64,000 nucleotides of DNA from Rhabdothermincola salaria. GTDB taxonomy: Bacteria > Actinomycetota > Acidimicrobiia > Acidimicrobiales > Acidimicrobilacustridaceae. Location of the stretch: assembly GCF_021246445.1 (NCBI RefSeq), contig NZ_JAJQXW010000003.1, positions 248,001 to 312,000 on the forward strand. Reading direction: 5' to 3'. The translations under genes and the position numbers were made by a program. The notes below the pieces were generated by a model. That model was not told the origin of the DNA. It searched no databases and saw nothing but the letters and a program-made list of their open reading frames with translations. Shown in pieces: positions 1 through 64,000 of the stretch (its first letter is position 1; the number at the start of each line of letters is the position of its first letter).

Positions 1-1860
<1,860 letters not shown>

Positions 1861-1863
1861 GGA

Positions 1864-3501
1864 TCAGGCCTCTTCCTCGCGCCGGACCTCGGTCTCGGGC
1901 AGCGTGGCTTCGGCGAGTCCGCCGGCTCGGGCCAGCTCGGCCTCGCCCTGGTCCTCGGCGTCGGGGATGGTGCCGCCGCCGGGGGTGCTGGCGGCGAACT
2001 CGGCCTTGAAGGCGGCGACGGCGTCGTCGAGGCCGGCGGGCATGTCGCCCGTGGTGCGGATGTCGTCGAGCAGGGCGCCGTAGCGTCCCCGCATGAAGTC
2101 GAGGAGGTCGGCTTCGAACCGCTTGACGTCGGCGACGGGGATGTCGTCGAGGTAGCCGGTGGTGCCGGCGTGGATGACGACCACCTGCTCCTCGACCGGC
2201 ATCGGCGAGTTGAGGCCCTGCTTGAGCAGCTCGGTGAGGCGGTAGCCCCGCTCGAGCTGGGCGGCCGAGATCTTGTCGAGCTCGGAACCGAAGGTGGCGA
2301 ACGCCTCCAGCTCGCGGAACTGGGCCAGGTCGAGCTTGAGGGTGCCGGACACCTTCTTCATGGCCTTGATCTGGGCGGCGCTGCCCACGCGGGACACCGA
2401 GATGCCCACGTCGACGGCGGGCCGCACACCGGCCTTGAACAGGTCGTCCTGGAGGTACACCTGGCCGTCGGTGATGGAGATCACGTTGGTGGGGATGTAG
2501 GCCGAGACGTCGCCGGCCTTGGTCTCGATGACCGGCAGGGCGGTCATCGAACCGGCCCCGAGGTCGTCGGAGAGCTTGGCGGCACGCTCGAGCAGGCGGC
2601 TGTGCAGGTAGAACACGTCGCCGGGATAGGCCTCACGGCCCGGCGGGCGACGCAGCAGCAGTGAGAGCTGACGGTAGGCCTCGGCCTGCTTGGACAGGTC
2701 GTCGTAGACGATGAGGCTGTGCTCGCCGTTGTCCATCCAGTGCTGGCCGATGGCGCAGCCGCCGTAGGGGGCGAGGTACTTGAAGGGGGCGGGGTCGGAG
2801 GCCGGGGCCACCACCACGACGGTGTAGTCCATGGCGCCGTGCTCGGTGAGGGTGTTCACCGTCTGGGCGACGGTGGACGCCTTCTGGCCGATGGCGACGT
2901 AGATGCACTTCACCCCCAGACCCTTCTGGTTGAGGATCGTGTCGACGCACACCGTGGTCTTGCCGGTCTTGCGGTCGCCGATGACGAGCTCGCGCTGGCC
3001 TCGACCGATGGGGGTCATGGCGTCGATGGACTTGATGCCGGTCTGCAGCGGCTCGTGCACCGGCTTGCGCCCGGTGATGCCGGGGGCCTGCACCTCCATG
3101 CGGCGCATCTGGGCGCCGACGATGGGGCCCTTGCCGTCGATCGGCACACCGAGGGCGTTGACGACCCGGCCCAGCAGGGCGTCACCGACGGGCACCGAGA
3201 GGATGCGGCCGGTGGCCTTGACGGCGGCGCCTTCCTCCACGCCGGCCGCGGACTCGGCGTCGCCGAGCACCACCGCACCGATGGAGTCCTCGTCGAGGTT
3301 CAAGGCGAGGCCCACGGTGCCGCCCTCGAACTCGAGCAGCTCGTTGACGCCCACGTCGGGCAGGCCCGAGACGCGGGCGATGCCGTCACCGACCTCGAGG
3401 ACCCGCCCGACCTGGGTGGCCTCGAGCGAGGGAGTGAAGCCAGCCAGGTTCTTCTGGAGGGCGGCGGCGATGTCGCCGGTGTTGATGGTCAGTTCAGCCA
3501 T
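1864..3501 (-). CDS. atpA: ATP synthase F1 subunit alpha
   Basis: Non-catalytic alpha subunit of the F1 hexamer, 545 aa. The P-loop GDRKTGKT and the [15 protein letters not shown] region identify it. The C-terminus is about 40 residues longer than in E. coli, rich in Gly, Glu and Ala, and ends RREEEA. Mycobacterial alpha also has a C-terminal extension, which suppresses ATP hydrolysis; whether this one does is inference. The ATG start has AAGGA about 7 nt upstream. It sits between atpH (20 nt) and atpG (3 nt). Confidence 0.97.
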
Positions 3502-3521
3502 TGCGTCTTCCTTCGAAGCGT

Positions 3522-4046
3522 TCAGAACGACTCACGGAGCTGGGACAAGCGCTGGCGCACGGAGCCGTCGATGACCGTGTCGCCGATCTGGGTGACGAGG
3601 CCACCGAGGACCTCGGGGTCGATGATCACCACGATGTCGACCTCCTTGCCGATGCTCTTGGCGAGCGCCTCGGCCAGGCGGGCCTTCTGGTCCTCGGTGA
3701 GGGGGACCGCCGAGCGGACCTGGGCGATGACCCGGCTGTCGGTGGCCGCGGTGCGGTCGAGCAGCCGACCGACGATGTCGGTGAGGCTGTGGACCCGACC
3801 GGTGGCCACCGTGAGGGCGACCAGGGCGGTGGTGGTGGGGGTGGCCTTGCCGCCGAGGAGGTCCTCGACGATCTGCTGGCGCCGCTCCACCGGGAGGTGG
3901 ACGTCCGAGAGGGTGGTGCGCAGCTCGTCGTTGCCTTCGAGGATGCGAGCGAAGCGGAACAGCTCGTCGGTGACCTCGTTGCTGCTGCCCTCGGCCAGGA
4001 GGATGTTGTGGAACGCCTGGGCGTAGTAGTCGATGCGGTCGCTCAT
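3522..4046 (-). CDS. atpH: ATP synthase F1 subunit delta
   Basis: OSCP/delta subunit joining the peripheral stalk to the top of F1, 174 aa. It starts [12 protein letters not shown] and ends [17 protein letters not shown], the typical delta ending in which GGxxxxIGDxxxDxSVRxxL is conserved. The ATG overlaps the atpF stop by 4 nt (ATGA). Unlike mycobacteria, delta is a free-standing protein here and is not fused to a b subunit. Confidence 0.95.
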
Positions 4047-4579
4047 GACTGGGCCCCCACCCGGGTGATGTAGCCGTCGATGAGCTCGCTGCGGGTGGCG
4101 TCGTCGAGGGTGTTGACCACGACGGCCTCGGCGGCACCGAGGGCCAGTACGCCGATCTCGGACTGCAGGTCGCTGGTGGCCTGGGCCTTGGACGACTCGA
4201 TGTCGGCGCCGCCCCGGGCGCGGACCTCGGCGGCGTCGGTCGACGCCCGCTCGATGAGCTGGGCCTTGACGGCCTGGGCCGTCTCGGTGGCCTCGGCGAG
4301 GATGCGGGCCCGCTCGTTGTCGGCATCCGCGATGCTGGCCTCGACCTGGGTGAGCTTGGCCTCGGCGCTGGTCCGGGCGGTCTCGGCGGTCTCGAGGTCG
4401 GTGCGGATCCGGTCGATGCGATCGTTCCACATCGTCTTGATGGCCGGACCGCCCTTCCAGACGATGAGGCCCACCACGATGAAGAAGGCGAGGGAACCCC
4501 AGAAGACCTCTTCGATCTTGTGGGGGAGGATGAAGCCGTTCTCCGCATCTGCGGCAGCGATGACCATTCGGGTCAACAT
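4043..4579 (-). CDS. atpF: ATP synthase Fo subunit b
   Basis: Peripheral stalk subunit, 178 aa. One transmembrane helix (about residues 22-42, EVFWGSLAFFIVVGLIVW) is followed by a long Ala/Glu/Arg coiled coil. It ends YITRVGAQS, very like the ending of the upstream b-type gene (YVNRAGAQN), so the two are paralogues. It lies 24 nt after the b' gene and overlaps atpH by 4 nt. Confidence 0.93.
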   Translation of the reverse strand: MLTRMVIAAADAENGFILPHKIEEVFWGSLAFFIVVGLIVWKGGPAIKTMWNDRIDRIRTDLETAETARTSAEAKLTQVEASIADADNERARILAEATETAQAVKAQLIERASTDAAEVRARGGADIESSKAQATSDLQSEIGVLALGAAEAVVVNTLDDATRSELIDGYITRVGAQS

Positions 4580-4603
4580 GTGCGTCTCCTGTCGGGTCCG
4601 GCG

Positions 4604-5164
4604 CTAGTTCTGCGCGCCGGCGCGGTTGACGTAGTCCTCGACCACCTGCGTCTGCGCAGCGCGGTCGATGGGCTTTTGCACGACGGCCTCGGCGGCGCCG
4701 ACAGCCATGTCGGCCAGGCTGCCGGAGAGCTCGGCCCGAGCCCGGGCCTTGGCCGCGGCGATCTCCTCGGCGGCGGCGGCTCGTTGGGCGGCCACGTCGG
4801 CCTCGGCGGCGGCCACGGCTTCGCGCCGCTGCGCCTCGCCCTCGGCCCGGCCGTCCTCGATGAGGCGGACGGCTTCGGCTCGGGCACCGGCCAGGCCGGC
4901 CTCGTACTGCTCGAGCTTGGTGACCCGTTCGACCTCGGCGCGCTCGGCGGCCTGGTGGTCGTCGCGGACCTTGGCGTCGCGATCGTTCATGGTGCGCAGG
5001 ATCGGCGGGAGCAGGACGAACTTCATGAGCGCCCACAGCGCGAGGAAGAAGAGCGCCGCCCAGAACATCTCGCTGATCTCGGGCAGGATCGGGTTCTTGG
5101 TCTCCTCGGCGACCGCGTCACCAGCTTCGGCGGCGGCGGCGAGGACCGTGCTCAGCAGGACCAC
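4604..5164 (-). CDS. ATP synthase Fo second b-type subunit (b')
   Basis: Second peripheral stalk subunit, 186 aa. It has an N-terminal membrane helix (about residues 33-50, SEMFWAALFFLALWALMKF) and a long Ala/Glu-rich coiled coil, ending YVNRAGAQN. The start is GTG at 5164 with AAGGAG about 8 nt upstream. Two separate b-type genes suggest a b/b' heterodimeric stalk, as in cyanobacteria and chloroplasts, instead of the mycobacterial b plus b-delta arrangement. Which of the two is 'b' cannot be decided from sequence alone. Confidence 0.9.
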   Translation of the reverse strand: MVLLSTVLAAAAEAGDAVAEETKNPILPEISEMFWAALFFLALWALMKFVLLPPILRTMNDRDAKVRDDHQAAERAEVERVTKLEQYEAGLAGARAEAVRLIEDGRAEGEAQRREAVAAAEADVAAQRAAAAEEIAAAKARARAELSGSLADMAVGAAEAVVQKPIDRAAQTQVVEDYVNRAGAQN

Positions 5165-5272
5165 TCAGGGTCTCCTTGCGTGTGCGGGTTGGAAGGGATC
5201 GGACGAGGACGTCGTCGCGTCGGGTGGGTCACCGGCCGCCCCGTGAGGCGGCCGGTGCGCAACCCCGACGGA

Positions 5273-6394
<1,122 letters not shown>

Positions 6395-6398
<4 letters not shown>

Positions 6399-6856
6399 GG
6401 GGCGGACGACTCCTTCGAGGCGGGGCTGGGCCCGGGCTTGAGGCCGGGGAAGGCCAGCGACGCCGAGACGTAGCGGGTCTCCCAGAGCAAGAGGCCGAGG
6501 TGGGTGATGATGATGGTGATGCCGAGCGGCACCAGGTCGACCCACGACGCGTCGACCACGAACCAGACGGCGGCGAACACGAGCGTGAGGCGGATCAGGA
6601 AACCGAACAGCGCGGCGAACATGAGCAGCGCCGGGGAGATGCGGGCCGCGTAGGAGAGCATGGCGGCGGCCAGGGTGAAGTTCACCAGCACGATCGCCAG
6701 CCCGTAGAGGGTGGACACGGCACCGTCGAGACCCCAGATGAGGCCGAACACGAGCACCAGCGCTGGGCCCACCATGGCCGCCCGCTTCAGCATGTCGCGG
6801 GCGATGACCCCTTCGGGGGCCGGCCCGTCGACCGCGGAGGCGGGCTGCTCGAGCAT
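6395..6856 (-). CDS. atpI: AtpI-like membrane protein of the ATP synthase operon
   Basis: Small integral membrane protein of about 153 aa with four hydrophobic segments (such as VGPALVLVFGLIWGL and LDLVPLGITIIITHLGLLLW). AtpI proteins at this operon position assist c-ring assembly or Mg2+ handling; the family is poorly conserved, so the call rests on position plus topology. The ATG at 6856 shares a base with the preceding stop (TGATG); GTG codons at 6868 and 6859 are alternative starts. The tail is Pro/Ser-rich. Confidence 0.75.
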
Positions 6857-7065
6857 CACTTGGCCCACGGTCCGGCCGCCTCGTGGGCTTCCATCTCGGT
6901 GCGGTAGCCGAAGTAGAGCTTGGTCACGGCGCCGGCCAGGCCCACCACGGCGAAAACGACGGTGAGCAGCGGGACGATGCCGAAGAGGCGATCGAGCCCG
7001 TAGCCCACGAGCGCGAGGAGCACCGGCGAGAGAGCGAGCTCCCAGCCACCGGCCTGCTTGTACAT
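6856..7065 (-). CDS. AtpZ/AtpI-like two-helix protein, first gene of the atp operon
   Basis: A 69-aa protein with two membrane helices (ALSPVLLALVGYGLDRLFG and PLLTVVFAVVGLAGAVTKLYFG), the layout of AtpZ/AtpI proteins that head many atp operons. The ATG at 7065 is chosen. The frame stays open to a TTG at 7197, but that codon lies inside the Rex-like operator and next to the -10 element, so the longer form is unlikely. No good Shine-Dalgarno sequence precedes 7065. Confidence 0.7.
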   Translation of the reverse strand: MYKQAGGWELALSPVLLALVGYGLDRLFGIVPLLTVVFAVVGLAGAVTKLYFGYRTEMEAHEAAGPWAK

Positions 7066-7179
7066 GTGTTGTGAGACTTCGCGCCGTTGCGAAACGTCCA
7101 CCGACGTGACCTGTCGTTCGTCGCCGCCGGTGCGATCCACCGGCGGGCTGGCTGGGTCCCCCGAAGCGTTCCCGGGGGC

Positions 7180-7197
7180 TTGTGAAGCGTTTCGCAA
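7180..7197 (-). promoter_or_regulatory. Rex-type redox operator upstream of the atp operon
   Basis: TTGTGAAGCGTTTCGCAA matches the Rex consensus TTGTGAANNNNTTCACAA at 13 of 14 defined bases. It overlaps the proposed -10 and start of transcription of the atp operon. Rex represses respiratory and ATP synthase genes in Streptomyces until NADH rises. The site is seen directly; Rex control is inference. Confidence 0.7.
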
Positions 7198-7225
7198 ACT
7201 AGTTGGGGGCCCGCCGAGCCCGCAA
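7196..7225 (-). promoter_or_regulatory. Promoter of the ATP synthase operon
   Basis: On the minus strand a -35-like TTGCGG (7225-7220), an 18-nt spacer and the -10 TAGTTT (7201-7196) lie just after the wecA stop. The resulting leader would be about 125 nt to the ATG at 7065. The -10 overlaps the Rex-like palindrome by two bases. Confidence 0.5.
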
Positions 7226-7227
7226 CT

Positions 7228-8493
7228 TCAGTGGGCGCCACCGTCGCGGGGAGCGGGGTCGGCCGGCGTCGACCTCGGCCGGTGGGCGAAGGGACCCACC
7301 ACCGGCTGGTCGTCGTCGGGGTGCTGCCGGTCGCCGTCGGTCGTCGGTTCGGGCCCCTCGTCGGTCGCCGGAGCATCGGTGCCGGCACCTGCTCGACGGC
7401 GACCCCGGGCCACGGGGTGCAAGATGGTGAAGAGGGACAGCAAGATGGCGGCGATGCCGATGGGGACGATGGCATCGCCGGTGCCGGTGTAGGTGGGATA
7501 GAGCACGAAGCCCGAGAGCAGCGCCGTCCACGCCCACAGGATGAACACGCTGCGGCGGTGCCCGTGGCCCAGGCGCATGAGGCGATGGTGGAGGTGGCCC
7601 TTGTCGGCCTCGGCGATGCCCGAGCGCTTCGTGGCTCGGCGAACGATGGCGTAGAGCGTGTCGAGCACGGGCACCCCGAGGATGACCAGCGGGATGAGCA
7701 GCGGAGCGAAGAAGAAGAACGACTGGCCGCTGAACTGCTGGTCGATGCGCCCGCCGACCACCATCGTCGACGCCGCCAGCAACAGCCCGAGGAGGAGCGC
7801 GCCGCCGTCGCCCATGAAGATCCGCGCCGGGTGGACGTTGTGGGGGAGGAAGCCGACGCACATGCCCAGGACGAGCACGGCGATCAGCGGGCCGATGTTG
7901 CCGTCGGGCAACAGGCCCTGATCGCTGAGCTGCAGGGAGTACAGGAAGAAGCTGCCGGCGGCGATGGCCACGATGCCGCCGGCGAGCCCGTCGAGGCCGT
8001 CGATCAGGTTGATGGCGTTGGCCATGCCCACGACCCAGAGCACCGACAGCAGGTAGGACCAGTCGGTGGACAGCACGAAGACCCCGAGGAACGGGATGCG
8101 CAGCACCAAGATGGCGATGCCGGAGATGACCAGCACGCTGGCCGGCAGCACCATGCCCGCCAGCTTGGCCGGCGCCGACACCTCACGGAGGTCGTCGACC
8201 ACCCCGACGACGAGCATGATCACTGCGGCGAGCACCAACCCGACCGGCTCGGTGCTGGCCCGGAACACGGTCGCGAAGTCGCCCATCGCCCAGGCCGTGC
8301 CCATCCCCACCAGCAGGCCCACCAGCATGGCCACACCACCGAGGGTGGGCGTCGGGCGGTCGTGCACCCTCCGCTCGTCGGGGCGCACGACGGCGCCGAT
8401 GCGCACGGCCACGCGCCGGACCACGAAGAGGGACGCGAAGGTGGTGACGGCCACGACGGCCAGCACCACCAGGTACGCGTCGAGCTCGGGCAC
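7228..8493 (-). CDS. wecA: Undecaprenyl-phosphate N-acetylglucosaminyl 1-phosphate transferase (WecA/Rfe, MraY family)
   Basis: Membrane enzyme that moves a GlcNAc-1-phosphate type sugar from a UDP-sugar onto the lipid carrier, starting cell-wall glycan such as arabinogalactan linkage units or teichoic acid. It has about 11 membrane helices and the family motifs VVGVVDDL (Asp pair), NAINLIDGLDGLAGG and HPARIFMGDGG. The length is 421 aa including a hydrophilic Pro/Asp-rich tail after about residue 360. GTG start 20 nt after glyA. An rfe gene directly before atp is also found in mycobacteria. Confidence 0.88.
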   Translation of the reverse strand: MPELDAYLVVLAVVAVTTFASLFVVRRVAVRIGAVVRPDERRVHDRPTPTLGGVAMLVGLLVGMGTAWAMGDFATVFRASTEPVGLVLAAVIMLVVGVVDDLREVSAPAKLAGMVLPASVLVISGIAILVLRIPFLGVFVLSTDWSYLLSVLWVVGMANAINLIDGLDGLAGGIVAIAAGSFFLYSLQLSDQGLLPDGNIGPLIAVLVLGMCVGFLPHNVHPARIFMGDGGALLLGLLLAASTMVVGGRIDQQFSGQSFFFFAPLLIPLVILGVPVLDTLYAIVRRATKRSGIAEADKGHLHHRLMRLGHGHRRSVFILWAWTALLSGFVLYPTYTGTGDAIVPIGIAAILLSLFTILHPVARGRRRAGAGTDAPATDEGPEPTTDGDRQHPDDDQPVVGPFAHRPRSTPADPAPRDGGAH

Positions 8494-8513
8494 GAGTCAG
8501 ACGACCGGCCGGC

Positions 8514-9752
8514 TCAGCTGTAGGGCGTGAACTTGGAGCACAGCGTGGCCACGTCGTCCCGCACGGCGGCCAGCTCGGCATCGTCGCCCCTGTGGCGCAG
8601 GGCCCGGGCGATGAGCCCGGCGATCTGGGCCATCTCGGGCTCGGTCATGCCCTGGGTCGTGACCGCCGGCGTGCCGATGCGCACCCCGCTGGTGACGAAC
8701 GGGGAGCGGGGGTCGTTCGGTACGGTGTTCTTGTTGAGGGTGATGCCGGCCTGGTCGAGCGACGCCTGGGCCTCCTTGCCCGTGAGGTCGGCGTCGAAGG
8801 TGCGCAGGTCGACGAGCAGGAGGTGGTTGTCGGTGCCGCCCGAGACCAGGCGGAAGCCCTCGGCCGCCAGCGCCGCGGAGAGCGCCTGGGCGTTGCGCAC
8901 GATCTGCGCCGCATAGGTCCCGAACTCTGGTTGCGAGGCCTCGCGGAAGGCCACGGCCTTGGCGGCGATGGCGTGCTCGAGGGGGCCGCCCTGCAGACCC
9001 GGGAACATCGCCTTGTCGATGGCGGCGGCGTGTTCGGCCGTGCTCAGGATGCAGCCCCCACGGGGGCCTCGGAGGGTCTTGTGGGTGGTGAAGGTGACCA
9101 CGTCGCAGTAGGGCACCGGATTGGGGTGCGCCCCGCCGGCGATGAGCCCGGCGATGTGGGCGGCGTCGAACATCAACAGCGCGCCGACCTCGTCGGCGAT
9201 GGTGCGCAGCGGCTCGGGATCGATGATGCGCGGGTAGGCGGTGGCCCCGGCGATGATCATCTTGGGGCGGGCCTCGACGGCGAGGTCGCGCATCTGGTCG
9301 TAGTCGAGGCGCTCGTCCGAGGGGGTGACGCCGTAGGCCACGAAGTCGTAGAAGCGGCCCGAGATGTTGACCGGCGAGCCGTGGGTGAGGTGGCCGCCGT
9401 GGTCGAGGCTCAGGCCCATGACGGTGTCGCCGGCCTCGAGCAGGGCCAGGTAGACGCCGAGGTTGGCGTTGGCCCCCGAGTGGGGCTGGACGTTGGCGTG
9501 GTCGGCGCCGAAGAGGGCCTTGACCCGATCGCGGGCCAGGTCCTCGACCTCGTCGACCACCAGGTTGCCGCCGTAGTACCGCTTGCCCGGGTACCCCTCG
9601 CTGTACTTGTTGGTGAGCACCGAACCGGTGGCCCGCATCACCGCAGGAGAGGTGAAGTTCTCCGAGGCGATGAGCTGCAGCGTGGTGTTCTGGCGTTCGA
9701 CCTCGGCGTCGATGAGGTCGAACAGTTCACGGTCGTCGTCGGCAGGCCACAT
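8514..9752 (-). CDS. glyA: Serine hydroxymethyltransferase
   Basis: PLP enzyme converting serine and tetrahydrofolate into glycine and 5,10-methylene-THF, 412 aa. The PLP lysine is in [16 protein letters not shown] and the N-terminal [13 protein letters not shown] and [11 protein letters not shown] motifs are present. The ATG at 9752 is preferred because AGGAG lies 9 nt before it; a GTG two codons upstream is only 3 nt from the same AGGAG. The LMW phosphatase-glyA order next to wecA and atp also occurs in Firmicutes. Confidence 0.96.
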
Positions 9753-9794
9753 GGGCACGAGCTCCTGGTTGGGGGTGCGCTCGCAGGCGCAGGG

Positions 9795-10436
9795 TCACGA
9801 GGGGTGGGCGGAACCGAAGTCGAGCGACAACGACTCGAGCGCCGGCGGATCGAGCAGCGAGGCCAGCGCCAGCGCCAGCGACTCGAGCTCGACGGCGGTA
9901 CGGGCGTACTGGGATCGGGGTCCGCCGATGGGGTCGGCGACGTCGTCGTCGGGGTCGGCGCGCAGGTAGGTGGCCGCGGTGCGACCGCGCCCGACCGCCG
10001 CCAGCCAGTCCGCCAGCGACTCGCCCTCGGCGCGGGGACCGACCTCTCGACCCCGGCGCACGAGCTCTTTGATGGTGAAGGTGCGTCCGAATGCGGCGGG
10101 CACCAGCCCGGCGACCTCCCGCACGTGCTCGCGAGCGAGAGCCAGCACGAGGTCGGCCCGCTCCACCAGATCGGTGTCGATGACCCGGGACCGGTGCCCG
10201 CTGAGGTCGAGGCCTCGGTCGGCGACCTCGCTCGCCGAGTGGGCCGAGGCGGCGTGCCCGGGCTCCCACACACCGGCAGAGTGGACGCGTGCGTCGACGC
10301 CACGGGCGCGCAGCGCGGCGTCGAGCATGACCTCGAGCATGGGGGAACGGCACACGTTGCCGGTGCAGACACAGAGGACGTCGATGAGGGCGATTGTAGG
10401 CCCGGCCCCCCTGGTCGTTCCCTCTCGGACACCCAT
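9795..10436 (-). CDS. Low-molecular-weight protein tyrosine phosphatase family protein
   Basis: The active-site loop CTGNVCRS (CX5R-S) follows a short beta strand (DVLCV), and a likely general-acid Asp lies in the DPDDDVADPIGG region near the C-terminus. Such enzymes dephosphorylate phosphotyrosine or, in some clades, phosphoarginine. The nearest in-frame ATG is at 10436, but a good -10 (TACAAT, 10398-10393) lies downstream of it. Translation may therefore begin near 10385, where the codon is ATC and the family start is expected, giving about 196 aa. The 5' end is uncertain. Confidence 0.8.
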   Translation of the reverse strand: MGVREGTTRGAGPTIALIDVLCVCTGNVCRSPMLEVMLDAALRARGVDARVHSAGVWEPGHAASAHSASEVADRGLDLSGHRSRVIDTDLVERADLVLALAREHVREVAGLVPAAFGRTFTIKELVRRGREVGPRAEGESLADWLAAVGRGRTAATYLRADPDDDVADPIGGPRSQYARTAVELESLALALASLLDPPALESLSLDFGSAHPS

Positions 10437-10477
10437 CCGACGGCACCGGCGCGCCTTTCGAGGTGGGACCCGGGGCG

Positions 10478-10906
10478 TCAGCGGGCGCGGTTGGCCCGGA
10501 TCCGGGCGGCCAGCAGCGCGTTGACCCGCTCCCCCGCCTTGGGCATCTCGTCGAGCAGGGTGCGGAACCGCTTCGTGTCGAAGGCCAACATCCGCATCGG
10601 GGTGTCGGCCACCACCGTCGCCGCTCTCGGGCGGTGCTCGAGCAGCGCCATCTCGCCCACCATGGTGCCCGGACCCACCGTGGCGACGAAGTCGTCGCCC
10701 ACGTACACGCTGGCCTGGCCGTCGACGATGACGAAGCACTCCTGGCCCACCCGGCCCTGCTCGGTCAGCAGAGCGCCGCTCTCGGCCTGCAGGTCGTCGG
10801 CCAGCCGGGACACCCGGTCGAGCTCGTCCTCGGAGAAGCCGGCGAAGAACTCGACCCCTCGCAACCGTGCCGCCCCGTCCACGGCTCGTTCCCGTCGTCG
10901 CACCAC
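10478..10906 (-). CDS. Cyclic nucleotide-binding (cNMP) domain protein
   Basis: About 142 aa forming a single cNMP-binding beta-roll: LTEQGRVGQECFVIVDGQASVYV, then the phosphate-binding cassette GEMALLEHRPRAATVVA. No C-terminal helix-turn-helix is visible, so it is not a full CRP regulator. It may sense a cyclic nucleotide or act as a partner domain. The start is one of two adjacent GTG codons (10906 or 10903) behind a G-rich stretch; a TACGAT -10 lies at 10963-10958. It is divergent from menB and 41 nt before the phosphatase gene. Confidence 0.75.
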   Translation of the reverse strand: MVRRRERAVDGAARLRGVEFFAGFSEDELDRVSRLADDLQAESGALLTEQGRVGQECFVIVDGQASVYVGDDFVATVGPGTMVGEMALLEHRPRAATVVADTPMRMLAFDTKRFRTLLDEMPKAGERVNALLAARIRANRAR

Positions 10907-11040
10907 CCGCGCCCCCCGGCTCGTGCCCGCTGACCCTGCCGTCAGCGACCGGGGCCGATCGTAGGCGCGCCCGGGGTCGCACGGGCTGGGATCCCGGGCC
11001 GCGGCGGTGCCGAGCCCACGAGCGCTCCCGGACGCAGCAC

Positions 11041-11046
11041 TAGCCT
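11041..11046 (+). promoter_or_regulatory. Leaderless -10 element of menB
   Basis: TAGCCT ends 8 nt before the menB ATG and no Shine-Dalgarno sequence is present, so the transcript probably begins at the start codon. Confidence 0.5.
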
Positions 11047-11054
11047 CGCCCCCC

Positions 11055-11957
11055 ATGGTCTCCGAGCTCTTCGACCCCCAGGCCTGGCGGCCCGTCAACG
11101 GCTTCGAGGGCCTCACCGACATCACCTACCACCGTGCCGTCGGGCACGGCACGGTGCGAGTGGCCTTCGACCGACCCGAGATCCGCAACGCCTTCCGCCC
11201 CCACACCGTCGACGAGCTCTACCGGGTGCTCGACCACGCCCGTCAGAGCACCGACGTGGGCTGTGTGCTGCTGACCGGCAACGGCCCCTCCCCCCGCGAC
11301 GGCGGCTGGGCGTTCTGCTCGGGTGGCGACCAGCGCATCCGGGGTCGCGACGGCTACAGGTACGCCGAGGGCGAGACCGCCGAGTCCATCGACCCCGGGC
11401 GGGCCGGACGCCTCCACATCCTCGAGGTGCAGCGCCTCATCCGCACCATGCCCAAGGTCGTGGTCTGCGTCGTGCCCGGCTGGGCCGCCGGCGGCGGCCA
11501 CTCGCTGCACGTGGTCTGCGACCTCACCCTGGCCAGCGCCGAGCACGCCCGCTTCAAACAGACCGACGCCGACGTGGCCAGCTTCGACGGGGGCTACGGG
11601 TCCGCCTACCTGGCCCGCCAGGTGGGCCAGAAGTTCGCCCGGGAGATCTTCTTCCTCGGCCGCGAGTACACGGCCGACCAGATGCACCGGATGGGTGCCG
11701 TCAACGAGGTGGTCCCCCACACCGAGCTCGAAGCCACCGCGCTGGAGTGGGGGCGCATGATCAACGCCAAGAGCCCCACCGCGCAGCGCATGTTGAAGTT
11801 CGCCTTCAACCTCGTCGACGACGGCCTCATGGGCCAGCAGGTCTTCGCCGGTGAGGCCACCCGGCTGGCGTACGGGACCGACGAGGCCGCCGAGGGCCGC
11901 GACAGCTTCCTCGAGAAGCGCGACCCCGACTGGTCCTCGTTCCCCTGGATGTACTGA
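11055..11957 (+). CDS. menB: 1,4-dihydroxy-2-naphthoyl-CoA synthase
   Basis: Crotonase-fold enzyme that closes the naphthoquinone ring in menaquinone synthesis, 300 aa. Signature stretches include GWAFCSGGDQRIRGRDGY, WAAGGGHSLHVVCDLTLAS, TDADVASFDGGYGS and the C-terminal SFPWMY, as in MenB. It stands alone here; the other men genes are not in the window. The ATG at 11055 is chosen over an upstream ATG (11007) because the conserved N-terminus and the -10 element place it here. Confidence 0.93.
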   Translation: MVSELFDPQAWRPVNGFEGLTDITYHRAVGHGTVRVAFDRPEIRNAFRPHTVDELYRVLDHARQSTDVGCVLLTGNGPSPRDGGWAFCSGGDQRIRGRDGYRYAEGETAESIDPGRAGRLHILEVQRLIRTMPKVVVCVVPGWAAGGGHSLHVVCDLTLASAEHARFKQTDADVASFDGGYGSAYLARQVGQKFAREIFFLGREYTADQMHRMGAVNEVVPHTELEATALEWGRMINAKSPTAQRMLKFAFNLVDDGLMGQQVFAGEATRLAYGTDEAAEGRDSFLEKRDPDWSSFPWMY

Positions 11958-12025
11958 TGGCGCTCGCCGGGCGGGAATCTCTGATCTTGCTCACGTCGGG
12001 GCCTCGACCGGCCGACCATTGAGCC

Positions 12026-12781
12026 ATGGCGACGACGAAGGTGCGCTGCCCCGCCTGCGGGGCCAAGAACGACGGCGAGGCCCGCAAGTGCCGCATCTGC
12101 GGCCAGGACCTGCGCGAGACCTCGGAGCGGCCTCTCACCATGCCCCAGCCGGGCAGCGAGGTCATGCGCAGCGCCCGGCTGTCGGGCCTGGTCCTCATCG
12201 CCGTGTTCGCCGTCGTCGGACTCGGGGTGCTGGCCCTCGCCTTCGGTGTGGTCGAAGGGCCTCAGTGGCTGTCCGACGCCCGCAACAAGCTCCCGCTCGT
12301 CGGGCAGTCGCCGAGCGACGGCTGGACGTCGTTCGAGGAGCCCTCGGGTTCGTGGGAGGGCGAGCTGCCCGTCGACCGCACGGAGGAGTCCCTCGCCTTC
12401 CCCACCGCCGACACGGGCTCCGCCCGCCAGTGGATCTCCCGCCTGGGCGGCACGTCCACGACCCCCGACACCGAGCTCTCGATCCTGTGGACCACCGTGC
12501 CCGCACCCGAGGACGAGCAGATCGAGCAGTCACTGGCCTCGGCCGGTGAGGCCTGGGCCCAGCAGGTGGGCGGCCCGACGTCGAGCAACGAGGAGGCCAG
12601 CTTCCAGGGGCTCCCGGCTCGTCGGGTCACCATCACCGACCTGCGCCAGGGTGACGAACGGGCCACGGCCGAGGCCCTGTTGATCCGCCGGGGGGAGCAG
12701 CTCGTGATCCTGCAGAGCCGATCGATCTACCCGGACCATCCCCAGTTCTCCCGCCTGGTCAACGGGTTCACCTTCGTGTAG
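12026..12781 (+). CDS. Zinc-ribbon membrane protein of unknown function
   Basis: 251 aa. The N-terminus is a double CxxC zinc ribbon (CPACGAKNDGEARKCRICG, about residues 8-26), followed by one transmembrane helix (about 52-76, LSGLVLIAVFAVVGLGVLALAFGVV) and an extracytoplasmic domain of about 170 residues with mixed beta/alpha pattern. I do not recognise a function for the outer domain. It sits alone between menB and a convergent dioxygenase. Confidence 0.75.
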   Translation: MATTKVRCPACGAKNDGEARKCRICGQDLRETSERPLTMPQPGSEVMRSARLSGLVLIAVFAVVGLGVLALAFGVVEGPQWLSDARNKLPLVGQSPSDGWTSFEEPSGSWEGELPVDRTEESLAFPTADTGSARQWISRLGGTSTTPDTELSILWTTVPAPEDEQIEQSLASAGEAWAQQVGGPTSSNEEASFQGLPARRVTITDLRQGDERATAEALLIRRGEQLVILQSRSIYPDHPQFSRLVNGFTFV

Positions 12782-12824
12782 GCGCGCCGGTCGGGCTGGC
12801 CGGCCGGCGTCGCCGGTTCGACGA

Positions 12825-13703
12825 TCAGGCCCGGTCGAGCCCGGAGGCGGCGGCGGAGGTGCGCCGCGGCTGGTGTGGCTCCCACCGGGGCGCGCCGAAG
12901 GCCGCCTCGGGGACGTCGCCCAGGATCGTGACCCGACTGATCATGCGCGGCTCCTCGAAGTCGTTCACGGCGAGGTGCTGGGTGCAGCGGTTGTCCCACA
13001 GCCCGATCGTGCCCGGCGCCCACGAGTACCGGCAGGTGAAGTGCGGTTGGCTGCTCCAGTCGAAGAGGAAGGCCAGCAGGGCCTCGCTCTCGTCGCGGCC
13101 CAGCTGCGGGATGCGTCGGGTGAACTGTCGGTTCACGAACAGGCACGGTCGGCCGGTCTCGGGGTGCCGGCGAACGACCGGGTGCTCGGCCTGTCGTTCG
13201 GGGTGGCCGTAGTTGGCGGCGCTGTGGATCGCGGTGAGCCCGTCGAGCATCGCCCGCATCGGTTCCGCCAGGCGCTCGTACGCCAGGTACTGGTTCGACC
13301 ACATCGTGTCGCCACCGGAGCGGGGCATGGTGTGGGCCTGCAGCACCGAGCAGAGCGGCGGCGAGGCATCGAAGGTGACGTCGGTGTGCCACACGTCGGC
13401 CACGTAGCCGTCGTCGGCCCGCAGCACCACGATCTCGGGGTGGTCGTCGTCGAGCTTCGGGATGAACGGGTGGATCTCGGCCTCACCGAAGCGGGTGGCG
13501 AAGGCCACGTGCTCGTCGGGGGTGAGATCCTGGCCGGGGAAGAACAGCACCAGGTGGTCGAGCAACAACGATCGCACCGTCTCGAACCCGCGGTCGTCGA
13601 TCGAGCGCAGGTCGAGCCCGTGGACCTCGGCGCCGAGGGCGCCACCCGTGGAGTGCACCTGCACGTGGACCGCCGGTGCCGTACGGCCCTCGGTCTGCGT
13701 CAT
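12825..13703 (-). CDS. TauD/TfdA-family Fe(II)/2-oxoglutarate dioxygenase
   Basis: Non-haem iron dioxygenase, 292 aa. The iron ligands are visible as WHTDVTF (HxD, about residues 105-107) and a distal His in RCTQHLAV, followed by the 2-oxoglutarate-binding Arg in RMISRVTILG. Family members hydroxylate taurine, alkylsulfates, 2,4-D and similar acids; the substrate cannot be assigned. A strong Shine-Dalgarno sequence (GGGGGAAGG) precedes the ATG. No sulfonate transporter is adjacent. Confidence 0.88.
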   Translation of the reverse strand: MTQTEGRTAPAVHVQVHSTGGALGAEVHGLDLRSIDDRGFETVRSLLLDHLVLFFPGQDLTPDEHVAFATRFGEAEIHPFIPKLDDDHPEIVVLRADDGYVADVWHTDVTFDASPPLCSVLQAHTMPRSGGDTMWSNQYLAYERLAEPMRAMLDGLTAIHSAANYGHPERQAEHPVVRRHPETGRPCLFVNRQFTRRIPQLGRDESEALLAFLFDWSSQPHFTCRYSWAPGTIGLWDNRCTQHLAVNDFEEPRMISRVTILGDVPEAAFGAPRWEPHQPRRTSAAASGLDRA

Positions 13704-13873
13704 CGACCTTCCCCCTCACCTCTCCGAACGCCGGTGCCTCCCGCCGAGACGGGTGGCACCCTCACCGCGAAGGTGTCGCGGTCGACCGCCTTCACGGTGG
13801 CGCTCGAGTGCGACAGATCCGCAGGGCATCGTCCCACAGCCGTCGGGGTCGGTGTCCCGCGAGGCGGATCCGA

Positions 13874-14779
13874 TCAGGAACGGCGAGCGACCAGAGCTCG
13901 GGCCCGCCCCGCCAGGTCGACTGCGATCCGTGCCTCGACCAGTCCGGCCGCCGACGCCAGGGCCAGCGCCACGTCGGCCTGGTCGGGGGCCAGCTCCACC
14001 ACCAGCGACCCCTCGGCGGCCAGCCACCGGGGTGCGTCGGCCACGATGTGGCGGATGTCGTCGAGACCGTCGGATCCGGCGAACAACGCACCCGCCGGCT
14101 CCCAGTCGCGCACGACCGCCGGCAACTCGTCGCCGTCGGCGACGTAGGGCGGGTTCGACACGAGGAGGTCGACGGTGCCGGCCAGGTCAGTGGGCAGCGC
14201 CTCGAACCACGATCCTTCGGTCAGCCGGATCCGGGCCGCGGCCGCGCCCAGGCCGGCGAGGTTGGCGCGGGCCACCTCGAGGGCCTCGGACGAGGCATCG
14301 GTGGCCCAGACCTCCACCGTGCGGCGCTCGACGGCCACCGACAAGGCGATGGCCCCCGAGCCGGTGCCCAGGTCGACGACGCACGGCGTCCGGCCCTCGT
14401 GCCGGGCCGCCGGGATGGACCGATCGAGCTCGGCCAGCGCCACGTCCACGACCGTCTCGGTCTCCGGCCGGGGGATGAGCACCCGAGCGTCGACGAACAG
14501 ATCGAGGGTGCGGAAGCCCCAGCGACCGAGCACGTACTGCAACGGCTCCCCGCGGAGGCGACGCTCGAGCATGAGGTCGAAGAAGTGCACACCTCGTTCG
14601 GTGGCGGGCTCGTCGAGCCCGAGCACCAGCTCGGCGCCTTCGAACCCGGAGGCCCGCTCCACGATGCACCGGGCGTCGAGGACCGGGTCGCTGTCGGCCG
14701 GCCCGGCGTCGGCGAGACGGCGCCGGGCCTCGGCCCTCAGCTGTCGCCACGAGACGGTTCCCTCGGGGGCCCCGGCCAT
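13874..14779 (-). CDS. prmC: Peptide chain release factor N5-glutamine methyltransferase
   Basis: Methylates the glutamine of the GGQ motif of RF1 and RF2 using SAM. 301 aa. The SAM-binding site reads VVDLGTGSGAIALSVA and the substrate-glutamine motif is LVSNPPYV. The N-terminal helical domain holds GEPLQYVLGRWGF, typical of PrmC. It lies 8 nt after prfA, its target, in the usual operon order. Confidence 0.96.
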   Translation of the reverse strand: MAGAPEGTVSWRQLRAEARRRLADAGPADSDPVLDARCIVERASGFEGAELVLGLDEPATERGVHFFDLMLERRLRGEPLQYVLGRWGFRTLDLFVDARVLIPRPETETVVDVALAELDRSIPAARHEGRTPCVVDLGTGSGAIALSVAVERRTVEVWATDASSEALEVARANLAGLGAAAARIRLTEGSWFEALPTDLAGTVDLLVSNPPYVADGDELPAVVRDWEPAGALFAGSDGLDDIRHIVADAPRWLAAEGSLVVELAPDQADVALALASAAGLVEARIAVDLAGRARALVARRS

Positions 14780-14787
14780 CGATGCCC

Positions 14788-15858
14788 TCAGTCGTGCTCG
14801 GCCAGCTGCGCGGCGCGCTCGTCGCCCACGAGCGCGTCGACCACCTCGTCGAGCTCCCCCGCCAGCACCTTGTCGAGCTTGTAGAGGGTGAGCCCGATGC
14901 GGTGGTCCGTGACCCGGTTCTCCTTGAAGTTGTAGGTGCGCACCTTCTCGGAGCGGCCGCCGCCGCCGACCTGGGCGCGACGGGCGCCCGACGCCTCCGA
15001 CGCCTGGCGTTCCTGCTCGGCCTGCAGCAACCGGCTGCGCAGCACGCGCAGCGCCTTCTCGCGGTTCTGGATCTGGCTCTTCTCGTCCTGCATGGCCACC
15101 ACCACGCCCGTGGGCAGGTGGGTGATGCGCACCGCCGAATCGGTGGTGTTGACCGACTGCCCTCCCGGCCCCGAGGAGCGGTAGACGTCGATGCGCAGGT
15201 CGTTGGGGTCGATGGCGACGTCGACCTCGTCGGCCTCGGGGAGCACGGTGACGGTGGCCGACGAGGTGTGGATGCGGCCCTGGCTCTCGGTCACCGGGAC
15301 CCGCTGCACCCGATGGGGGCCGCCCTCGTGCTTCATGCGGGTCCAGACGCCGTCGCCGGCCAGACGGAAGGTGATGTCGCTGTAGCCACCGAGGTCCGAC
15401 TCCTGGGCGTCCATGATCTCGAACCTCCAGCCCATGCGGGCGGCGAAGGCGCGGTACATCTCGAACAGGTCCCGGGCGAAGAGGTTCGCCTCCTCACCGC
15501 CCTCGGCCCCGCGCACCTCGACGATGACGTTGCGCCCGGCGTTGGGATCGCTCGGCAGCAACAGGAGCTTCACCTCTTCGTCGAGGCGGGCGATGGCCGC
15601 CTCGGCGGCGTCGATCTCGTCGCGGAGCATGACTCGGTCGTCGCCGTCGGCGTCGCCGTACATCTCCCGGGCCGTGGCCAGGTCGGCCGAGGCCTGACGC
15701 AGCTCACGCAGACGGTCGACGAGACCGCCGAGCTCCCGATAGCGGCGGCTCAGCTCCGCGTAGCGGCGCTGGTCGGCGATGATCGCCGGGTCGGCGAGAG
15801 ATCGCTCGACCTCGGCCAGCTCGCGCTCGAGGCCGTCGAGGCGGTCGACGAGGCTCAT
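14788..15858 (-). CDS. prfA: Peptide chain release factor 1
   Basis: Recognises UAA and UAG and triggers peptide release, 356 aa. The GGQ loop is in SGPGGQSVNTTDSAVRITH and the N-terminal helical domain begins MSLVDRLDGLERELAEVE. The ATG overlaps the stop of the upstream gene by 4 nt, so the two are probably translated together, and prmC follows after 8 nt. Confidence 0.97.
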   Translation of the reverse strand: MSLVDRLDGLERELAEVERSLADPAIIADQRRYAELSRRYRELGGLVDRLRELRQASADLATAREMYGDADGDDRVMLRDEIDAAEAAIARLDEEVKLLLLPSDPNAGRNVIVEVRGAEGGEEANLFARDLFEMYRAFAARMGWRFEIMDAQESDLGGYSDITFRLAGDGVWTRMKHEGGPHRVQRVPVTESQGRIHTSSATVTVLPEADEVDVAIDPNDLRIDVYRSSGPGGQSVNTTDSAVRITHLPTGVVVAMQDEKSQIQNREKALRVLRSRLLQAEQERQASEASGARRAQVGGGGRSEKVRTYNFKENRVTDHRIGLTLYKLDKVLAGELDEVVDALVGDERAAQLAEHD

Positions 15859-16862
15859 CGGGGCCGGGGCCGGCCGCGCAGGCCGTGGCGCCAGTCGCCG
15901 GGCACGGGGTGGAGCTCGGCCGGACGGGCGAGGTCGTCGACCAACCGGCGGGTCACCGGGTGGGCGTCTCGCTCGGGGACCACGACGACGAGGCGGGCCT
16001 CCGGCTGGAGCGCCTGGCGGGCATCGGCAGCCGCGGGCACCAGGTCGAGGTCGATCCCCACCGAGCAGGCCACCACGACGGGCGTGCCGTCGGGGTCGTC
16101 GCCGAACGCGACGGCGGGCGCCACGTCCTTGACCCCGTCGCGGGCGATGGTGGGCTCAGCCGGCGCCAGTTGGCGGGCCCCGACGGCGGCGGGGTCGGCC
16201 ATGACGATCGAACGCAGCCACCGCTCGGCGGCCAGGCGTCCGAGCGGGTGCGCCTCGGCGTCGCTGGCGCGGTGGCGTCGCACCTGGTCGACCACCCCGG
16301 CCAGGGCCTCGGCGGTCGGGACCTCGCCGTGGAGCATGGCGAAGGCCTCGCGGTCGTGTCGCCCGACGCCCACCTCGATGCGAGCCGTCGTTTCCCCGGT
16401 GGCGTCGCGGTCGTCGACGACGACCCGAGCCACCTCGAGTCCGAGGACCTCGCCGCGGATCTCGCCCCGCTCGACGACGACCTCGACCCCCGCACCGTGC
16501 AGCAACGCCACCTGCTCGCGGGCGATGGCCGGCGGCTCGAGGGCCGGTGGCGGGTCGACCGGTTCGGCCGGACGGATGGAGCGTCCCTCCACCTGCCACA
16601 CCCGAGGTGGACGACCGAACAGCTCGGCGCGGCGAGCGAGCACCCCGGCCGCCTCGACGTCGTCGACGATGAGGTGCAGCTCGCCGAGTCGCTCCCGTCG
16701 GGCCCAGACCAGCGCTCGGCCGAGCCCGGCACCGGGCCGTTCGTCGAGCATGACCCAGCCCCGTTCGCCGGCGCGCAGGGTCGCCCCCCCGGGGAAGGTC
16801 CCGGGGACGACGTCGTCCGTCGGGGCCGGGTCGATGGCGTCGGAGATGAGCGCCCGCAACTT
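15855..16862 (-). CDS. Conserved-position protein of unknown function between rpmE and prfA
   Basis: At least 335 aa, hydrophilic, with alternating beta and alpha elements, no signal peptide and no membrane helix. It is rich in Arg, Val, Ala and Asp and I recognise no catalytic motif. The downstream end overlaps prfA by 4 nt, so it is likely part of the translation-factor operon. TTG at 16862 is the nearest canonical start; coding-like sequence continues upstream to about 16904 (SLDPEQRSRLLAAK), where AAGGGG precedes a GTC codon. The true start is unresolved. Confidence 0.65.
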   Translation of the reverse strand, partial: KLRALISDAIDPAPTDDVVPGTFPGGATLRAGERGWVMLDERPGAGLGRALVWARRERLGELHLIVDDVEAAGVLARRAELFGRPPRVWQVEGRSIRPAEPVDPPPALEPPAIAREQVALLHGAGVEVVVERGEIRGEVLGLEVARVVVDDRDATGETTARIEVGVGRHDREAFAMLHGEVPTAEALAGVVDQVRRHRASDAEAHPLGRLAAERWLRSIVMADPAAVGARQLAPAEPTIARDGVKDVAPAVAFGDDPDGTPVVVACSVGIDLDLVPAAADARQALQPEARLVVVVPERDAHPVTRRLVDDLARPAELHPVPGDWRHGLRGRPRPR

Positions 16863-16944
16863 GGCTGCGAGCAGGCGAGAACGCTGTTCCGGGTCGAGGG
16901 AGACGGCTGGCCCCTTGGGACGAGTGGCCGCGAGCGGACCGGTG

Positions 16945-17154
16945 CTACTTGCCGCGGCGCTTGCCGTAGCGCTTCTCGAACTTCTCGATGCGCCCGCCGG
17001 TGTCCACCAGCTTCTGCTTGCCCGTGTAGAAGGGGTGGCACTCACTGCAGAGCTCCGAGGTGAGCTCGGACCTGGTGGATCGCGTCGTGAACGTGTTGCC
17101 ACACGAGCACTTCACCGTGGCTTCGGCGTAGTCGGGATGGATGTCGGCCTTCAT
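16945..17154 (-). CDS. rpmE: 50S ribosomal protein L31
   Basis: Large-subunit protein L31, 69 aa. It is the zinc-binding form: CSCG near residue 15 and CSEC near residue 37, then [20 protein letters not shown], the L31 signature, and a basic tail. The ATG at 17154 fits the family length. It lies between rho and the unknown gene, the classic rho-rpmE-prfA order. Confidence 0.97.
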
Positions 17155-17239
17155 GGCGCACTCCGGAGGGAAAGAACGGACTGTCAAGTGTGCCGGTCGC
17201 GAGCTGGAATCGCAATCCGACGGGTGTGGGGACCGGGTC

Positions 17240-19150
17240 TCAGGCCTTGCCGAGCTCGTCGAGGAAGGCCTCGTTGGTCTTGAACTGGCCCAGGCGGTCG
17301 ACGAGCATCTCGAGGCCGGCGCCACCGCGGCCGGACTCCGCGGCGAGGCCGCTCAGCACCCGACGCAGCTTCCAGACCTTGTCGAGCTGCTTGCGCTCGA
17401 AGAGGAGCTCCTCGTGACGGGTCGAGGATCCGTCGACGTCGATCGCCGGGTAGATCCGCCGCTCGGCCAGGCGTCGATCGAGGCGGAGCTCCATGTTCCC
17501 CGTGCCCTTGAACTCCTCGAAGATGACCTCGTCCATCTTGGAGCCGGTCTCGACCAGCGCCGTGGCGAGGATGGTGAGGGACCCACCCTCTTCGAGGTTG
17601 CGGGCGGCACCGAAGAACTTCTTGGGCGGGTAGAGCGCGGCGGTGTCGATGCCTCCGCTCATCACCCGACCGGTACCGGGGGCGGCCAGGTTGTAGGCGC
17701 GGGCCAGGCGAGTGATGCCGTCGAGGATCACCACCACGTCCTTGCCCTCCTCGACCAGGCGCTTGGCCCGCTCGATGGCGAGCTCGGCGACGGCCGTGTG
17801 CTCCTCGACGGGCCGGTCGAAGGTCGACGCCACCACCTCGCCGTTCACCGAACGACGCATGTCGGTGACCTCTTCGGGGCGCTCGTCCACGAGGAGCACC
17901 ATCAGGTGCACCTCCGGGTCATTGGCCTCGATCGCCTTGGCGATCTGCTTCATGACCGTCGTCTTGCCCGCCTTGGGCGGCGACACGATGAGCCCCCGCT
18001 GGCCCTTGCCGATGGGGCAGATGAGGTCGATGATGCGGGCCGTCATGTCGTAGGGGCTCGACGTCCGTTCGAGGCGGAGCCGCTCGTCCGGGAACAACGG
18101 CGTGAGGTCCTCGAAGCGGCGACGCTGGCGGGCCGCGTCGAGGTCCACGCCGTTGACCGACTCGATGCGCAGCAGCGCCGGGTTCTTCTCGCTGCGGGTC
18201 GCCGGACGGCTGGTGCCCTTGATCAGGTCACCGGGCCGCAGCGAGAACTGACGGGCCTGCTTGACCGACACGTAGACGTCGTCGCGGCTGGGGAGATACC
18301 CCCGGACGCGGATGAAGCCGTAGCCCTCGTCCCGCAGATCGAGGAAGCCCTCCGCCTCGAGCGGCTCACCGGAGAAGGGCTCGTCGCCCCGATCCCCACG
18401 ATCGTTGCGCTCGCCTCGCTCACCACGGTCTCCGCCACGGTCACGGCCCCGGCGGCGGCGCCGGCGGCTGCCGGACTCACCCTCGTTGCCGGCCTGATCG
18501 TGGCCGGCCTGAACGTTGCCCGCCTGGTCGGGGCCGGCTCGGTCTCTGCCCGCTCGGTCGTCGCCCGCCTGGTCGTCGGTGCTCCGGGCCGTGTCGCCAC
18601 GACCGGCGGAGGTGGTCTCGTCGGCGCGATCACGCGAGCCACCGGCGGTGTCGGCCGAGTCCTCGCTGCTCGACGCGGCCCGGCCGGCACCGGCCTGCTG
18701 GCCACGGCCCCGCGACGATGAGGCCGCTCGGCTCTCGGAGGTCCCCGACGTGTCCGACGACGCGGCGGCCTCCTCGGTGGCCGCCTTGGAACGGCGCGAA
18801 CGACGCGACCGCGGCGCCGCGTCCTCGCTCTGCGCCTCCTGCGAGCTCGTCGCCTCGTCGGGGGCGGCCGCCTCGCCGTCCGTCGCGGGCACCGCCTTCT
18901 CGGAGCCTGCCCGCGACGTCCCCTTCGCGGACGAGTCCTTCGCCGACACCGACGCCGGCGTCTCGCTCGCCTCGTCGGGGACGGACTGGTCCTCGGTGAC
19001 ACCTGTCAGCTCGAGGATGAGGTCGACGATGTCGGCCTTCTTGGCTCGCGAGCCGGGCTTGCCGCCCAACGCCGTGGCGATGGTCATGAGCTCGTCTCGG
19101 TCCTTGCGGGCGAGCGCCGATCGTTCGAGCTGCTGGGACTCCGCGCTCAT
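17240..19150 (-). CDS. rho: Transcription termination factor Rho with large disordered insertion
   Basis: Hexameric RNA-dependent ATPase that ends transcription, 636 aa. Order: Rho N-terminal helical domain (1-50), a disordered Ser/Ala/Glu then Arg/Asp/Gly-rich region (about 55-258), the cold-shock-like RNA-binding domain ([18 protein letters not shown]) and the ATPase with P-loop PPKAGKTT (about 391) and the [14 protein letters not shown] segment. Actinobacterial Rho proteins commonly carry such insertions. Six five-residue repeats of the type (Q/R)AGxx occupy residues 194-223. The ATG at 19150 has only a weak GAGG upstream. Confidence 0.96.
18482..18571 (-). repeat. Six tandem 15-nt repeats within rho
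   Basis: Encodes six consecutive pentapeptides ([30 protein letters not shown]) in the disordered insertion of Rho. Copy number could vary between strains without breaking the frame. Confidence 0.8.
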
Positions 19151-19629
19151 GTCTGTGTGGACCTCGTGTGGGGAGAAGGGCTTGGGCCGCTCGCGCTCGT
19201 CGAGACGACGAGTCGGTCGGGAGCGCCGCGCCGGCGGCTGCCGGGGCCGGGTACCGCACGGTCGTGCGCTCGGGTGGAGCGGTCCGGGACGTGCGGTGTG
19301 CCGTCGCCGAGGCGACCGGTCGGGCGCTCGGGGAGCACCGTCGGCGGTCGACGGGCGGGCCAACCGTACCGGTGGGGGGTGGCGCCGGGCAACCCCTGCC
19401 GTCCTCCCCGGTGCGTTCCGGGACGGCTCGAGGGTCGGCGACGCCGGATCCCGCCCCTTCGGGCCGTCGACGAGGAGGACCGACGGCGATCTCGGACCTC
19501 TTCGTCATCCACCCTCGGACCCGGCGCCGTAGAACCGCCGACCACTCGATCAGTGGTAATTGCCCGGGAGGGCGCCAGAGGCCGCCGTGGCCTCGACTCC
19601 CGGACGGGACCCAAGGAGAACCACCACCG
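19151..19629. other. Long divergent intergenic region between rho and a DUF4397 gene
   Basis: No open frame with coding character stands out in this 479-nt stretch. On the rho side a TANNNT element (TACGGT, 19368-19363 minus) would give a leader of about 210 nt. A small hairpin (CTCGTC/GACGAG) lies at 19196-19212. Near the other gene is the inverted repeat at 19541-19557. No riboswitch fold is recognised. Confidence 0.4.
19541..19557. repeat. Inverted repeat upstream of the first DUF4397 gene
   Basis: ACCACTCGATCAGTGGT has 6-bp arms around CGATC and lies 73 nt before the start codon; it could be an operator. The binding factor is unknown. Confidence 0.35.
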
Positions 19630-20424
19630 ATGACCACGATCCGCCGGAGGCCGCTCGTCGTCGCCTTCGCCCTCCTCGCCGCCATCGCCGTGGCCATCCC
19701 CACCTTCGGGGTGGGCCGGGCCTCGGCCGTCGACTCCCAGGTGTACATCGTGCACGGCATCCCCGGCGTCCCCGTCGACGTCTATGCCGGCGGCACGGCC
19801 GAGGCCAACCGGATCCTCACCGACTTCCAGCCGGGCGCCACCGCCGGTCCGCTCCCCATCCCCGAAGGCCCCCTCCCTGTCGTGGTCGTGGCCACCGGTG
19901 ACGACCCGACCGTGCCCGCCAACCAGGTGATCGACCAGACCCTCGACGTCCCGGGCGGCGCCGACCTGTCGGTCGTGGCCAACGTCCAGGGAGGCACCCC
20001 GAACCTCCAGGCCTTCGCCAACGACCTGAGCGAGGTGGCCGAGGGCTCGTCCCGCGTGACCGTGCGCCACACCGCCGACGCCCCGGCCGTGCAGGTCCTG
20101 GTGAACGGCGAGGTGGCCATCCCCGACCTGGCCCCCGGCGCCCAGGCCTCGGCCGTGCTGCCCGCCGGCACCTACGACATCGCCGTCCAGCTCACCGACG
20201 GCACGCCGCTGCCCGCCCTCTCCCCTGGCAGCGTCGAGATCCCGGCCGCCAAGAACGTCATCGTCTACGCGGTGGGATCGGCGAGCAACGTCGACTTCCC
20301 GCTCGGGCTGGTCCAGCAGGTGCTCGACGTCCCCGTCACCCCGGCTCCGGCTCCGGCCCCGGCGCCCGCCCCGGCTCCGAGCCATGCCGCTCCCGTGGCC
20401 GCTGTCCCCTCGGTGACCGGCTGA
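19630..20424 (+). CDS. Secreted DUF4397 domain protein with Pro/Ala tail
   Basis: 264 aa with a Sec signal peptide (RRPLVVAFALLAAIAVAIPTFGVGRASA) cut before about residue 36. The mature part begins VDSQVYIVHGIPGVPVDVYAGG, the DUF4397 beta-sandwich signature (repeat about 38-125, second copy about 140-230). A (PA)n linker then leads to the ending AAVPSVTG. No membrane anchor follows. AAGGAG lies 9 nt before the ATG. The function of DUF4397 proteins is unknown; they are cell-surface or secreted. It is convergent with the apgM-like gene across a strong hairpin. Confidence 0.85.
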   Translation: MTTIRRRPLVVAFALLAAIAVAIPTFGVGRASAVDSQVYIVHGIPGVPVDVYAGGTAEANRILTDFQPGATAGPLPIPEGPLPVVVVATGDDPTVPANQVIDQTLDVPGGADLSVVANVQGGTPNLQAFANDLSEVAEGSSRVTVRHTADAPAVQVLVNGEVAIPDLAPGAQASAVLPAGTYDIAVQLTDGTPLPALSPGSVEIPAAKNVIVYAVGSASNVDFPLGLVQQVLDVPVTPAPAPAPAPAPAPSHAAPVAAVPSVTG

Positions 20425-20468
20425 CCCCTTCGGCACCCGCCGTCGACGCCGGTCTCCGACCGGCACGC

Positions 20469-20499
20469 GCAGAGGCCCGGCCATCGGCCGGGCCTCTGC
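20469..20499. terminator. Bidirectional hairpin between DUF4397 gene and apgM-like gene
   Basis: GCAGAGGCCCGGCC pairs perfectly with GGCCGGGCCTCTGC around an ATC loop (14-bp stem). It lies between two convergent stops. There is no T-run, as is common in high-GC actinobacteria. Confidence 0.75.
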
Positions 20500-20518
20500 C
20501 GCGCGTCGACCGCCTCGG

Positions 20519-21664
20519 TCAGGACCGGATCAGGCGGGCCATGAGCTCGTGGCCCGGAACCGGCTCGAGCCCCTCGACCCCCGACTCGCTGTACGTGCCG
20601 CCTGCTCCGTCGACGGCGGAGTCGACGAGCAGGTACGGCACCGGCTCGGAGGTGTGGGTGCGGGTGGCCAACGGGGTGGCGTGGTCGGGCAGGAGCAGGA
20701 GCCGCCACGGTCCCATGGCGTCGAGCCCCGGGACGAGGTCGGCCAGGATGCGACGATCCCAGTTCTCCAGAGCCTTCACCTTCTCCTCGACGTCCCCGGC
20801 ATGGCCGGCCTCGTCGCTCGCCTCGACGTGGAGGATGAACAGGTCCGCCCCGCCGGCCAGAGCCTCGAGAGCGCAGTCGCGCTTGCCCTCGTAGTCGGTG
20901 TCGTACCAGCCCGTCGCCGTGGGCAGGTCGACCGCCCGCACGTCGGTGAGCACGCCGAGCCCTCGCACCAGGTCGACGGCGGTCACGAGGGCGGCGTCGA
21001 GACCGTAGGTCTCGGCGAAGGAGGGCATCTGGGGCTGGAACCCCTGGCCCCAGAGCCAGATCTGGTTGGCCCCGATGGGCGAGGGGCCCACGATGGCGCG
21101 AGAGGCGTCCATGAGCCGCTGCAGCGAGGGCGCGGCCGGCCCGGTGGGCCACACGGCGGCCTGGCCGGTGAGGTCGTGGGGAGGCGTGCACTCCGCCTCC
21201 ACCCAGTCCTTGGGGGCCACCACGATGTGGCGGTACTGCACGCCGGGGTGGAACGACACGCCGTCGCCCCCCAGCTCGGCCTGCAACGACTCGACGACCG
21301 CCGCGGCCTCCTCGGTGGAGGGATGGCCGCCGGCGAAGTCGACCATGGTCCCGTCGTCGCCGATGGTCACGAGGTTGCAGCGGTAGGCGACCTGGTCGGA
21401 CTCGAGCTTCAAGCCGAGGGCGGCCGCCTCGATGGGGGCGCGACCGGTGTGGTAGCGGGCCGGGTCGTATCCGAAGATCGACATGTTGCCGACGTCGGAG
21501 CCAGGAGGGAACCCGTCCGGGATCACCGCCGCCCGCCCCACCTCGCCGCGGGCGGCCAGCGCCCGCAGGTTGGGCAGGTCGGCCGCTTCGAGGGGCGTGC
21601 GCCCTCCGAGCTCGGCCACCGGCTCGTCGGCACAACCGTCGGGGACGCAGACCACGTACTTCAT
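20519..21664 (-). CDS. ApgM-type phosphoglycerate mutase family protein, probable homoserine kinase
   Basis: 381 aa of the alkaline-phosphatase-like, cofactor-independent phosphoglycerate mutase family, archaeal (ApgM) type. It starts KYVVCVPDGCADEPVAELGG; the nucleophile Ser is in GSDVGNMSIFGYDP and metal ligands in DHATPLATRTHTSEPVPY. It lies 69 nt after thrC in hom-thrC order, where thrB is normally found, and no GHMP-type thrB occurs in the window. A branch of this family (TIGR02535, from memory) has been proposed to be homoserine kinase in organisms lacking ThrB. The fold is certain; the homoserine kinase role is inferred from context. Confidence 0.75.
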   Translation of the reverse strand: MKYVVCVPDGCADEPVAELGGRTPLEAADLPNLRALAARGEVGRAAVIPDGFPPGSDVGNMSIFGYDPARYHTGRAPIEAAALGLKLESDQVAYRCNLVTIGDDGTMVDFAGGHPSTEEAAAVVESLQAELGGDGVSFHPGVQYRHIVVAPKDWVEAECTPPHDLTGQAAVWPTGPAAPSLQRLMDASRAIVGPSPIGANQIWLWGQGFQPQMPSFAETYGLDAALVTAVDLVRGLGVLTDVRAVDLPTATGWYDTDYEGKRDCALEALAGGADLFILHVEASDEAGHAGDVEEKVKALENWDRRILADLVPGLDAMGPWRLLLLPDHATPLATRTHTSEPVPYLLVDSAVDGAGGTYSESGVEGLEPVPGHELMARLIRS

Positions 21665-21733
21665 GACCTCGATGATGGCCCAACGCCGCTCCGGCCGGGG
21701 CATCGAACCCGGTGAGCCCCTACGGGGGCCGAC

Positions 21734-23137
21734 TCAGCCGAGCGTGTCGTCGATGACGTCGCGGACCACGGCGACGTCGTCATCGACCACGTCGTAGCGC
21801 TCGGGGCGATCGAAGAGGTCGGCCAGGTGCGTCGGCAACGGCGGGCGCACGCCCGTGGCCGCCTCGACGGCGTCGGGGAACTTGGCCGGGTGGGCGGTGG
21901 CCAGCACCACCATGGGCACGTCGGCGTCGCGGCGGGACTGTTCGGCCGCCGCCAGGCCGACCGCGGTGTGGGGATCGACGAACAGCCCGGTGCGCTCGTG
22001 GAGCGCGCGGATGGTCCTGGTGGTGCCCTCGTCGTCGACCCGGGTACCGGTCCAGTGCTCGCTCAGCAGGTCGAGTCGGTCTGGTTCGAGGGCGACGGTG
22101 CCCTCGGCCCGGAAGCGCGACATGAGCTCGGCCACCGCCGTGCCGTCGCGGCCGAACAGCTCGAACAGGAGCCGCTCGAGGTTGGACGAGACCTGGATGT
22201 CCATGCTCGGGCTGAGGGTGGGGTGGACCTCGCCGATGGTCATCGCCCCGGTGGTCAGGAACTGGGTGAGGATGTCGTTGCGGTTGGAGGCCACCACGAA
22301 CTGGCTGATGGGCACGCCCATGCGCTGGGCGGCGTACCCGGCGAACACGTTGCCGAAGTTCCCGGTGGGCACCGAGAACGCCACCGGCCGGCTGCCGCCC
22401 GCCCCGAGGCGAGCGGCAGTGGTGACGTAGTAGACGATCTGGGCCATCACCCGGGCCCAGTTGATGGAGTTCACCGCGGAGAGGTGGCGGCGATCACGGA
22501 ATTCGGTGTCGGCGAACAACGCCTTCACCAGGTCCTGGCAGTCGTCGAACGTGCCCCGCACCGCCAAGTTGTGCACGTTGTCGGCCAGCACCGTGGTCAT
22601 CTGGCGGCGCTGCACCTCCGAGACCCGCTCGTGGGGGTGCAGGACGAAGATGTCGATGGCGGCCCGGTCGCGACAGGCGTCGATGGCCGCCGAACCGGTG
22701 TCGCCCGATGTCGCCCCGACGATGGTGACGCGCTCGCCCCGCTGGCCCAGCACGTGGTCGAACAACCGGCCCACCAGCTGCAGGGCGACGTCCTTGAAGG
22801 CCAGCGTGGGGCCGTGGAAGAGCTCGGCCAGCCAGAGGCCGTCGCCCAGGTCGGTGAGGGGCACGACCTCGGCCGCGTCGAAGGTGGCGTAGGCCGCGGC
22901 GACGATGTCGGCGAACACGTCGGCGTCGATCGAGCCCTCGACGAAGGGCCACATCACCTCGACGGCAACGTCGGCGTACGACATGGAGGCGAACCGCTCG
23001 AGCGAGCCGTCGGGCAGCGTCGGCCAGGACGCGGGCACGTAGAGCCCGCCGTCGCGGGCCAGCCCGGCGAGGAGGACATCGGCGAAGTCGAGCTCGGGTG
23101 CCGCCCCTCTGGTGGAGACGTAGTGCAGAGGGCTCAC
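21734..23137 (-). CDS. thrC: Threonine synthase
   Basis: PLP enzyme that converts O-phosphohomoserine to threonine. 467 aa, the long form that starts with HYVSTRG and GLYVPASWP. The PLP-lysine region is GPTLAFKDVALQLVGRLF, followed by GATSGDTGSAAIDA and SVPTGNFGNVFAGY. GTG start overlapping the hom stop by 4 nt (GTGA). Confidence 0.95.
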   Translation of the reverse strand: MSPLHYVSTRGAAPELDFADVLLAGLARDGGLYVPASWPTLPDGSLERFASMSYADVAVEVMWPFVEGSIDADVFADIVAAAYATFDAAEVVPLTDLGDGLWLAELFHGPTLAFKDVALQLVGRLFDHVLGQRGERVTIVGATSGDTGSAAIDACRDRAAIDIFVLHPHERVSEVQRRQMTTVLADNVHNLAVRGTFDDCQDLVKALFADTEFRDRRHLSAVNSINWARVMAQIVYYVTTAARLGAGGSRPVAFSVPTGNFGNVFAGYAAQRMGVPISQFVVASNRNDILTQFLTTGAMTIGEVHPTLSPSMDIQVSSNLERLLFELFGRDGTAVAELMSRFRAEGTVALEPDRLDLLSEHWTGTRVDDEGTTRTIRALHERTGLFVDPHTAVGLAAAEQSRRDADVPMVVLATAHPAKFPDAVEAATGVRPPLPTHLADLFDRPERYDVVDDDVAVVRDVIDDTLG

Positions 23138-24471
23138 CGGAAGCCGCTCTCGTCACTGAGGACGCGGATCACGCTGCCCACCTTGAGCACGATGTCGAGG
23201 TCGGACAGCTCCTGCAGGGTCTGGGTGAGGTCGCGCTCGCGGGCCAGATGGGTGACGAACTCGAGTCGGGCCTGCCCTCGTACCGGCGGGGCGGTCGGGT
23301 CGGTCGTCGGGGCTTCCTGCTCCATGGAGGCGATGGAGACCCCGTGGTCGCTGAAGGCCCCGGCGACGGCGGCCAGCACGCCCGGCCGGTCGGCGGTCTC
23401 GATGCTCACGTAGAACGCCGAGGTGAGCTCGTCGACCGGCCGCAGGGGCATGTCGCTGAAGCTGCCGAGGCTGGCGTGGTTGTTGCGCTGGCGATTGGAC
23501 GCGGCGTCGATGAGGTCGCCGAGCAGGGCGCTGGCGGTGGGGCCGCCACCCGCCCCGCGCCCGTAGAACATGAGGTCGCCGACGGACTTGCCCTGCACGA
23601 AGATGGCGTTGAAGCTCTCGCGCACCGAGGCCAACGGGTGGGTGTCGGGCACGAAGGCCGGGTGCACCCGGGCGACGATGCGGTTGCCTTCGGGGCCGCT
23701 GAAGCGCTCGGCCACCGAGAGGAGCTTCACGACGAAGCCGTGCCGGCCGGCGAAGGCGATGTCATCGGCGGTGATGCCGCGGATGCCCTCGCAATCGACA
23801 TCGGAGGCCCGCACCCGGGCCCCGAAGGCCAGCGAGGCCACGATGGCGATCTTGGCCCCGGCGTCGAAGCCGTCGACGTCGGCGGTGGGATCGGCCTCGG
23901 CGAACCCCAGCTCCTGGGCCTCGGCGAGCGCCTCGGTGTAGTCGGCTCCCGCCTCGGTCATCCGAGTGAGGATGTAGTTGGTGGTGCCGTTCATGATGCC
24001 GAGCACCCGGAACACCGGCTCGCCCAGCAGCGACTCGCGCAACGGCCGTACGAAGGGGATGCCCCCGGCGACGGCGGCCTCGAACAACAGGTCGACCTTG
24101 GCGTGTTCGGCGGCGGCGAACACCTCCGGCCCGACCGCGGCCAACAGCTCCTTGTTGGCGGTGACGACCGGCTTGCCGGCGGCGATGGCCGACAGGACCA
24201 GGTCTTGGGCCGGCACCACACCGCCCATCACCTCGACGATCACGTCGATGTCGGGATCGGCCACGATGGCGGCGGGCTCACCGGTGAAGACCTCCGGGGG
24301 GAGGTCGACTTCGCGAGCCTTGCCCATGTCGCGCACCGCCACCCGGGCGATCTCCAGGCGCAGGCCGGTGCGGGACTCGATGAAGTCGCCCTGACGGGCC
24401 ACGAGGTTGATGAGCGATGAGCCGACGGTGCCGCATCCGAGCACCCCGACCTTCACGACGGGTCCGTTCAC
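23134..24471 (-). CDS. hom: Homoserine dehydrogenase
   Basis: NAD(P)H-dependent reduction of aspartate semialdehyde to homoserine, 445 aa. It has a nucleotide-binding motif (VGVLGCGTVGSSL), the catalytic signature region GIMNGTTNYILTRM and FAEADPTADVDGFDAGAKIAI, and a C-terminal ACT domain (YVSIETADRPGVLAAVAG), the likely threonine-feedback site. GTG at 24471 is chosen because a -10 (TAGCCT) lies 7 nt upstream; a GTG at 24456 is the alternative. Confidence 0.95.
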   Translation of the reverse strand: MNGPVVKVGVLGCGTVGSSLINLVARQGDFIESRTGLRLEIARVAVRDMGKAREVDLPPEVFTGEPAAIVADPDIDVIVEVMGGVVPAQDLVLSAIAAGKPVVTANKELLAAVGPEVFAAAEHAKVDLLFEAAVAGGIPFVRPLRESLLGEPVFRVLGIMNGTTNYILTRMTEAGADYTEALAEAQELGFAEADPTADVDGFDAGAKIAIVASLAFGARVRASDVDCEGIRGITADDIAFAGRHGFVVKLLSVAERFSGPEGNRIVARVHPAFVPDTHPLASVRESFNAIFVQGKSVGDLMFYGRGAGGGPTASALLGDLIDAASNRQRNNHASLGSFSDMPLRPVDELTSAFYVSIETADRPGVLAAVAGAFSDHGVSIASMEQEAPTTDPTAPPVRGQARLEFVTHLARERDLTQTLQELSDLDIVLKVGSVIRVLSDESGFR

Positions 24472-24478
24472 CGGCGAG

Positions 24479-24484
24479 AGGCTA
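24479..24484 (-). promoter_or_regulatory. Leaderless -10 element of hom
   Basis: TAGCCT on the minus strand, 7 nt before the GTG start of hom. It is back-to-back with the -10 element of the DUF2470 gene. Confidence 0.5.
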
Positions 24485-24545
24485 CCGGCGCCGCCGGCCG
24501 GTGCCCGACGTGGCGTCCGCCGACGAGCAGGGCCGCTTGCCGTCC

Positions 24546-24551
24546 TATCCT
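24546..24551 (+). promoter_or_regulatory. Leaderless -10 element of the DUF2470 gene
   Basis: TATCCT ends 8 nt before the ATG at 24560; no Shine-Dalgarno sequence is present. Confidence 0.5.
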
Positions 24552-24559
24552 CGGGCGCC

Positions 24560-24883
24560 ATGCCCACCGCCGACACCCCGACGTTCCCGCCCGAGGTCGT
24601 GGAGGCCATCGCTCGCCACATGAACGACGACCACGCCGACGACAACGTGCGCATCTGCCAGGGTCTCGGCGGACGTCCGGACGCCGAGACCGCGACGATG
24701 ACCGGGGTCGACGGCGACGGCATCGACTTCGTGGTCACCGGCCCCGACGGCGACGCGGCGGTGCGCATCGAGTGGCCCGAACGGATCACCGAGCGCCCCC
24801 AGGTGCGAGTGGCCGTCGTCGAGCTGCACGAGCGGGCCTGCGCGGCCCTGGGCATCGAGCGACCCGCCGCCGAAGAGCACTGA
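24560..24883 (+). CDS. DUF2470 domain protein
   Basis: 107 aa. The N-terminal helix with ARHMNDDHADDNVRICQGL is the DUF2470 hallmark (HMNxDHxxD), a fold found alone or fused to flavin-binding pyridoxamine-phosphate-oxidase-like proteins, several of which are haem-utilisation enzymes. Here it is free-standing. It is followed after 1 nt by the TetR gene and then the haem uptake locus, which supports a haem-related role (inference). Confidence 0.8.
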   Translation: MPTADTPTFPPEVVEAIARHMNDDHADDNVRICQGLGGRPDAETATMTGVDGDGIDFVVTGPDGDAAVRIEWPERITERPQVRVAVVELHERACAALGIERPAAEEH

Positions 24884-24884
24884 G

Positions 24885-25523
24885 GTGCCACGCGGGGCAG
24901 GCGCGCCGGACTCCGCCCGCCAGGCGGGTCGTGAGGCGCTGTTCGGCGCCTTCGCCGAGCTCCTCTACGAGCAGGGCTACGACGCCATCAGCCTCGCCGA
25001 CGTGGCGGCCCGGGCCGGGGTGTCGCGGACATCGGTCTACAACTACTTCTCGGACAAGGACGCCTTGGTGGTGGCCTATGCCGACCACGAGTCGACCGCC
25101 TACGCGGGGGCCCTGCGAGCCGAGCTCGAAGAGATCGACAACCCCGTCGACCGGCTGCGCGCGCTCATCGCGTCGCAACTGCGCTACTTCGCCAGCCACC
25201 ACCTCCCGCCGGGCCGTGACCTGCGCGTGGCCATCTCTCCGGCGGCCTACCAGCGGGTCGCGCAGCACGCGGTCGTGCTCGAGGGCATCCTGCGCCAGGT
25301 CCTGCGCGAGGCCGTCGCCGAGGGGTACCTGCCCGACGACGACGTCGAGGGCGCCATGCCGCTGGTGACCGCGTGCATCGACCGCGGCGCAGCCGAGGAC
25401 CGTGACCCCGATGCCCTCACCGAGAGCATCGAGGTCACGACCACGTTCGTACTGCGGGCCCTGGGGGTCCGGCTGGGCCCTAGCGGTCGTCCCCGCCGGG
25501 TCGCACCTCGGCCCGGCGCCTGA
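24885..25523 (+). CDS. TetR/AcrR family transcriptional regulator
   Basis: 212 aa. The N-terminal helix-turn-helix is clear: EQGYDAISLADVAARAGVSR then TSVYNYFSDKDALVVAYADH (about residues 27-66). The remainder is the all-helical ligand domain. GTG start one base after the DUF2470 stop, so both are probably one transcript. Its 3' end overlaps the convergent htaA-like gene by 44 nt. The ligand is unknown; control of the neighbouring haem genes is possible. Confidence 0.88.
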   Translation: MPRGAGAPDSARQAGREALFGAFAELLYEQGYDAISLADVAARAGVSRTSVYNYFSDKDALVVAYADHESTAYAGALRAELEEIDNPVDRLRALIASQLRYFASHHLPPGRDLRVAISPAAYQRVAQHAVVLEGILRQVLREAVAEGYLPDDDVEGAMPLVTACIDRGAAEDRDPDALTESIEVTTTFVLRALGVRLGPSGRPRRVAPRPGA

Positions 25524-27039
25524 TCGCAGCCGTACCGGCCACGCCGGCACCCCCGAGCAGCAGGGCGGCGGCGGTCCACCACAGGGCGGACGAGTCCGAG
25601 CCGGTGTAGGGCAGGGTGCCGGTGGCGACACCGACGGGAGTCGCTCCCCCGCCGACGCCGGTGACCCCGCCGGTGGTGCCATCCGTCGTGGGCCGGCCTT
25701 CGGCGACGTCGGGCACCGAGCTCAGCTCGAGCACGACGGTGAGCGGATCCAGGGCGTCACCGGCGGCGTAGAAGTCCGAGAACGCCGGTACCCCGGCCTC
25801 GGTGAGGCTGGCGGCGATGGCGGGCCAGGTCACGGTGGCGGCCACCCGACCGGGCGTGCCCGCGACGCTGAGGGTGGCCAGCACGACGTCGTCGTGGACC
25901 TCGGCGGCCTGGAGCGAGGTGAACGACGAGGGCACCGTGGCACCGAGCGCGCCGGGGGCCAGCGGGGTGCTCTCGACGTCGGCCACGAGCACACCGGTGA
26001 CACCGTCGACGTCGACCCGGATGTCGGAGAGCTGCAGGTCGAGCTGTCCGCCGTGACCGGTGAAGCGCACGGCTCCGCCGAAGCCGGCGTCGACGCGCTG
26101 GCCGTCGGGGGCGACCTCACCCACGCCCGGCTGGGCCGGGAAGCGGAAGGTGCCGTCGGGGTTGGTGCTGGCGCCGCCGGTCGTCGCGATCGAGCCCTGG
26201 GCGATGCCCCCGGTGACGTAGCTGTGGAACGAGGCCTTGACGCCCCAGTCGAGGTGGCCACCCACGATCTGCAGCGGCCCCGTGGGTGCGGCGGTGGTGG
26301 GAGGCATGGTCGGGGGAGGCGTGGTCGGGGTCGGTGCGACGGTGGTGGACGTGGTCGGCGGGACGGTGGTCGGCGGGACGGTGGTGGACGTGGTCGGCGG
26401 GACGGTGGTCGACGTGGTCGACGTGGTCGGCGGGACGGTGGTCGACGTGGGCGGTGGGACGGTGGTCGACGTGGTCGGCGTCGGCTCCGACGCGAACGAC
26501 ATGGGGACGTACAGCTCCTGGGCGGGGTTGGTCGCGCCGCTGGCCGGGTACGTGTACACGCCGTAGTTGCCGGCCACGGCGTCGGCCATCTCGACCGGGA
26601 GCTGGGCGGTGAACGTGCCGTCGGGAGCCAGCTCCACGTAGCTCCCGGTCGGCGACAGGACCGGTGCCAGCGCGGCCGGGGCGGCCCACCTCTGCGCGAT
26701 CACCTCACGGCTCGACGAGGCGGCCCCTTCCGATGGCCGCCAGTCATCGGCGAACTTGCCGAACGCCACGTACACGCCGGCCGGCTGACCGTTCGCCGGC
26801 GGCCGAGAACCGATGTTGGCCGCCGGGTCGAACCCGGCGCCCGTCACCGTCACCGTCTCCCCGTCACGGTCCAGATCCGTCGTCTTCGACACCGACAGCG
26901 CGGGCTCCCACACCGGCGTGTCGTCGGCGCTCACCGGGCTGGCCACGATCGCCGCGGCGGCGAGCACGACGAACGCCAACAGTGCTCGCCGCGTCGTTCT
27001 GGTGGGGGACCTCCGCTGGGAGGTGTCGTCGGTGTCCAT
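25480..27039 (-). CDS. HtaA-domain haem-binding surface protein with LPXTG sorting signal
   Basis: 519 aa. Order: signal peptide (1-38, ending SPVSA), a neocarzinostatin-like Ig domain (about 45-184, with LSVSKTTDLDRDGETVTVTG), a Thr/Pro-rich linker (185-252), an HtaA haem-binding domain (from about 256, LDWGVKASFHSYVTGGIAQG), then LPYTG at 476-480, a hydrophobic helix and an Arg-rich tail. It is therefore likely attached to peptidoglycan by a sortase not encoded here. HtaA domains take haem from host or environmental proteins in Corynebacterium. The ATG at 27039 has GAGGAG 6 nt upstream; an iron box lies at 27077. Confidence 0.85.
   Translation of the reverse strand: MDTDDTSQRRSPTRTTRRALLAFVVLAAAAIVASPVSADDTPVWEPALSVSKTTDLDRDGETVTVTGAGFDPAANIGSRPPANGQPAGVYVAFGKFADDWRPSEGAASSSREVIAQRWAAPAALAPVLSPTGSYVELAPDGTFTAQLPVEMADAVAGNYGVYTYPASGATNPAQELYVPMSFASEPTPTTSTTVPPPTSTTVPPTTSTTSTTVPPTTSTTVPPTTVPPTTSTTVAPTPTTPPPTMPPTTAAPTGPLQIVGGHLDWGVKASFHSYVTGGIAQGSIATTGGASTNPDGTFRFPAQPGVGEVAPDGQRVDAGFGGAVRFTGHGGQLDLQLSDIRVDVDGVTGVLVADVESTPLAPGALGATVPSSFTSLQAAEVHDDVVLATLSVAGTPGRVAATVTWPAIAASLTEAGVPAFSDFYAAGDALDPLTVVLELSSVPDVAEGRPTTDGTTGGVTGVGGGATPVGVATGTLPYTGSDSSALWWTAAALLLGGAGVAGTAAIRRRAEVRPGGDDR
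26284..26487 (-). repeat. Low-complexity Thr/Pro linker of the HtaA protein
   Basis: Degenerate repeats encoding (T)STTVPPTT units between the two domains of the surface protein. Typical of cell-wall spacer regions. Confidence 0.8.
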
Positions 27040-27076
27040 GTCGCTCCTCGAGGGTCGGACAACCTTCACAAGGTTA

Positions 27077-27095
27077 TTAGGTATGCCTACTACGC
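27077..27095. promoter_or_regulatory. DtxR/IdeR-like iron box upstream of htaA-like gene
   Basis: TTAGGTATGCCTA (27077-27089) contains the inverted core TAGG-N4-CCTA and matches the 19-bp consensus TTAGGTTAGSCTAACCTAA at 11 positions. A -10-like TAACCT (27076-27071, minus strand) is adjacent, so a bound regulator would block the promoter. A separate perfect palindrome, AACCTT-CAC-AAGGTT, lies at 27061-27075. Confidence 0.55.
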
Positions 27096-27164
27096 TGCGT
27101 CAGGGTACGCAGTCACGGGCGACGAGCGCAAGACGGGTCCACCGTCGTGGCGGGCCCGATCGCC

Positions 27165-28025
27165 TCAGCGGAGAGCGCGGCGAGGAAGCACGAGCAGAGC
27201 GCCGGTCTCGGGGTGGCGGAGGACCTCGATGTCGTGGTCGTACACCGCCCCCAGGCGCGTGGGCGTGAGCACCTCGGCGGGCGGGCCATCGGCCACCACG
27301 TGTCCACCGGCGACCACCACCACCCGGTCGGCGTGGGCCGCCGCCAGCCCCAGGTCGTGCAACACCACCACCACCCCGTCGCCGGCGTCGGCGCGCTGCC
27401 GTGCCGTCTCCAGCACCAGCTCCTGGTGGTGCAGGTCCAGCGCGGCGGTGGGTTCGTCGAGCAGGACCAACTGGGCCTGCTGGGCCAGCACCCGGGCCAG
27501 GGCCACCCGGGCCCGCTCGCCACCCGAGAGGGTGGGGAAGGTGCGCGCCGCCAGATGGGACGTGTCGGTCGTGGCCAAGGCCGCCCGGACCACGGCGTCG
27601 TCGCGGTCGTCGTCCCCCAGGCCGGCCCACGGGGCCCGACCCATCCGGACCACGTCCACGACCCGGAACGGGAAGGCGACCGCCACCTGCTGGAGCAACA
27701 CCGCCCGACGCCGGGCCAGCTCACCCGGCGGCATCGCCGAGATGGCGCGCCCGTCGAGCTCGACGACCCCACCGACCACGGCCACGTCGCCGGCCAGCGC
27801 CCCGAGGAGCGTGGACTTGCCGGCGCCGTTGGGGCCCACCAGCGCCACCAGCTCTCCGGCCCGGACGTCGAGCGATGCGTCGTGCAGGATCGTGGTGCCC
27901 CCGAGGTCGACGCGCAGGGATCGGGCCACCACCAGGGACCCGCCCCGGCCCACCCGCTCGGGCACCAGGTCCCTGTCTCGGCGACCGCGCCCTCCGCCGG
28001 CCAGCCGGGCCAGGAGGGCCGTCAC
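27165..28025 (-). CDS. hmuV: Haem ABC transporter ATP-binding protein
   Basis: Cytoplasmic ATPase of a haem or siderophore importer, 286 aa. Walker A is GPNGAGKST, the signature motif is LSGGERARVALARVLAQ, Walker B LVLLDEP and the switch His in VVLHDLGLAAAHADRV; the pattern is of the FecE/BtuD/HmuV type. The ATG overlaps the permease stop by 4 nt. The first 33 residues are an Arg-rich extension before the conserved fold. Confidence 0.9.
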   Translation of the reverse strand: MTALLARLAGGGRGRRDRDLVPERVGRGGSLVVARSLRVDLGGTTILHDASLDVRAGELVALVGPNGAGKSTLLGALAGDVAVVGGVVELDGRAISAMPPGELARRRAVLLQQVAVAFPFRVVDVVRMGRAPWAGLGDDDRDDAVVRAALATTDTSHLAARTFPTLSGGERARVALARVLAQQAQLVLLDEPTAALDLHHQELVLETARQRADAGDGVVVVLHDLGLAAAHADRVVVVAGGHVVADGPPAEVLTPTRLGAVYDHDIEVLRHPETGALLVLPRRALR

Positions 28026-29149
28026 GCCCAGCCGCCCTGGCGGGCCCGGGTGCGACGCAGCAGCCAGAAGAAGAAGGGGCTGCCCACCAGCGCGGTCAGC
28101 ACGCCGAGCGGCACCTCAGCCGGGGCGGCCACCGTGCGCGCCGCCAGGTCGGCGCCGACGACGATGACGGCGCCACCCAGGGCCGACGCCACCAGCAACA
28201 ACCGGTGGGAGGGCCCCGCGACCATGCGCACGAGGTGGGGGACGACCAGGCCGACGAAGAGGACGATCCCCGACACCGCCACCGCGGCGGCGGTGAGCAC
28301 GGCCACGATCACCAGCATCTGCACACGGAGGCGTTCGACGTCGACGCCGAGGTGACGGGCCGAGCGCTCTCCCAGAGAGAGCAGGTCGAGCTGGTGGGCC
28401 TTGGTGACGGCCAGCACCACCCCCAACAGCGCCAACGGGGCCACCGCCGCCACCTTGGGCCAGGTGGCCTGGGCCACGCTGCCGAGCTGCCAGAAGGTGA
28501 TGCTGCGCAGCTGGGCGTCGGTGGAGAAGTAGGTGAGCAGCCCCATGACCGCACCGGTGAGCGCGTTCACCGCGATGCCGGTGAGGATCAGGGTGACCAC
28601 CTCGGTGCGCCCGTTGGCCCGAGAGGCCAGGTAGACCACCACGACGGTGAGCAGACCGCCGACGAAGGCGGCCAGGCTGAGGCTCCAGTTCCCCAACACC
28701 GTGAAGCCCACCACGATGGAGGCCACCGCGCCCATGGCCGCTCCGGAGGAGACCCCGACGATGCCGGGCTCGGCGAGGGGGTTGGCGAAGGTGCCCTGCA
28801 TGGCCGCGCCGGCACAGCCCAGGGCGGCGCCCACGAGCACGGCGAGGGCGACACGCGGGAAGCGGACCTCCCAGAGCACCGACTCGGCGACGCCCGTGGG
28901 GGCGGTGCCCACCTGGAGTCCCACGCGGTCGAGCACCGAGGAGAGCACCTCGAGCGGCGACACCGGGAACGACCCGATGGCCGCAGCGGCCACCGACATG
29001 GCGAGGAGAGCCAGCGACAGGAGGCCGAGGAGGACGGGGCCGTGCAGGAGTGGCCGAGTCGCGGCGACGACGTCCTCGAGGTCGTCGCCGTCGGAGCCGC
29101 CCGGCAGCTCGGCGGAGGTCCCGGGCGGCGCCTCGGCCAGGTCGGTCAC
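28022..29149 (-). CDS. hmuU: Haem ABC transporter permease (FecCD family)
   Basis: Integral membrane subunit, 375 aa, with about nine to ten helices. Family signatures include GAALGCAGAAMQGTFANPLAEPGIVGVSSGA and SLGERSARHLGVDVERLR, followed by GLVVPHLVRMVAGPSHR. The start is GTG at 29149 overlapping the hmuT stop (GTGA). About 45 hydrophilic residues precede the first helix. Confidence 0.9.
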   Translation of the reverse strand: MTDLAEAPPGTSAELPGGSDGDDLEDVVAATRPLLHGPVLLGLLSLALLAMSVAAAAIGSFPVSPLEVLSSVLDRVGLQVGTAPTGVAESVLWEVRFPRVALAVLVGAALGCAGAAMQGTFANPLAEPGIVGVSSGAAMGAVASIVVGFTVLGNWSLSLAAFVGGLLTVVVVYLASRANGRTEVVTLILTGIAVNALTGAVMGLLTYFSTDAQLRSITFWQLGSVAQATWPKVAAVAPLALLGVVLAVTKAHQLDLLSLGERSARHLGVDVERLRVQMLVIVAVLTAAAVAVSGIVLFVGLVVPHLVRMVAGPSHRLLLVASALGGAVIVVGADLAARTVAAPAEVPLGVLTALVGSPFFFWLLRRTRARQGGWA

Positions 29150-30144
29150 GATGCCGATCCGTCGGTGTGGATCGCCTCGATGAGCTCGGCGAGGGCGAGC
29201 GGGGTGCGCGAGCCGAAGCTGTAGAGGATGCCGTCCTCGACGGTCACCACCCGCCGGCTCGCGGCGGCGGGTGTCTGGGCGATCCCGGGCATGGCCAGGA
29301 GCTCGTCGATGCCGCCGACCGACTCGAGGCCGCTGCCGGTGAGCAGGATCACGTCCGGCGCGGCCTCGACCATGGCCTCGCTGGTGATCGGGGTGAACGG
29401 TCGGTCGAGGCCGATGGCGCGGCCGGCGTCCTCTCCGCCGGCTGCGGCGATCATCGAATCGGCACCCGACCCCTCTCCGCCGAGCAGGTACACGCCTGCC
29501 TGGCCGCGCAGGTACAAGAAGGCGACCAGGGGCTCGGAGCCTTCCGGGATGGTGTCGCGGGCGTCGGCGATCTCCCGCTCGGTCCGGTCGACGAGGTCTT
29601 CCCCGGCGGCGGGCACGCCCAGCGCCTCGGCGATGGTGCGGATGCGCGGCGTGATGTCGTCGATGCTCATCGGCATCTCGAGCACCACCACTGCGATGCC
29701 GGCGGCGCGGATCTGGTCGAGGGCTTCGGGTGGACCGGTGTCGGTCTGGGCCAGCACCACCGTCGGCTCGAGCGACAGCACCGATTCGGTGCTCACGTCG
29801 TGGGCCCGGGTGACGATCGGGAGGTCCTCCGTGCCGGGGAAGGTGGCCGACACGTCTCGCCCCACGACGCGGTCGCCGAGGCCGAGGGCGAACACGATCT
29901 CGGAGAGGTTGCCCCACAACGGCAGGATGCGAGAGGCGTCGGTGACGGTGACGATGGTGCCATCGGCGGAACGGACCTCGGCGGGAAGGACGGGCGTGGG
30001 CGCGGTGGCGACCGGCGAGAGCTCCACCCCGTCGCCTTCCGGGGTCCCGATCGAGGTGGCCGCACCGCACGCCGAGGCTCCGAGCGTGACCGCGAGGAGC
30101 AGCGCGGCCACGGCGAAGAGGCGACGGCACCGGTGGCGGCGCAT
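29146..30144 (-). CDS. hmuT: Haem ABC transporter substrate-binding lipoprotein
   Basis: 332 aa. The lipoprotein signal ends in a lipobox-like GASAC (Cys about 26). The mature protein has the helical-backbone binding fold of the BtuF/HmuT class: TVTDASRILPLWGNLSEIVFALGLGDRVVGRD, then TRAHDVSTESVLSLEPTVVL. It captures haem outside the membrane and hands it to the permease. The ATG starts one base after the preceding stop. Confidence 0.88.
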   Translation of the reverse strand: MRRHRCRRLFAVAALLLAVTLGASACGAATSIGTPEGDGVELSPVATAPTPVLPAEVRSADGTIVTVTDASRILPLWGNLSEIVFALGLGDRVVGRDVSATFPGTEDLPIVTRAHDVSTESVLSLEPTVVLAQTDTGPPEALDQIRAAGIAVVVLEMPMSIDDITPRIRTIAEALGVPAAGEDLVDRTEREIADARDTIPEGSEPLVAFLYLRGQAGVYLLGGEGSGADSMIAAAGGEDAGRAIGLDRPFTPITSEAMVEAAPDVILLTGSGLESVGGIDELLAMPGIAQTPAAASRRVVTVEDGILYSFGSRTPLALAELIEAIHTDGSAS

Positions 30145-30145
30145 C

Positions 30146-31015
30146 TCAGGACGCCTCTGCCGACGAGTCCCGGCGGCGCAGGACCAACGCGGCGCCGCCC
30201 CCCGCGAGGAGCACCAGGACCACGACGATGCCGACCCACGCACCGGCCCCTGGTCCGCCGCTGCCCTCACCGTCGGCGGAAGCCAGCTCGGCCTCCTCGT
30301 CGAAGCGCTCCTCGACCCCGGTGGTGGTGGTGGTGGCCTCGGTGGTCGTGGTGGTCTCCGGCGGCACCGTGGTGGTCGTCGTCTCGGGGACCGTCTCCGG
30401 CACGGTCTCGGGCGGAACGGCAGCCGGGGGTTCCGTCGCCGGAGGGGCGACCGGGGCGGCGAAGCTCACCGGCACGATGCCGTCCTGGCCGCGGTCGCTG
30501 GCCCGGGTGTGGTCGTTGCGGGTGGAGATGGCGCACTGCACCACCCGGCAGTCGACGTCGGGGTTGAGCATGGCGGACGGGCGCAGCGTGACCGAGAACG
30601 ATCCGCCCGGTCCGTAGGGGACGGTCAGCCCCTGCGCATAGGGCGGCGGGTTCGACGAGATCCAGTGCGAGAGACCGCCGGAGCCCTCCACGGCCACGCC
30701 GCCGCCACACGGCGACGGCGGCGACCCGGGCGGGGGGACGACGCAGAAGGCGACGTAGATCCCCTTGTTCACGTCGAAGCACGAGCCCGTGACGGTGACC
30801 GTCTCGCCGTTCGGGTCGAGGCCCTGGGACTTCGACACCGTCAGCACGGGGCCGCAGCCCTGGGCCGACGCGGGCTCGGCGGAGGGTCCGACGGCGAAGG
30901 CCCCGATCGCCACCAGGACCACGGCGACGCCCAGCAGCCCCCGCCTGGCGAGAGCGGATCGGCGGGCTGCGACGCCTTCGCGTCTCGTGGTCGACTTCTG
31001 CGGTGCGGTGCGCAT
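30146..31015 (-). CDS. Membrane-anchored neocarzinostatin-fold protein of the haem locus
   Basis: 289 aa: signal peptide (to about residue 51, ending PASA), one Ig-like domain (54-175), a Pro/Glu/Thr linker and a C-terminal membrane helix (GAWVGIVVVLVLLAGGGAALVL) with basic tail. The Ig domain reads LTVSKSQGLDPNGETVTVTG and ends VDCRVVQCAISTRNDHT; the Cys pair pattern closely resembles the neocarzinostatin apoprotein family. It shares the N-terminal motif with the HtaA protein but lacks an HtaA domain and LPXTG. It is the first gene of the hmuTUV operon; AGGAGGAGG precedes the ATG. A haem-relay role is inference. Confidence 0.75.
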   Translation of the reverse strand: MRTAPQKSTTRREGVAARRSALARRGLLGVAVVLVAIGAFAVGPSAEPASAQGCGPVLTVSKSQGLDPNGETVTVTGSCFDVNKGIYVAFCVVPPPGSPPSPCGGGVAVEGSGGLSHWISSNPPPYAQGLTVPYGPGGSFSVTLRPSAMLNPDVDCRVVQCAISTRNDHTRASDRGQDGIVPVSFAAPVAPPATEPPAAVPPETVPETVPETTTTTVPPETTTTTEATTTTTGVEERFDEEAELASADGEGSGGPGAGAWVGIVVVLVLLAGGGAALVLRRRDSSAEAS

Positions 31016-31061
31016 CGCCGGTCCTCCTCCTGCCCGTGCGACACGGACGTGACAGCTCGTA

Positions 31062-31080
31062 ATAGGTCTGCCTAACATCC
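31062..31080. promoter_or_regulatory. DtxR/IdeR-like iron box between haem oxygenase and the hmu operon
   Basis: ATAGGTCTGCCTAACATCC matches TTAGGTTAGSCTAACCTAA at 13 of 19 positions with the core TAGG-N4-CCTA. It lies in the divergent region and overlaps a TANNNT (TAACAT, 31073-31078) that could serve haem oxygenase. Confidence 0.6.
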
Positions 31081-31192
31081 GATGCCAACACAGCTAACCA
31101 GCGATGGGTGAGCGGTGGCAAGCAGGCCCCCGGGTCGGATGTCACCGCCACGGCCTGGACGACCACCGCCGGGCGGCGGGGAGGAGCACACC

Positions 31193-31849
31193 GTGTCCAC
31201 GACCGAGCAGGATCGAACCGACGGCGCGACGGCAGCGTTCTCCGAGGCGGTGAAGGCCGCTTCCTGGGAGGTCCACGAGCACGCCGAGCACTCCCGGTAC
31301 ATGCAGGACCTCATGGCCGGGCGGCTCGACCGGGCGGCCTACGCCCGGCTCGTCGCCCAGCAGTACTTCGCCTACCGGGACCTGGAGGCGGCCTCGCAGC
31401 GCATGGCCGACGATCCCATCGGGTCCCGCTTCGTCTTCCCGGAGCTGTACCGCCTCCCGGCTCTGCACGCCGACCTCGACGCCCTCTTGGGCCGCGGATG
31501 GCGATCCAGCATCGAGCCCACGCCTGCCACGGCCGCCTACTGCGGCCGCCTCCGCGACGTGGCCGCCACCGACCCCGGCGCCTATGTGGCCCACCACTAC
31601 GTGCGCTACATGGGCGACCTCTCCGGTGGTCAGGTCATCCGGCGGGTCGTCGAGCGCACCTACGACATCGCCGACCACGCCGGCACCAGCTTCTACGTCT
31701 TCGACCGCGTCGACCCCAAGGCGTTCAAGCAGCAGTACCGCCTCCGGCTCGACGCCACGCCCTGGACCGAGCCGGAGAAGGCCCGCATCATCGACGAGGT
31801 GCTGCTCGCCTACCGCCTCAACACCGACGTCCTGGCCGAGCTCGCCTGA
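31193..31849 (+). CDS. hmuO: Biliverdin-producing haem oxygenase
   Basis: Opens haem to biliverdin, CO and Fe2+, releasing iron. 218 aa, the typical bacterial HmuO length. The proximal haem ligand His is in SWEVHEHAEHSRYMQDLMAG and the distal helix holds the signature GDLSGGQVI. GTG start with GAGGAG 6 nt upstream. It is divergent from the haem uptake operon and shares its iron box, so uptake and degradation are probably co-regulated by iron. Confidence 0.93.
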   Translation: MSTTEQDRTDGATAAFSEAVKAASWEVHEHAEHSRYMQDLMAGRLDRAAYARLVAQQYFAYRDLEAASQRMADDPIGSRFVFPELYRLPALHADLDALLGRGWRSSIEPTPATAAYCGRLRDVAATDPGAYVAHHYVRYMGDLSGGQVIRRVVERTYDIADHAGTSFYVFDRVDPKAFKQQYRLRLDATPWTEPEKARIIDEVLLAYRLNTDVLAELA

Positions 31850-31922
31850 GTCCGAGGGGTACCCGCCCCCATGACCAGCTCGCGTCGACGGCTGTGAGGG
31901 TCCGTCGACGAGGGTCGGCCCG

Positions 31923-31951
31923 CCCGCCGGGGGGCTGGACACCCCGGCGGG
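31923..31951. terminator. Hairpin between haem oxygenase and TauE/SafE gene
   Basis: CCCGCCGGGG pairs with CCCCGGCGGG around a 9-nt loop, between convergent stops. Confidence 0.6.
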
Positions 31952-31984
31952 TGGGACCGCCCGTCCCGCGTGGGCGCCGTCGGG

Positions 31985-32716
31985 TCAGGCGCGGACGACG
32001 CCCACCAGGGCGACGGTGGCCGTCACCGCCAACAGCACGGTGACCACCTGGCGGAACCGTTCGGGGCCCACACGACCGCGGTGGCGCAACCCCAGACCGA
32101 ACCCGAGCCCCAGGCCCGGGAGGGCGGCCGCCAGCGCCCACCAGATGTCAGCGTCGTAGCGCCCCCCGAGGGCGAACAGCGCGACGGTGAGCACGCCGGA
32201 GCCGGCCAGCACCGCGGTGAGCGTGCCGCGAAAGCGCGGCGGGGGGAGGTGCCGGGCGTGCAGGGCCATGACCAGCGGGGGGCCGTTGGTGGCCAGGGCC
32301 GTGTTGAGCGCCCCACTGACCGCACCGGCCGCGGCGTCGACCCCACGGCTGGCCCGTGACGGTCGGCGGCCCAGCAGGTCGACTGCCAGGAACGTGACGA
32401 TCACCCCGACGAGGACGAGCCGTAGTTGGCGCTCGGTCGTGACGACCAGGACGAGGAACCCGAAGGGAGCGCCCACCGCCGCCCCACCCAGCATCCACGC
32501 CACGGTGCGCCGATCGGCGTGGGCGCGTTCGGCCCACGCCTGACCGGAGCTGGTGAGCACCCCGAGCGTCGCCGCGATCACCACGGCCGTCTCCGGCGGG
32601 ACGACCAGGGACATGAACGGCACGGCCAGCAGGGCGAAGCCGAAACCGGTGACGGTCTGCACCCCGGCCGCCATGGCCACCACCACGGCGACGAGGACGA
32701 CCTCGGTGCCGGTCAC
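31985..32716 (-). CDS. TauE/SafE family sulfite/organosulfonate exporter-like protein
   Basis: 243-aa membrane protein with about eight helices. It starts VTGTEVVLVAVVVAMAAGVQTVTGFGFAL, the N-terminal repeat (GxGFG) of TauE/SafE permeases, and has the second-half counterpart AVSGALNTALATNGPPLV. These proteins export sulfite, sulfonates or other anions; the substrate is unknown. GTG start 8 nt downstream of the lysA stop, so it is likely the last gene of argS-lysA. Confidence 0.82.
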   Translation of the reverse strand: MTGTEVVLVAVVVAMAAGVQTVTGFGFALLAVPFMSLVVPPETAVVIAATLGVLTSSGQAWAERAHADRRTVAWMLGGAAVGAPFGFLVLVVTTERQLRLVLVGVIVTFLAVDLLGRRPSRASRGVDAAAGAVSGALNTALATNGPPLVMALHARHLPPPRFRGTLTAVLAGSGVLTVALFALGGRYDADIWWALAAALPGLGLGFGLGLRHRGRVGPERFRQVVTVLLAVTATVALVGVVRA

Positions 32717-32724
32717 CGTGGGCG

Positions 32725-33996
32725 TCAGACGACGTCGAGGGAGAGGAGGTCGTCGGCGGTCTCCCGACGCACCACCAGCCGGGCGTCGCCGTCGGCCACG
32801 AACACGACCGCCGGCCGGGGGACCTTGTTGTACGTGGACCCCATCGAGTGGCCGTAGGCCCCGGTGACGGGCGTGGCCAGGACGTCGCCGACGACGAGGT
32901 CGGCCGGCACCCGGGCGTCGCGGACGAGCACGTCGCCGCTCTCGCAGTGCTTGCCCACCACGGTGACGACCCGGGGCCGCTCGGCCTGCACGGCGCGGGG
33001 CAGGAACGCCTCGTAGCCGCTGCCGTAGAGCACCGGGCGGGGGTTGTCGCTCATGCCCCCGTCGACCGAGACGTAGGTGCGGATGCCGGGGATGTCCTTG
33101 ATGGTGCCCACCCGGTAGAGCGTCATCCCGGCCTGGGCCACCAGCGCCCGGCCCGGCTCGGCCGTCACCGTGGCGGTGATGCCGGCCTCGGCCACGGCGC
33201 GCCGCACCGCGGCCCCCCATTCGGTGATGGAAGGGGCCTCCTCGCCCTCCACGTAGGCCACACCCAGCCCCCCGCCGAGGGACAGCTCCGGCAGGTCGTG
33301 GCGCTGCACGAACGGGGCCAGCGCCTCGACCGCCAGCTCGAAGAAGCGGGCCTCGAACACCTGGGACCCGATGTGGGCGTGCACCCCGACCAGGTCGAAG
33401 GCGGGTGAGGCCCGCACCGCCTCCACCGCCCGGTCGGCGTCGCCGACCTTCAACCCGAAACCGAACTTGGAGTCGTCCTGGCCGGTGCGCACGAACTCGT
33501 GGGTGTGAGCCTCGACGCCGGGCGTGATGCGCAGCAGCGCCCGTGCCGGAGGGAGACCCTCGGCGACCAGGCGCTCGATGCGGGCGATCTCGTCGAAGGA
33601 GTCGACCACCACCCGGCCCACGCCTTCCTCGAGCGCCCGTCGCAGCTCCGGCTCGCTCTTGTTGTTGCCGTGCAGGACGAGGCGCTCCGGCGCGACCCCC
33701 GCGGCGCGGGCGACGTGGTACTCGCCACCGGTGGAGACGTCGAGGTTGCAGCCCTCCTCGCTGGCCAGGCGGGCCATGGCCATGCACAGGAAGGCCTTGG
33801 TGGCGTAGTTGACCCCGGGACCGAAGGCGGCGACCGCCTCACGGCACCGGGCTCGCAGGTGGGCCTCGTCGTAGACGAAGAGGGGCGTGCCGAACTCGCG
33901 GGCCAGCTCGAGGGTGTCGCAGCCACCGACGAGCAGTTGGCCCTGCTCCCCCACCGAGGCGGTCTGGGGCAGCAACGAGAACGGCAGGACGCTCAC
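32725..33996 (-). CDS. lysA: Diaminopimelate decarboxylase
   Basis: PLP fold-III enzyme making L-lysine from meso-diaminopimelate, 423 aa. The PLP lysine is in VNYATKAFLCMAMA, with VHAHIGSQ, SLGGGLGVAY and the active-site Cys in GKHCESGDVLVRD. GTG start overlapping the argS stop by 4 nt. argS-lysA followed by hom and thrC is the order in mycobacteria; here the haem locus lies in between. Confidence 0.95.
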   Translation of the reverse strand: MSVLPFSLLPQTASVGEQGQLLVGGCDTLELAREFGTPLFVYDEAHLRARCREAVAAFGPGVNYATKAFLCMAMARLASEEGCNLDVSTGGEYHVARAAGVAPERLVLHGNNKSEPELRRALEEGVGRVVVDSFDEIARIERLVAEGLPPARALLRITPGVEAHTHEFVRTGQDDSKFGFGLKVGDADRAVEAVRASPAFDLVGVHAHIGSQVFEARFFELAVEALAPFVQRHDLPELSLGGGLGVAYVEGEEAPSITEWGAAVRRAVAEAGITATVTAEPGRALVAQAGMTLYRVGTIKDIPGIRTYVSVDGGMSDNPRPVLYGSGYEAFLPRAVQAERPRVVTVVGKHCESGDVLVRDARVPADLVVGDVLATPVTGAYGHSMGSTYNKVPRPAVVFVADGDARLVVRRETADDLLSLDVV

Positions 33997-35600
33997 AGCT
34001 GGTCCGGTGCGCTCACGCCGAGCAGGTCCAGCCCGATCGCCAACCCCACCGCCGCCGCCTCGACCAGGGCCAGGCGGGCCTGGGTGAGCTCCGGGGAGAC
34101 GCCCTCTCCCAGCACGTAGCAGTCGTGGTAGAAGCCGTGCACGGTGCCGGCCAGCTCGCGCACCCACGTGCTGATGCGGTGCGGGGCCCGGTCGTTGGCG
34201 GCGGCCACGACGGTGTCGGGCAGCTCGGAGAGGGCCCGCAGGACATCGAGCTCGCGCTCGTGCACCAGCAGCGAGCGGTCGACGCCGGCCAGCGCCGAGG
34301 TGGCCACGCCCCGCTCGGCCGCCACCCGCTGGATGGAGCGGATGCGGGCGTAGGCCATCTGGACGTAGAAGACCGGGTTGTCCATGGCCCGGCTCTTCAC
34401 CACGTCGTAGTCGAAGGTCTGCGTGGAGTCGATGGACTGCAGCAGATAGGTGAGCCGGGCCGAGTCGGCCCCGACCTCGTCGAGGACCTCGGCCAGCTCC
34501 ACGATGTCGCCGGCTCGCTTGGAGAAGCGCACCGGTTGCCCGCCCTTGAGCAGGTTGACCAGCTGGATGATGGCGCACTCGAGCTCACCGGGGTCGTGGC
34601 CCAGGGCCTGCATGGCCGCCTTCATGCGGGGCACGTAGCCGTGGTGGTCGGCTCCCCACACGTCGATGAGCAGGTCGTGGCCCCGGGCGAACTTGTCGCG
34701 GTGGTAGGCGATGTCGGGCAGCAGGTAGGTGTACTCGCCGTCGCTCTTGACCAGGACGCGGTCCTTGTCGTCGCCGAAGTCGGTGGAGCGCAGCCACACC
34801 GCCCCGTCGTGGTCGTACACCACCCCCCGCTCACGCAGGTCGGCCAGGGTGGTGGTGATGGCGCCGGACTCGACCATCGACCGTTCGCTGAACCACACGT
34901 CGAAGTGCACGTTCATGCGCCGCAGCGTCTCGCGGTGGTCCTCGACCGCCCGGGCCTCGCCCCACTCCAGCAGGTCGGCCCCTTCGGGGATCTCGGCCGC
35001 CCAGTCGACGATGTACTGGCCCTGGTAGCCGCCCTCGGGCACGTCCTCGCCCCGCTGGCGAGCGGCCAGGGAGGCGACGAAGAGCTGCATCTGGGTGCCG
35101 CGGTCGTTGAGGTAGTTCTCGCGGCTCACCACGTGCCCGGTGCGCTCGAGGACCCGGGCCAGCGAGTCGCCGTAGGCCGCGCCTCGACCGTGGCCGGCGT
35201 GCAACGGTCCTGTGGGGTTGGCGCTCACGAACTCCACCAGCACCCGGGCGCCACCACCCATGTCGCTGCGGGCGTAGCCCTCGACCCCGGCCTCGAGAAC
35301 CTCGCCGAGCACGTCGTGGAGCCACGAGTCAGCCAGGCGGAAGTTCACGAACCCGGGTCCGGCCACCTCGACGGCGGTGACGTGCGCCGGCGGGTCGGCC
35401 TCGAGCACCTGGGCCAGGCGGGTGGCCAGGTCGCGAGGGTTCCAGCCGGCCTTCTTGGCCGCCACCAGCGCCACGTTGGACGACCAGTCGCCGTGCTCTC
35501 GCCGCGCCGGACGTTCGAGGTTGATCGTCTCGGGAAGGGGATTGACCTCGAGGGTCGAGAGCGCCGTTCGCAGGGCGCCGGCGAGGTGGTCGCGGATCAC
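33993..35600 (-). CDS. argS: Arginine-tRNA ligase
   Basis: Class I aminoacyl-tRNA synthetase, 535 aa. The HIGH-type motif is SANPTGPLHAGHGRGAAYGD and the KMSKS equivalent RFSKRAGDIVELAEV. The N-terminal Add-1 domain (VIRDHLAGALRTAL) and the C-terminal DALR anticodon domain are complete. GTG start at 35600 with AAGGAC upstream. A -10 (TAGGAT, 35644-35639) suggests a leader of about 32 nt. Confidence 0.96.
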   Translation of the reverse strand: MIRDHLAGALRTALSTLEVNPLPETINLERPARREHGDWSSNVALVAAKKAGWNPRDLATRLAQVLEADPPAHVTAVEVAGPGFVNFRLADSWLHDVLGEVLEAGVEGYARSDMGGGARVLVEFVSANPTGPLHAGHGRGAAYGDSLARVLERTGHVVSRENYLNDRGTQMQLFVASLAARQRGEDVPEGGYQGQYIVDWAAEIPEGADLLEWGEARAVEDHRETLRRMNVHFDVWFSERSMVESGAITTTLADLRERGVVYDHDGAVWLRSTDFGDDKDRVLVKSDGEYTYLLPDIAYHRDKFARGHDLLIDVWGADHHGYVPRMKAAMQALGHDPGELECAIIQLVNLLKGGQPVRFSKRAGDIVELAEVLDEVGADSARLTYLLQSIDSTQTFDYDVVKSRAMDNPVFYVQMAYARIRSIQRVAAERGVATSALAGVDRSLLVHERELDVLRALSELPDTVVAAANDRAPHRISTWVRELAGTVHGFYHDCYVLGEGVSPELTQARLALVEAAAVGLAIGLDLLGVSAPDQL

Positions 35601-35638
35601 GGGTGTCCTTCGACGATCGGGGGGTGTGGCGGAGGGGG

Positions 35639-35644
35639 ATCCTA
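35639..35644 (-). promoter_or_regulatory. -10 element of the argS-lysA operon
   Basis: TAGGAT on the minus strand, 38 nt before the argS start, which has its own Shine-Dalgarno sequence. Confidence 0.4.
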
Positions 35645-35752
35645 CCGTCGCCTCCCGGCCGGGCCCGAGGCCGTTCGGCACCCGCCCGGCGGCGAGCCCG
35701 CCCGATGGCATCGATCCTTCCGTAGCGGCCGCGACGACGCGATGCTGAGTGG

Positions 35753-36130
35753 GTGAAGACCATCGGCAACGTCTTGTGGTTCGTGTTCGCCGGGCTCTGG
35801 CTGGCGCTCGGGTACGCCCTCGGTGGGCTGCTCATGTGCCTGACCATCATCGGCATCCCGTTCGGCATCCAGTCCTTCAAGCTCGCCCAGTTCTCGCTGT
35901 GGCCGTTCGGCCGCCGCGTGGTGCCCCGGGAACGCCGGGGAGGCTGCCTGGAGACGGTGGCCAACGTGGTGTGGCTGGTGCTGTTCGGCTGGGAGATCTT
36001 CCTCGTCCACATCCTCGGCGGCCTGCTCCTGTGCCTGACCGTCATCGGCATCCCGTTCGGCATCCAGGCGTTCAAGCTCTCGGTGCTGGCCCTGTGGCCC
36101 TTCGGCAACGAGATCGTCGAGGACCACTGA
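35753..36130 (+). CDS. YccF domain inner-membrane protein
   Basis: 125 aa with two tandem YccF (DUF307) repeats: GNVLWFVFAGLWLALGYALGG with LTIIGIPFGIQSFKLAQFSLWPFGR, and ANVVWLVLFGWEIFLVHILGG with LTVIGIPFGIQAFKLSVLALWPFG. Each repeat has one or two membrane segments. The function of the family is unknown. GTG start at 35753 chosen from the family N-terminus. Confidence 0.88.
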   Translation: MKTIGNVLWFVFAGLWLALGYALGGLLMCLTIIGIPFGIQSFKLAQFSLWPFGRRVVPRERRGGCLETVANVVWLVLFGWEIFLVHILGGLLLCLTVIGIPFGIQAFKLSVLALWPFGNEIVEDH

Positions 36131-36217
36131 CGAAGGACCACTGACGGAGCCGACCGAACGAGGCGCTATCGTTGCCCGACGGCCTGCGGGCCGCCGGCCG
36201 GGCCTCCTGGCCCACCA

Positions 36218-36289
36218 GCCCTCGTAGCTCAGGGGATAGAGCATCGGCCTCCGGAGCCGTGTGCGCAGGTTCGAATCCTGCCGAGGGCG
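36218..36289 (+). tRNA. tRNA-Arg (anticodon CCG)
   Basis: Full cloverleaf of 72 nt: acceptor GCCCTCG/CGAGGGC, D-stem GCTC/GAGC, anticodon loop CTCCGGA with CCG at 36251-36253, T-arm GCAGG-TTCGAAT-CCTGC, discriminator G. It reads the CGG codon, frequent in this genome. The first pair of the anticodon stem is a T-T mismatch. CCA is not encoded. Confidence 0.95.
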
Positions 36290-36425
36290 CTCGTGTGATG
36301 TGGGGCTCGACCTGCGGGCGGGCGCAGGTCGAGGGTCGCCCGCCCCCTGTCGCCGCACCGCGTTCTCCCCTGGCCCCGGGCTCCTGCTCCGGCGAGCCAC
36401 CCAGTCGCCCTCGGAGGCGCACCAC

Positions 36426-36431
36426 TAGGGT
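36426..36431 (+). promoter_or_regulatory. -10 element upstream of the BCCT transporter
   Basis: TAGGGT, implying a leader of roughly 60 nt to the ATG at 36500. Confidence 0.35.
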
Positions 36432-36499
36432 CGGAGAGGACCGGGACCACCCTTCCGCACGAGCCTGAGGCAGGCCGAGCCCATGACGACACCGCCACG

Positions 36500-38221
36500 A
36501 TGCCGGCGCTCCCGTTCCGGCGACCCAGCCCAGCGCGACAGCCACGGGCGACGGCGGTCGCACCCGTGAGCGGGCTGCGCCAACGCATCCACCCGGTGGT
36601 GTTCCCGCTCTCGGCGGGGCTCATCGTCGTGTTCTCGGTGCTCAGCATGGCCTTCAGCGACACCTCCGAACGAGTGTTGACCGACGTGCTGGGCTTCGTC
36701 ACCGACACCTTCGGCTGGTTCCTCATCGCCACCGTGGCCGGCCTCGCGGTGCTGTGCCTGGTGCTCATCGTCGGACCGTACGGATCGGTACGGCTGGGGC
36801 CGGACGACGCCACCCCCGACTACGGCCACGCCACCTGGTTCGCCATGCTCTTCAGCGCCGGCATGGGCATCGGCCTCGTCTACTGGGCGGTCGCCGAGCC
36901 GCTCACCCACCTCGCCCAGCCACCCCGGGCCGATCCCGGCAGCGCCGAGGCGGCCCAGGACGCCATGGTGCTGACCTTCCACCACTGGGGAATCGGCCCG
37001 TGGGCCGTCTACGCCGTGCTCGGTGCCTCCCTGGCCTACTTCGGCTACCGCCACGGCCTCCCGCTCGGCGTCCGCAGCGCGCTGTACCCCCTCATCGGCG
37101 AGCGGATGAACGGCTGGATGGGCCACCTCGTCGACACCGCCGCCGTGCTCGGCACGATGTTCGGCGTCGCCACCTCCCTCGGCCTCGGGGTCATGCAGCT
37201 CAACGCCGGACTCGAGGACGTCTTCGACATCGGCATCAGCACAGGGGTGCAGGTCGCCCTGGTGGCCGTCATCACCCTCATCGCGACCATCTCGGTGATG
37301 AGCGGGCTGGATCGTGGCATCCGGCTGCTGTCGCAGGGCAACCTGATCGCCGCCACCGCGCTGTTGGTGTTCGTGGCTCTCGCCGGCCCCACGGTGGTGC
37401 TGCTGGGGGCGTACCTGGAGAACACCGCCGGCTACATCAGCCGGTTCCTCGAGACCATCACCTGGACGGGCACCTACGAGGGCGACGGGTGGCTGTCGGA
37501 CTGGACGTTGTTCTACTGGGCCTGGTGGATCTCCTGGTCGCCCTTCGTCGGCATGTTCATTGCCCGGATCTCCCGGGGGCGCACCATCCGGGAGTTCACC
37601 CTCGGCGTGCTCATCGTGCCGACGCTGGTGAGCTTCCTCTGGTTCACGGTGATGGGCAACACCGCCATCGACATCCAGCTCAGCGGCGCGGCGGACCTCG
37701 TGGATCGGTCCTTGGAGGACCCCTCCTTCGGCCTGTTCGCCATGCTCGCCGAGCTGCCGTTCGGCACCGTCACCACGGTGCTGGCCATGGGGCTGATCGT
37801 CATCTTCTTCGTCACCAGTTCCGACTCGGGCTCGTTCGTGATCAGCCTGTTGTCCACCAGGGGCTCCGAGGACGCCCCCGGGCCGATCCGGCTCTTCTGG
37901 GCCCTCGCCGAGGGCCTGTTGGCGGCCGCCCTGCTCCTCGCCGGAGGCCTCGTGGCCCTGCAGGCCGGGGCGGTGGCCATGGGCCTGCCGTTCGCCATGG
38001 TGCTGGTGATCGTGGCCTTCGGGCTCATGCGGGGCCTGCGAGCCGAACGCGCCGGGCGCCCTCCCGGACCGTCACTCGAGACCGGTGACGACGACAGCGC
38101 CGCACCCGAGGCGGATCGCACCCGAGCGGGACGAGATCCGACGACGGGCGCGAACGGCGACCGAGCGGGACACCCGGTAGACCAGGAGGCACCGATGCCG
38201 CAACGGGAGGACGGACGATGA
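36500..38221 (+). CDS. BCCT family betaine/choline/carnitine transporter
   Basis: Sodium- or proton-coupled uptake of betaine-type osmolytes, 573 aa with twelve membrane helices. The family signatures FSAGMGIGLVYWAVAEPLTH and the tryptophan-rich WTLFYWAWWISWSPFVGMFIARIS segment are present, as is the VIFFVTSSDSGSFVISLLS motif. The C-terminal about 60 residues are hydrophilic (Asp/Arg), a region that senses osmotic stress in BetP. ATG at 36500; a GTG 22 codons later (36566) is an alternative. Overlaps the UspA gene by 4 nt. Confidence 0.9.
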   Translation: MPALPFRRPSPARQPRATAVAPVSGLRQRIHPVVFPLSAGLIVVFSVLSMAFSDTSERVLTDVLGFVTDTFGWFLIATVAGLAVLCLVLIVGPYGSVRLGPDDATPDYGHATWFAMLFSAGMGIGLVYWAVAEPLTHLAQPPRADPGSAEAAQDAMVLTFHHWGIGPWAVYAVLGASLAYFGYRHGLPLGVRSALYPLIGERMNGWMGHLVDTAAVLGTMFGVATSLGLGVMQLNAGLEDVFDIGISTGVQVALVAVITLIATISVMSGLDRGIRLLSQGNLIAATALLVFVALAGPTVVLLGAYLENTAGYISRFLETITWTGTYEGDGWLSDWTLFYWAWWISWSPFVGMFIARISRGRTIREFTLGVLIVPTLVSFLWFTVMGNTAIDIQLSGAADLVDRSLEDPSFGLFAMLAELPFGTVTTVLAMGLIVIFFVTSSDSGSFVISLLSTRGSEDAPGPIRLFWALAEGLLAAALLLAGGLVALQAGAVAMGLPFAMVLVIVAFGLMRGLRAERAGRPPGPSLETGDDDSAAPEADRTRAGRDPTTGANGDRAGHPVDQEAPMPQREDGR

Positions 38222-38661
38222 CGGGACGCGTGGTGGTCGGTGTCGATCTCGACGACGCCTCGGCAGTCGCGCTGCGCGAGGCCGTCCGGGAAGCCCGCTG
38301 GCGGGGGGCAGCCCTCGAGATCGTCCACGTGCACCACCCGGCGACCGCCGCCACGGCGTTCCCGGTGCCCGCCGGGAGGGGCAAGGACCGGCCCGACCCC
38401 GAAGGCGTCCGACGCCGCGCCGCCGAGGCGCTCGACACCTGGCTCGACACCGTCGACGTCGACCTCACCGATCTCGAGGTCACCCGGGTGCTCCGCGGCG
38501 CCCGACACCCCGGCCGTGAGCTCGAGGCACTCGGACGCGGCGCCGCCCTGGTGGTGGTGGGCACCCGTCGCCGTCCGGCCATCGCCACCTCCTTGCTGGG
38601 CAGCGTCGGCGAGCACCTGGCCCGGCGCTGCCCGGCACCCGTGTTGCACACACGCAGCTGA
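38218..38661 (+). CDS. Universal stress protein (UspA family)
   Basis: 147 aa. It starts RVVVGVDLDDASAVALREAV and contains the ATP-binding type glycine motif region LVVVGTRRRPAIATSLLGSVGEHLARRCPAPVLH (GxRx9-GSxxxxL pattern in modified form). The ATG overlaps the transporter stop (ATGA), so the two are co-translated; UspA proteins paired with osmolyte transporters can modulate them. Confidence 0.88.
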   Translation: MTGRVVVGVDLDDASAVALREAVREARWRGAALEIVHVHHPATAATAFPVPAGRGKDRPDPEGVRRRAAEALDTWLDTVDVDLTDLEVTRVLRGARHPGRELEALGRGAALVVVGTRRRPAIATSLLGSVGEHLARRCPAPVLHTRS

Positions 38662-38696
38662 GGCACGGCGAGCACCGCCCGCACCTCGCCGGCGGG

Positions 38697-40268
38697 TCAG
38701 CCCTCGCTGGCCTCGGGCAGGTCGCCGGGGTAGACGAGGCGCACGACCACGGCGGCGACCAAGGGCACCGCGGCACCGACGAGCAGGGCGAGGGTCATCC
38801 CGTTGGTGAACGCCACCCCGGCGGTGTTGCGGATGGCCTCGCCGTAGGTGCCTCCGACGCGCGCCGCGGCGCCGACCGCCCCGGAGAGCGACTCGCGCAC
38901 GGCATCGAGCACCCCGCCGGGGAGCCGATCGGCGACGTCACCCGCGCGTGTCACCGCCTCGTCGATGCTCGAACGGTACGACGCCGCCAGGATCGCACCG
39001 AGCACCGCGACGCCGAGCGATCCCCCGATCTCGCCGATGGCGTCGTTCACCGCCGCCGCCGAGCCCGACTTCTCGCGAGGCACCGACCCGAGGATCCCGT
39101 TGGTGGCCTGGGGAAGGGCCAGGCCCAGCCCGCCGCCCATGAGCGCGAGCACGACACCGAGCACGACATAGGGGGTCGCCGTGGTGATGACCGAGGCCAC
39201 CCCCATGCCGACGGCGACCGCCGCCAACCCGACCACGACCACGGTGCGGGCGCCGACCCTCGCCGACCAGCGGGGGCTCAGCAGCGACGCCAGGAGCAGC
39301 CCGCCGGCGAGGGGCAGCACCCCGAGGCCCGACTCCAACGGGCTGTAGGACCACACCAGCTGGAGGAACTGGGGCACGAAGAACATCGTCCCGAACAGGG
39401 CGAAGTAGATGACCGCCACCGATCCCACCGACACGCTGAACACCCGCTGGGCGAACCAGCGGACCTGCAGCATCGGGGCCGAGGTGCGCAGCTCCCAGAC
39501 GACGAAGAGGGCGAGCAGGACCGACCCTCCCACCGCGGCGCCGACCGTGGCCGGGGCCACCCCCTGGTCGGGTACCTCCACCACGGAGTAGACGATGGCG
39601 ACCAACCCGGTCGTCGACAGCACCGCCCCCAACGGGTCGAGGCGGGGCCGGGACGGGTCGCGGGTCTCGGGCACGACCACCAGCACCGCGACCAGCAGCG
39701 GGACCACCAGGAGCGGGTTGACGAGGAAGATGGCGTGCCAGTCGAAGTGCTCCACCAGCAGACCTCCGAGGATCGGACCGAGGGCGACGGCCGCGCCCGC
39801 CACCGCCGCCCAGACGCCGATGGCCCGTCCCCGCTCGGCCGGGTCGGGGAACACCTGGGTGAGCACCGACAAGGTCGAGGGCATGATGAACGCGCCGCCG
39901 ACGCCCATGGCCGCCCGGCACAGGGTGAGCACCAGGGCGTCACCGGCCAGGGTGGCCGCCAGGGAGAACACGCCGAACACGACGAGACCCACGAGGAGCG
40001 CGAGCCGGCGCCCGTAGCGGTCGCCGAGGCTGCCGGCCAGCAACAACGAGCCGGCGAAGAGCAACGAGTAGCCGTCGACGATCCACTGCAGCTCCTCCTG
40101 GGTGGCGCCCAGGTCCTCCTGGAGCCGCGGCAGGGCCACGTTGACGATGGTGTTGTCGAGCGAGATCAGCGCCAGGCACCCCGACAGCACCGCCAGCACC
40201 AGCCAGCGCCGGCGGCGGGCTCTGTCCAGGTCGGGGGCGTCGGGCTGCTCCGCGGTGTCGCCAGGCAC
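38697..40268 (-). CDS. MFS drug-efflux transporter, DHA2 (EmrB/QacA) type
   Basis: 523 aa with fourteen predicted helices. Motif A is GSLGDRYGRRLALLVG, motif C-like AVAGAAVALGPILGGLLVE, and the N-terminal helix has LDNTIVNVALPRLQEDLG, typical of the DHA2 family. Substrates are probably lipophilic drugs or metabolites. GTG start with a -10 (TAACGT) 8 nt upstream and no Shine-Dalgarno sequence, so probably leaderless. Confidence 0.9.
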   Translation of the reverse strand: MPGDTAEQPDAPDLDRARRRRWLVLAVLSGCLALISLDNTIVNVALPRLQEDLGATQEELQWIVDGYSLLFAGSLLLAGSLGDRYGRRLALLVGLVVFGVFSLAATLAGDALVLTLCRAAMGVGGAFIMPSTLSVLTQVFPDPAERGRAIGVWAAVAGAAVALGPILGGLLVEHFDWHAIFLVNPLLVVPLLVAVLVVVPETRDPSRPRLDPLGAVLSTTGLVAIVYSVVEVPDQGVAPATVGAAVGGSVLLALFVVWELRTSAPMLQVRWFAQRVFSVSVGSVAVIYFALFGTMFFVPQFLQLVWSYSPLESGLGVLPLAGGLLLASLLSPRWSARVGARTVVVVGLAAVAVGMGVASVITTATPYVVLGVVLALMGGGLGLALPQATNGILGSVPREKSGSAAAVNDAIGEIGGSLGVAVLGAILAASYRSSIDEAVTRAGDVADRLPGGVLDAVRESLSGAVGAAARVGGTYGEAIRNTAGVAFTNGMTLALLVGAAVPLVAAVVVRLVYPGDLPEASEG

Positions 40269-40276
40269 GAGCCAGG

Positions 40277-40282
40277 ACGTTA
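40277..40282 (-). promoter_or_regulatory. Leaderless -10 element of the MFS gene
   Basis: TAACGT on the minus strand, 8 nt before the GTG start. Confidence 0.5.
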
Positions 40283-40389
40283 GACCCCGGTCGAGACGAT
40301 GGGTTCGACCGCCGCGTGGGCCATCGGGGTCGAGGCGACACGACCGGCTGCGCCGGCGGTGGAGCCGGCGATCCCGATCCGGCTCCGGA

Positions 40390-41886
40390 TCAGCGGCAGT
40401 CCAGACCGGCGGGGGCGGCGTCGGGCACCACGCCGATGATCTCGTCGGTGGCCTCGGCGGCCACGGTCGTGGTGGTCTCGTCCCCGCTCGCCTCGAGCGT
40501 CGTGGTCGTGGTCGCCGGGCGGGCCTCGTCGAGCACGGTGGTGAAGTCCGTGCCGGTGACCAGCACGATCGGAGAGTCCTCGCCCTCGAGTGAGGCGTCC
40601 TCCTCGAGGTCGGCCCCCGACGCCAGCTGGCGGGCCACCTGGTCGGCGTGGCGCTCCATGCCGGGGGCGTAGCGCACGACCGTGCGGGTGTTGGTCTCGT
40701 CGGTGTCGGCTCCGATGGCGGCCTGGTAGCCGAGGCCCTCGAGCTCGCCGGAGACCTCGGTGGCCTGCATCTCGGCCCCGCTGCCGTTGCGCACGATGAG
40801 GCTCACCGAACCAGGCGACACCGCGTCGGGAGGCAGACCACGGAAGACGTTGAGCACCGGCTCGGCCTCGACCTCGACGAGCTCGGCGATCCACGCCCCA
40901 CCGCTGGTGATGCGGTCGGTCACCGGGAGGTTGTGGGTGACGATCTGGTCGCCGGAGAACCCCTGGAAGGCTCGGGCCAGATCGACGATCTCGCCCAGGC
41001 CGAGGCCGTCGTCGATGGTCAGGTTGTCGGCGGTCGAGGCCACCACGTCGTTGACGGCCTTCACGTCGAGGGAACCGAACGAGGCGTTGGCCCGGTCGAT
41101 CACCCGGCGGATGAAGAACTGCTGGCGGCTGATGCGCCCGAAGTCGCCGGTGGGGTCCTCGACCCAGCGACCCTGGGAGTCCTGGTGCTCGAGGTGGCGG
41201 GAGCGGGCGAAGGCCAGGCCCTGGTCGCCGTCGAGCGACTGGCACCCCAGCTCGTACTGGTAGAAGCCCGTGTGCTCGTCTCGCATGGGGCCTTCGAAGT
41301 ACATCGGCACCCCGCCGACGGCGTCGACGACGCCCTTGAAGCTGGAGAAGTCGATCTCCACGTAGTGGTTGATGTCGATGCCGAACTCGGTCTGGATGGT
41401 GTCGACCAGGGCCTGGGCCCCGTTGTTGTAGGCCGTGTTGATCCGTTGCTCCTCGCCGCCGGGCTGGATCGGGATCCACAGGTCTCGCGGGAACGAGATG
41501 AGGTCGACGCTGCTGTTGGCAGCATCGACCCGGGCGATCATGATCGTGTCCGAGCGCTGACCGCTGTGGCCGGCGCCGGGCTCGTTCAGGAAGGCCGAGG
41601 CGTTGGGGTCGTCGCCGGTCACCACCTCGCGGTTGTCGGACCCGACGATCAGGAAGTTCTGGGGTCCGGCGCCGATGGTCTCGGCCAACGCCAGGTCCTT
41701 GCGCTCGACCTGGTTCCACCGGAACCAGCCGTAGCCGAACACGCTGGCCCCGGCCAGCGCCACGAGGGCGACGACCGTGCCCAGCACCACCAGGACCTTG
41801 CGCCGGGCACTCCACCGGGCCCGGCGAGGCAGCGGCTCGCGGGCGTGTCGGAAGGCGGGTTTGCCGGACGGGGGGACTGCAGGCAT
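40390..41886 (-). CDS. LCP family (LytR-CpsA-Psr) cell-wall polymer ligase
   Basis: 498 aa. A short cytoplasmic Arg-rich N-terminus and one membrane helix (about residues 30-52) are followed by the LCP domain (about 75-330) with the conserved GQRSDTIMIARVD, SFPRDLWIPI and INTAYNNGG-like segments, then a LytR_C domain (VSLIVRNGSGAEMQATEVSGEL). LCP enzymes move glycans from lipid carrier to peptidoglycan, in actinobacteria arabinogalactan. It could use the lipid-linked product started by the WecA-like enzyme in this window (inference). Confidence 0.9.
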   Translation of the reverse strand: MPAVPPSGKPAFRHAREPLPRRARWSARRKVLVVLGTVVALVALAGASVFGYGWFRWNQVERKDLALAETIGAGPQNFLIVGSDNREVVTGDDPNASAFLNEPGAGHSGQRSDTIMIARVDAANSSVDLISFPRDLWIPIQPGGEEQRINTAYNNGAQALVDTIQTEFGIDINHYVEIDFSSFKGVVDAVGGVPMYFEGPMRDEHTGFYQYELGCQSLDGDQGLAFARSRHLEHQDSQGRWVEDPTGDFGRISRQQFFIRRVIDRANASFGSLDVKAVNDVVASTADNLTIDDGLGLGEIVDLARAFQGFSGDQIVTHNLPVTDRITSGGAWIAELVEVEAEPVLNVFRGLPPDAVSPGSVSLIVRNGSGAEMQATEVSGELEGLGYQAAIGADTDETNTRTVVRYAPGMERHADQVARQLASGADLEEDASLEGEDSPIVLVTGTDFTTVLDEARPATTTTTLEASGDETTTTVAAEATDEIIGVVPDAAPAGLDCR

Positions 41887-41895
41887 GACCCGAGG

Positions 41896-41901
41896 AGCGT
41901 A
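41896..41901 (-). promoter_or_regulatory. Leaderless -10 element of the LCP gene
   Basis: TACGCT on the minus strand, 9 nt before the ATG. Confidence 0.45.
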
Positions 41902-41918
41902 CCGGCCGGGCTGCGGTG

Positions 41919-41967
41919 CCCGGCGTCACCTGTGTGTGCGATCGAGCACACCGCAGGTGACGCCGGG
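41919..41967. repeat. Long imperfect hairpin upstream of the LCP gene
   Basis: CCCGGCGTCACCTG and CAGGTGACGCCGGG are perfect 14-bp inverted arms around a 21-nt middle that itself has TGTG/CACA complementarity. It lies 33 nt upstream of the LCP start and beyond the neighbouring gene's terminator, so it could be a second terminator or an operator. Confidence 0.6.
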
Positions 41968-41982
41968 AGCCGGTCCGGACGC

Positions 41983-42018
41983 GGCGAGGCCCCCTGCCGA
42001 TCGGCAGGGGGCCTCGCC
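41983..42018. terminator. Perfect 36-bp palindrome downstream of the second DUF4397 gene
   Basis: Uninterrupted dyad centred between 42000 and 42001 (left arm GGCGAGGCCCCCTGCCGA). It begins 45 nt past the stop at 42064, fitting a terminator without a T-run. Confidence 0.7.
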
Positions 42019-42063
42019 TCGTCGCTGCTGGTCGACGGGGCGTCCGTCAGACCCTCAGCGGCC

Positions 42064-43266
42064 TCACCCGGTGAAGCGGGGCGTGACGCTGGTGGGCTGG
42101 GCCGGAGCCGGCGTGGGTGCCGGCGTCGGCGTCGGCGTCGGCGTGGGCGCCGGCGTGTCGAAGCAGTTGGCGACGACCCATTCGGTGAGCACCTCGGTGG
42201 CGGCGTCGATCTCGGGGTCCGGCGTGTCGTCGTTCAGGCCGTCGATGATGTCCTGCAGCGCGGCCTCGGGAAGCATCTCGAGGTCGCCGCCGACCAACGC
42301 CAGGCCGGCCGCCAGGTCACGAAGGCCCGCGGTGAGGATCTCCCACTGGGGTTGCACCTCGAGCGGCACGTCGATGTCGCCGAGGAGGATCACGGCGTTC
42401 AACGCGTCCACGACGTCCATGACCTCGTCGGGCGTCGGGTAGGTGCCGGGCTCGCCGACCACGACGCCGGCGAAGAGGGCGTCGAGCAGGATGGTGGCCT
42501 CGCTCAGCCCGAGCACGTCGTTGCAGAAGGCCGGGTCCGGCATGTTGTCGGGACGTTCCTGGCCGACGACGAGCACCTGGACGCAGTTGGCGCCGCACGT
42601 CTCGACCGCCGTGGCGGTCAGGGCGAAGCTGGTACCGGCGACGAGGTTGACGTCGTTGGTCTCGGGATCGCACCCGAGGCCCAGATCGAGGCTCAGGCCG
42701 TACACGCCCTCGGGCACCTCGGCGATGCCGGCGTTGGGGAAGGTGATCTCCTCCAGGCCTGCGACGGCCTCGCCGTCGAGGCAGACCGAGACGGGGCCCA
42801 CGCCGGCCGGGATGGCGTGGTTGAACTGGAACCGGGCCATGCCCAGACCCGTGGGCGTCGTGTCGACGACGAACTGGGCGAGCGTCCCGACGGGCGGGGG
42901 CGGGCCGGCGACGTTCGGCTCGACGACCAGGGTGTAGGTCGTCCCACCGGCCACCGAGATGACCCCGCTCAGGACGGTCTGGGCGGCACCGCCCGGGGCG
43001 CAGGTGTCGTCGGTCGAGCCGGCGAAGCAGACGACCACGTCGTGGTCGCCGGCGGACAGGCCGACATCGAAGCTCTCGCCCGAGGCGAGGTCCGACGCGG
43101 CCTCCAGGCCATTGACCCAGACGTCGACATCGACCTCGGGGCCGCCAGGGATGCCATGGATGACTCGCAGGTCACCCGTCGTCGACGTTGCCGCCTGCAC
43201 TGCGCCGGTGGCCGGCACGAGCGCCATCAGCAACCCGAGACACGCCGCTATGGCGATCTTTCTCAC
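42064..43266 (-). CDS. Secreted DUF4397 domain protein (second copy)
   Basis: 400 aa with a Sec signal peptide (KIAIAACLGLLMALVPATGAVQA). The first domain starts GDLRVIHGIPGGPEVDVDVWV, the DUF4397 signature; a second all-helical region follows (about 240-375, LSEATILLDALFAGVVVGEP onward), then a (PT)n/(PA)n linker ending SVTPRFTG with no anchor. The start is GTG at 43266, because GAGGAGG lies 6 nt before it; an ATG seven codons upstream lacks any ribosome site. A CRP-like palindrome lies 79 nt upstream. Confidence 0.82.
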   Translation of the reverse strand: MRKIAIAACLGLLMALVPATGAVQAATSTTGDLRVIHGIPGGPEVDVDVWVNGLEAASDLASGESFDVGLSAGDHDVVVCFAGSTDDTCAPGGAAQTVLSGVISVAGGTTYTLVVEPNVAGPPPPVGTLAQFVVDTTPTGLGMARFQFNHAIPAGVGPVSVCLDGEAVAGLEEITFPNAGIAEVPEGVYGLSLDLGLGCDPETNDVNLVAGTSFALTATAVETCGANCVQVLVVGQERPDNMPDPAFCNDVLGLSEATILLDALFAGVVVGEPGTYPTPDEVMDVVDALNAVILLGDIDVPLEVQPQWEILTAGLRDLAAGLALVGGDLEMLPEAALQDIIDGLNDDTPDPEIDAATEVLTEWVVANCFDTPAPTPTPTPTPAPTPAPAQPTSVTPRFTG

Positions 43267-43344
43267 GTTGTCCCTCCTCAGGGTCATGGCGACCTGGTAC
43301 GTGATGCACCGCCTCCGCCGCCGAGGCGAGATGTTAGCCGTGAA

Positions 43345-43358
43345 GTGACGTTCGTCAC
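43345..43358. promoter_or_regulatory. CRP/GlxR-like palindrome upstream of the second DUF4397 gene
   Basis: GTGACGTTCGTCAC fits the CRP-family core GTGA-N6-TCAC exactly. It is 79 nt upstream of the GTG start on the minus strand. A near copy of its centre lies upstream of whiB. Confidence 0.5.
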
Positions 43359-43425
43359 GTGATTTGTGCCAGACCCCCCGCCGAGGTGGTGTCCGAGCGA
43401 GCTCCCGGTGCGGTCGGGCGGGGGC

Positions 43426-44667
43426 TCAGCTCGCGACCTTGGGCTCCTTGGGCAGGCCCAGGACCCGCTCACCGACGATGTTGCGCTGGATCTCGGCGGT
43501 CCCGCCCCAGATCGTCTCCGAGCGGCTGAAGAAGAAGGCCGACTGCAAGGCGTTGGCCGGGTACTCGGCGTTGGTGGCCCGGCGGCCGTAGCCCGGCACC
43601 GACTCCTCCTTGCCCGGCTCCCCCAGCAGCAGCTGTGCCTTCACCCCCAGGATGTCGATGGCCAGCTCCATGACCTCCTGGTGGTACTCGCTCCAGAACA
43701 TCTTGTTGGTCGCCCCGAGCGCGGCGACGCCCTTGTCCTTCTTGCCCGACACGACGGTGGCGAGCGAACGCAACCCGTTGATCCGCATGATCTGGACCTT
43801 GGAGTGGCAGGCGGCGATGCGCTGACGGATGACGGGATGGTCGATGGCCCCGTTGCCCCGGGCGATCTCGATGATGCTGTTCAGCTCGTTCTCGAAGCGG
43901 CGGTAGCCGGTGGTGGCCGACGTGCCCCGCTCGAAGCCGAGCGTGGTCATGGCCACGGCCCAGCCGTTGTTGAGGCCGCCCACCACGTTGTCCTTCGGGC
44001 AACGGGCGTTGGTGAAGAAGACCTCGGCGAACTCCGCGGCGCCGTCGATCTGCTTGATCGGCCTCACCTCGACACCGGGCTGGTCCATGGGGCACAGCAG
44101 GTAGGAGATGCCCTTGTGCTTGGGGGCGTCCTTGTCGGTGCGGCACAGCACGAAGACGTAGTCGGCCACGAAGCCCTGGGTGGTCCAGATCTTCTGCCCG
44201 TTGATGACCCACTCGTCGCCGTCGAGCTCGGCGGTGGTCTTGAGCGAGGCCATGTCGGACCCGGCATCGGGTTCGGAGAACCCCTGGCACCAGGCGATGG
44301 TGCCCGAGAGGATGCCGGGGATGAACTCCTTCTTCTGCTCCTCGGTGCCCCACTGCAAGATGGTGGGACCGACGAGGGTGTCACCGAAGAAGTCGCCGCG
44401 CATGGGGGCGCCGGCCCGGGCGAACTCCTCGGAGAGCACCACGCCCTGCATGGTCGTGAGGCCCTTGCCGCCGTACTCCGTCGGCCAGGTGGCGCAGATC
44501 CAACCGCCCTCGAAGAGCTTGCCGGTCCACTCCTCGAGCCAGGCCCCGCGCTCCTGGTCGGTCATGGTGAAGCCCTCGTCGAACCAGCCCTCGGGGAGGT
44601 TGTCCTCGAGCCACTGGCGGATCTCGGTGCGGAACGCCTCGGCTTCAGGTGGATAGGTCAGGTCCAT
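43426..44667 (-). CDS. Acyl-CoA dehydrogenase
   Basis: FAD enzyme that oxidises acyl-CoA to enoyl-CoA, passing electrons to ETF (etfBA lie 5 kb away). 413 aa. It shows the N-terminal helical domain, the FAD/substrate strand WCQGFSEPDAGSDMASLKTTA and the C-terminal ETIWGGTAEIQRNIVGERVLGLP. The usual catalytic Glu position could not be fixed by eye, so chain-length class is not assigned. An 18-bp palindrome lies 9 nt before the ATG. Confidence 0.93.
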   Translation of the reverse strand: MDLTYPPEAEAFRTEIRQWLEDNLPEGWFDEGFTMTDQERGAWLEEWTGKLFEGGWICATWPTEYGGKGLTTMQGVVLSEEFARAGAPMRGDFFGDTLVGPTILQWGTEEQKKEFIPGILSGTIAWCQGFSEPDAGSDMASLKTTAELDGDEWVINGQKIWTTQGFVADYVFVLCRTDKDAPKHKGISYLLCPMDQPGVEVRPIKQIDGAAEFAEVFFTNARCPKDNVVGGLNNGWAVAMTTLGFERGTSATTGYRRFENELNSIIEIARGNGAIDHPVIRQRIAACHSKVQIMRINGLRSLATVVSGKKDKGVAALGATNKMFWSEYHQEVMELAIDILGVKAQLLLGEPGKEESVPGYGRRATNAEYPANALQSAFFFSRSETIWGGTAEIQRNIVGERVLGLPKEPKVAS

Positions 44668-44675
44668 GCCCCATT

Positions 44676-44693
44676 CTTGACCGAGCGGTCAAG
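44676..44693. promoter_or_regulatory. TetR-type operator between acyl-CoA dehydrogenase and FrhB-like gene
   Basis: CTTGACCGAGCGGTCAAG has 8-bp perfect arms around AG. It lies in the divergent region, very near the dehydrogenase start, and resembles operators of TetR regulators that sense acyl-CoA. Confidence 0.55.
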
Positions 44694-44729
44694 AGCGGTC
44701 CAACTCCTGGGCGACCGGCGCCGGTTGGC

Positions 44730-44735
44730 TACCGT
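44730..44735 (+). promoter_or_regulatory. Leaderless -10 element of the FrhB-like gene
   Basis: TACCGT ends 7 nt before the ATG at 44743. Confidence 0.5.
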
Positions 44736-44742
44736 GCAGCCC

Positions 44743-45948
44743 ATGAGCACCACCTCCGACGCCACGCCCGCGGCCCCTTCCGTGCCCGCCAAGCCCAAGG
44801 CCGAGCGCTGGAGCTTCCAGTGGAAGGAGCTCTTCAGCGAGGTCATCACCTCCGGGCTGTGCACCGGCTGCGCGGGATGTGTGATCTCCTGCCCCCACGA
44901 CGTCATCGGCTACGACCACACCGCCGGCGGCTACACGCCCTTCCACCTCGAGGAAGAGCTGGGCCTCGACAACTGCGTGCACGGCGAGAAGGGCTGCACC
45001 TCGTGCACGAGGGCGTGCCCCCGGTTCCGGTTGTGGGAGCCGCAGGCCGACGAGCACCTCTTCGGCCGCGAACGAGAGGACGACGAGATCGCCGGCATCC
45101 ACGGCGACATCCTCCTCACCCGGGCCTCCGACGACATGGTGCACCGCATGGGCCAGGACGGCGGGCTGGTGTCGGCCATCCTCATCTGGGCCATGCAGGA
45201 GGGCTACATCGACGGTGCCCTGACCTCCTACCTCGAGGGCGGAGCCGACTCCGGCAGCTGGAAGGCCGTGCCCGGCGTGGCGTCCGACCGCGACGAGGTC
45301 CTCGCCGCGGCCGGTAGTCGCTACACCTACTCGGCCAACACCCTGGCCATCGACGAGGCCCTCGAGAAGGGGCTGTCCAAGCTGGCCCTGGTGGGCATGA
45401 GCTGCCAGTCGTCGGTGCCGCCGGTGATGTGGAGCCGCAAGGTCGGCAAGATCTCCAAGCCCATCGTGTTCAACATCGGGCTGCTCTGCTCCAAGACCTT
45501 CGACGACGCCATCTTCGAAGAGCTCTTCGAGGCCAAGTACCGCCTCCGCAAGTCCGAGATCGTGAAGATGAACATCAAGGGCGTCTTCCAGATCTGGATG
45601 CGCGACGGCAGCTACCACGAGGTCAACCTGAAGGAGTGCCACGCCTGGACGCGTGAGGGCTGCACCCACTGCCCCGACTTCGCCGCCGAGCACGCCGACA
45701 TCTCCACCGGGGGCATCGGCAAGGACAACGACTGGACCCTCACCATCGTGCGCACCGATCTCGGTCGCGAGATCATCGATCGCATGATCGCCGACGGCTC
45801 GATCGTGGCCCGGCCCGGCGACGAGGACCCGGGGGCCATCGCCCTCATGCGCAAGCTGGCCGAGAAGAGCCGGTCGCGTTGGCCCCAGTGGGCCGAGCCG
45901 GTGGTGCGCCTGGGCCTGCCCGAGAAGAAGGCCAAGGCCAAGACCTGA
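44743..45948 (+). CDS. FrhB/FpoF-type coenzyme F420 oxidoreductase beta-subunit-like iron-sulfur protein
   Basis: 401 aa, cytoplasmic. Two cysteine clusters near the N-terminus, CTGCAGCVISCP and CVHGEKGCTSCTRACP, should bind [4Fe-4S] centres. The rest is the FrhB N/C domain pair, with GQDGGLVSAILIWAMQEGYIDGAL and FNIGLLCSKTFDDAIFEELF, and a late CTHCPDFAAEHADISTGG. FrhB-type proteins move electrons between F420H2 (via FAD) and Fe-S partners. No hydrogenase genes are nearby, so the partner is unknown. It is divergent from the acyl-CoA dehydrogenase. Confidence 0.85.
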   Translation: MSTTSDATPAAPSVPAKPKAERWSFQWKELFSEVITSGLCTGCAGCVISCPHDVIGYDHTAGGYTPFHLEEELGLDNCVHGEKGCTSCTRACPRFRLWEPQADEHLFGREREDDEIAGIHGDILLTRASDDMVHRMGQDGGLVSAILIWAMQEGYIDGALTSYLEGGADSGSWKAVPGVASDRDEVLAAAGSRYTYSANTLAIDEALEKGLSKLALVGMSCQSSVPPVMWSRKVGKISKPIVFNIGLLCSKTFDDAIFEELFEAKYRLRKSEIVKMNIKGVFQIWMRDGSYHEVNLKECHAWTREGCTHCPDFAAEHADISTGGIGKDNDWTLTIVRTDLGREIIDRMIADGSIVARPGDEDPGAIALMRKLAEKSRSRWPQWAEPVVRLGLPEKKAKAKT

Positions 45949-45998
45949 ACCCGGTCCGGGCCGCCGACCGGGGCCGAGGCCCGGCAGGAGAGCCCGGG

Positions 45999-46469
45999 TC
46001 AGCCCTCGGTCGTGGTGGTGGACTCGTCGTCCGCCGAGGTGTCGCCGGTGGGCCGATCCGGCAGCGCACAGCTGCCCAGGGCGTCCTGCACGTCGTCGGG
46101 GAGCTGATCGAACTCCGCCGCCGGATCGTCGTTGCTGCCCAAGGCGTTGTCGAGCTCGGAGAAGGTCGGACCTTCGTAGCCGCTCTGGGAGGCGTCGTCG
46201 GAGTTGTACGGCACCATGTCGACGAAGACCTGGTACTGGCAGCGGCACTGCTCGTCGCTGCCGCCGGTGACATCCGGTGACAGCGTGGCGTCGGTGCCGG
46301 CCAGCGTGTCGTCGGTGAGGGTGTACGAGCGGTTGGTGCAGGCCTCGAGGAAGTTCTTCTCGACGATCGCCTCGTAGGAGTCCGGCGTGTTGCTCTCGCC
46401 GCAGGCGGCCAGCGTGAGGCCGAGCACGAGGGCCACTCCGGCCATCGCGGCAGTCCGTCGTCGCTGCAT
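45999..46469 (-). CDS. Small lipoprotein of unknown function
   Basis: 156 aa. The signal peptide ends in the lipobox LTLAACGES (Cys about 23). The mature part is acidic with Cys residues in EACTNRSYTL, EQCRCQYQVF and LGSCALP, and a Thr/Glu tail (STTTTEG). The ATG at 46469 is chosen; a TTG three codons upstream is possible. I do not recognise the family. Confidence 0.72.
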   Translation of the reverse strand: MQRRRTAAMAGVALVLGLTLAACGESNTPDSYEAIVEKNFLEACTNRSYTLTDDTLAGTDATLSPDVTGGSDEQCRCQYQVFVDMVPYNSDDASQSGYEGPTFSELDNALGSNDDPAAEFDQLPDDVQDALGSCALPDRPTGDTSADDESTTTTEG

Positions 46470-46578
46470 CGTGTCCAAACCGTCCTCGTGGGTCGTTCGC
46501 CGACCCCTTCGGGGTCGGGCCGCGGGACACCGTAGCCGCGACGCCCTCGGGCCCCGAATCGGGGGGGGCCGCCGGGCC

Positions 46579-47256
46579 TCAGGCCGGCGCCAGGCCGGCC
46601 AGGGCCCGAGCCCGGGCGAAGACCGCGTCGAGCATGGGCTCGGTGAGGCGGCCGGTGAAGGTGTTCTGCTGGCTCACGTGGTAGCAGCCCAGGAGGGTGC
46701 GGCCGTGGCCGAGGTCCACCTCGACGCCGTGGCCGAAGCGGGGTCGGGGCCGCAGGCCGAGGTGCGCCGCCACTGCGGCGAAGCCGAACCCGCCCAACGC
46801 CACGATCACCCGGAGCTCACCCAGCACGTCGAGCTCACGGGCGAGGAAGGGAGCGCACGCATCGCGTTCGGTGGGGAGGGGCTTGTTGGCCGGCGGCGCG
46901 CACTTCACCGGGGCGGTGACGTAGGCGTCGGCGAGGGCCAACCCGTCGTCGAGGCCCACGCTCTCGGCCTGGTTGGCGAGCCCGGCCCGCCACAGCGCCC
47001 GGTAGAGCCACTCCCCCGAGCGGTCACCGGTGAACATCCGCCCGGTGCGGTTGGCCCCGTGCGCCGCCGGGGCCAGGCCCACCACCACGATGCAAGCCGA
47101 CGGGTCGCCGAACCCGGGCACGGGACGACCCCAGTACTCCTCGTCGGCGTAGGCGGCGCGCTTGGTGGCGGCCACCTCCTCGCGCCACGCCACCAAGCGT
47201 GGGCAACGGCGACAGCCGACCACGTCGGCAGCCACGGCGACGAGCGAGTCGGACAC
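46579..47256 (-). CDS. Uracil-DNA glycosylase family 5 (UdgB)
   Basis: Base-excision repair enzyme for uracil and other deaminated bases, 225 aa. The active-site motif is GLAPAAHGANRTGRMFTGD, the UdgB form (no Asn/Asp at the usual general-base place), and motif 2 is CYHVSQQNTFTGRLT. The Cys set CRRCPRL near the N-terminus with CAPPANKPLP is consistent with the [4Fe-4S] site of this class. GTG start with TACCGT 7 nt upstream, so leaderless. Confidence 0.9.
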   Translation of the reverse strand: MSDSLVAVAADVVGCRRCPRLVAWREEVAATKRAAYADEEYWGRPVPGFGDPSACIVVVGLAPAAHGANRTGRMFTGDRSGEWLYRALWRAGLANQAESVGLDDGLALADAYVTAPVKCAPPANKPLPTERDACAPFLARELDVLGELRVIVALGGFGFAAVAAHLGLRPRPRFGHGVEVDLGHGRTLLGCYHVSQQNTFTGRLTEPMLDAVFARARALAGLAPA

Positions 47257-47263
47257 CGTCGCG

Positions 47264-47269
47264 ACGGTA
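47264..47269 (-). promoter_or_regulatory. Leaderless -10 element of the uracil-DNA glycosylase gene
   Basis: TACCGT on the minus strand, 7 nt before the GTG start. Confidence 0.5.
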
Positions 47270-47329
47270 GCGGTCCGTCGTCGACCGGCCCTCCTGGGGC
47301 CGGACCCCCGCGACCCGCCCGCCCCTCGG

Positions 47330-47335
47330 TATCGT
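47330..47335 (+). promoter_or_regulatory. -10 element of the phosphatase/DUF3090/SCO1664 operon
   Basis: TATCGT ends 11 nt before the ATG at 47347; the transcript would have almost no leader. Confidence 0.45.
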
Positions 47336-47346
47336 GACCGACGCCC

Positions 47347-47994
47347 ATGGCTGCCCGATCCAAAACCCCCCGACCCACCCTCGTGCTGCTGGTGCGCCAC
47401 GGCCAGACCCCCACCACCGGCGCCACCCTGCCGGGGCGGGCCCCCGGCCTGCACCTCGCGGAGGCCGGCCGGGCCCAGGCCGACCGGGCGGCCGACCGCA
47501 TCGCCGCGCTCGAGCAGGTGGCGGCCGTCTACGCCTCGCCGCTCGAGCGCACCCGCGAGACCGCCGCCCCCATCGCCCGCGCCCGGCGCCTGCGGGTGCG
47601 CACCGACAAGGGCCTGCTCGAGTGCGACTTCGGCGAATGGACGGGCAAGAAGCTCGCCGACCTCCGCAAGAAGCCGGCCTGGGAGACCGTCCAGCGCTAC
47701 CCGAGCGGTTTCCGCTTCCCCGGGGGCGAGTCGTTCGTGGAGATGCAGACCCGCATGGGCTCCGCGCTCGACCGCCTCGTCGCCCGCCACCCCGGCGAGA
47801 CCATCGTGGCCGTGTCGCACGCCGATCCCATCAAGGCCGCGCTGGCGCAGGCCCTCGGCACCCACCTCGACCTCTTCCAGCGCATCGTCGTGTCGCCCTG
47901 CTCCATCTCCGCGGTGCTCTACGGCCCCGGCGGACCGGCGGTACTGGCGGCCAACTCCACCGGCGACGACCTCAGCGCCCTCGGCCTCTCCTGA
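47347..47994 (+). CDS. Histidine phosphatase family protein (MSMEG_4193-type)
   Basis: 215 aa. The phosphohistidine motif is LLVRHGQTPTTG (RHG, about residue 17) and the second catalytic His is in VAVSHADPIKAALA. It resembles 2,3-bisphosphoglycerate-dependent mutase-like phosphatases (FGEWTGKKLADL). In actinobacteria this protein, DUF3090 and SCO1664 form a fixed trio; here the three genes are spaced by 8 nt and overlap, clearly one operon. The substrate is unknown. Confidence 0.9.
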   Translation: MAARSKTPRPTLVLLVRHGQTPTTGATLPGRAPGLHLAEAGRAQADRAADRIAALEQVAAVYASPLERTRETAAPIARARRLRVRTDKGLLECDFGEWTGKKLADLRKKPAWETVQRYPSGFRFPGGESFVEMQTRMGSALDRLVARHPGETIVAVSHADPIKAALAQALGTHLDLFQRIVVSPCSISAVLYGPGGPAVLAANSTGDDLSALGLS

Positions 47995-48002
47995 TCGCAC
48001 CC

Positions 48003-48509
48003 ATGCTGGATTCCTTCGACTTCCCCGATCCCACCCAGGTCATGCCCGTCGCCCTCGGCGAGCCCGGCGACCGCCTCTTCCTGCTCCAGGTGGTGCACGA
48101 CGACGTGCCCGTGCTGTTCAAGGTGGAGAAGTCCCAGGTGGCTGCGCTGTGCGACTACCTCGGCGGCATCCTGGCCGACCTCCCCCCCATCGACGAGGCC
48201 GACATCCCCGGCGACCCCGAACCGCCCGATCCCCGCACGGCCATCACCTCGTGGCCGATCGCCTCGTTGGCCGTGGCCTACGAGGAGGACACCGACCGCA
48301 TCCTGGTCGTGGCCGAGCCCTTCGACGACGTCGTCGACGAGGCCGACCCCGACAGCGAGCCCCCGACCGCCCGCATCCGCATGACGCGCGCCCAGGTGGC
48401 CGGCTTCATCCGCACGGGTCGGGCCCTCGTCGCCGCCGGACGACCTCCGTGCCCGCTGTGCGGCCTGCCCACGGGACCGGGGAGGCACGCGTGCCCCCGG
48501 ATGAACTGA
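48003..48509 (+). CDS. DUF3090 family protein
   Basis: 168 aa, hydrophilic. It has FPDPTQVMPVALGEPGDRLFLLQV at the start and a C-terminal zinc-ribbon-like CPLCGLPTGPGRHACPR. DUF3090 is found almost only in actinobacteria beside the phosphatase and SCO1664 genes. Its role is not known. Confidence 0.9.
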   Translation: MLDSFDFPDPTQVMPVALGEPGDRLFLLQVVHDDVPVLFKVEKSQVAALCDYLGGILADLPPIDEADIPGDPEPPDPRTAITSWPIASLAVAYEEDTDRILVVAEPFDDVVDEADPDSEPPTARIRMTRAQVAGFIRTGRALVAAGRPPCPLCGLPTGPGRHACPRMN

Positions 48510-49201
48510 GCCTGCGCCCCGTCCTCGAGCACGGCGCCCTGGAGATCATCGGCCGCATGCCGTGGAGCTCCAACGGCACGTTCCTCGCCGAGGCCTGCCT
48601 CGACGGACGCACCGAGCGGGCCATCTACAAGCCCCACCGGGGTGAGCGGCCGCTCTGGGACTTCCCCGACGGCCTCTACCGCCGGGAGGTGGCCGCCTAC
48701 GAGCTCAGCCACGCCCTCGGATGGGACCTCGTGCCCCTCACCGTGCTGCGCGAGGAAGGTCCCCTCGGCGTGGGATCGCTGCAGGCCTTCGTCGAGGCCG
48801 ACTTCGAGCAGCACTACTTCACCCTCCTCGAGGACGAGGAGCACCACCCCACGTTCCGGCGCCTGGCTGCCTTCGACTTCGTGGCCAACAACACCGACCG
48901 CAAGGGCGGGCACTGCCTGCTGGGTCCGGGGGGCCGCATCTGGGGCATCGACAACGGGTTGTCGTTCCACGCCGAGTTCAAGCTGCGCACGGTCATCTGG
49001 GACTTCGCCGGCGAGCCGCTCGATCCCGACGCCATCGCCGACCTGCGACGCCTCGTCGACGACGGCCTCCCCGAACCCCTGGCGGCCCTGCTCGGGACCT
49101 TCGAGCGCGATGCGCTGGTCACCCGGGCCCGGGCGCTGGTGCGCGAAGGCACCCTGCCGGTCGACCCCACCGGCCACCGCTACCCCTGGCCGCTGGTCTG
49201 A
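48491..49201 (+). CDS. SCO1664 family protein (PI3/4-kinase-like fold)
   Basis: 236 aa. Motifs IYKPHRGERPLWDFPDGLYRREVAAYELS and FDFVANNTDRKGGHCLL with WGIDNGLSFH resemble the nucleotide- and metal-binding loops of phosphatidylinositol-kinase-like proteins (HxxND/DNG pattern). GTG start with GGGAGG 6 nt upstream, overlapping DUF3090 by 19 nt, third gene of the trio. In many relatives mshC follows; here the neighbour is a convergent etfA. Confidence 0.88.
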   Translation: MPPDELSLRPVLEHGALEIIGRMPWSSNGTFLAEACLDGRTERAIYKPHRGERPLWDFPDGLYRREVAAYELSHALGWDLVPLTVLREEGPLGVGSLQAFVEADFEQHYFTLLEDEEHHPTFRRLAAFDFVANNTDRKGGHCLLGPGGRIWGIDNGLSFHAEFKLRTVIWDFAGEPLDPDAIADLRRLVDDGLPEPLAALLGTFERDALVTRARALVREGTLPVDPTGHRYPWPLV

Positions 49202-49330
49202 GCGAGCGCCGCCCCACGCGGCGGTGCCGGCCCCGACGGTGGCATCGAGGGGTGGTGAGGAAGGCTCGCCCGGGACCTCGCCGGGCGCCAGCAGACGGGC
49301 CAGCCCGGCCACGGGCCCGCAGGCGCTACG

Positions 49331-49365
49331 CGAACCGACCCCGGCACGAGGCCGGGGTCGGTTCG
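49331..49365. terminator. Bidirectional terminator hairpin between SCO1664 gene and etfA
   Basis: A perfect 15-bp stem (CGAACCGACCCCGGC and its complement) with an ACGAG loop, between convergent genes. Confidence 0.8.
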
Positions 49366-49402
49366 ACGAAGGGTCGGTGCGGCCCGGTGGGGCCGCCTGC
49401 GC

Positions 49403-50368
49403 CTAGCGCTTCTCGAGGGCCTCGAGGAGCGCCGGCAGCACCTTGTGCACGTCGCCCACGATGCCGAGGTCGCTGATCCCGAAGATGGGGGCCTCGGCAT
49501 CCTTGTTGATGGCGATGATGTTCTTGGAGCCCTTCATGCCGACCATGTGCTGGGTGGCACCGGAGATGCCGGCGGCGATGTAGACGTCGGGCTTGACGAC
49601 CTTGCCGGTCTGGCCGACCTGGTAGCTGTAGGGCACCCAACCGGCGTCGACGATGGCGCGGGAGGCACCGGGGGCACCCTTGAGGTCCTTGGCCAGCCGC
49701 TCGATCATCTCGTACTTCTCGGCCTCACCGAGGCCACGACCGCCGGCCACGACCACGGCCGCTTCGTCGAGCGACGGGCCGGAGCGCTCCTCGACGTGGC
49801 GGTTCACGATCTTGGCCCCTCCGCTCTTGCCTGCGTCGGGCACGGCGATGGTCTCGACCGCCGCCGCACCGCCGCCCGACGCCTCGGGGGCGAAGGACTT
49901 GGGGCGAACCAGCACGAGGAACGGGCCCTCGCCGCTGAAGGTGGTCTTGACGTTGGTCGAGCCACCGAAGACGGGCTCGGTGGTGACCAGGCTGGAGCCT
50001 TCGACGGCCACGTCGACGTTGTTGGTGATGACCGTGCGGTCGAGCTTGACCGACAGGCGCCCGGCGACATCGCGACCGACGTAGGTGGTGGGGAACAAGA
50101 TGGCGTTCGGCGCCTGGGCGCCGGCGGCGTCGGCGAGGGCGCCGGCCACCGGCACGCCCGGCAGGGCGTCGCCGAGGTCGCCGGTGGCGAGGACCTTGGC
50201 CGCGCCGTACTCGCCGAGGGTGCCGGCGATGGCGTCGGCGTCACCACCGGCGTACACGGCCTCGACGGTGTCGCCGAGCTCGCGGGCCTTGGTGAGCAGT
50301 TCGAGGGTGGTGGGGGTGACCTTGCCGTCAACGGCCTCGGCGAACACCCAGATCTTGGAAAGCGTCAT
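49403..50368 (-). CDS. etfA: Electron transfer flavoprotein subunit alpha
   Basis: 321 aa. The C-terminal FAD domain contains [43 protein letters not shown] and [22 protein letters not shown], all typical of EtfA. It takes electrons from acyl-CoA dehydrogenases and passes them to the quinone pool. It lies 45 nt after etfB in one operon. Confidence 0.96.
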
Positions 50369-50413
50369 GGCGAAAAGTTCTCCTAATCGTCCGTTGCCGG
50401 ACTGCGTGGGTGC

Positions 50414-51196
50414 TCAGATGACCTTGAGGTTCTCGAGGTAGGCGACGATCTTCTCGAAGCCGGTGCCGTCGTCCTCGATGATCTCGCCGGCCTCGCGGGC
50501 GGGCGCCTCTTCGATGGCGACGATCTCCTGGCCGGCGCCGGCCCAGCCGATCGACGCGGCGTCGAGACCGAGGTCGGCGACGGTGAGCGTGTCGACCGGC
50601 TTGGACTTGGCGGCCATGATCCCCTTGAAGGAGGGGTAGCGGGGCTCGACCACGCCGGCGGTCACCGACACCACGGCGGGCAGCGGGCACTCGACGTCGT
50701 CGTAGCCGTTGTCGGTCTGGCGCTGCACCTTGACGGTGCCGGCGTCGATCTCGATCTGCTTGGCGAAGGTCACCGACGGCAGGTCGAGCAGGGCGGCGAT
50801 CTGCTCGGGCACCGTGCCCGTGTAGCCGTCGCTCGACTCGGTGGCGGTGAGCACCAGGTCGGCGGCCTCGACCCGTTCGATGGCCTTGGCCAGCACCTTG
50901 GCGGTGCCGAGGGCGTCGGAGCCGGCGAGGGCCTCGTCGCTCACCAGGATGGCCTGGGCGGCTCCCATGGCCAGCGCCGTGCGCAGACCGCCGACCTCGC
51001 CGTTGGGGGCCATGGAGACGAGGGTGACCTCGCCGCCGCCGGCCGCGGTGACGAGCTGCAGGGCCATCTCGACACCGTACGAGTCGGACTCGTCGAGGAT
51101 GAGCTTGCCGTCCCGCTTGAGGGTCTTGGTGGTGGGATCCAGCGCACCCGGGTCGGCCGGGTCCGGGATCTGCTTGACGCACACGACGACGTTCAT
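50414..51196 (-). CDS. etfB: Electron transfer flavoprotein subunit beta
   Basis: 260 aa, AMP-binding subunit of ETF. It starts MNVVVCVKQIPDP and has LNPYDxxA-equivalent LDESDSYGVEMALQL plus the recognition loop PRYPSFKGIMAAKSKP. The partner of etfA. The nearest acyl-CoA dehydrogenase in the window is at 43.4 kb. Confidence 0.96.
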   Translation of the reverse strand: MNVVVCVKQIPDPADPGALDPTTKTLKRDGKLILDESDSYGVEMALQLVTAAGGGEVTLVSMAPNGEVGGLRTALAMGAAQAILVSDEALAGSDALGTAKVLAKAIERVEAADLVLTATESSDGYTGTVPEQIAALLDLPSVTFAKQIEIDAGTVKVQRQTDNGYDDVECPLPAVVSVTAGVVEPRYPSFKGIMAAKSKPVDTLTVADLGLDAASIGWAGAGQEIVAIEEAPAREAGEIIEDDGTGFEKIVAYLENLKVI

Positions 51197-51339
51197 CCCG
51201 AGATTCTGCGCCGATCGGGGGCCGAGGGCCAAATTCCGCGACCGATCCGCCCCTGGTCGGCCCGCTCGGCCGACCAGGGAAGTGACCGACGGGTAACCGC
51301 TCTCGCCCGGCACCTCCCCCACCTGGAGCGGCAGGCGAG

Positions 51340-51345
51340 TACCGT
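51340..51345 (+). promoter_or_regulatory. -10 element of the diacylglycerol-kinase-like gene
   Basis: TACCGT ends 10 nt before the GTG start. Confidence 0.45.
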
Positions 51346-51355
51346 CGCCGGCGCC

Positions 51356-52288
51356 GTGAGAGTCCTCCTCGTCGTGAACTCCAGCGCATCGTCGGTCACC
51401 GCTCGCGGGCGCGTGGTGATCGCCAAGGCGCTCTCCGCCGACCACCAGGTGACGGTGGCCGAGACGGCTCGCCGGGGCCATGCCACCCGGTTGGCGCGGG
51501 GTGCGGCCACCGACGGGGTCGACGTGGTCGTCGTCCTCGGCGGGGACGGCACCCTCAACGAGGCGGCCAACGGCCTGGCCGGCACCGACACCGCGCTGGC
51601 GGCGCTGCCCGGCGGCTCCACCAACGTGTTCGCCCGCACCCTCGGCCTGCCCGACGACCCCATCGAGGCCACGGGCTGGCTCCTCGACGCCCTCGCCCAC
51701 CGCTCCATACGGCGGGTGGGCCTGGGCTCGGTCAACGGCCGTTACTTCCTCTTCCACGTCGGCGTCGGCTTCGACGCCGCCGTCGTGGCCGAGGTCGAAC
51801 GCCGGGGCTCGCTCAAGCGCTGGGCCAGCCACGTCCTGTTCGGCTGGGCCGCCGTGCAGACCTGGCGACGCCACTACGACCGCAGTCGACCGCGGTTCGC
51901 GGTGCGGGTCACCGACGGCCCGGTGGTCGACGACGGGCTGTTCACCATCTGCCTGAACACGAACCCCTACACCTACGTCGGAACCAGACCCTTCGACGTG
52001 GCGCCCGAGGCGAACCTCGACCGGGCCCTGTCGCTGGTGACGCTCCGCTCGCTCGACCCCGTGCCGTTGCTGCGCATCGCCGCGTCGGCCATCGGCTCGG
52101 GACGCCACCTGCGGCGGTCCCGCCACGTGGCCCACGCCGCCGACGTCCACGACGCCGAGGTGGTCGGCTACGGACCGTTCCCCTACCAGGTCGACGGCGA
52201 CTACCTCGGCGAGATCGACCACCTGGTGCTGCGCCACGAGCCCGAGGTGATGGACCTTGTCGTCCCCCGGGCCACCCGGCGACCCTGA
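51356..52288 (+). CDS. Diacylglycerol/lipid kinase family protein (DAGK catalytic domain)
   Basis: 310 aa. The nucleotide-binding motif is VVVLGGDGTLNEAANGL and the substrate loop LPGGSTNVFARTLGLP, followed by GVGFDAAVVAEVERRGSLKRW. The family phosphorylates diacylglycerol, sphingosine-like or other lipid alcohols; the actual lipid is unknown. GTG start, probably leaderless. Convergent with a glycerophosphodiesterase, so phospholipid turnover is a reasonable theme. Confidence 0.88.
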   Translation: MRVLLVVNSSASSVTARGRVVIAKALSADHQVTVAETARRGHATRLARGAATDGVDVVVVLGGDGTLNEAANGLAGTDTALAALPGGSTNVFARTLGLPDDPIEATGWLLDALAHRSIRRVGLGSVNGRYFLFHVGVGFDAAVVAEVERRGSLKRWASHVLFGWAAVQTWRRHYDRSRPRFAVRVTDGPVVDDGLFTICLNTNPYTYVGTRPFDVAPEANLDRALSLVTLRSLDPVPLLRIAASAIGSGRHLRRSRHVAHAADVHDAEVVGYGPFPYQVDGDYLGEIDHLVLRHEPEVMDLVVPRATRRP

Positions 52289-52306
52289 CCCGGCCGCACG
52301 GTCGGC

Positions 52307-52999
52307 TCAGCGGACGGCGTCGACCACGCCGCGGGCCACGTCGGGCACGTTGGTGATGATCCCGTCCACCCCCATGGCGACGAGGTCCCGCATCCGCTCG
52401 GGGTCGTCGACGGTCCATGGGTGCACGACGATGCCGGCGGCGTGGGCCCGCGTGACCAGCTCCGGGGTGACGAACGGGTCCCAGGGGTTGATCGAGCGGT
52501 GGCCGCCGGCCACGGCCTGCGCCACGGGATCCGGCCCGGTGCCGAAGTCGAACACCAACAGCCCGGTGGGCAGGGAAGGCGACAGCTCGGCCACCTGCGC
52601 CGCAGCGGTCCAGTCGAAGCTGGTGACGAGGAATCGCTCGGGCTCGTCGAGCTCGTCGAGCGCCGCCACCGTGGCCCGGACCAGGTGCTCCTGGCGCGCC
52701 GTGGCGGCGACGGGCGCGTCGACCTTGATCTCCACGTTGACCCCCATCCCCGCACAGGCGTCGAGGGCGTCGGCCAGGGTGGGCACCCACTCGGGGAGGT
52801 CGGCCGATTCGGTCTCGGCGACCAGCCCGCCGCCGGGTACCCGGTCGTCGTGGTGCACCACGAGGCTCCCGTCGGCCGCCGGGCGCACATCGAGCTCGAC
52901 CCAGTCCGCACCGAGGGCGCGGGCGGCGCGGAAGGCAGCCACCGTGTTGCCGGGCGGGTGGGCGCTCGAGGCACCACGGTGAGCGATGACGAGGGTCAT
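52307..52999 (-). CDS. Glycerophosphodiester phosphodiesterase
   Basis: 230 aa TIM-barrel enzyme releasing glycerol-3-phosphate from deacylated phospholipids. It starts LVIAHRGASSAHPPGNTVAAF (catalytic HRG with the Asn and metal ligands), then ELDVRPAADGSLVVHHDD and VNVEIKVD, the conserved E/D metal sites. No signal peptide, so cytoplasmic. ATG start with TAGGGT 7 nt upstream. Confidence 0.92.
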   Translation of the reverse strand: MTLVIAHRGASSAHPPGNTVAAFRAARALGADWVELDVRPAADGSLVVHHDDRVPGGGLVAETESADLPEWVPTLADALDACAGMGVNVEIKVDAPVAATARQEHLVRATVAALDELDEPERFLVTSFDWTAAAQVAELSPSLPTGLLVFDFGTGPDPVAQAVAGGHRSINPWDPFVTPELVTRAHAAGIVVHPWTVDDPERMRDLVAMGVDGIITNVPDVARGVVDAVR

Positions 53000-53006
53000 G
53001 GCCGTG

Positions 53007-53012
53007 ACCCTA
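53007..53012 (-). promoter_or_regulatory. Leaderless -10 element of the glycerophosphodiesterase gene
   Basis: TAGGGT on the minus strand, 7 nt before the ATG. Confidence 0.5.
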
Positions 53013-53106
53013 CGTGGCCGCGCGTCGTGGGGTCCCCGCCCGCGCCGCGTCGACGGCGACGCGGCGTCCGACGCCCGTGCGCAGCGTCGCCGCGGGGCGG
53101 TCGGGT

Positions 53107-53120
53107 GAGACGTTCGTCAC
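53107..53120. promoter_or_regulatory. Weaker CRP-like site upstream of whiB
   Basis: GAGACGTTCGTCAC matches GTGA-N6-TCAC with one mismatch, about 210 nt upstream of whiB. Its spacer CGTTCG is identical to that of the site at 43345. Confidence 0.4.
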
Positions 53121-53262
53121 GTTGCGGCCGAGCGATCGCAGTGTGCACGGGGAATGGCGGGGAGGTGACCGTGATGTGACCGAACAGACCCTTGCCACGG
53201 CCCCGGCCCGCCGGTACCGTGCGTCCGTCCCAGCCACACGCATGCGTCTTGCGCGGTGGCAT

Positions 53263-53276
53263 GTGAACAGCTTCAC
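53263..53276. promoter_or_regulatory. CRP-like site in the whiB promoter region
   Basis: GTGAACAGCTTCAC fits GTGA-N6-TCAC exactly; the flanking T before it also fits TGTGA-N6-TCACA. It lies 52 nt before the whiB GTG. The M. tuberculosis whiB1 gene is a known target of the CRP homologue Rv3676. Confidence 0.6.
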
Positions 53277-53328
53277 GATCCTCTCGTCTCACCCCCCGAC
53301 GATCGTGAGCCCGATCAGTGGAGGCACC

Positions 53329-53625
53329 GTGGCCCTCACCACGTCCCGCTCTTTGTCCCTGTCCGCCGCGTCCGACGAATGGCGTGCCCAGTCCGCCTGC
53401 CGTGACACCGACCCCGATCTGTTCTTCCCGGTCGGCACCACCGGCCCCGCCATCGAGCAGATCGAGAACGCCAAGGCGGTCTGCGACGAGTGCGAGGCCA
53501 AGCAGCCGTGCCTCGAGTTCGCCCTCACCACCAACCAGGACTCGGGCATCTGGGGCGGCACCTCCGAGGAGGAGCGCCGCAAGCTGCGCCGCCAGTGGTT
53601 GGCCGCCCGCCGCCGGGCCTCCTGA
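53329..53625 (+). CDS. whiB1: WhiB1/WblE-type iron-sulfur transcription factor
   Basis: 98-aa Wbl protein. The four cluster ligands are Cys-24 (SACRDTDPDLFFP), Cys-52 and Cys-55 (CDEC) and Cys-61, followed by the G(I/V)WGG turn SGIWGGTSEEERRKLRR and a basic DNA-binding tail. The LFFPVGTTGPAIEQIENAK stretch is closest to WhiB1/WblE, which bind the principal sigma factor and respond to nitric oxide. GTG at 53329 is chosen because GGAGG precedes it by 5 nt; an ATG at 53242 would add 29 poorly conserved residues. It faces pdtaS, as in M. tuberculosis. Confidence 0.9.
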   Translation: MALTTSRSLSLSAASDEWRAQSACRDTDPDLFFPVGTTGPAIEQIENAKAVCDECEAKQPCLEFALTTNQDSGIWGGTSEEERRKLRRQWLAARRRAS

Positions 53626-53670
53626 GCGAACGACCCACCGCTCCGGCCCCACCGGGGCTCGACCGCACCC

Positions 53671-53699
53671 ACGATGGCCTCCTCCGCGGAGGCCATCGT
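53671..53699. terminator. Terminator hairpin between whiB and pdtaS
   Basis: ACGATGGCCTCC pairs with GGAGGCCATCGT around TCCGC (12-bp stem) between convergent genes. Confidence 0.75.
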
Positions 53700-53761
53700 C
53701 GCGTCCGGGGCCGGGGCCGGGGCACCGACCACCGGCGGCGGCACCACCCGAAGCCGGCCCT

Positions 53762-55261
53762 TCAGCCGTTGACGGGCACGACGAGGGTCACGACCGTGCC
53801 CGGACGAGGCGGCGGCCCCTCGCCCGCGTGGAACTCGATGGAACCGGCGAGCTCGGTGGTCACGAGGGTGCGCACGATCGAGAGCCCCAGACCGGTGCTG
53901 GCATCGAGGCTGAACCCCGGAGGCGTGCCCACCCCGTCGTCGATCACCGAGACCGAGAGCCGGTGGCCGTCGTTGGCCAGCTCGACCACCACGTCGGCCG
54001 CCCCTTCGATGCCGTCGGGGTAGGCGTGGTCCACCACGTTCTGGAGCAACTCGGTCACCACCACGGCCATCGGCGTGGCGATGGTGGCCGGCAGGTTGCC
54101 CGCCTCCCCCCGGATCGAGAACCGGATGGGGCGCTCCGGCGAGATGAGCCCCTCCTCGACCATGCGCACCAGCGGGCGCACGATCTCGAGGAAGGCCACG
54201 TCGTCGCCGGACTCGTGCGAGAGGGTCTCGTGCACCAAGGCGATGGAACGGATGCGCCGCACCGACTCCTCGACGGCGGCCTTGGCCTCGGTGGAAGCCA
54301 GGCGGCGCCCCTGCAGGCGCAACAACGACGAGATCGTCTGCAGGTTGTTCTTCACCCGGTGGTGGATCTCGCGGATCGTGGCGTCCTTGCTCAACAGCAG
54401 GCGATCGCGGCGGCGCAGCTCGGAGATGTCGCGCAACAACACGAGGGCACCGCTCACGATCCCCTTCTCGACCAGAGGGATGAAGCGCATCAACACGGTG
54501 ATCTCCTGGCCGTGCTCGATCTCCTCGGTGGCTGGTCGGGCCTGGGTGTACGCGGTGCGCACGGCTGTCTCGGGCAGACCCAGCTCGCCCAACCGCATGC
54601 CCTCGGAGTTGGCGTGCACGCCCACGCGGTGCAACGCCGACACCCCGTTGGGTGACGCGTAGGCCACCCGCATGGCGTCGTCGAGCAGGATCACACCGTC
54701 GCCGACGCGCGGCGCCTCCTCGGTCGGGCCGATCTCCCCGGCGAACGGGAACTCCCCCGACGAGATCATGCGGGCGAACCGGTGGAAGACCTCGACATAG
54801 GTGCGCTCGAGCTCACCGGGCTGGCGTCCCACGGTGGGGGTGGACTCCTTGGTGAGCACCCCGATGGTGCGGCCCCGGAAGGTCACCGGGATGCACAGCT
54901 CTCGCACCGGCTCGCGCCGCACGTCGCCGAGCGTCTCGCCCTCCATGATGGTGCCCGCCGCCAGGCACCGGGCCACGAACGGTCGCTCGTCGGCGTCGAC
55001 GATGCGACCCACCCAGTCCTGCAGGAAGAGGGTCTGGCTGGTCGTGGGTCGGATCTGGCCGACCACCACCAGCGGCCGCTCCTCCACGGGCCCGGTGGCG
55101 CGAGCGCCGGTGTCGTCGACGTCGCTGCCCACGAAGAGCATCAGGTCGGCGAAGCAGAGGTCGGCGAGGAGGCCCCAGCTCGCCACGAGGCGCTGGAGGT
55201 GATCGATCTCGGGCAGGCCGAGGCGGGTGGTGGCTCGTGCGAGCTCGGCGAGGCTGGCCAT
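53762..55261 (-). CDS. pdtaS: PdtaS-like sensor histidine kinase
   Basis: 499 aa, soluble. Order: GAF domain (about 15-160, with FADLMLFV and RTIGVLTKE), PAS domain (about 180-285), HisKA_2 box IREIHHRVKNNLQT with the phospho-acceptor His-300, and a HATPase (NVVDHAYP N-box, DDGVGTPPGF and TGLGLSIV). Size, architecture and position opposite a whiB1-like gene match PdtaS of M. tuberculosis, which signals to the antiterminator PdtaR and has been linked to copper and nitric-oxide sensing. The PdtaR partner is not in the window. ATG at 55261 from the GAF N-terminus. Confidence 0.88.
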   Translation of the reverse strand: MASLAELARATTRLGLPEIDHLQRLVASWGLLADLCFADLMLFVGSDVDDTGARATGPVEERPLVVVGQIRPTTSQTLFLQDWVGRIVDADERPFVARCLAAGTIMEGETLGDVRREPVRELCIPVTFRGRTIGVLTKESTPTVGRQPGELERTYVEVFHRFARMISSGEFPFAGEIGPTEEAPRVGDGVILLDDAMRVAYASPNGVSALHRVGVHANSEGMRLGELGLPETAVRTAYTQARPATEEIEHGQEITVLMRFIPLVEKGIVSGALVLLRDISELRRRDRLLLSKDATIREIHHRVKNNLQTISSLLRLQGRRLASTEAKAAVEESVRRIRSIALVHETLSHESGDDVAFLEIVRPLVRMVEEGLISPERPIRFSIRGEAGNLPATIATPMAVVVTELLQNVVDHAYPDGIEGAADVVVELANDGHRLSVSVIDDGVGTPPGFSLDASTGLGLSIVRTLVTTELAGSIEFHAGEGPPPRPGTVVTLVVPVNG

Positions 55262-55280
55262 GGTGCGTCGACCCCGGTGG

Positions 55281-56456
55281 CTACCAGATGCGCCGGCCGA
55301 GGGCCAACAGGCCTTCGAGGTCGGCGACGTCGTGGTCGAGGTAGGGCGCCGACACGACGACGCCGGCGTGGCGACCGAGCTCGGCGGCCTGCTCCCGCTC
55401 GCGGGTGGCCACGATGCGGTAGTCGAGGAAGCTCTGACCGATCTCGCGGAGGACCCGGGCGACCTGCTCGGGCTCACCCACGTCCGGTGCCGTGGCGGTC
55501 AGGGCGGCGGCCGCCGTGTCGGGCTCGTTCGTCAGCCGGGTGGCCACCTCGCACGCAGCATCGTCGCCGAACCAGTCCGGGAGGACCTTGTTGAGGACGA
55601 GCGCGCCGAGGGCCAGCTCGCGGCGACGCAGCTCGGTCATGAAGAACTGCGCCTCACGCACCGGCCCCTCCTCGAGGGTGGACACCACCACGAAGCTGGT
55701 GCGCCGGTCCGAGAGGGTGCGGGTGACGGCATCGGCCCGCTCGACGAAGCCGTCGTACATCGTCTGGAACAGCACGAAGAACTCGGCGATGTCGGCGAGG
55801 AACTGCGAACCGAGGATGCGGTCGGCGATGGTGTAGAAGGGCTTGGAGGCCGCGCTCACCAGGCGGGATCGGGCCGGGGTGATGAGCCACCGCAACAGGC
55901 GCGACGAGAAGAACTCGGCCATGCGCTCGGGTGCCTCGAGGAAGTCGATGGCGTTGCGGGTGGGCGGCGTGTCGACGACGATCAGGTCGTAACGGCCGGA
56001 GCGGTGGATCTCGTAGAGGCGCTCCATGGCGATGTAGTCGTGGCTCTGCACGAACTTGCCGGTGATGTTGCGGTAGAGGGGGTTGGCGAGGATGGCCTCG
56101 CGGGTCTCGGCGTCCGGAGCGTGGGCCCGCACCAGCTCGTCCCACGACTCCTTGGTGTCGAGCATGGCCGCCCACAGCTCCCCCTGGGGCTGCACGCCGG
56201 CGGCGGTGAACAGCTCGGGCGGCACCCGGGTCTCGACGTTGCCGAAGCGCTCGAGGCCGAGTGCGGTGGCCAGGCGACGGGCCGGGTCGACGGTGAGCAC
56301 CAGGACCTTGCCGCCGAGCTGCGCCGCGGCCATGGCCGCCACCGCGGCGGCCGTGGTGGTCTTGCCCACCCCGCCCGACCCGCAGGTGATGATGATCTCG
56401 CGGGTGGCCAGGAGCTGGTGGAGCCCCGAAGGGGCCGGGGGTGCGGGTGCGGCCAT
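55281..56456 (-). CDS. ArsA/Get3-like ATPase, second of a pair
   Basis: 391 aa. A deviant P-loop CGSGGVGKTTTAAAVAAMAA, a switch region with LTVDPARRLATALGL and IVVDTPPTRNAIDFLEAPERM identify the ArsA/Get3 class. M. tuberculosis has a similar heterodimeric pair, Rv3679-Rv3680, beside a whiB gene. Here it overlaps nothing but is only 6 nt from its partner. No ArsB pump is present, so arsenite export is unlikely; a role in membrane-protein or metabolite handling is inference. Confidence 0.87.
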   Translation of the reverse strand: MAAPAPPAPSGLHQLLATREIIITCGSGGVGKTTTAAAVAAMAAAQLGGKVLVLTVDPARRLATALGLERFGNVETRVPPELFTAAGVQPQGELWAAMLDTKESWDELVRAHAPDAETREAILANPLYRNITGKFVQSHDYIAMERLYEIHRSGRYDLIVVDTPPTRNAIDFLEAPERMAEFFSSRLLRWLITPARSRLVSAASKPFYTIADRILGSQFLADIAEFFVLFQTMYDGFVERADAVTRTLSDRRTSFVVVSTLEEGPVREAQFFMTELRRRELALGALVLNKVLPDWFGDDAACEVATRLTNEPDTAAAALTATAPDVGEPEQVARVLREIGQSFLDYRIVATREREQAAELGRHAGVVVSAPYLDHDVADLEGLLALGRRIW

Positions 56457-56462
56457 GACCGG

Positions 56463-57425
56463 TCAGTACCCGAGCTCGGCGCCGAGGGCGTCGGCGATGT
56501 TGTGGGTGGCCCGCACCCCGTGGGAACGGGTGAACAGGTACGGCACGTACAGCAACGGCATGTCGGTGGGGAGCTGGGTGCGCAGCCGGGTGATGTGCTC
56601 GGCGCGGGTGCGACGCAGCGTCACGGCCAGCCGGGCGCCGTCGAGCACCGGTGCCACCCGGCCTCCCGCGGCGGCGGCCAGCGGGTCGGCGAGCGCGGGG
56701 CCGCACAGCCGGTCGAAGACCTCCTGCTCACCCCGCCCGAACAGCTCGGGCAACACCTTGTTGACCACCACGGCGGCCAGCGGCACCTGGGTCTCGGCCT
56801 CGAGGCGGTCGACCAGCTCGAGGGTCTCGGTGACCGGCATCTCCTCGGGGGTGGCCACCACCACCGCGCCGGTGATGGCCGGGTCCGAGAGCAGGTCGAG
56901 CATCCACCGGGTCTGGTCGCGGACCCTGCCGACCTTCACCAGGTCGTTGATCGCCTCGGGGGCGGCCAGTTGGCCCACGACGTGGCCGGTGGCGGACGCG
57001 TCCACCACCACCAGGTCGTAGTGGCGCTCCTTGACCTCCCACGCGATCTTGCCGACGGTGAGGATCTCCTTCACGCCCGGAGCCGCGGTCGCCACGAAGT
57101 CCAGCGACTTGGCCAGGGGCCCGATGCGGGCCAGCAGCGGGATGCGCAGCTGGAGCTTCAGGTACTCCTTCAGCGACTCCTCGGTGTCCATCGCCATGGC
57201 GAACAGGTTCGGGGCGATCTCGCGGGGCTCGAAGGCCAGCGGCCCCGTCTCGAAGACGTCGTTGAGCGCCCCCTTGGCGTCGATCTCCACCAGCAGGGTG
57301 CGCTGTCCCCGGCTCGAGGCCAACAGCCCGAGGGCCGCCGCCACGCTGGTCTTGCCCACCCCACCTTTGCCGGTGACGAAGACGAGCCGGCGCTCGAGCA
57401 GTTCGAGCCGGGGAGGGCGCTCCAT
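56463..57425 (-). CDS. ArsA/Get3-like ATPase, first of a pair
   Basis: 320 aa. The P-loop is FVTGKGGVGKTSVAAALGLLA, then LVEIDAKGALNDVF and LVVVDASATGHVVGQLAAPE, the typical ArsA switch I/II. The second-gene partner lies 6 nt downstream and the two are probably subunits of one ATPase, as are Rv3679/Rv3680. Only 16 nt separate it from the DUF3107 gene upstream. Confidence 0.87.
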   Translation of the reverse strand: MERPPRLELLERRLVFVTGKGGVGKTSVAAALGLLASSRGQRTLLVEIDAKGALNDVFETGPLAFEPREIAPNLFAMAMDTEESLKEYLKLQLRIPLLARIGPLAKSLDFVATAAPGVKEILTVGKIAWEVKERHYDLVVVDASATGHVVGQLAAPEAINDLVKVGRVRDQTRWMLDLLSDPAITGAVVVATPEEMPVTETLELVDRLEAETQVPLAAVVVNKVLPELFGRGEQEVFDRLCGPALADPLAAAAGGRVAPVLDGARLAVTLRRTRAEHITRLRTQLPTDMPLLYVPYLFTRSHGVRATHNIADALGAELGY

Positions 57426-57441
57426 GACGGCGGTGGTGCCG

Positions 57442-57678
57442 TCAGCCGGCGCCGAAGCCGATGCGCCGCTCGCTGTCGGGGCTGCCGAGCTCCACGTAGG
57501 CGATCTTGGCGCTGGGCACGCAGACCTCGCGACCGTGGCGGTCGGTGAGCCACAGCACCCGGTCGTCGTCGGCCAGGGCGTGCTCGATCGAGCTTCGGAT
57601 CTGATGGCGATCGGCGTCGGCCGCGAGCTCGACGTCGATCTCCTTGGCGGTGTCGATCACACCGATGCGAACGTCCAC
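57442..57678 (-). CDS. DUF3107 family protein
   Basis: 78 aa. It reads VDVRIGVIDTAKEIDVELAA, then LWLTDRHGREVCVPSAKIAYVELG and ends RRIGFG, matching DUF3107 of actinobacteria (for example the M. tuberculosis TB9.4 type). The GTG at 57678 has AGGAG 8 nt upstream. Role unknown; first gene of a tight group with the ArsA-like pair. Confidence 0.85.
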   Translation of the reverse strand: MDVRIGVIDTAKEIDVELAADADRHQIRSSIEHALADDDRVLWLTDRHGREVCVPSAKIAYVELGSPDSERRIGFGAG

Positions 57679-57751
57679 GAAGGTCTCCTGCGCGTGAGTG
57701 AGGTGAGCGGCCAGCCTACGGCGGCCGCGAGCCACCGCCCGCCTCGGAGCT

Positions 57752-58894
57752 TCAGCCGAGCAGCTTGAGCCCCGGGTTGTAGCGCCGGGTGGGGGCCAGC
57801 TCGACGTCGATGTGCTCGGCGATGGCGGCGATGGCCTGCGACGCCTCGCACCCGGGATCGACGGCCATGATCGGCCGACCGGAGTCGGAGCCTTCGCGCA
57901 GCGCCTGGACCAGCGGCACCTGGCCGATGAGCGGAGCCTCGATGTGCTCGGCCAGGGCGGCGCCGCCGCCGGATCCGAACAGGTCGTAGCGCTTGCCGTC
58001 GTCACCGGTGAACCACGACATGTTCTCGATCACGCCCCGCACCTGCAGGTTGACCTTCTCGGCCATGAACGCCACCCGCTGGGCCACGCGCTGGGCGGCG
58101 GCCTGGGGGGTGGTGACCACGTACACCTCGGCGCGGGGGAGGAACTGCGACAACGACAGGGCGATGTCGCCGGTGCCCGGCGGCAGATCGATCAGCAGGT
58201 AGTCGGGGTCGTCCCAGAACACGTCGGTGAGGAACTGCTCGAGGGCCTTGTGCAACATGGGCCCGCGCCAGATGACCGGCTGGTCCTCCTCGACGAAGAA
58301 GCCCATGGAGATGCACCGCACGCCGTGGACCTCGGGTGGCACCAGCATCTCGTCGATGACCACCGGAGGGTGGTCGACCCCCAACATGCGAGGGATGGAG
58401 AACCCCCACACGTCGGCGTCGACCACCGCGACCTTGTGGCCCCGCTGGGCCAGGGCGATGCCCATGTTGGCGGTGAGCGACGACTTGCCCACCCCACCCT
58501 TGCCCGAGGCGATGAGCAGCACCCGGGTGGTGCTGGCCGGGTCGGCGAAGGGGATGGCGCGCCCCTCGGCGTGGCCGTGCGCGGCCTGGCTGCCGGCCGT
58601 GGACGCCGGATCACCGTGGAGCATCTGGCGGATGGCGGCGCGCTCGTCGTCGGTCATGACGGTGAAGTCGAGGTCGGTGCGGGCCACCCCGGGCAGGGCT
58701 TCCACGGCGGAGGAGACCCGGTTCTGGATCTCGTTGCGCAGCGGGCAGCCGGCCACCGTGAGCGCGATCTGCACCGCCACCACCTCGCCGTCGATCGCCA
58801 CGCCTCGCACCATGCCGAGGTCGACGATGCTGCGGTGCAGCTCGGGGTCCTCGACGGGGCGCAGGGCCTCGATGACGTCAGCTTCGGTGGGCAT
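57752..58894 (-). CDS. mrp: Mrp/NBP35-type iron-sulfur cluster carrier ATPase
   Basis: 380 aa. The N-terminal MIP18/DUF59 domain (PTEADVIEALRPVEDPELHRSIVDLGMVR, with Cys in GCPLRNEIQ) leads to a MinD-like ATPase with SGKGGVGKSSLTANMGIALA, YLLIDLPPGTGD and GVIENMSWF. The usual C-terminal CxxC after ENMS is not visible (ENMSWFTGDDGK), so cluster binding may use other residues. AGGAG precedes the ATG by 7 nt. It is divergent from the SufR-like regulator. Confidence 0.92.
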   Translation of the reverse strand: MPTEADVIEALRPVEDPELHRSIVDLGMVRGVAIDGEVVAVQIALTVAGCPLRNEIQNRVSSAVEALPGVARTDLDFTVMTDDERAAIRQMLHGDPASTAGSQAAHGHAEGRAIPFADPASTTRVLLIASGKGGVGKSSLTANMGIALAQRGHKVAVVDADVWGFSIPRMLGVDHPPVVIDEMLVPPEVHGVRCISMGFFVEEDQPVIWRGPMLHKALEQFLTDVFWDDPDYLLIDLPPGTGDIALSLSQFLPRAEVYVVTTPQAAAQRVAQRVAFMAEKVNLQVRGVIENMSWFTGDDGKRYDLFGSGGGAALAEHIEAPLIGQVPLVQALREGSDSGRPIMAVDPGCEASQAIAAIAEHIDVELAPTRRYNPGLKLLG

Positions 58895-58964
58895 GGGGAC
58901 TCCTGGCGGTGGTGGCACTGGTGGTTCTGGCGCTCGACCCGCGGATCGCGACGCAGCGACGGAT

Positions 58965-58987
58965 TTCTCCTATCACCGTAGGTAGAA
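58965..58987. promoter_or_regulatory. Inverted repeat in the mrp / SufR-like divergent promoter
   Basis: TTCTCCTA-TCACCG-TAGGTAGAA: perfect CCTA/TAGG core arms with TTCT/AGAA flanks offset by one base. It overlaps the -10 of the regulator, as expected for autoregulation. Confidence 0.45.
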
Positions 58988-58988
58988 T
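58983..58988 (+). promoter_or_regulatory. Leaderless -10 element of the SufR-like gene
   Basis: TAGAAT ends 6 nt before the GTG start. Confidence 0.55.
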
Positions 58989-58994
58989 ACCGAT

Positions 58995-59714
58995 GTGGAC
59001 CGAGCCACCCTCAGTCCGACCGAGTTCTCTTCGGTCGTCACCGCCATCACGTCGGCCTTCGGCGACCCCACGCGGCGCGAGATCTACCTGGCGGCGCGCT
59101 CCACCGAGGACGGCGTCACCGCCACCGAGGTGGCCAAGCGCTTCGACCTGCACCCCAACGTGGCCCGCCACCACCTCGACAAGCTCGCCGGAGGCGGCTA
59201 TCTCGAGGTCACGGTGGCCAAACCGGCGGGAGGCGCGGGGCGCCCCTCCAAGCGCTACCGGGCCACCGCCAAGGCCGACCACCTCGATCTGCCCGTGCGC
59301 CACGACGACGTCCTCGTCACCCTGCTGGGACGAGCCATACAGATGCTGCCCCGCGAGCAGGCCGAACTGATGGCCGAGGAGGTGGGCGAGGAGTACGGCC
59401 GCCGCATGGCCGCCAGCCTCGGCGACACGTCCGACACCCAGCGCTCCGTCCGGTCCGCGTTGCACACCGTGGCCGACGCCCTCACCGCCCACGGGTTCGC
59501 GGCCCACGCCGAGAAGCGCAACAACGAGCTGCGCATCGTCAGCGAGCACTGCCCCTTCGGCGACGCCGTGATGACCAACCCCGTCATCTGCGCGGTCGAC
59601 CGGGGGATGGTGCGGGGCATGGTCGCCGCCCTGTACGGGGGCGACGCCCACCTCGCCCTCGAGTCGTCCAAGCCCATGGGCGACGCCGTCTGCATCACCT
59701 CGGTCGAGTCCTGA
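58995..59714 (+). CDS. SufR-like winged-helix regulator with C-terminal cysteines
   Basis: 239 aa. N-terminal winged helix (DPTRREIYLAARSTEDGVTA, then TEVAKRFDLHPNVARHHLDKL, about residues 23-70). The C-terminal domain has three cysteines: EHCPFGDAVMTNPVICAVDRG (C-x12-C) and GDAVCITSV. This layout is that of SufR, the Fe-S-binding repressor of suf genes. It lies 8 nt before a cysteine desulfurase and divergent from mrp, supporting control of Fe-S assembly. GTG start. A generic ArsR/DeoR regulator is the alternative. Confidence 0.78.
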   Translation: MDRATLSPTEFSSVVTAITSAFGDPTRREIYLAARSTEDGVTATEVAKRFDLHPNVARHHLDKLAGGGYLEVTVAKPAGGAGRPSKRYRATAKADHLDLPVRHDDVLVTLLGRAIQMLPREQAELMAEEVGEEYGRRMAASLGDTSDTQRSVRSALHTVADALTAHGFAAHAEKRNNELRIVSEHCPFGDAVMTNPVICAVDRGMVRGMVAALYGGDAHLALESSKPMGDAVCITSVES

Positions 59715-59722
59715 CCCCGACC

Positions 59723-60910
59723 GTGGCCCGCCACTACCTCGACCACGCGTCGACGTCGACGCTGCGTCCCCCGGCTCGCGACGCCATGGTGGCCTGGCTC
59801 ACCGGCGGCGACGGCCACGACCTCGTCGCCGGGGACCCGAGCCGGATCCACGTCGAGGGGATGCGGGCCCGGGCCGCCCTCGAGGAGGCCCGCGACCAGC
59901 TCGCCGCCCTGGTCGGGGCGCGCTCGCGCGAAGTGGTGTTCACCAGCGGCGCCACCGAGGCCATCGCCACCGCGGTGTGGGGCGCGGTCCGCCGGGCGGT
60001 CGAGCTCGGCCACGAGCCCCACGTGGTGCTCGCCGCGGTCGAGCACTCTGCAGTGCGCCAGTCCTCGACCGCGTTCGCCGAGGCCTTCGGAGGGTCGGTC
60101 TCGATCGTCGGCGTCGACCGGCTCGGTCGCATCGACGTCGACGAGGTGGCCGAAGCCGTGCGACCCGACACCGCGTTGGTGCACGTGCAGTGGGGCAACC
60201 ACGAGGTCCCCACCCTGCAGCCCGTCGACGCCGTCGTGGGCCTGGCCAACGAACGGGGGGTCCTGGTGCACGTCGATGCTGCGCAGGCCGCCGGCCGGGT
60301 GCCGCTCGACTTCGGTGCGGTCGGCGCCGACCTGCTCTCGCTCAGCGGGCCCAAGTTCGGCGCGCCTCCCGGCACCGGGGCGCTGCTCGTGCGCCGCGGG
60401 CTGCGCCTCACGCCGCTGTTGACGGGCGGCGACCAGGAGCGGGCCCGGCGGGCGGGCCTCGAGAACCTCCCGGCGCTGGTCGGGCTGGGAGCGGCCGCCG
60501 AGGCGCTGCTCATCACCGACGCCGAGGGCGAGACGGCCCTCACCGTCGAGGAACGGTCGTCACGGGCGCACACCGACCGCCTGCTGGCCGCGCTGGCCCG
60601 CACCGACGGCATCGAGGTCCTCGGCGAGCCCGGCGCGACCGGCCGGCTGCCCCACCTGGTGTGCGTGAGCGTCGACGGGGTCGAACCCCAAGGGGTGCTG
60701 CTCGGCCTCGATCAGGCCGGCATCGCCGCCCACTCCGGCAGCGCCTGCGCCTCGGAGTCGCTCGAGCCCTCACCCGTGCTCGAGGCCATGGGCGCCGATG
60801 CCCACCGCTCGCTGCGCATCTCGGTCGGGTGGGACACCACCGACGCGGACGTCGACGCCCTCCTCGACACCCTGCCGGTGGTCGTCGAGCGCCTACGAGC
60901 GCTGGCCTGA
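59723..60910 (+). CDS. Cysteine desulfurase (NifS/IscS class)
   Basis: 395-aa PLP enzyme that removes sulfur from cysteine for Fe-S clusters or tRNA thiolation. It starts HYLDHASTSTLRPPARDAM; the PLP Lys is in SLSGPKFGAPPGTGAL and the persulfide Cys in HSGSACASESLEPSPVLEAMG. The Ser-Ala-Cys loop is the class I (IscS/NifS) type. GTG start 8 nt after the SufR-like gene, so the two are one operon; no scaffold gene (IscU/SufU) follows. Confidence 0.93.
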   Translation: MARHYLDHASTSTLRPPARDAMVAWLTGGDGHDLVAGDPSRIHVEGMRARAALEEARDQLAALVGARSREVVFTSGATEAIATAVWGAVRRAVELGHEPHVVLAAVEHSAVRQSSTAFAEAFGGSVSIVGVDRLGRIDVDEVAEAVRPDTALVHVQWGNHEVPTLQPVDAVVGLANERGVLVHVDAAQAAGRVPLDFGAVGADLLSLSGPKFGAPPGTGALLVRRGLRLTPLLTGGDQERARRAGLENLPALVGLGAAAEALLITDAEGETALTVEERSSRAHTDRLLAALARTDGIEVLGEPGATGRLPHLVCVSVDGVEPQGVLLGLDQAGIAAHSGSACASESLEPSPVLEAMGADAHRSLRISVGWDTTDADVDALLDTLPVVVERLRALA

Positions 60911-60929
60911 GCCGAAGCCGGGACGCGAC

Positions 60930-61000
60930 GAGACGGGGGTCGACCGGCTCCCCCAAGCGCGCCGAGCGATCCCCGTCTCCCTCCGGGGCCCGAGGGCCCC
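60930..61000. terminator. Two hairpins between desulfurase gene and the small membrane gene
   Basis: GAGACGGGG/CCCCGTCTC (60930-60938 with 60971-60979) and GGGGCC-CGAG-GGCCCC (60985-61000) lie between convergent genes. Confidence 0.6.
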
Positions 61001-61010
61001 AGGACTCGTG

Positions 61011-61418
61011 TCAGCGCTGGCCGACGACGCGATCGGTCTGGTCGCGCTGCTCGAAGATGAGCCGGACCAGCCAGTAGCGGAAGTAGCGACGCAGCGACAT
61101 CACCGCGAACACCGCCGCCGAGGCGACGGTGAGGGTCAACCCGAGGGTGCCCATGGCGCTGTAGTCGGCGATGCCGAGGGTGCTCTCGGTCCCCCGCGTG
61201 CCGAGCCAGCCCACGAGGGCCAGCACGATGCCGAGGACCATGCCGATGCCCGAGAGGATGACCCAGACGCGCTCGGGGTTGGCCTTGCCGCCGGAGACCT
61301 TGAGGTCGTCGACCTCGCGCTGGAACTCGGCGAGTCGGGGTGACGGGGTCACACCACCGTTGTCGGTGGCTGAGGTGGTGGGTTGGGTGGCGGTCACGAT
61401 GTGCTCCTTGTCAGACAT
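61011..61418 (-). CDS. Small two-helix membrane protein downstream of livF
   Basis: 135 aa. A charged N-terminal half (RLAEFQREVDDLKVSG) precedes two hydrophobic segments (about residues 50-72, VWVILSGIGMVLGIVLALVGWLG; and 88-108, TLGLTLTVASAAVFAVMSL) and a basic tail. I do not recognise it. The ATG overlaps the livF stop by 8 nt, so it belongs to the liv operon and may associate with the transporter (inference). Confidence 0.72.
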   Translation of the reverse strand: MSDKEHIVTATQPTTSATDNGGVTPSPRLAEFQREVDDLKVSGGKANPERVWVILSGIGMVLGIVLALVGWLGTRGTESTLGIADYSAMGTLGLTLTVASAAVFAVMSLRRYFRYWLVRLIFEQRDQTDRVVGQR

Positions 61419-62126
61419 GGGCTGGGTCGGCGGTGACGCCGAGATAGGCCTCGGTGAGCTCTTCGGCGATCTCGGCGGGTGGTCCGGTACGGGTGATGCG
61501 GCCGTGCAACATGATCGATGCGACGGTGGCGACGCCCAGCACGACCTGGGCGAACTGCTCGACGACGAGGATGGAGATCCCTTGGGCGGCGAGCTCGCCC
61601 ACCCGCTCGTAGAGCTCCTCGACGATGATGGGCGCCAGGCCCATCGACAGCTCGTCGAGCAACAACACGGCGGGGTCGGTGACCAGCGCCCGCGACATGG
61701 CCAGCATCTGCTGCTCGCCACCCGACATGGTGCCGGCGACCTGCTTGCGACGCTCCTTGAGGCGGGGGAACTGGCTGAAGGCCTTGTCCTGGACGTCGGA
61801 CATCGACACCCCGGCATGGGTGAACATGCGCAGGTTCTCGGTGACGGTGAGGTTGGGGAAGATGCCCCGCCCCTCGGGCACGAGGCACACACCGGATCGG
61901 GCGAGCGCATCGCTGGTGGCGCCGTTGATCTCGCGGCCGCTGAGCAGCAGCTGCCCAGCGGAAGGCGCGATCTGGCCGCTGCACACGCCCAAGGTGGTGG
62001 TCTTGCCGGCACCGTTGGGGCCCAACAGGGCGTGGACCTGGCCGACCTCCAGGGAGAGGTTCACTCCGTGGAGCACGTCGATGGTCCCGTAGCCGCCGCG
62101 CAGGTTGCGCAGCTCGAGGATCCCGG

Positions 62127-62130
<4 letters not shown>
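61411..62130 (-). CDS. livF: Branched-chain amino acid type ABC transporter ATP-binding protein LivF
   Basis: 239 aa. Walker A GPNGAGKTTTLG, signature GTMSGGEQQMLAMSRAL, Walker B VLLLDELSMGLAP. The MGLAP and VLVVEQFAQ region is LivF type. The ATG overlaps the livG stop (ATGA). The substrate may be branched-chain amino acids, amides or urea; the binding protein gene is outside the window. Confidence 0.92.
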
Positions 62131-62866
<736 letters not shown>

Positions 62867-62870
<4 letters not shown>

Positions 62871-64000
62871 ACCGGCACCTCCTCTCCGGGCACGCCCGGT
62901 CTGGTCGAGCCGTTGCCTCCGTGCCCCGCACCGGCGGCGGCGGGGACGAGGGGCTGCTCGTCGAGCTCGTCGGCGACGTGCAGGACCCGATCGAGCTGGG
63001 CCACCTTCTCGCTGGTGAACTCCCGGGTCAGGCCCAGGTCGCCGATCTCGGCGAGACGGATGTTCTGCTCGCGGGCGATCGACCGGGCGAGCTCCTTTTC
63101 CTCACGGGCGTCTCGCCGCCAGGGCAGGAGGCCGGCGAGGTCGCGTCCGGCGTAGAACACCGCCCCCTCGGGCCGGAAGGCCATGGAGATGGCGGCCAGG
63201 CCCGGACCGATGAGCTCGACCGCAGTCAGCCAGCTCGGCTCGCCCAGCACCTCGTAGAGGGCGGGGAACGAGGCGAGACCGATGACGGCCATGAAGGCGG
63301 CGATCGGGTAGCGCACGCCTTGCACCGCGAGCAACAGCACCAGCGGCAGACCGGCGAACAGCGGGAACGAGTCGACCCGCAGCGCGCCCGAGGACAGGCC
63401 CAGCATGGTGCCGGCGAAGCCCGCGATCGCCCCCGACAGCGCCCAGACCAGCATCTTCTGGGTGGTGATGTTCACCCCGATGGTGGCCGATGCCGCCGGC
63501 GAGTCGGACATGGCGATCCACCGACGAGCGAAGCGGGTGCGGCGCATGAGCATGAGCCCCAACATGAACAACGCGAAGACCGCAGCCAGGAAGATCACGA
63601 AGGCCTTGCGGTCGCCGGCGTCGGTGCTGATGGTGAAACCGAACAGCTGCAAGGGTTCGAACAACGTGCCGGTGGCCGACGGGTCGAGCATGTTGGGGTG
63701 GCGCACGATCACCTTGTCGGTGAACTCGGCGAAGGCCAAGGTGGCCAAGGCCAGGTACAACCCTTTCAACCGCAGTGCCGGCAGGGCGATGAGCAGGCCC
63801 AGCGGGGCGCAGACCAACATGACCAGCAAGATGCCGATCGGGTCGCCGTTCTGACCCCCCAGGTGGCTGTAGAGCACGGCACCGATGCCGGCGATGGCGA
63901 AGTTGGCGAAGCTCACCTGGCCGGCCCAACCGATGAGCGGCACAAGTGACAGCGTGATCACGCCGAGCACCATGAAGAAGGCGCCACGCCCCAGCCACAC
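62867..64000 (-). CDS. livM: Branched-chain amino acid type ABC transporter permease LivM (partial)
   Basis: At least 377 aa; the frame is still open at the window edge, so the N-terminus is probably beyond it. Eight or more helices and the family loop LRLKGLYLALATLAFAEF with RWIAMSDSPAASATIGVN (the EAA-type coupling loop) are visible. After about residue 290 there is an unusual hydrophilic C-terminal extension (about 85 residues, EEKELARSIAREQNIRLAEIG) that ends in a Gly/Pro-rich tail. Confidence 0.9.

Follow-up and report, generated by a model that had tools for sequence, protein, structure and literature searches.

A predicted neocarzinostatin-fold surface protein at the head of a haem-uptake operon in Rhabdothermincola salaria

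The window, by which we mean the whole stretch of 64,000 nucleotides of Rhabdothermincola salaria analysed here, carries on its reverse strand an open reading frame (30146..31015) for a surface protein of 289 amino acids, hereafter called the NCS protein, with sub-threshold matches to PF00960 and NF040680. It consists of a signal peptide, a single neocarzinostatin-like (NCS-like) domain, a Pro/Thr-rich linker, a C-terminal transmembrane helix and an RRR tail; signal peptide and helix were called by eye, and no LPxTG motif was seen in the protein. The gene starts with the ATG at 31015, with AGGAGG 7 nt upstream, and the domain, which is of the Cys-type, occupies 30455..30850 (reverse strand). 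The sequence-only reading had described an Ig domain ending with VDCRVVQC and GIVPVSFA, and both were located on the same strand: the former, the second Cys pair, at 30533..30556 with the spacing of C88-C93 of neocarzinostatin, and the latter at 30458..30481, where sequence and predicted structure place the last strand of the domain. Its view that the gene heads the hmuTUV operon also held, as the stop codon (30146-30148) is followed after a 1-nt gap by the hmuT ATG (30144), and hmuT/hmuU as well as hmuU/hmuV overlap.

All three parts of a haem importer, a haem-type substrate-binding protein, a permease and an ATPase, were found at the locus, each on the reverse strand. HmuT (29146..30144) is the substrate-binding protein of the ABC transporter (PF01497), whose best match among solved proteins is PDB 5gj3 (E 6.4e-56), with C. 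glutamicum HmuT, 5az3, at E 5e-53; hmuU (28022..29149) encodes a FecCD permease (PF01032, E 1.9e-93), and hmuV (27165..28025) a haem ABC ATPase (NF010068, 309 bits against a cut-off of 261). Downstream of hmuTUV, on the same strand and with its own upstream region, lies the gene of an HtaA-type protein (25480..27069, likely start ATG 27039; PF04213 E 4.2e-45; PDB 6jsa E 6.3e-19), which is the sole PF04213 match in the genome and is built of a Cys-free NCS-like domain (26488..26904, reverse strand), a Pro/Thr linker, one CR (HtaA) domain and an LPYTG-type tail. A haem oxygenase gene (31193..31849, forward strand; PF01126 E 3.1e-58) diverges from the operon. On the 289-residue NCS protein itself, neither a CR domain (PF04213) nor a NEAT domain (PF05031) was found up to E 10. 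In the alignment with 5az3, the window HmuT has kept the His (chain position 118) and the Tyr-x-Arg (217 and 219); a single offset of 23 relates these to the haem ligands reported for C. glutamicum HmuT, His141, Tyr240 and Arg242 (PMC4926363). The CR domain of the HtaA protein aligns SFHSY to SFQNY of 6jsa, keeping the spacing of the Ser-x3-Tyr haem-ligand motif of CR domains, which bind haem by a helix Tyr (PMC12494546). Because HmuT and the CR domain match solved haem proteins with the ligand positions kept, the operon is, as judged from these alignments, a real haem-uptake locus, in agreement with the earlier description of the NCS protein as a probable haem-locus component.

An iron-box-like palindrome, TAGGTCTGCCTA (31063..31074), is situated 48 nt upstream of the ATG of the NCS gene, and another, TAGGTATGCCTA (27078..27089), upstream of the HtaA gene, both listed without strand. 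Allowing at most one mismatch, TAGGTNTGCCTA has two sites in the 64 kb against 0.07 expected, just upstream of the NCS and HtaA genes. For 38 of 77 loci of the genome scan described below, the 450 bases upstream of the domain contained iron-box patterns such as TTAGGTTAGCCTCACCTAA, compared with 15 of 2877 background windows; three loci with fewer than 450 bases upstream (L070, L076, L133) are excluded from this count. Motif searches relied on what we take to be the iron-box consensus. In its strict 19-bp form and with up to two mismatches, it gave two sites in the genome of R. salaria, none in the window, and one site in the backward control, and since neither window site is found in this way, both are called box-like only. 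Together, the sites suggest that the NCS gene may be under iron regulation. In S. coelicolor, hmuO-, htaA- and hmuTUV-like genes (SCO2267, SCO2270-2274) have been assigned to siderophore-independent iron acquisition, and their neighbour SCO2269 is described as fitting no known family (PMC12161575).

The resemblance to the apoprotein of neocarzinostatin, proposed from the letters alone, was confirmed by profile and structure comparisons, with a predicted structural match for the domains of both the NCS and the HtaA protein. An AlphaFold model of the Cys-type domain, made from an 18-row alignment, reached a pLDDT of 88.9, with only residues 51-57 below 50. Its best Foldseek match was macromomycin (E 5.8e-6), and VIA ranks 1-10 were taken by macromomycin, neocarzinostatin, C-1027 and actinoxanthin (Z 12.8-9.8, 97-103 residues aligned at 2.1-2.5 A), followed by the first non-chromoprotein at Z 6.9; against macromomycin and neocarzinostatin the values were Z 12.8 and rmsd 2.1 with 101-103 aligned residues. 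For the Cys-free domain of the HtaA protein, modelled from a 14-row alignment (pLDDT 94.6), VIA ranks 1-7 were likewise chromoproteins (neocarzinostatin/macromomycin; Z 10.1-9.4, next 6.8); these are absent from the Foldseek top 50 for this domain, though VIA does rank them. The claim that the HtaA protein carries a Cys-free copy is thus correct for the window, with the same predicted fold, but in other members the second Cys pair can be retained in copies of this kind, and 'Cys-free' therefore denotes a sub-type and not a rule.

At the sequence level, PF00960 scored 16.9 bits on the whole protein and 24.0 bits (E 3.9e-5) on the isolated domain, just below the gathering cut-off of 25 bits, and NF040680, 'enediyne antibiotic chromoprotein', reached 31.6 bits against an equivalog cut-off of 86; the domain thus stays below the thresholds of both families. 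Sub-threshold chromoprotein matches from Pfam and NCBIfam are present on the NCS protein and on the HtaA protein. In alignment A4, whose 79 rows are the window and all scan loci but L076 and L093 (78 of the 80), PF00960 matches 68 of the 79 members at E <= 0.01, at best with 8.8e-8, and NF040680 matches 77. A profile-profile comparison with seven PF00960 domains gave a probability of 96.7. Since PF00960 and NF040680 match the window domain and most A4 members, chance is inadequate as an explanation of the chromoprotein similarity. Both Cys pairs of neocarzinostatin are present in the window domain (C36/C48 and C101/C106 in 132-residue numbering, paired by sequence), and in A4 numbering C39, C51 and C104 occur in 79 of 79 rows and C109 in 78. 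The relatives are remote enough to require a profile, as phmmer with the single NCS protein returned nothing but chance Rubisco matches in the PDB. Within the genome of R. salaria, PF00960 found the window protein at E <= 0.01 and nothing at E <= 0.001, a null that says little because the positive control of this search was silent. The plasmid records searched gave no match.

Relatives of the domain were collected in a scan of GTDB genomes seeded with R[NA]DH[TV]R[STA]xDR and G[ALS]SxWISS[ND]P, of which the best 80 of 181 were kept. They come from 18 named genera, including Actinoplanes, Micromonospora, Actinomadura, Nocardiopsis, Thermobifida and Streptomyces, from many uncultured actinobacterial lineages and from one record labelled Chloroflexi; this last, a metagenome-assembled genome (L090), has an NCS domain, haem oxygenase and an hmu locus. 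HmuT or HmuU accompanied 77 of these best 80 relatives and 0 of 19 arbitrary regions, which were hand-picked at round coordinates in eight sampled genomes and were not random. In the control regions, tblastn revealed a weak HmuV-like ATPase in five of 19, and HmuT, HmuU, haem oxygenase and CR in none. The three exceptions among the scan loci (L077, L120, L133) end at contig edges and carry CR or haem oxygenase. The NCS gene lies upstream of hmuT and co-directional with it in 52 of the 80 loci and divergent from it in 25. A search with the whole protein at the level of the order, without motif seeding, matched 16 of 99 genomes including R. salaria itself. The domain itself was matched in seven other genomes, from which eight regions were taken; seven contain HmuT or HmuU, and the eighth, on a second contig of one genome, a CR-NCS fusion. 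In the remaining eight genomes, no match was better than E 2.6e-5, and most lay in linker and tail.

Across the phylum, 17 of 396 sampled genomes matched alignment A1, which was built on 30455-30850. Since no more than ten candidates per genome were scored in the phylum searches with A1 and A4, counts of presence in this sample are lower bounds. Among 16 regions from this sample, HmuT/HmuU were present in seven, and CR and NCS domains shared one ORF in three more; L155, a contig of 4.7 kb, has an HmuV-like ATPase as its sole hmu-type gene. No HmuTUV, haem oxygenase or CR was detected in the other five of the 16 regions (L150, L152, L158, L161, L162), which counts against a haem role. L150 (8626-12103) and L152, both from one genus with large genomes, perhaps Streptomyces, have tandem NCS genes away from hmu, and one of them also shows a long second region and a tail of the sortase type. 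In L162 (G333:C12:5372-6664), from another genome of the order to which R. salaria belongs, four tandem domains in one ORF exceed the PF00960 cut-off, and HmuT, HmuU, haem oxygenase and CR were not found in the 15 kb around this ORF. The sets overlap, since scan loci L067, L080, L099, L107 and L092 are the contigs of L029, L036, L034, L033 and L149, respectively. Fold and linkage taken together, we regard it as close to certain that the protein has the neocarzinostatin fold and is a member of haem-uptake loci.

Y32, W63 and D113-H114 (132-residue numbering) are invariant in the 79 rows of A4. Conservation was also counted over a larger set of 240 hits, of which 226 were used and 216 were unique, with hits of E >1e-4, of 86 residues or fewer, containing X or identical to others excluded. 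The strand Tyr is present in 202 of the 216 unique domains, the strand Trp in 196 and the loop His in 174, the next-richest His column having 27. Conservation inside the seed peptides is partly selection because the scan was seeded with them; in the 140 domains left after removal of the 80 motif-seeded ones, the counts are Y 126, W 120 and H 98. The Asp-His pair aligns to D99-A100 of neocarzinostatin, beside Ser98, which is one position varied in an engineered neocarzinostatin (PMC3754942). The disulfide C37-C47 of neocarzinostatin sits directly under the enediyne ring (PMC2694159), and the equivalent Cys pair is kept in the NCS-like domain. Since the conserved Cys pair and the Asp-His map to the region of the chromophore cleft, this cleft would be the natural candidate for a haem site. 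None of the four Cys is present in the copy that the HtaA protein of the window carries, and the corresponding loop there is without a His, which counts against haem as the ligand.

Fusion of NCS and CR domains within a single ORF recurs: it was found in 19 of the 80 scan loci, seven of the 16 phylum-sample loci and two of the eight order-level loci, in the orders NCS-CR, CR-NCS and CR-NCS-CR and with up to six NCS and two CR domains. Both domains occurred in the same genome ten times against 0.8 expected (395 genomes, R. salaria excluded), and with the stricter A4 profile six times against 0.46, both without correction for shared ancestry. The CR domain is not a constant companion. PF04213 was not found in six of the 16 phylum-sample genomes with NCS other than R. 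salaria, and in three of these (G038, G256, G344) the NCS domain is still within an hmu locus. Of the scan loci, 36 have no CR in the stretch; the genomes of 26 of them were searched, and PF04213 was absent from 21, a count to be read with the reservation that weak CR domains may escape, because PF04213 missed G327, where our own CR profile found an NCS-CR ORF (L160). These 21 genomes comprise 11 metagenome-assembled or uncultured ones and ten cultured isolates, namely seven Actinomadura and one each of Thermomonospora, Motilibacter and Nakamurella. NEAT was not found in the 26 genomes either, in a search without a positive control. In L111, L075, L084 and other loci of the Actinomadura type, the stretch encodes three NCS proteins and lacks CR; the two divergent paralogues there keep the second Cys pair only, and AAHG replaces the R-x-D-H motif.

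Among known proteins, the enediyne chromoproteins neocarzinostatin, macromomycin, C-1027 and actinoxanthin (PF00960) have the fold and both Cys pairs in common with the NCS-like domain; the NCS protein differs in its conserved Tyr, Trp, Asp-His and WISSNPP segments, its membrane anchor and its haem locus. With the CR proteins HtaA, HtaB and ChtA of corynebacteria (PF04213), it shares the type of locus and the surface location, and CR-NCS fusions were found here, but the fold of CR domains is a different one. NEAT (Isd) domains act upstream of the haem importer on the cell surface. The NEAT domains of Bacillota are, like the NCS protein, surface domains ahead of a haem importer (PMC12494546), but the NCS protein has no NEAT match. 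CwpG of Actinoplanes missouriensis is a surface protein with an InterPro neocarzinostatin-like domain and is, unlike the NCS protein, a candidate sortase substrate (PMC13251363). The words 'heme' and 'HtaA' are absent from the CwpG paper, and deletion of cwpG is reported there to leave growth and sporangia unchanged on the media used (PMC13251363), which would count against a haem role if cwpG were the hmu-linked gene.

A further relative is ThiX (PDB 7qhm chain M), which matches A1 with an E-value of 5.1e-13 over profile positions 14-132 of 132 and, like the NCS-like domain, has the Tyr, the Trp, the Asp-His and four Cys, of which the second is shifted by one column. Because it is a sequence relative of the haem-locus domain, the soluble domain of ThiX probably has the neocarzinostatin fold as well. 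To our knowledge, ThiX has no known haem role, which again counts against haem handling. Since the Asp-His/Tyr/Trp/Cys pattern is also in ThiX, and the motif in copies away from hmu (L150), the pattern is not specific to haem loci. ThiX is the lipid-anchored subunit of the bcc-aa3 respiratory supercomplex of C. glutamicum, with its soluble domain unresolved in the structure (PMC8795186).

Our preferred reading, which we hold by a narrow margin over its negation, is that the NCS protein is a surface component of HmuTUV import, anchored in the membrane and controlled by iron, whose NCS domain most likely takes up haem and relays it to HmuT. Computation supplied the fold, the operon, the transporter's haem identity, the iron-box-like sites, the linkage and the CR fusions, and from these we infer how such a relay would work. 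A switch of the iron type would control the anchored surface protein, and its NCS domain would acquire haem that is free or delivered by HtaA-type CR domains lying further out. The haem would sit in the cleft that holds the enediyne in chromoproteins, in contact with the conserved H114 and perhaps with Tyr32 or Trp63, and would be passed on to HmuT, a role that has been suggested for HtaB of corynebacteria (PMC8027190). The NCS protein is probably a haem-capture or haem-relay protein; for direct handling of haem by the domain, where binding is suggested by locus, fusion, iron-box and conservation, we see evenly balanced chances.

The constant pairing with HmuT and the conservation of the loops would suit an interface between proteins no less than a ligand site, and the extra NCS copies, in tandem and fused to CR domains, would also agree with a docking adaptor that, itself making no haem contact, binds HmuT and CR proteins and keeps the relay assembled within the cell wall. 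We consider this unlikely, though the most serious of the alternatives: the kept Cys pair and the His map to the ligand-cleft region of the fold, and the adaptor would have little outer partner in CR-less actinobacteria, because 21 of 26 CR-less NCS-hmu genomes searched have no PF04213 match (weak CR domains may escape). Another ligand met by the haem system, such as a haemoprotein, another tetrapyrrole, a siderophore or a small aromatic, is a rather improbable choice. The fold is versatile for small molecules, with engineered neocarzinostatins binding testosterone hemisuccinate according to PDB titles, and genetics connects thiX with thiamine biosynthesis (PMC8795186), but the locus also encodes haem oxygenase, a CR domain and a haem-type HmuT, all of which speak for haem.

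A generic Ig-like spacer raising other domains off the cell surface would account for the Ig-like fold, the tandem copies in large multidomain proteins and the weak PKD (4/79) and TIG (3/79) matches; in the window, however, the NCS-like domain is the sole domain of its protein, loop residues are more conserved than expected of a spacer, and the locus is specific, all of which disfavours this explanation and makes it very improbable. Least credible of all is a true enediyne chromoprotein, or an antibiotic-sequestering immunity protein, lying beside hmu by accident. Similarity to NF040680 extends over 77 of 79 A4 members, but the 31.6 bits of the window protein stand against the 86-bit equivalog cut-off, and the same hmu linkage recurs in 18 named genera and uncultured lineages, a conserved synteny that disfavours accident. 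Inspection by eye of the ORFs at 22-40 kb of the window, six of which were profiled, revealed no enediyne cluster. A chance neighbourhood was likewise rejected.

Haem uptake in actinobacteria has been described as running via CR-domain proteins (PMC12494546, PMC8027190), and papers on actinobacterial haem clusters describe HtaA-domain proteins (PMC10060970, PMC8027190). In the loci studied here, this importer has a further conserved domain at its side, found across 18 named genera as well as uncultured lineages, and for some of the genomes no CR was detected next to it. No published link between the neocarzinostatin fold and haem was found among the matches listed, and no paper with 'neocarzinostatin' and 'HtaA' together in the literature searched, whose coverage stops short of most subscription journals and bioRxiv preprints. 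Tentatively, and with rather less confidence than in the relay itself, the neocarzinostatin fold may be a third, independent haem-handling surface domain of Gram-positives beside NEAT and CR, forming the entire cell-wall arm in CR-less actinobacteria, with the antitumour chromoproteins as a late offshoot; on this view, ThiX would be a member linked to tetrapyrroles and stationed at the respiratory supercomplex. A carrier-type fold at haem loci makes binding tests with one protein possible and offers a clue to the function of many surface proteins that lack annotation. It also supplies a likely fold for the ThiX domain and raises a question on the origin of the enediyne carrier proteins.

Some hmu loci show marked expansion of the domain. 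One ORF of L156 (7663-11862) combines six NCS with two CR domains inside the hmu locus, and in L035 (7374-13631) seven tandem NCS domains are spread over three ORFs, also inside the hmu locus. In L036 (6468-8720), the protein at the HtaA position has a Cys-free and a Cys-type NCS domain, an LPVTG signal and no CR domain.
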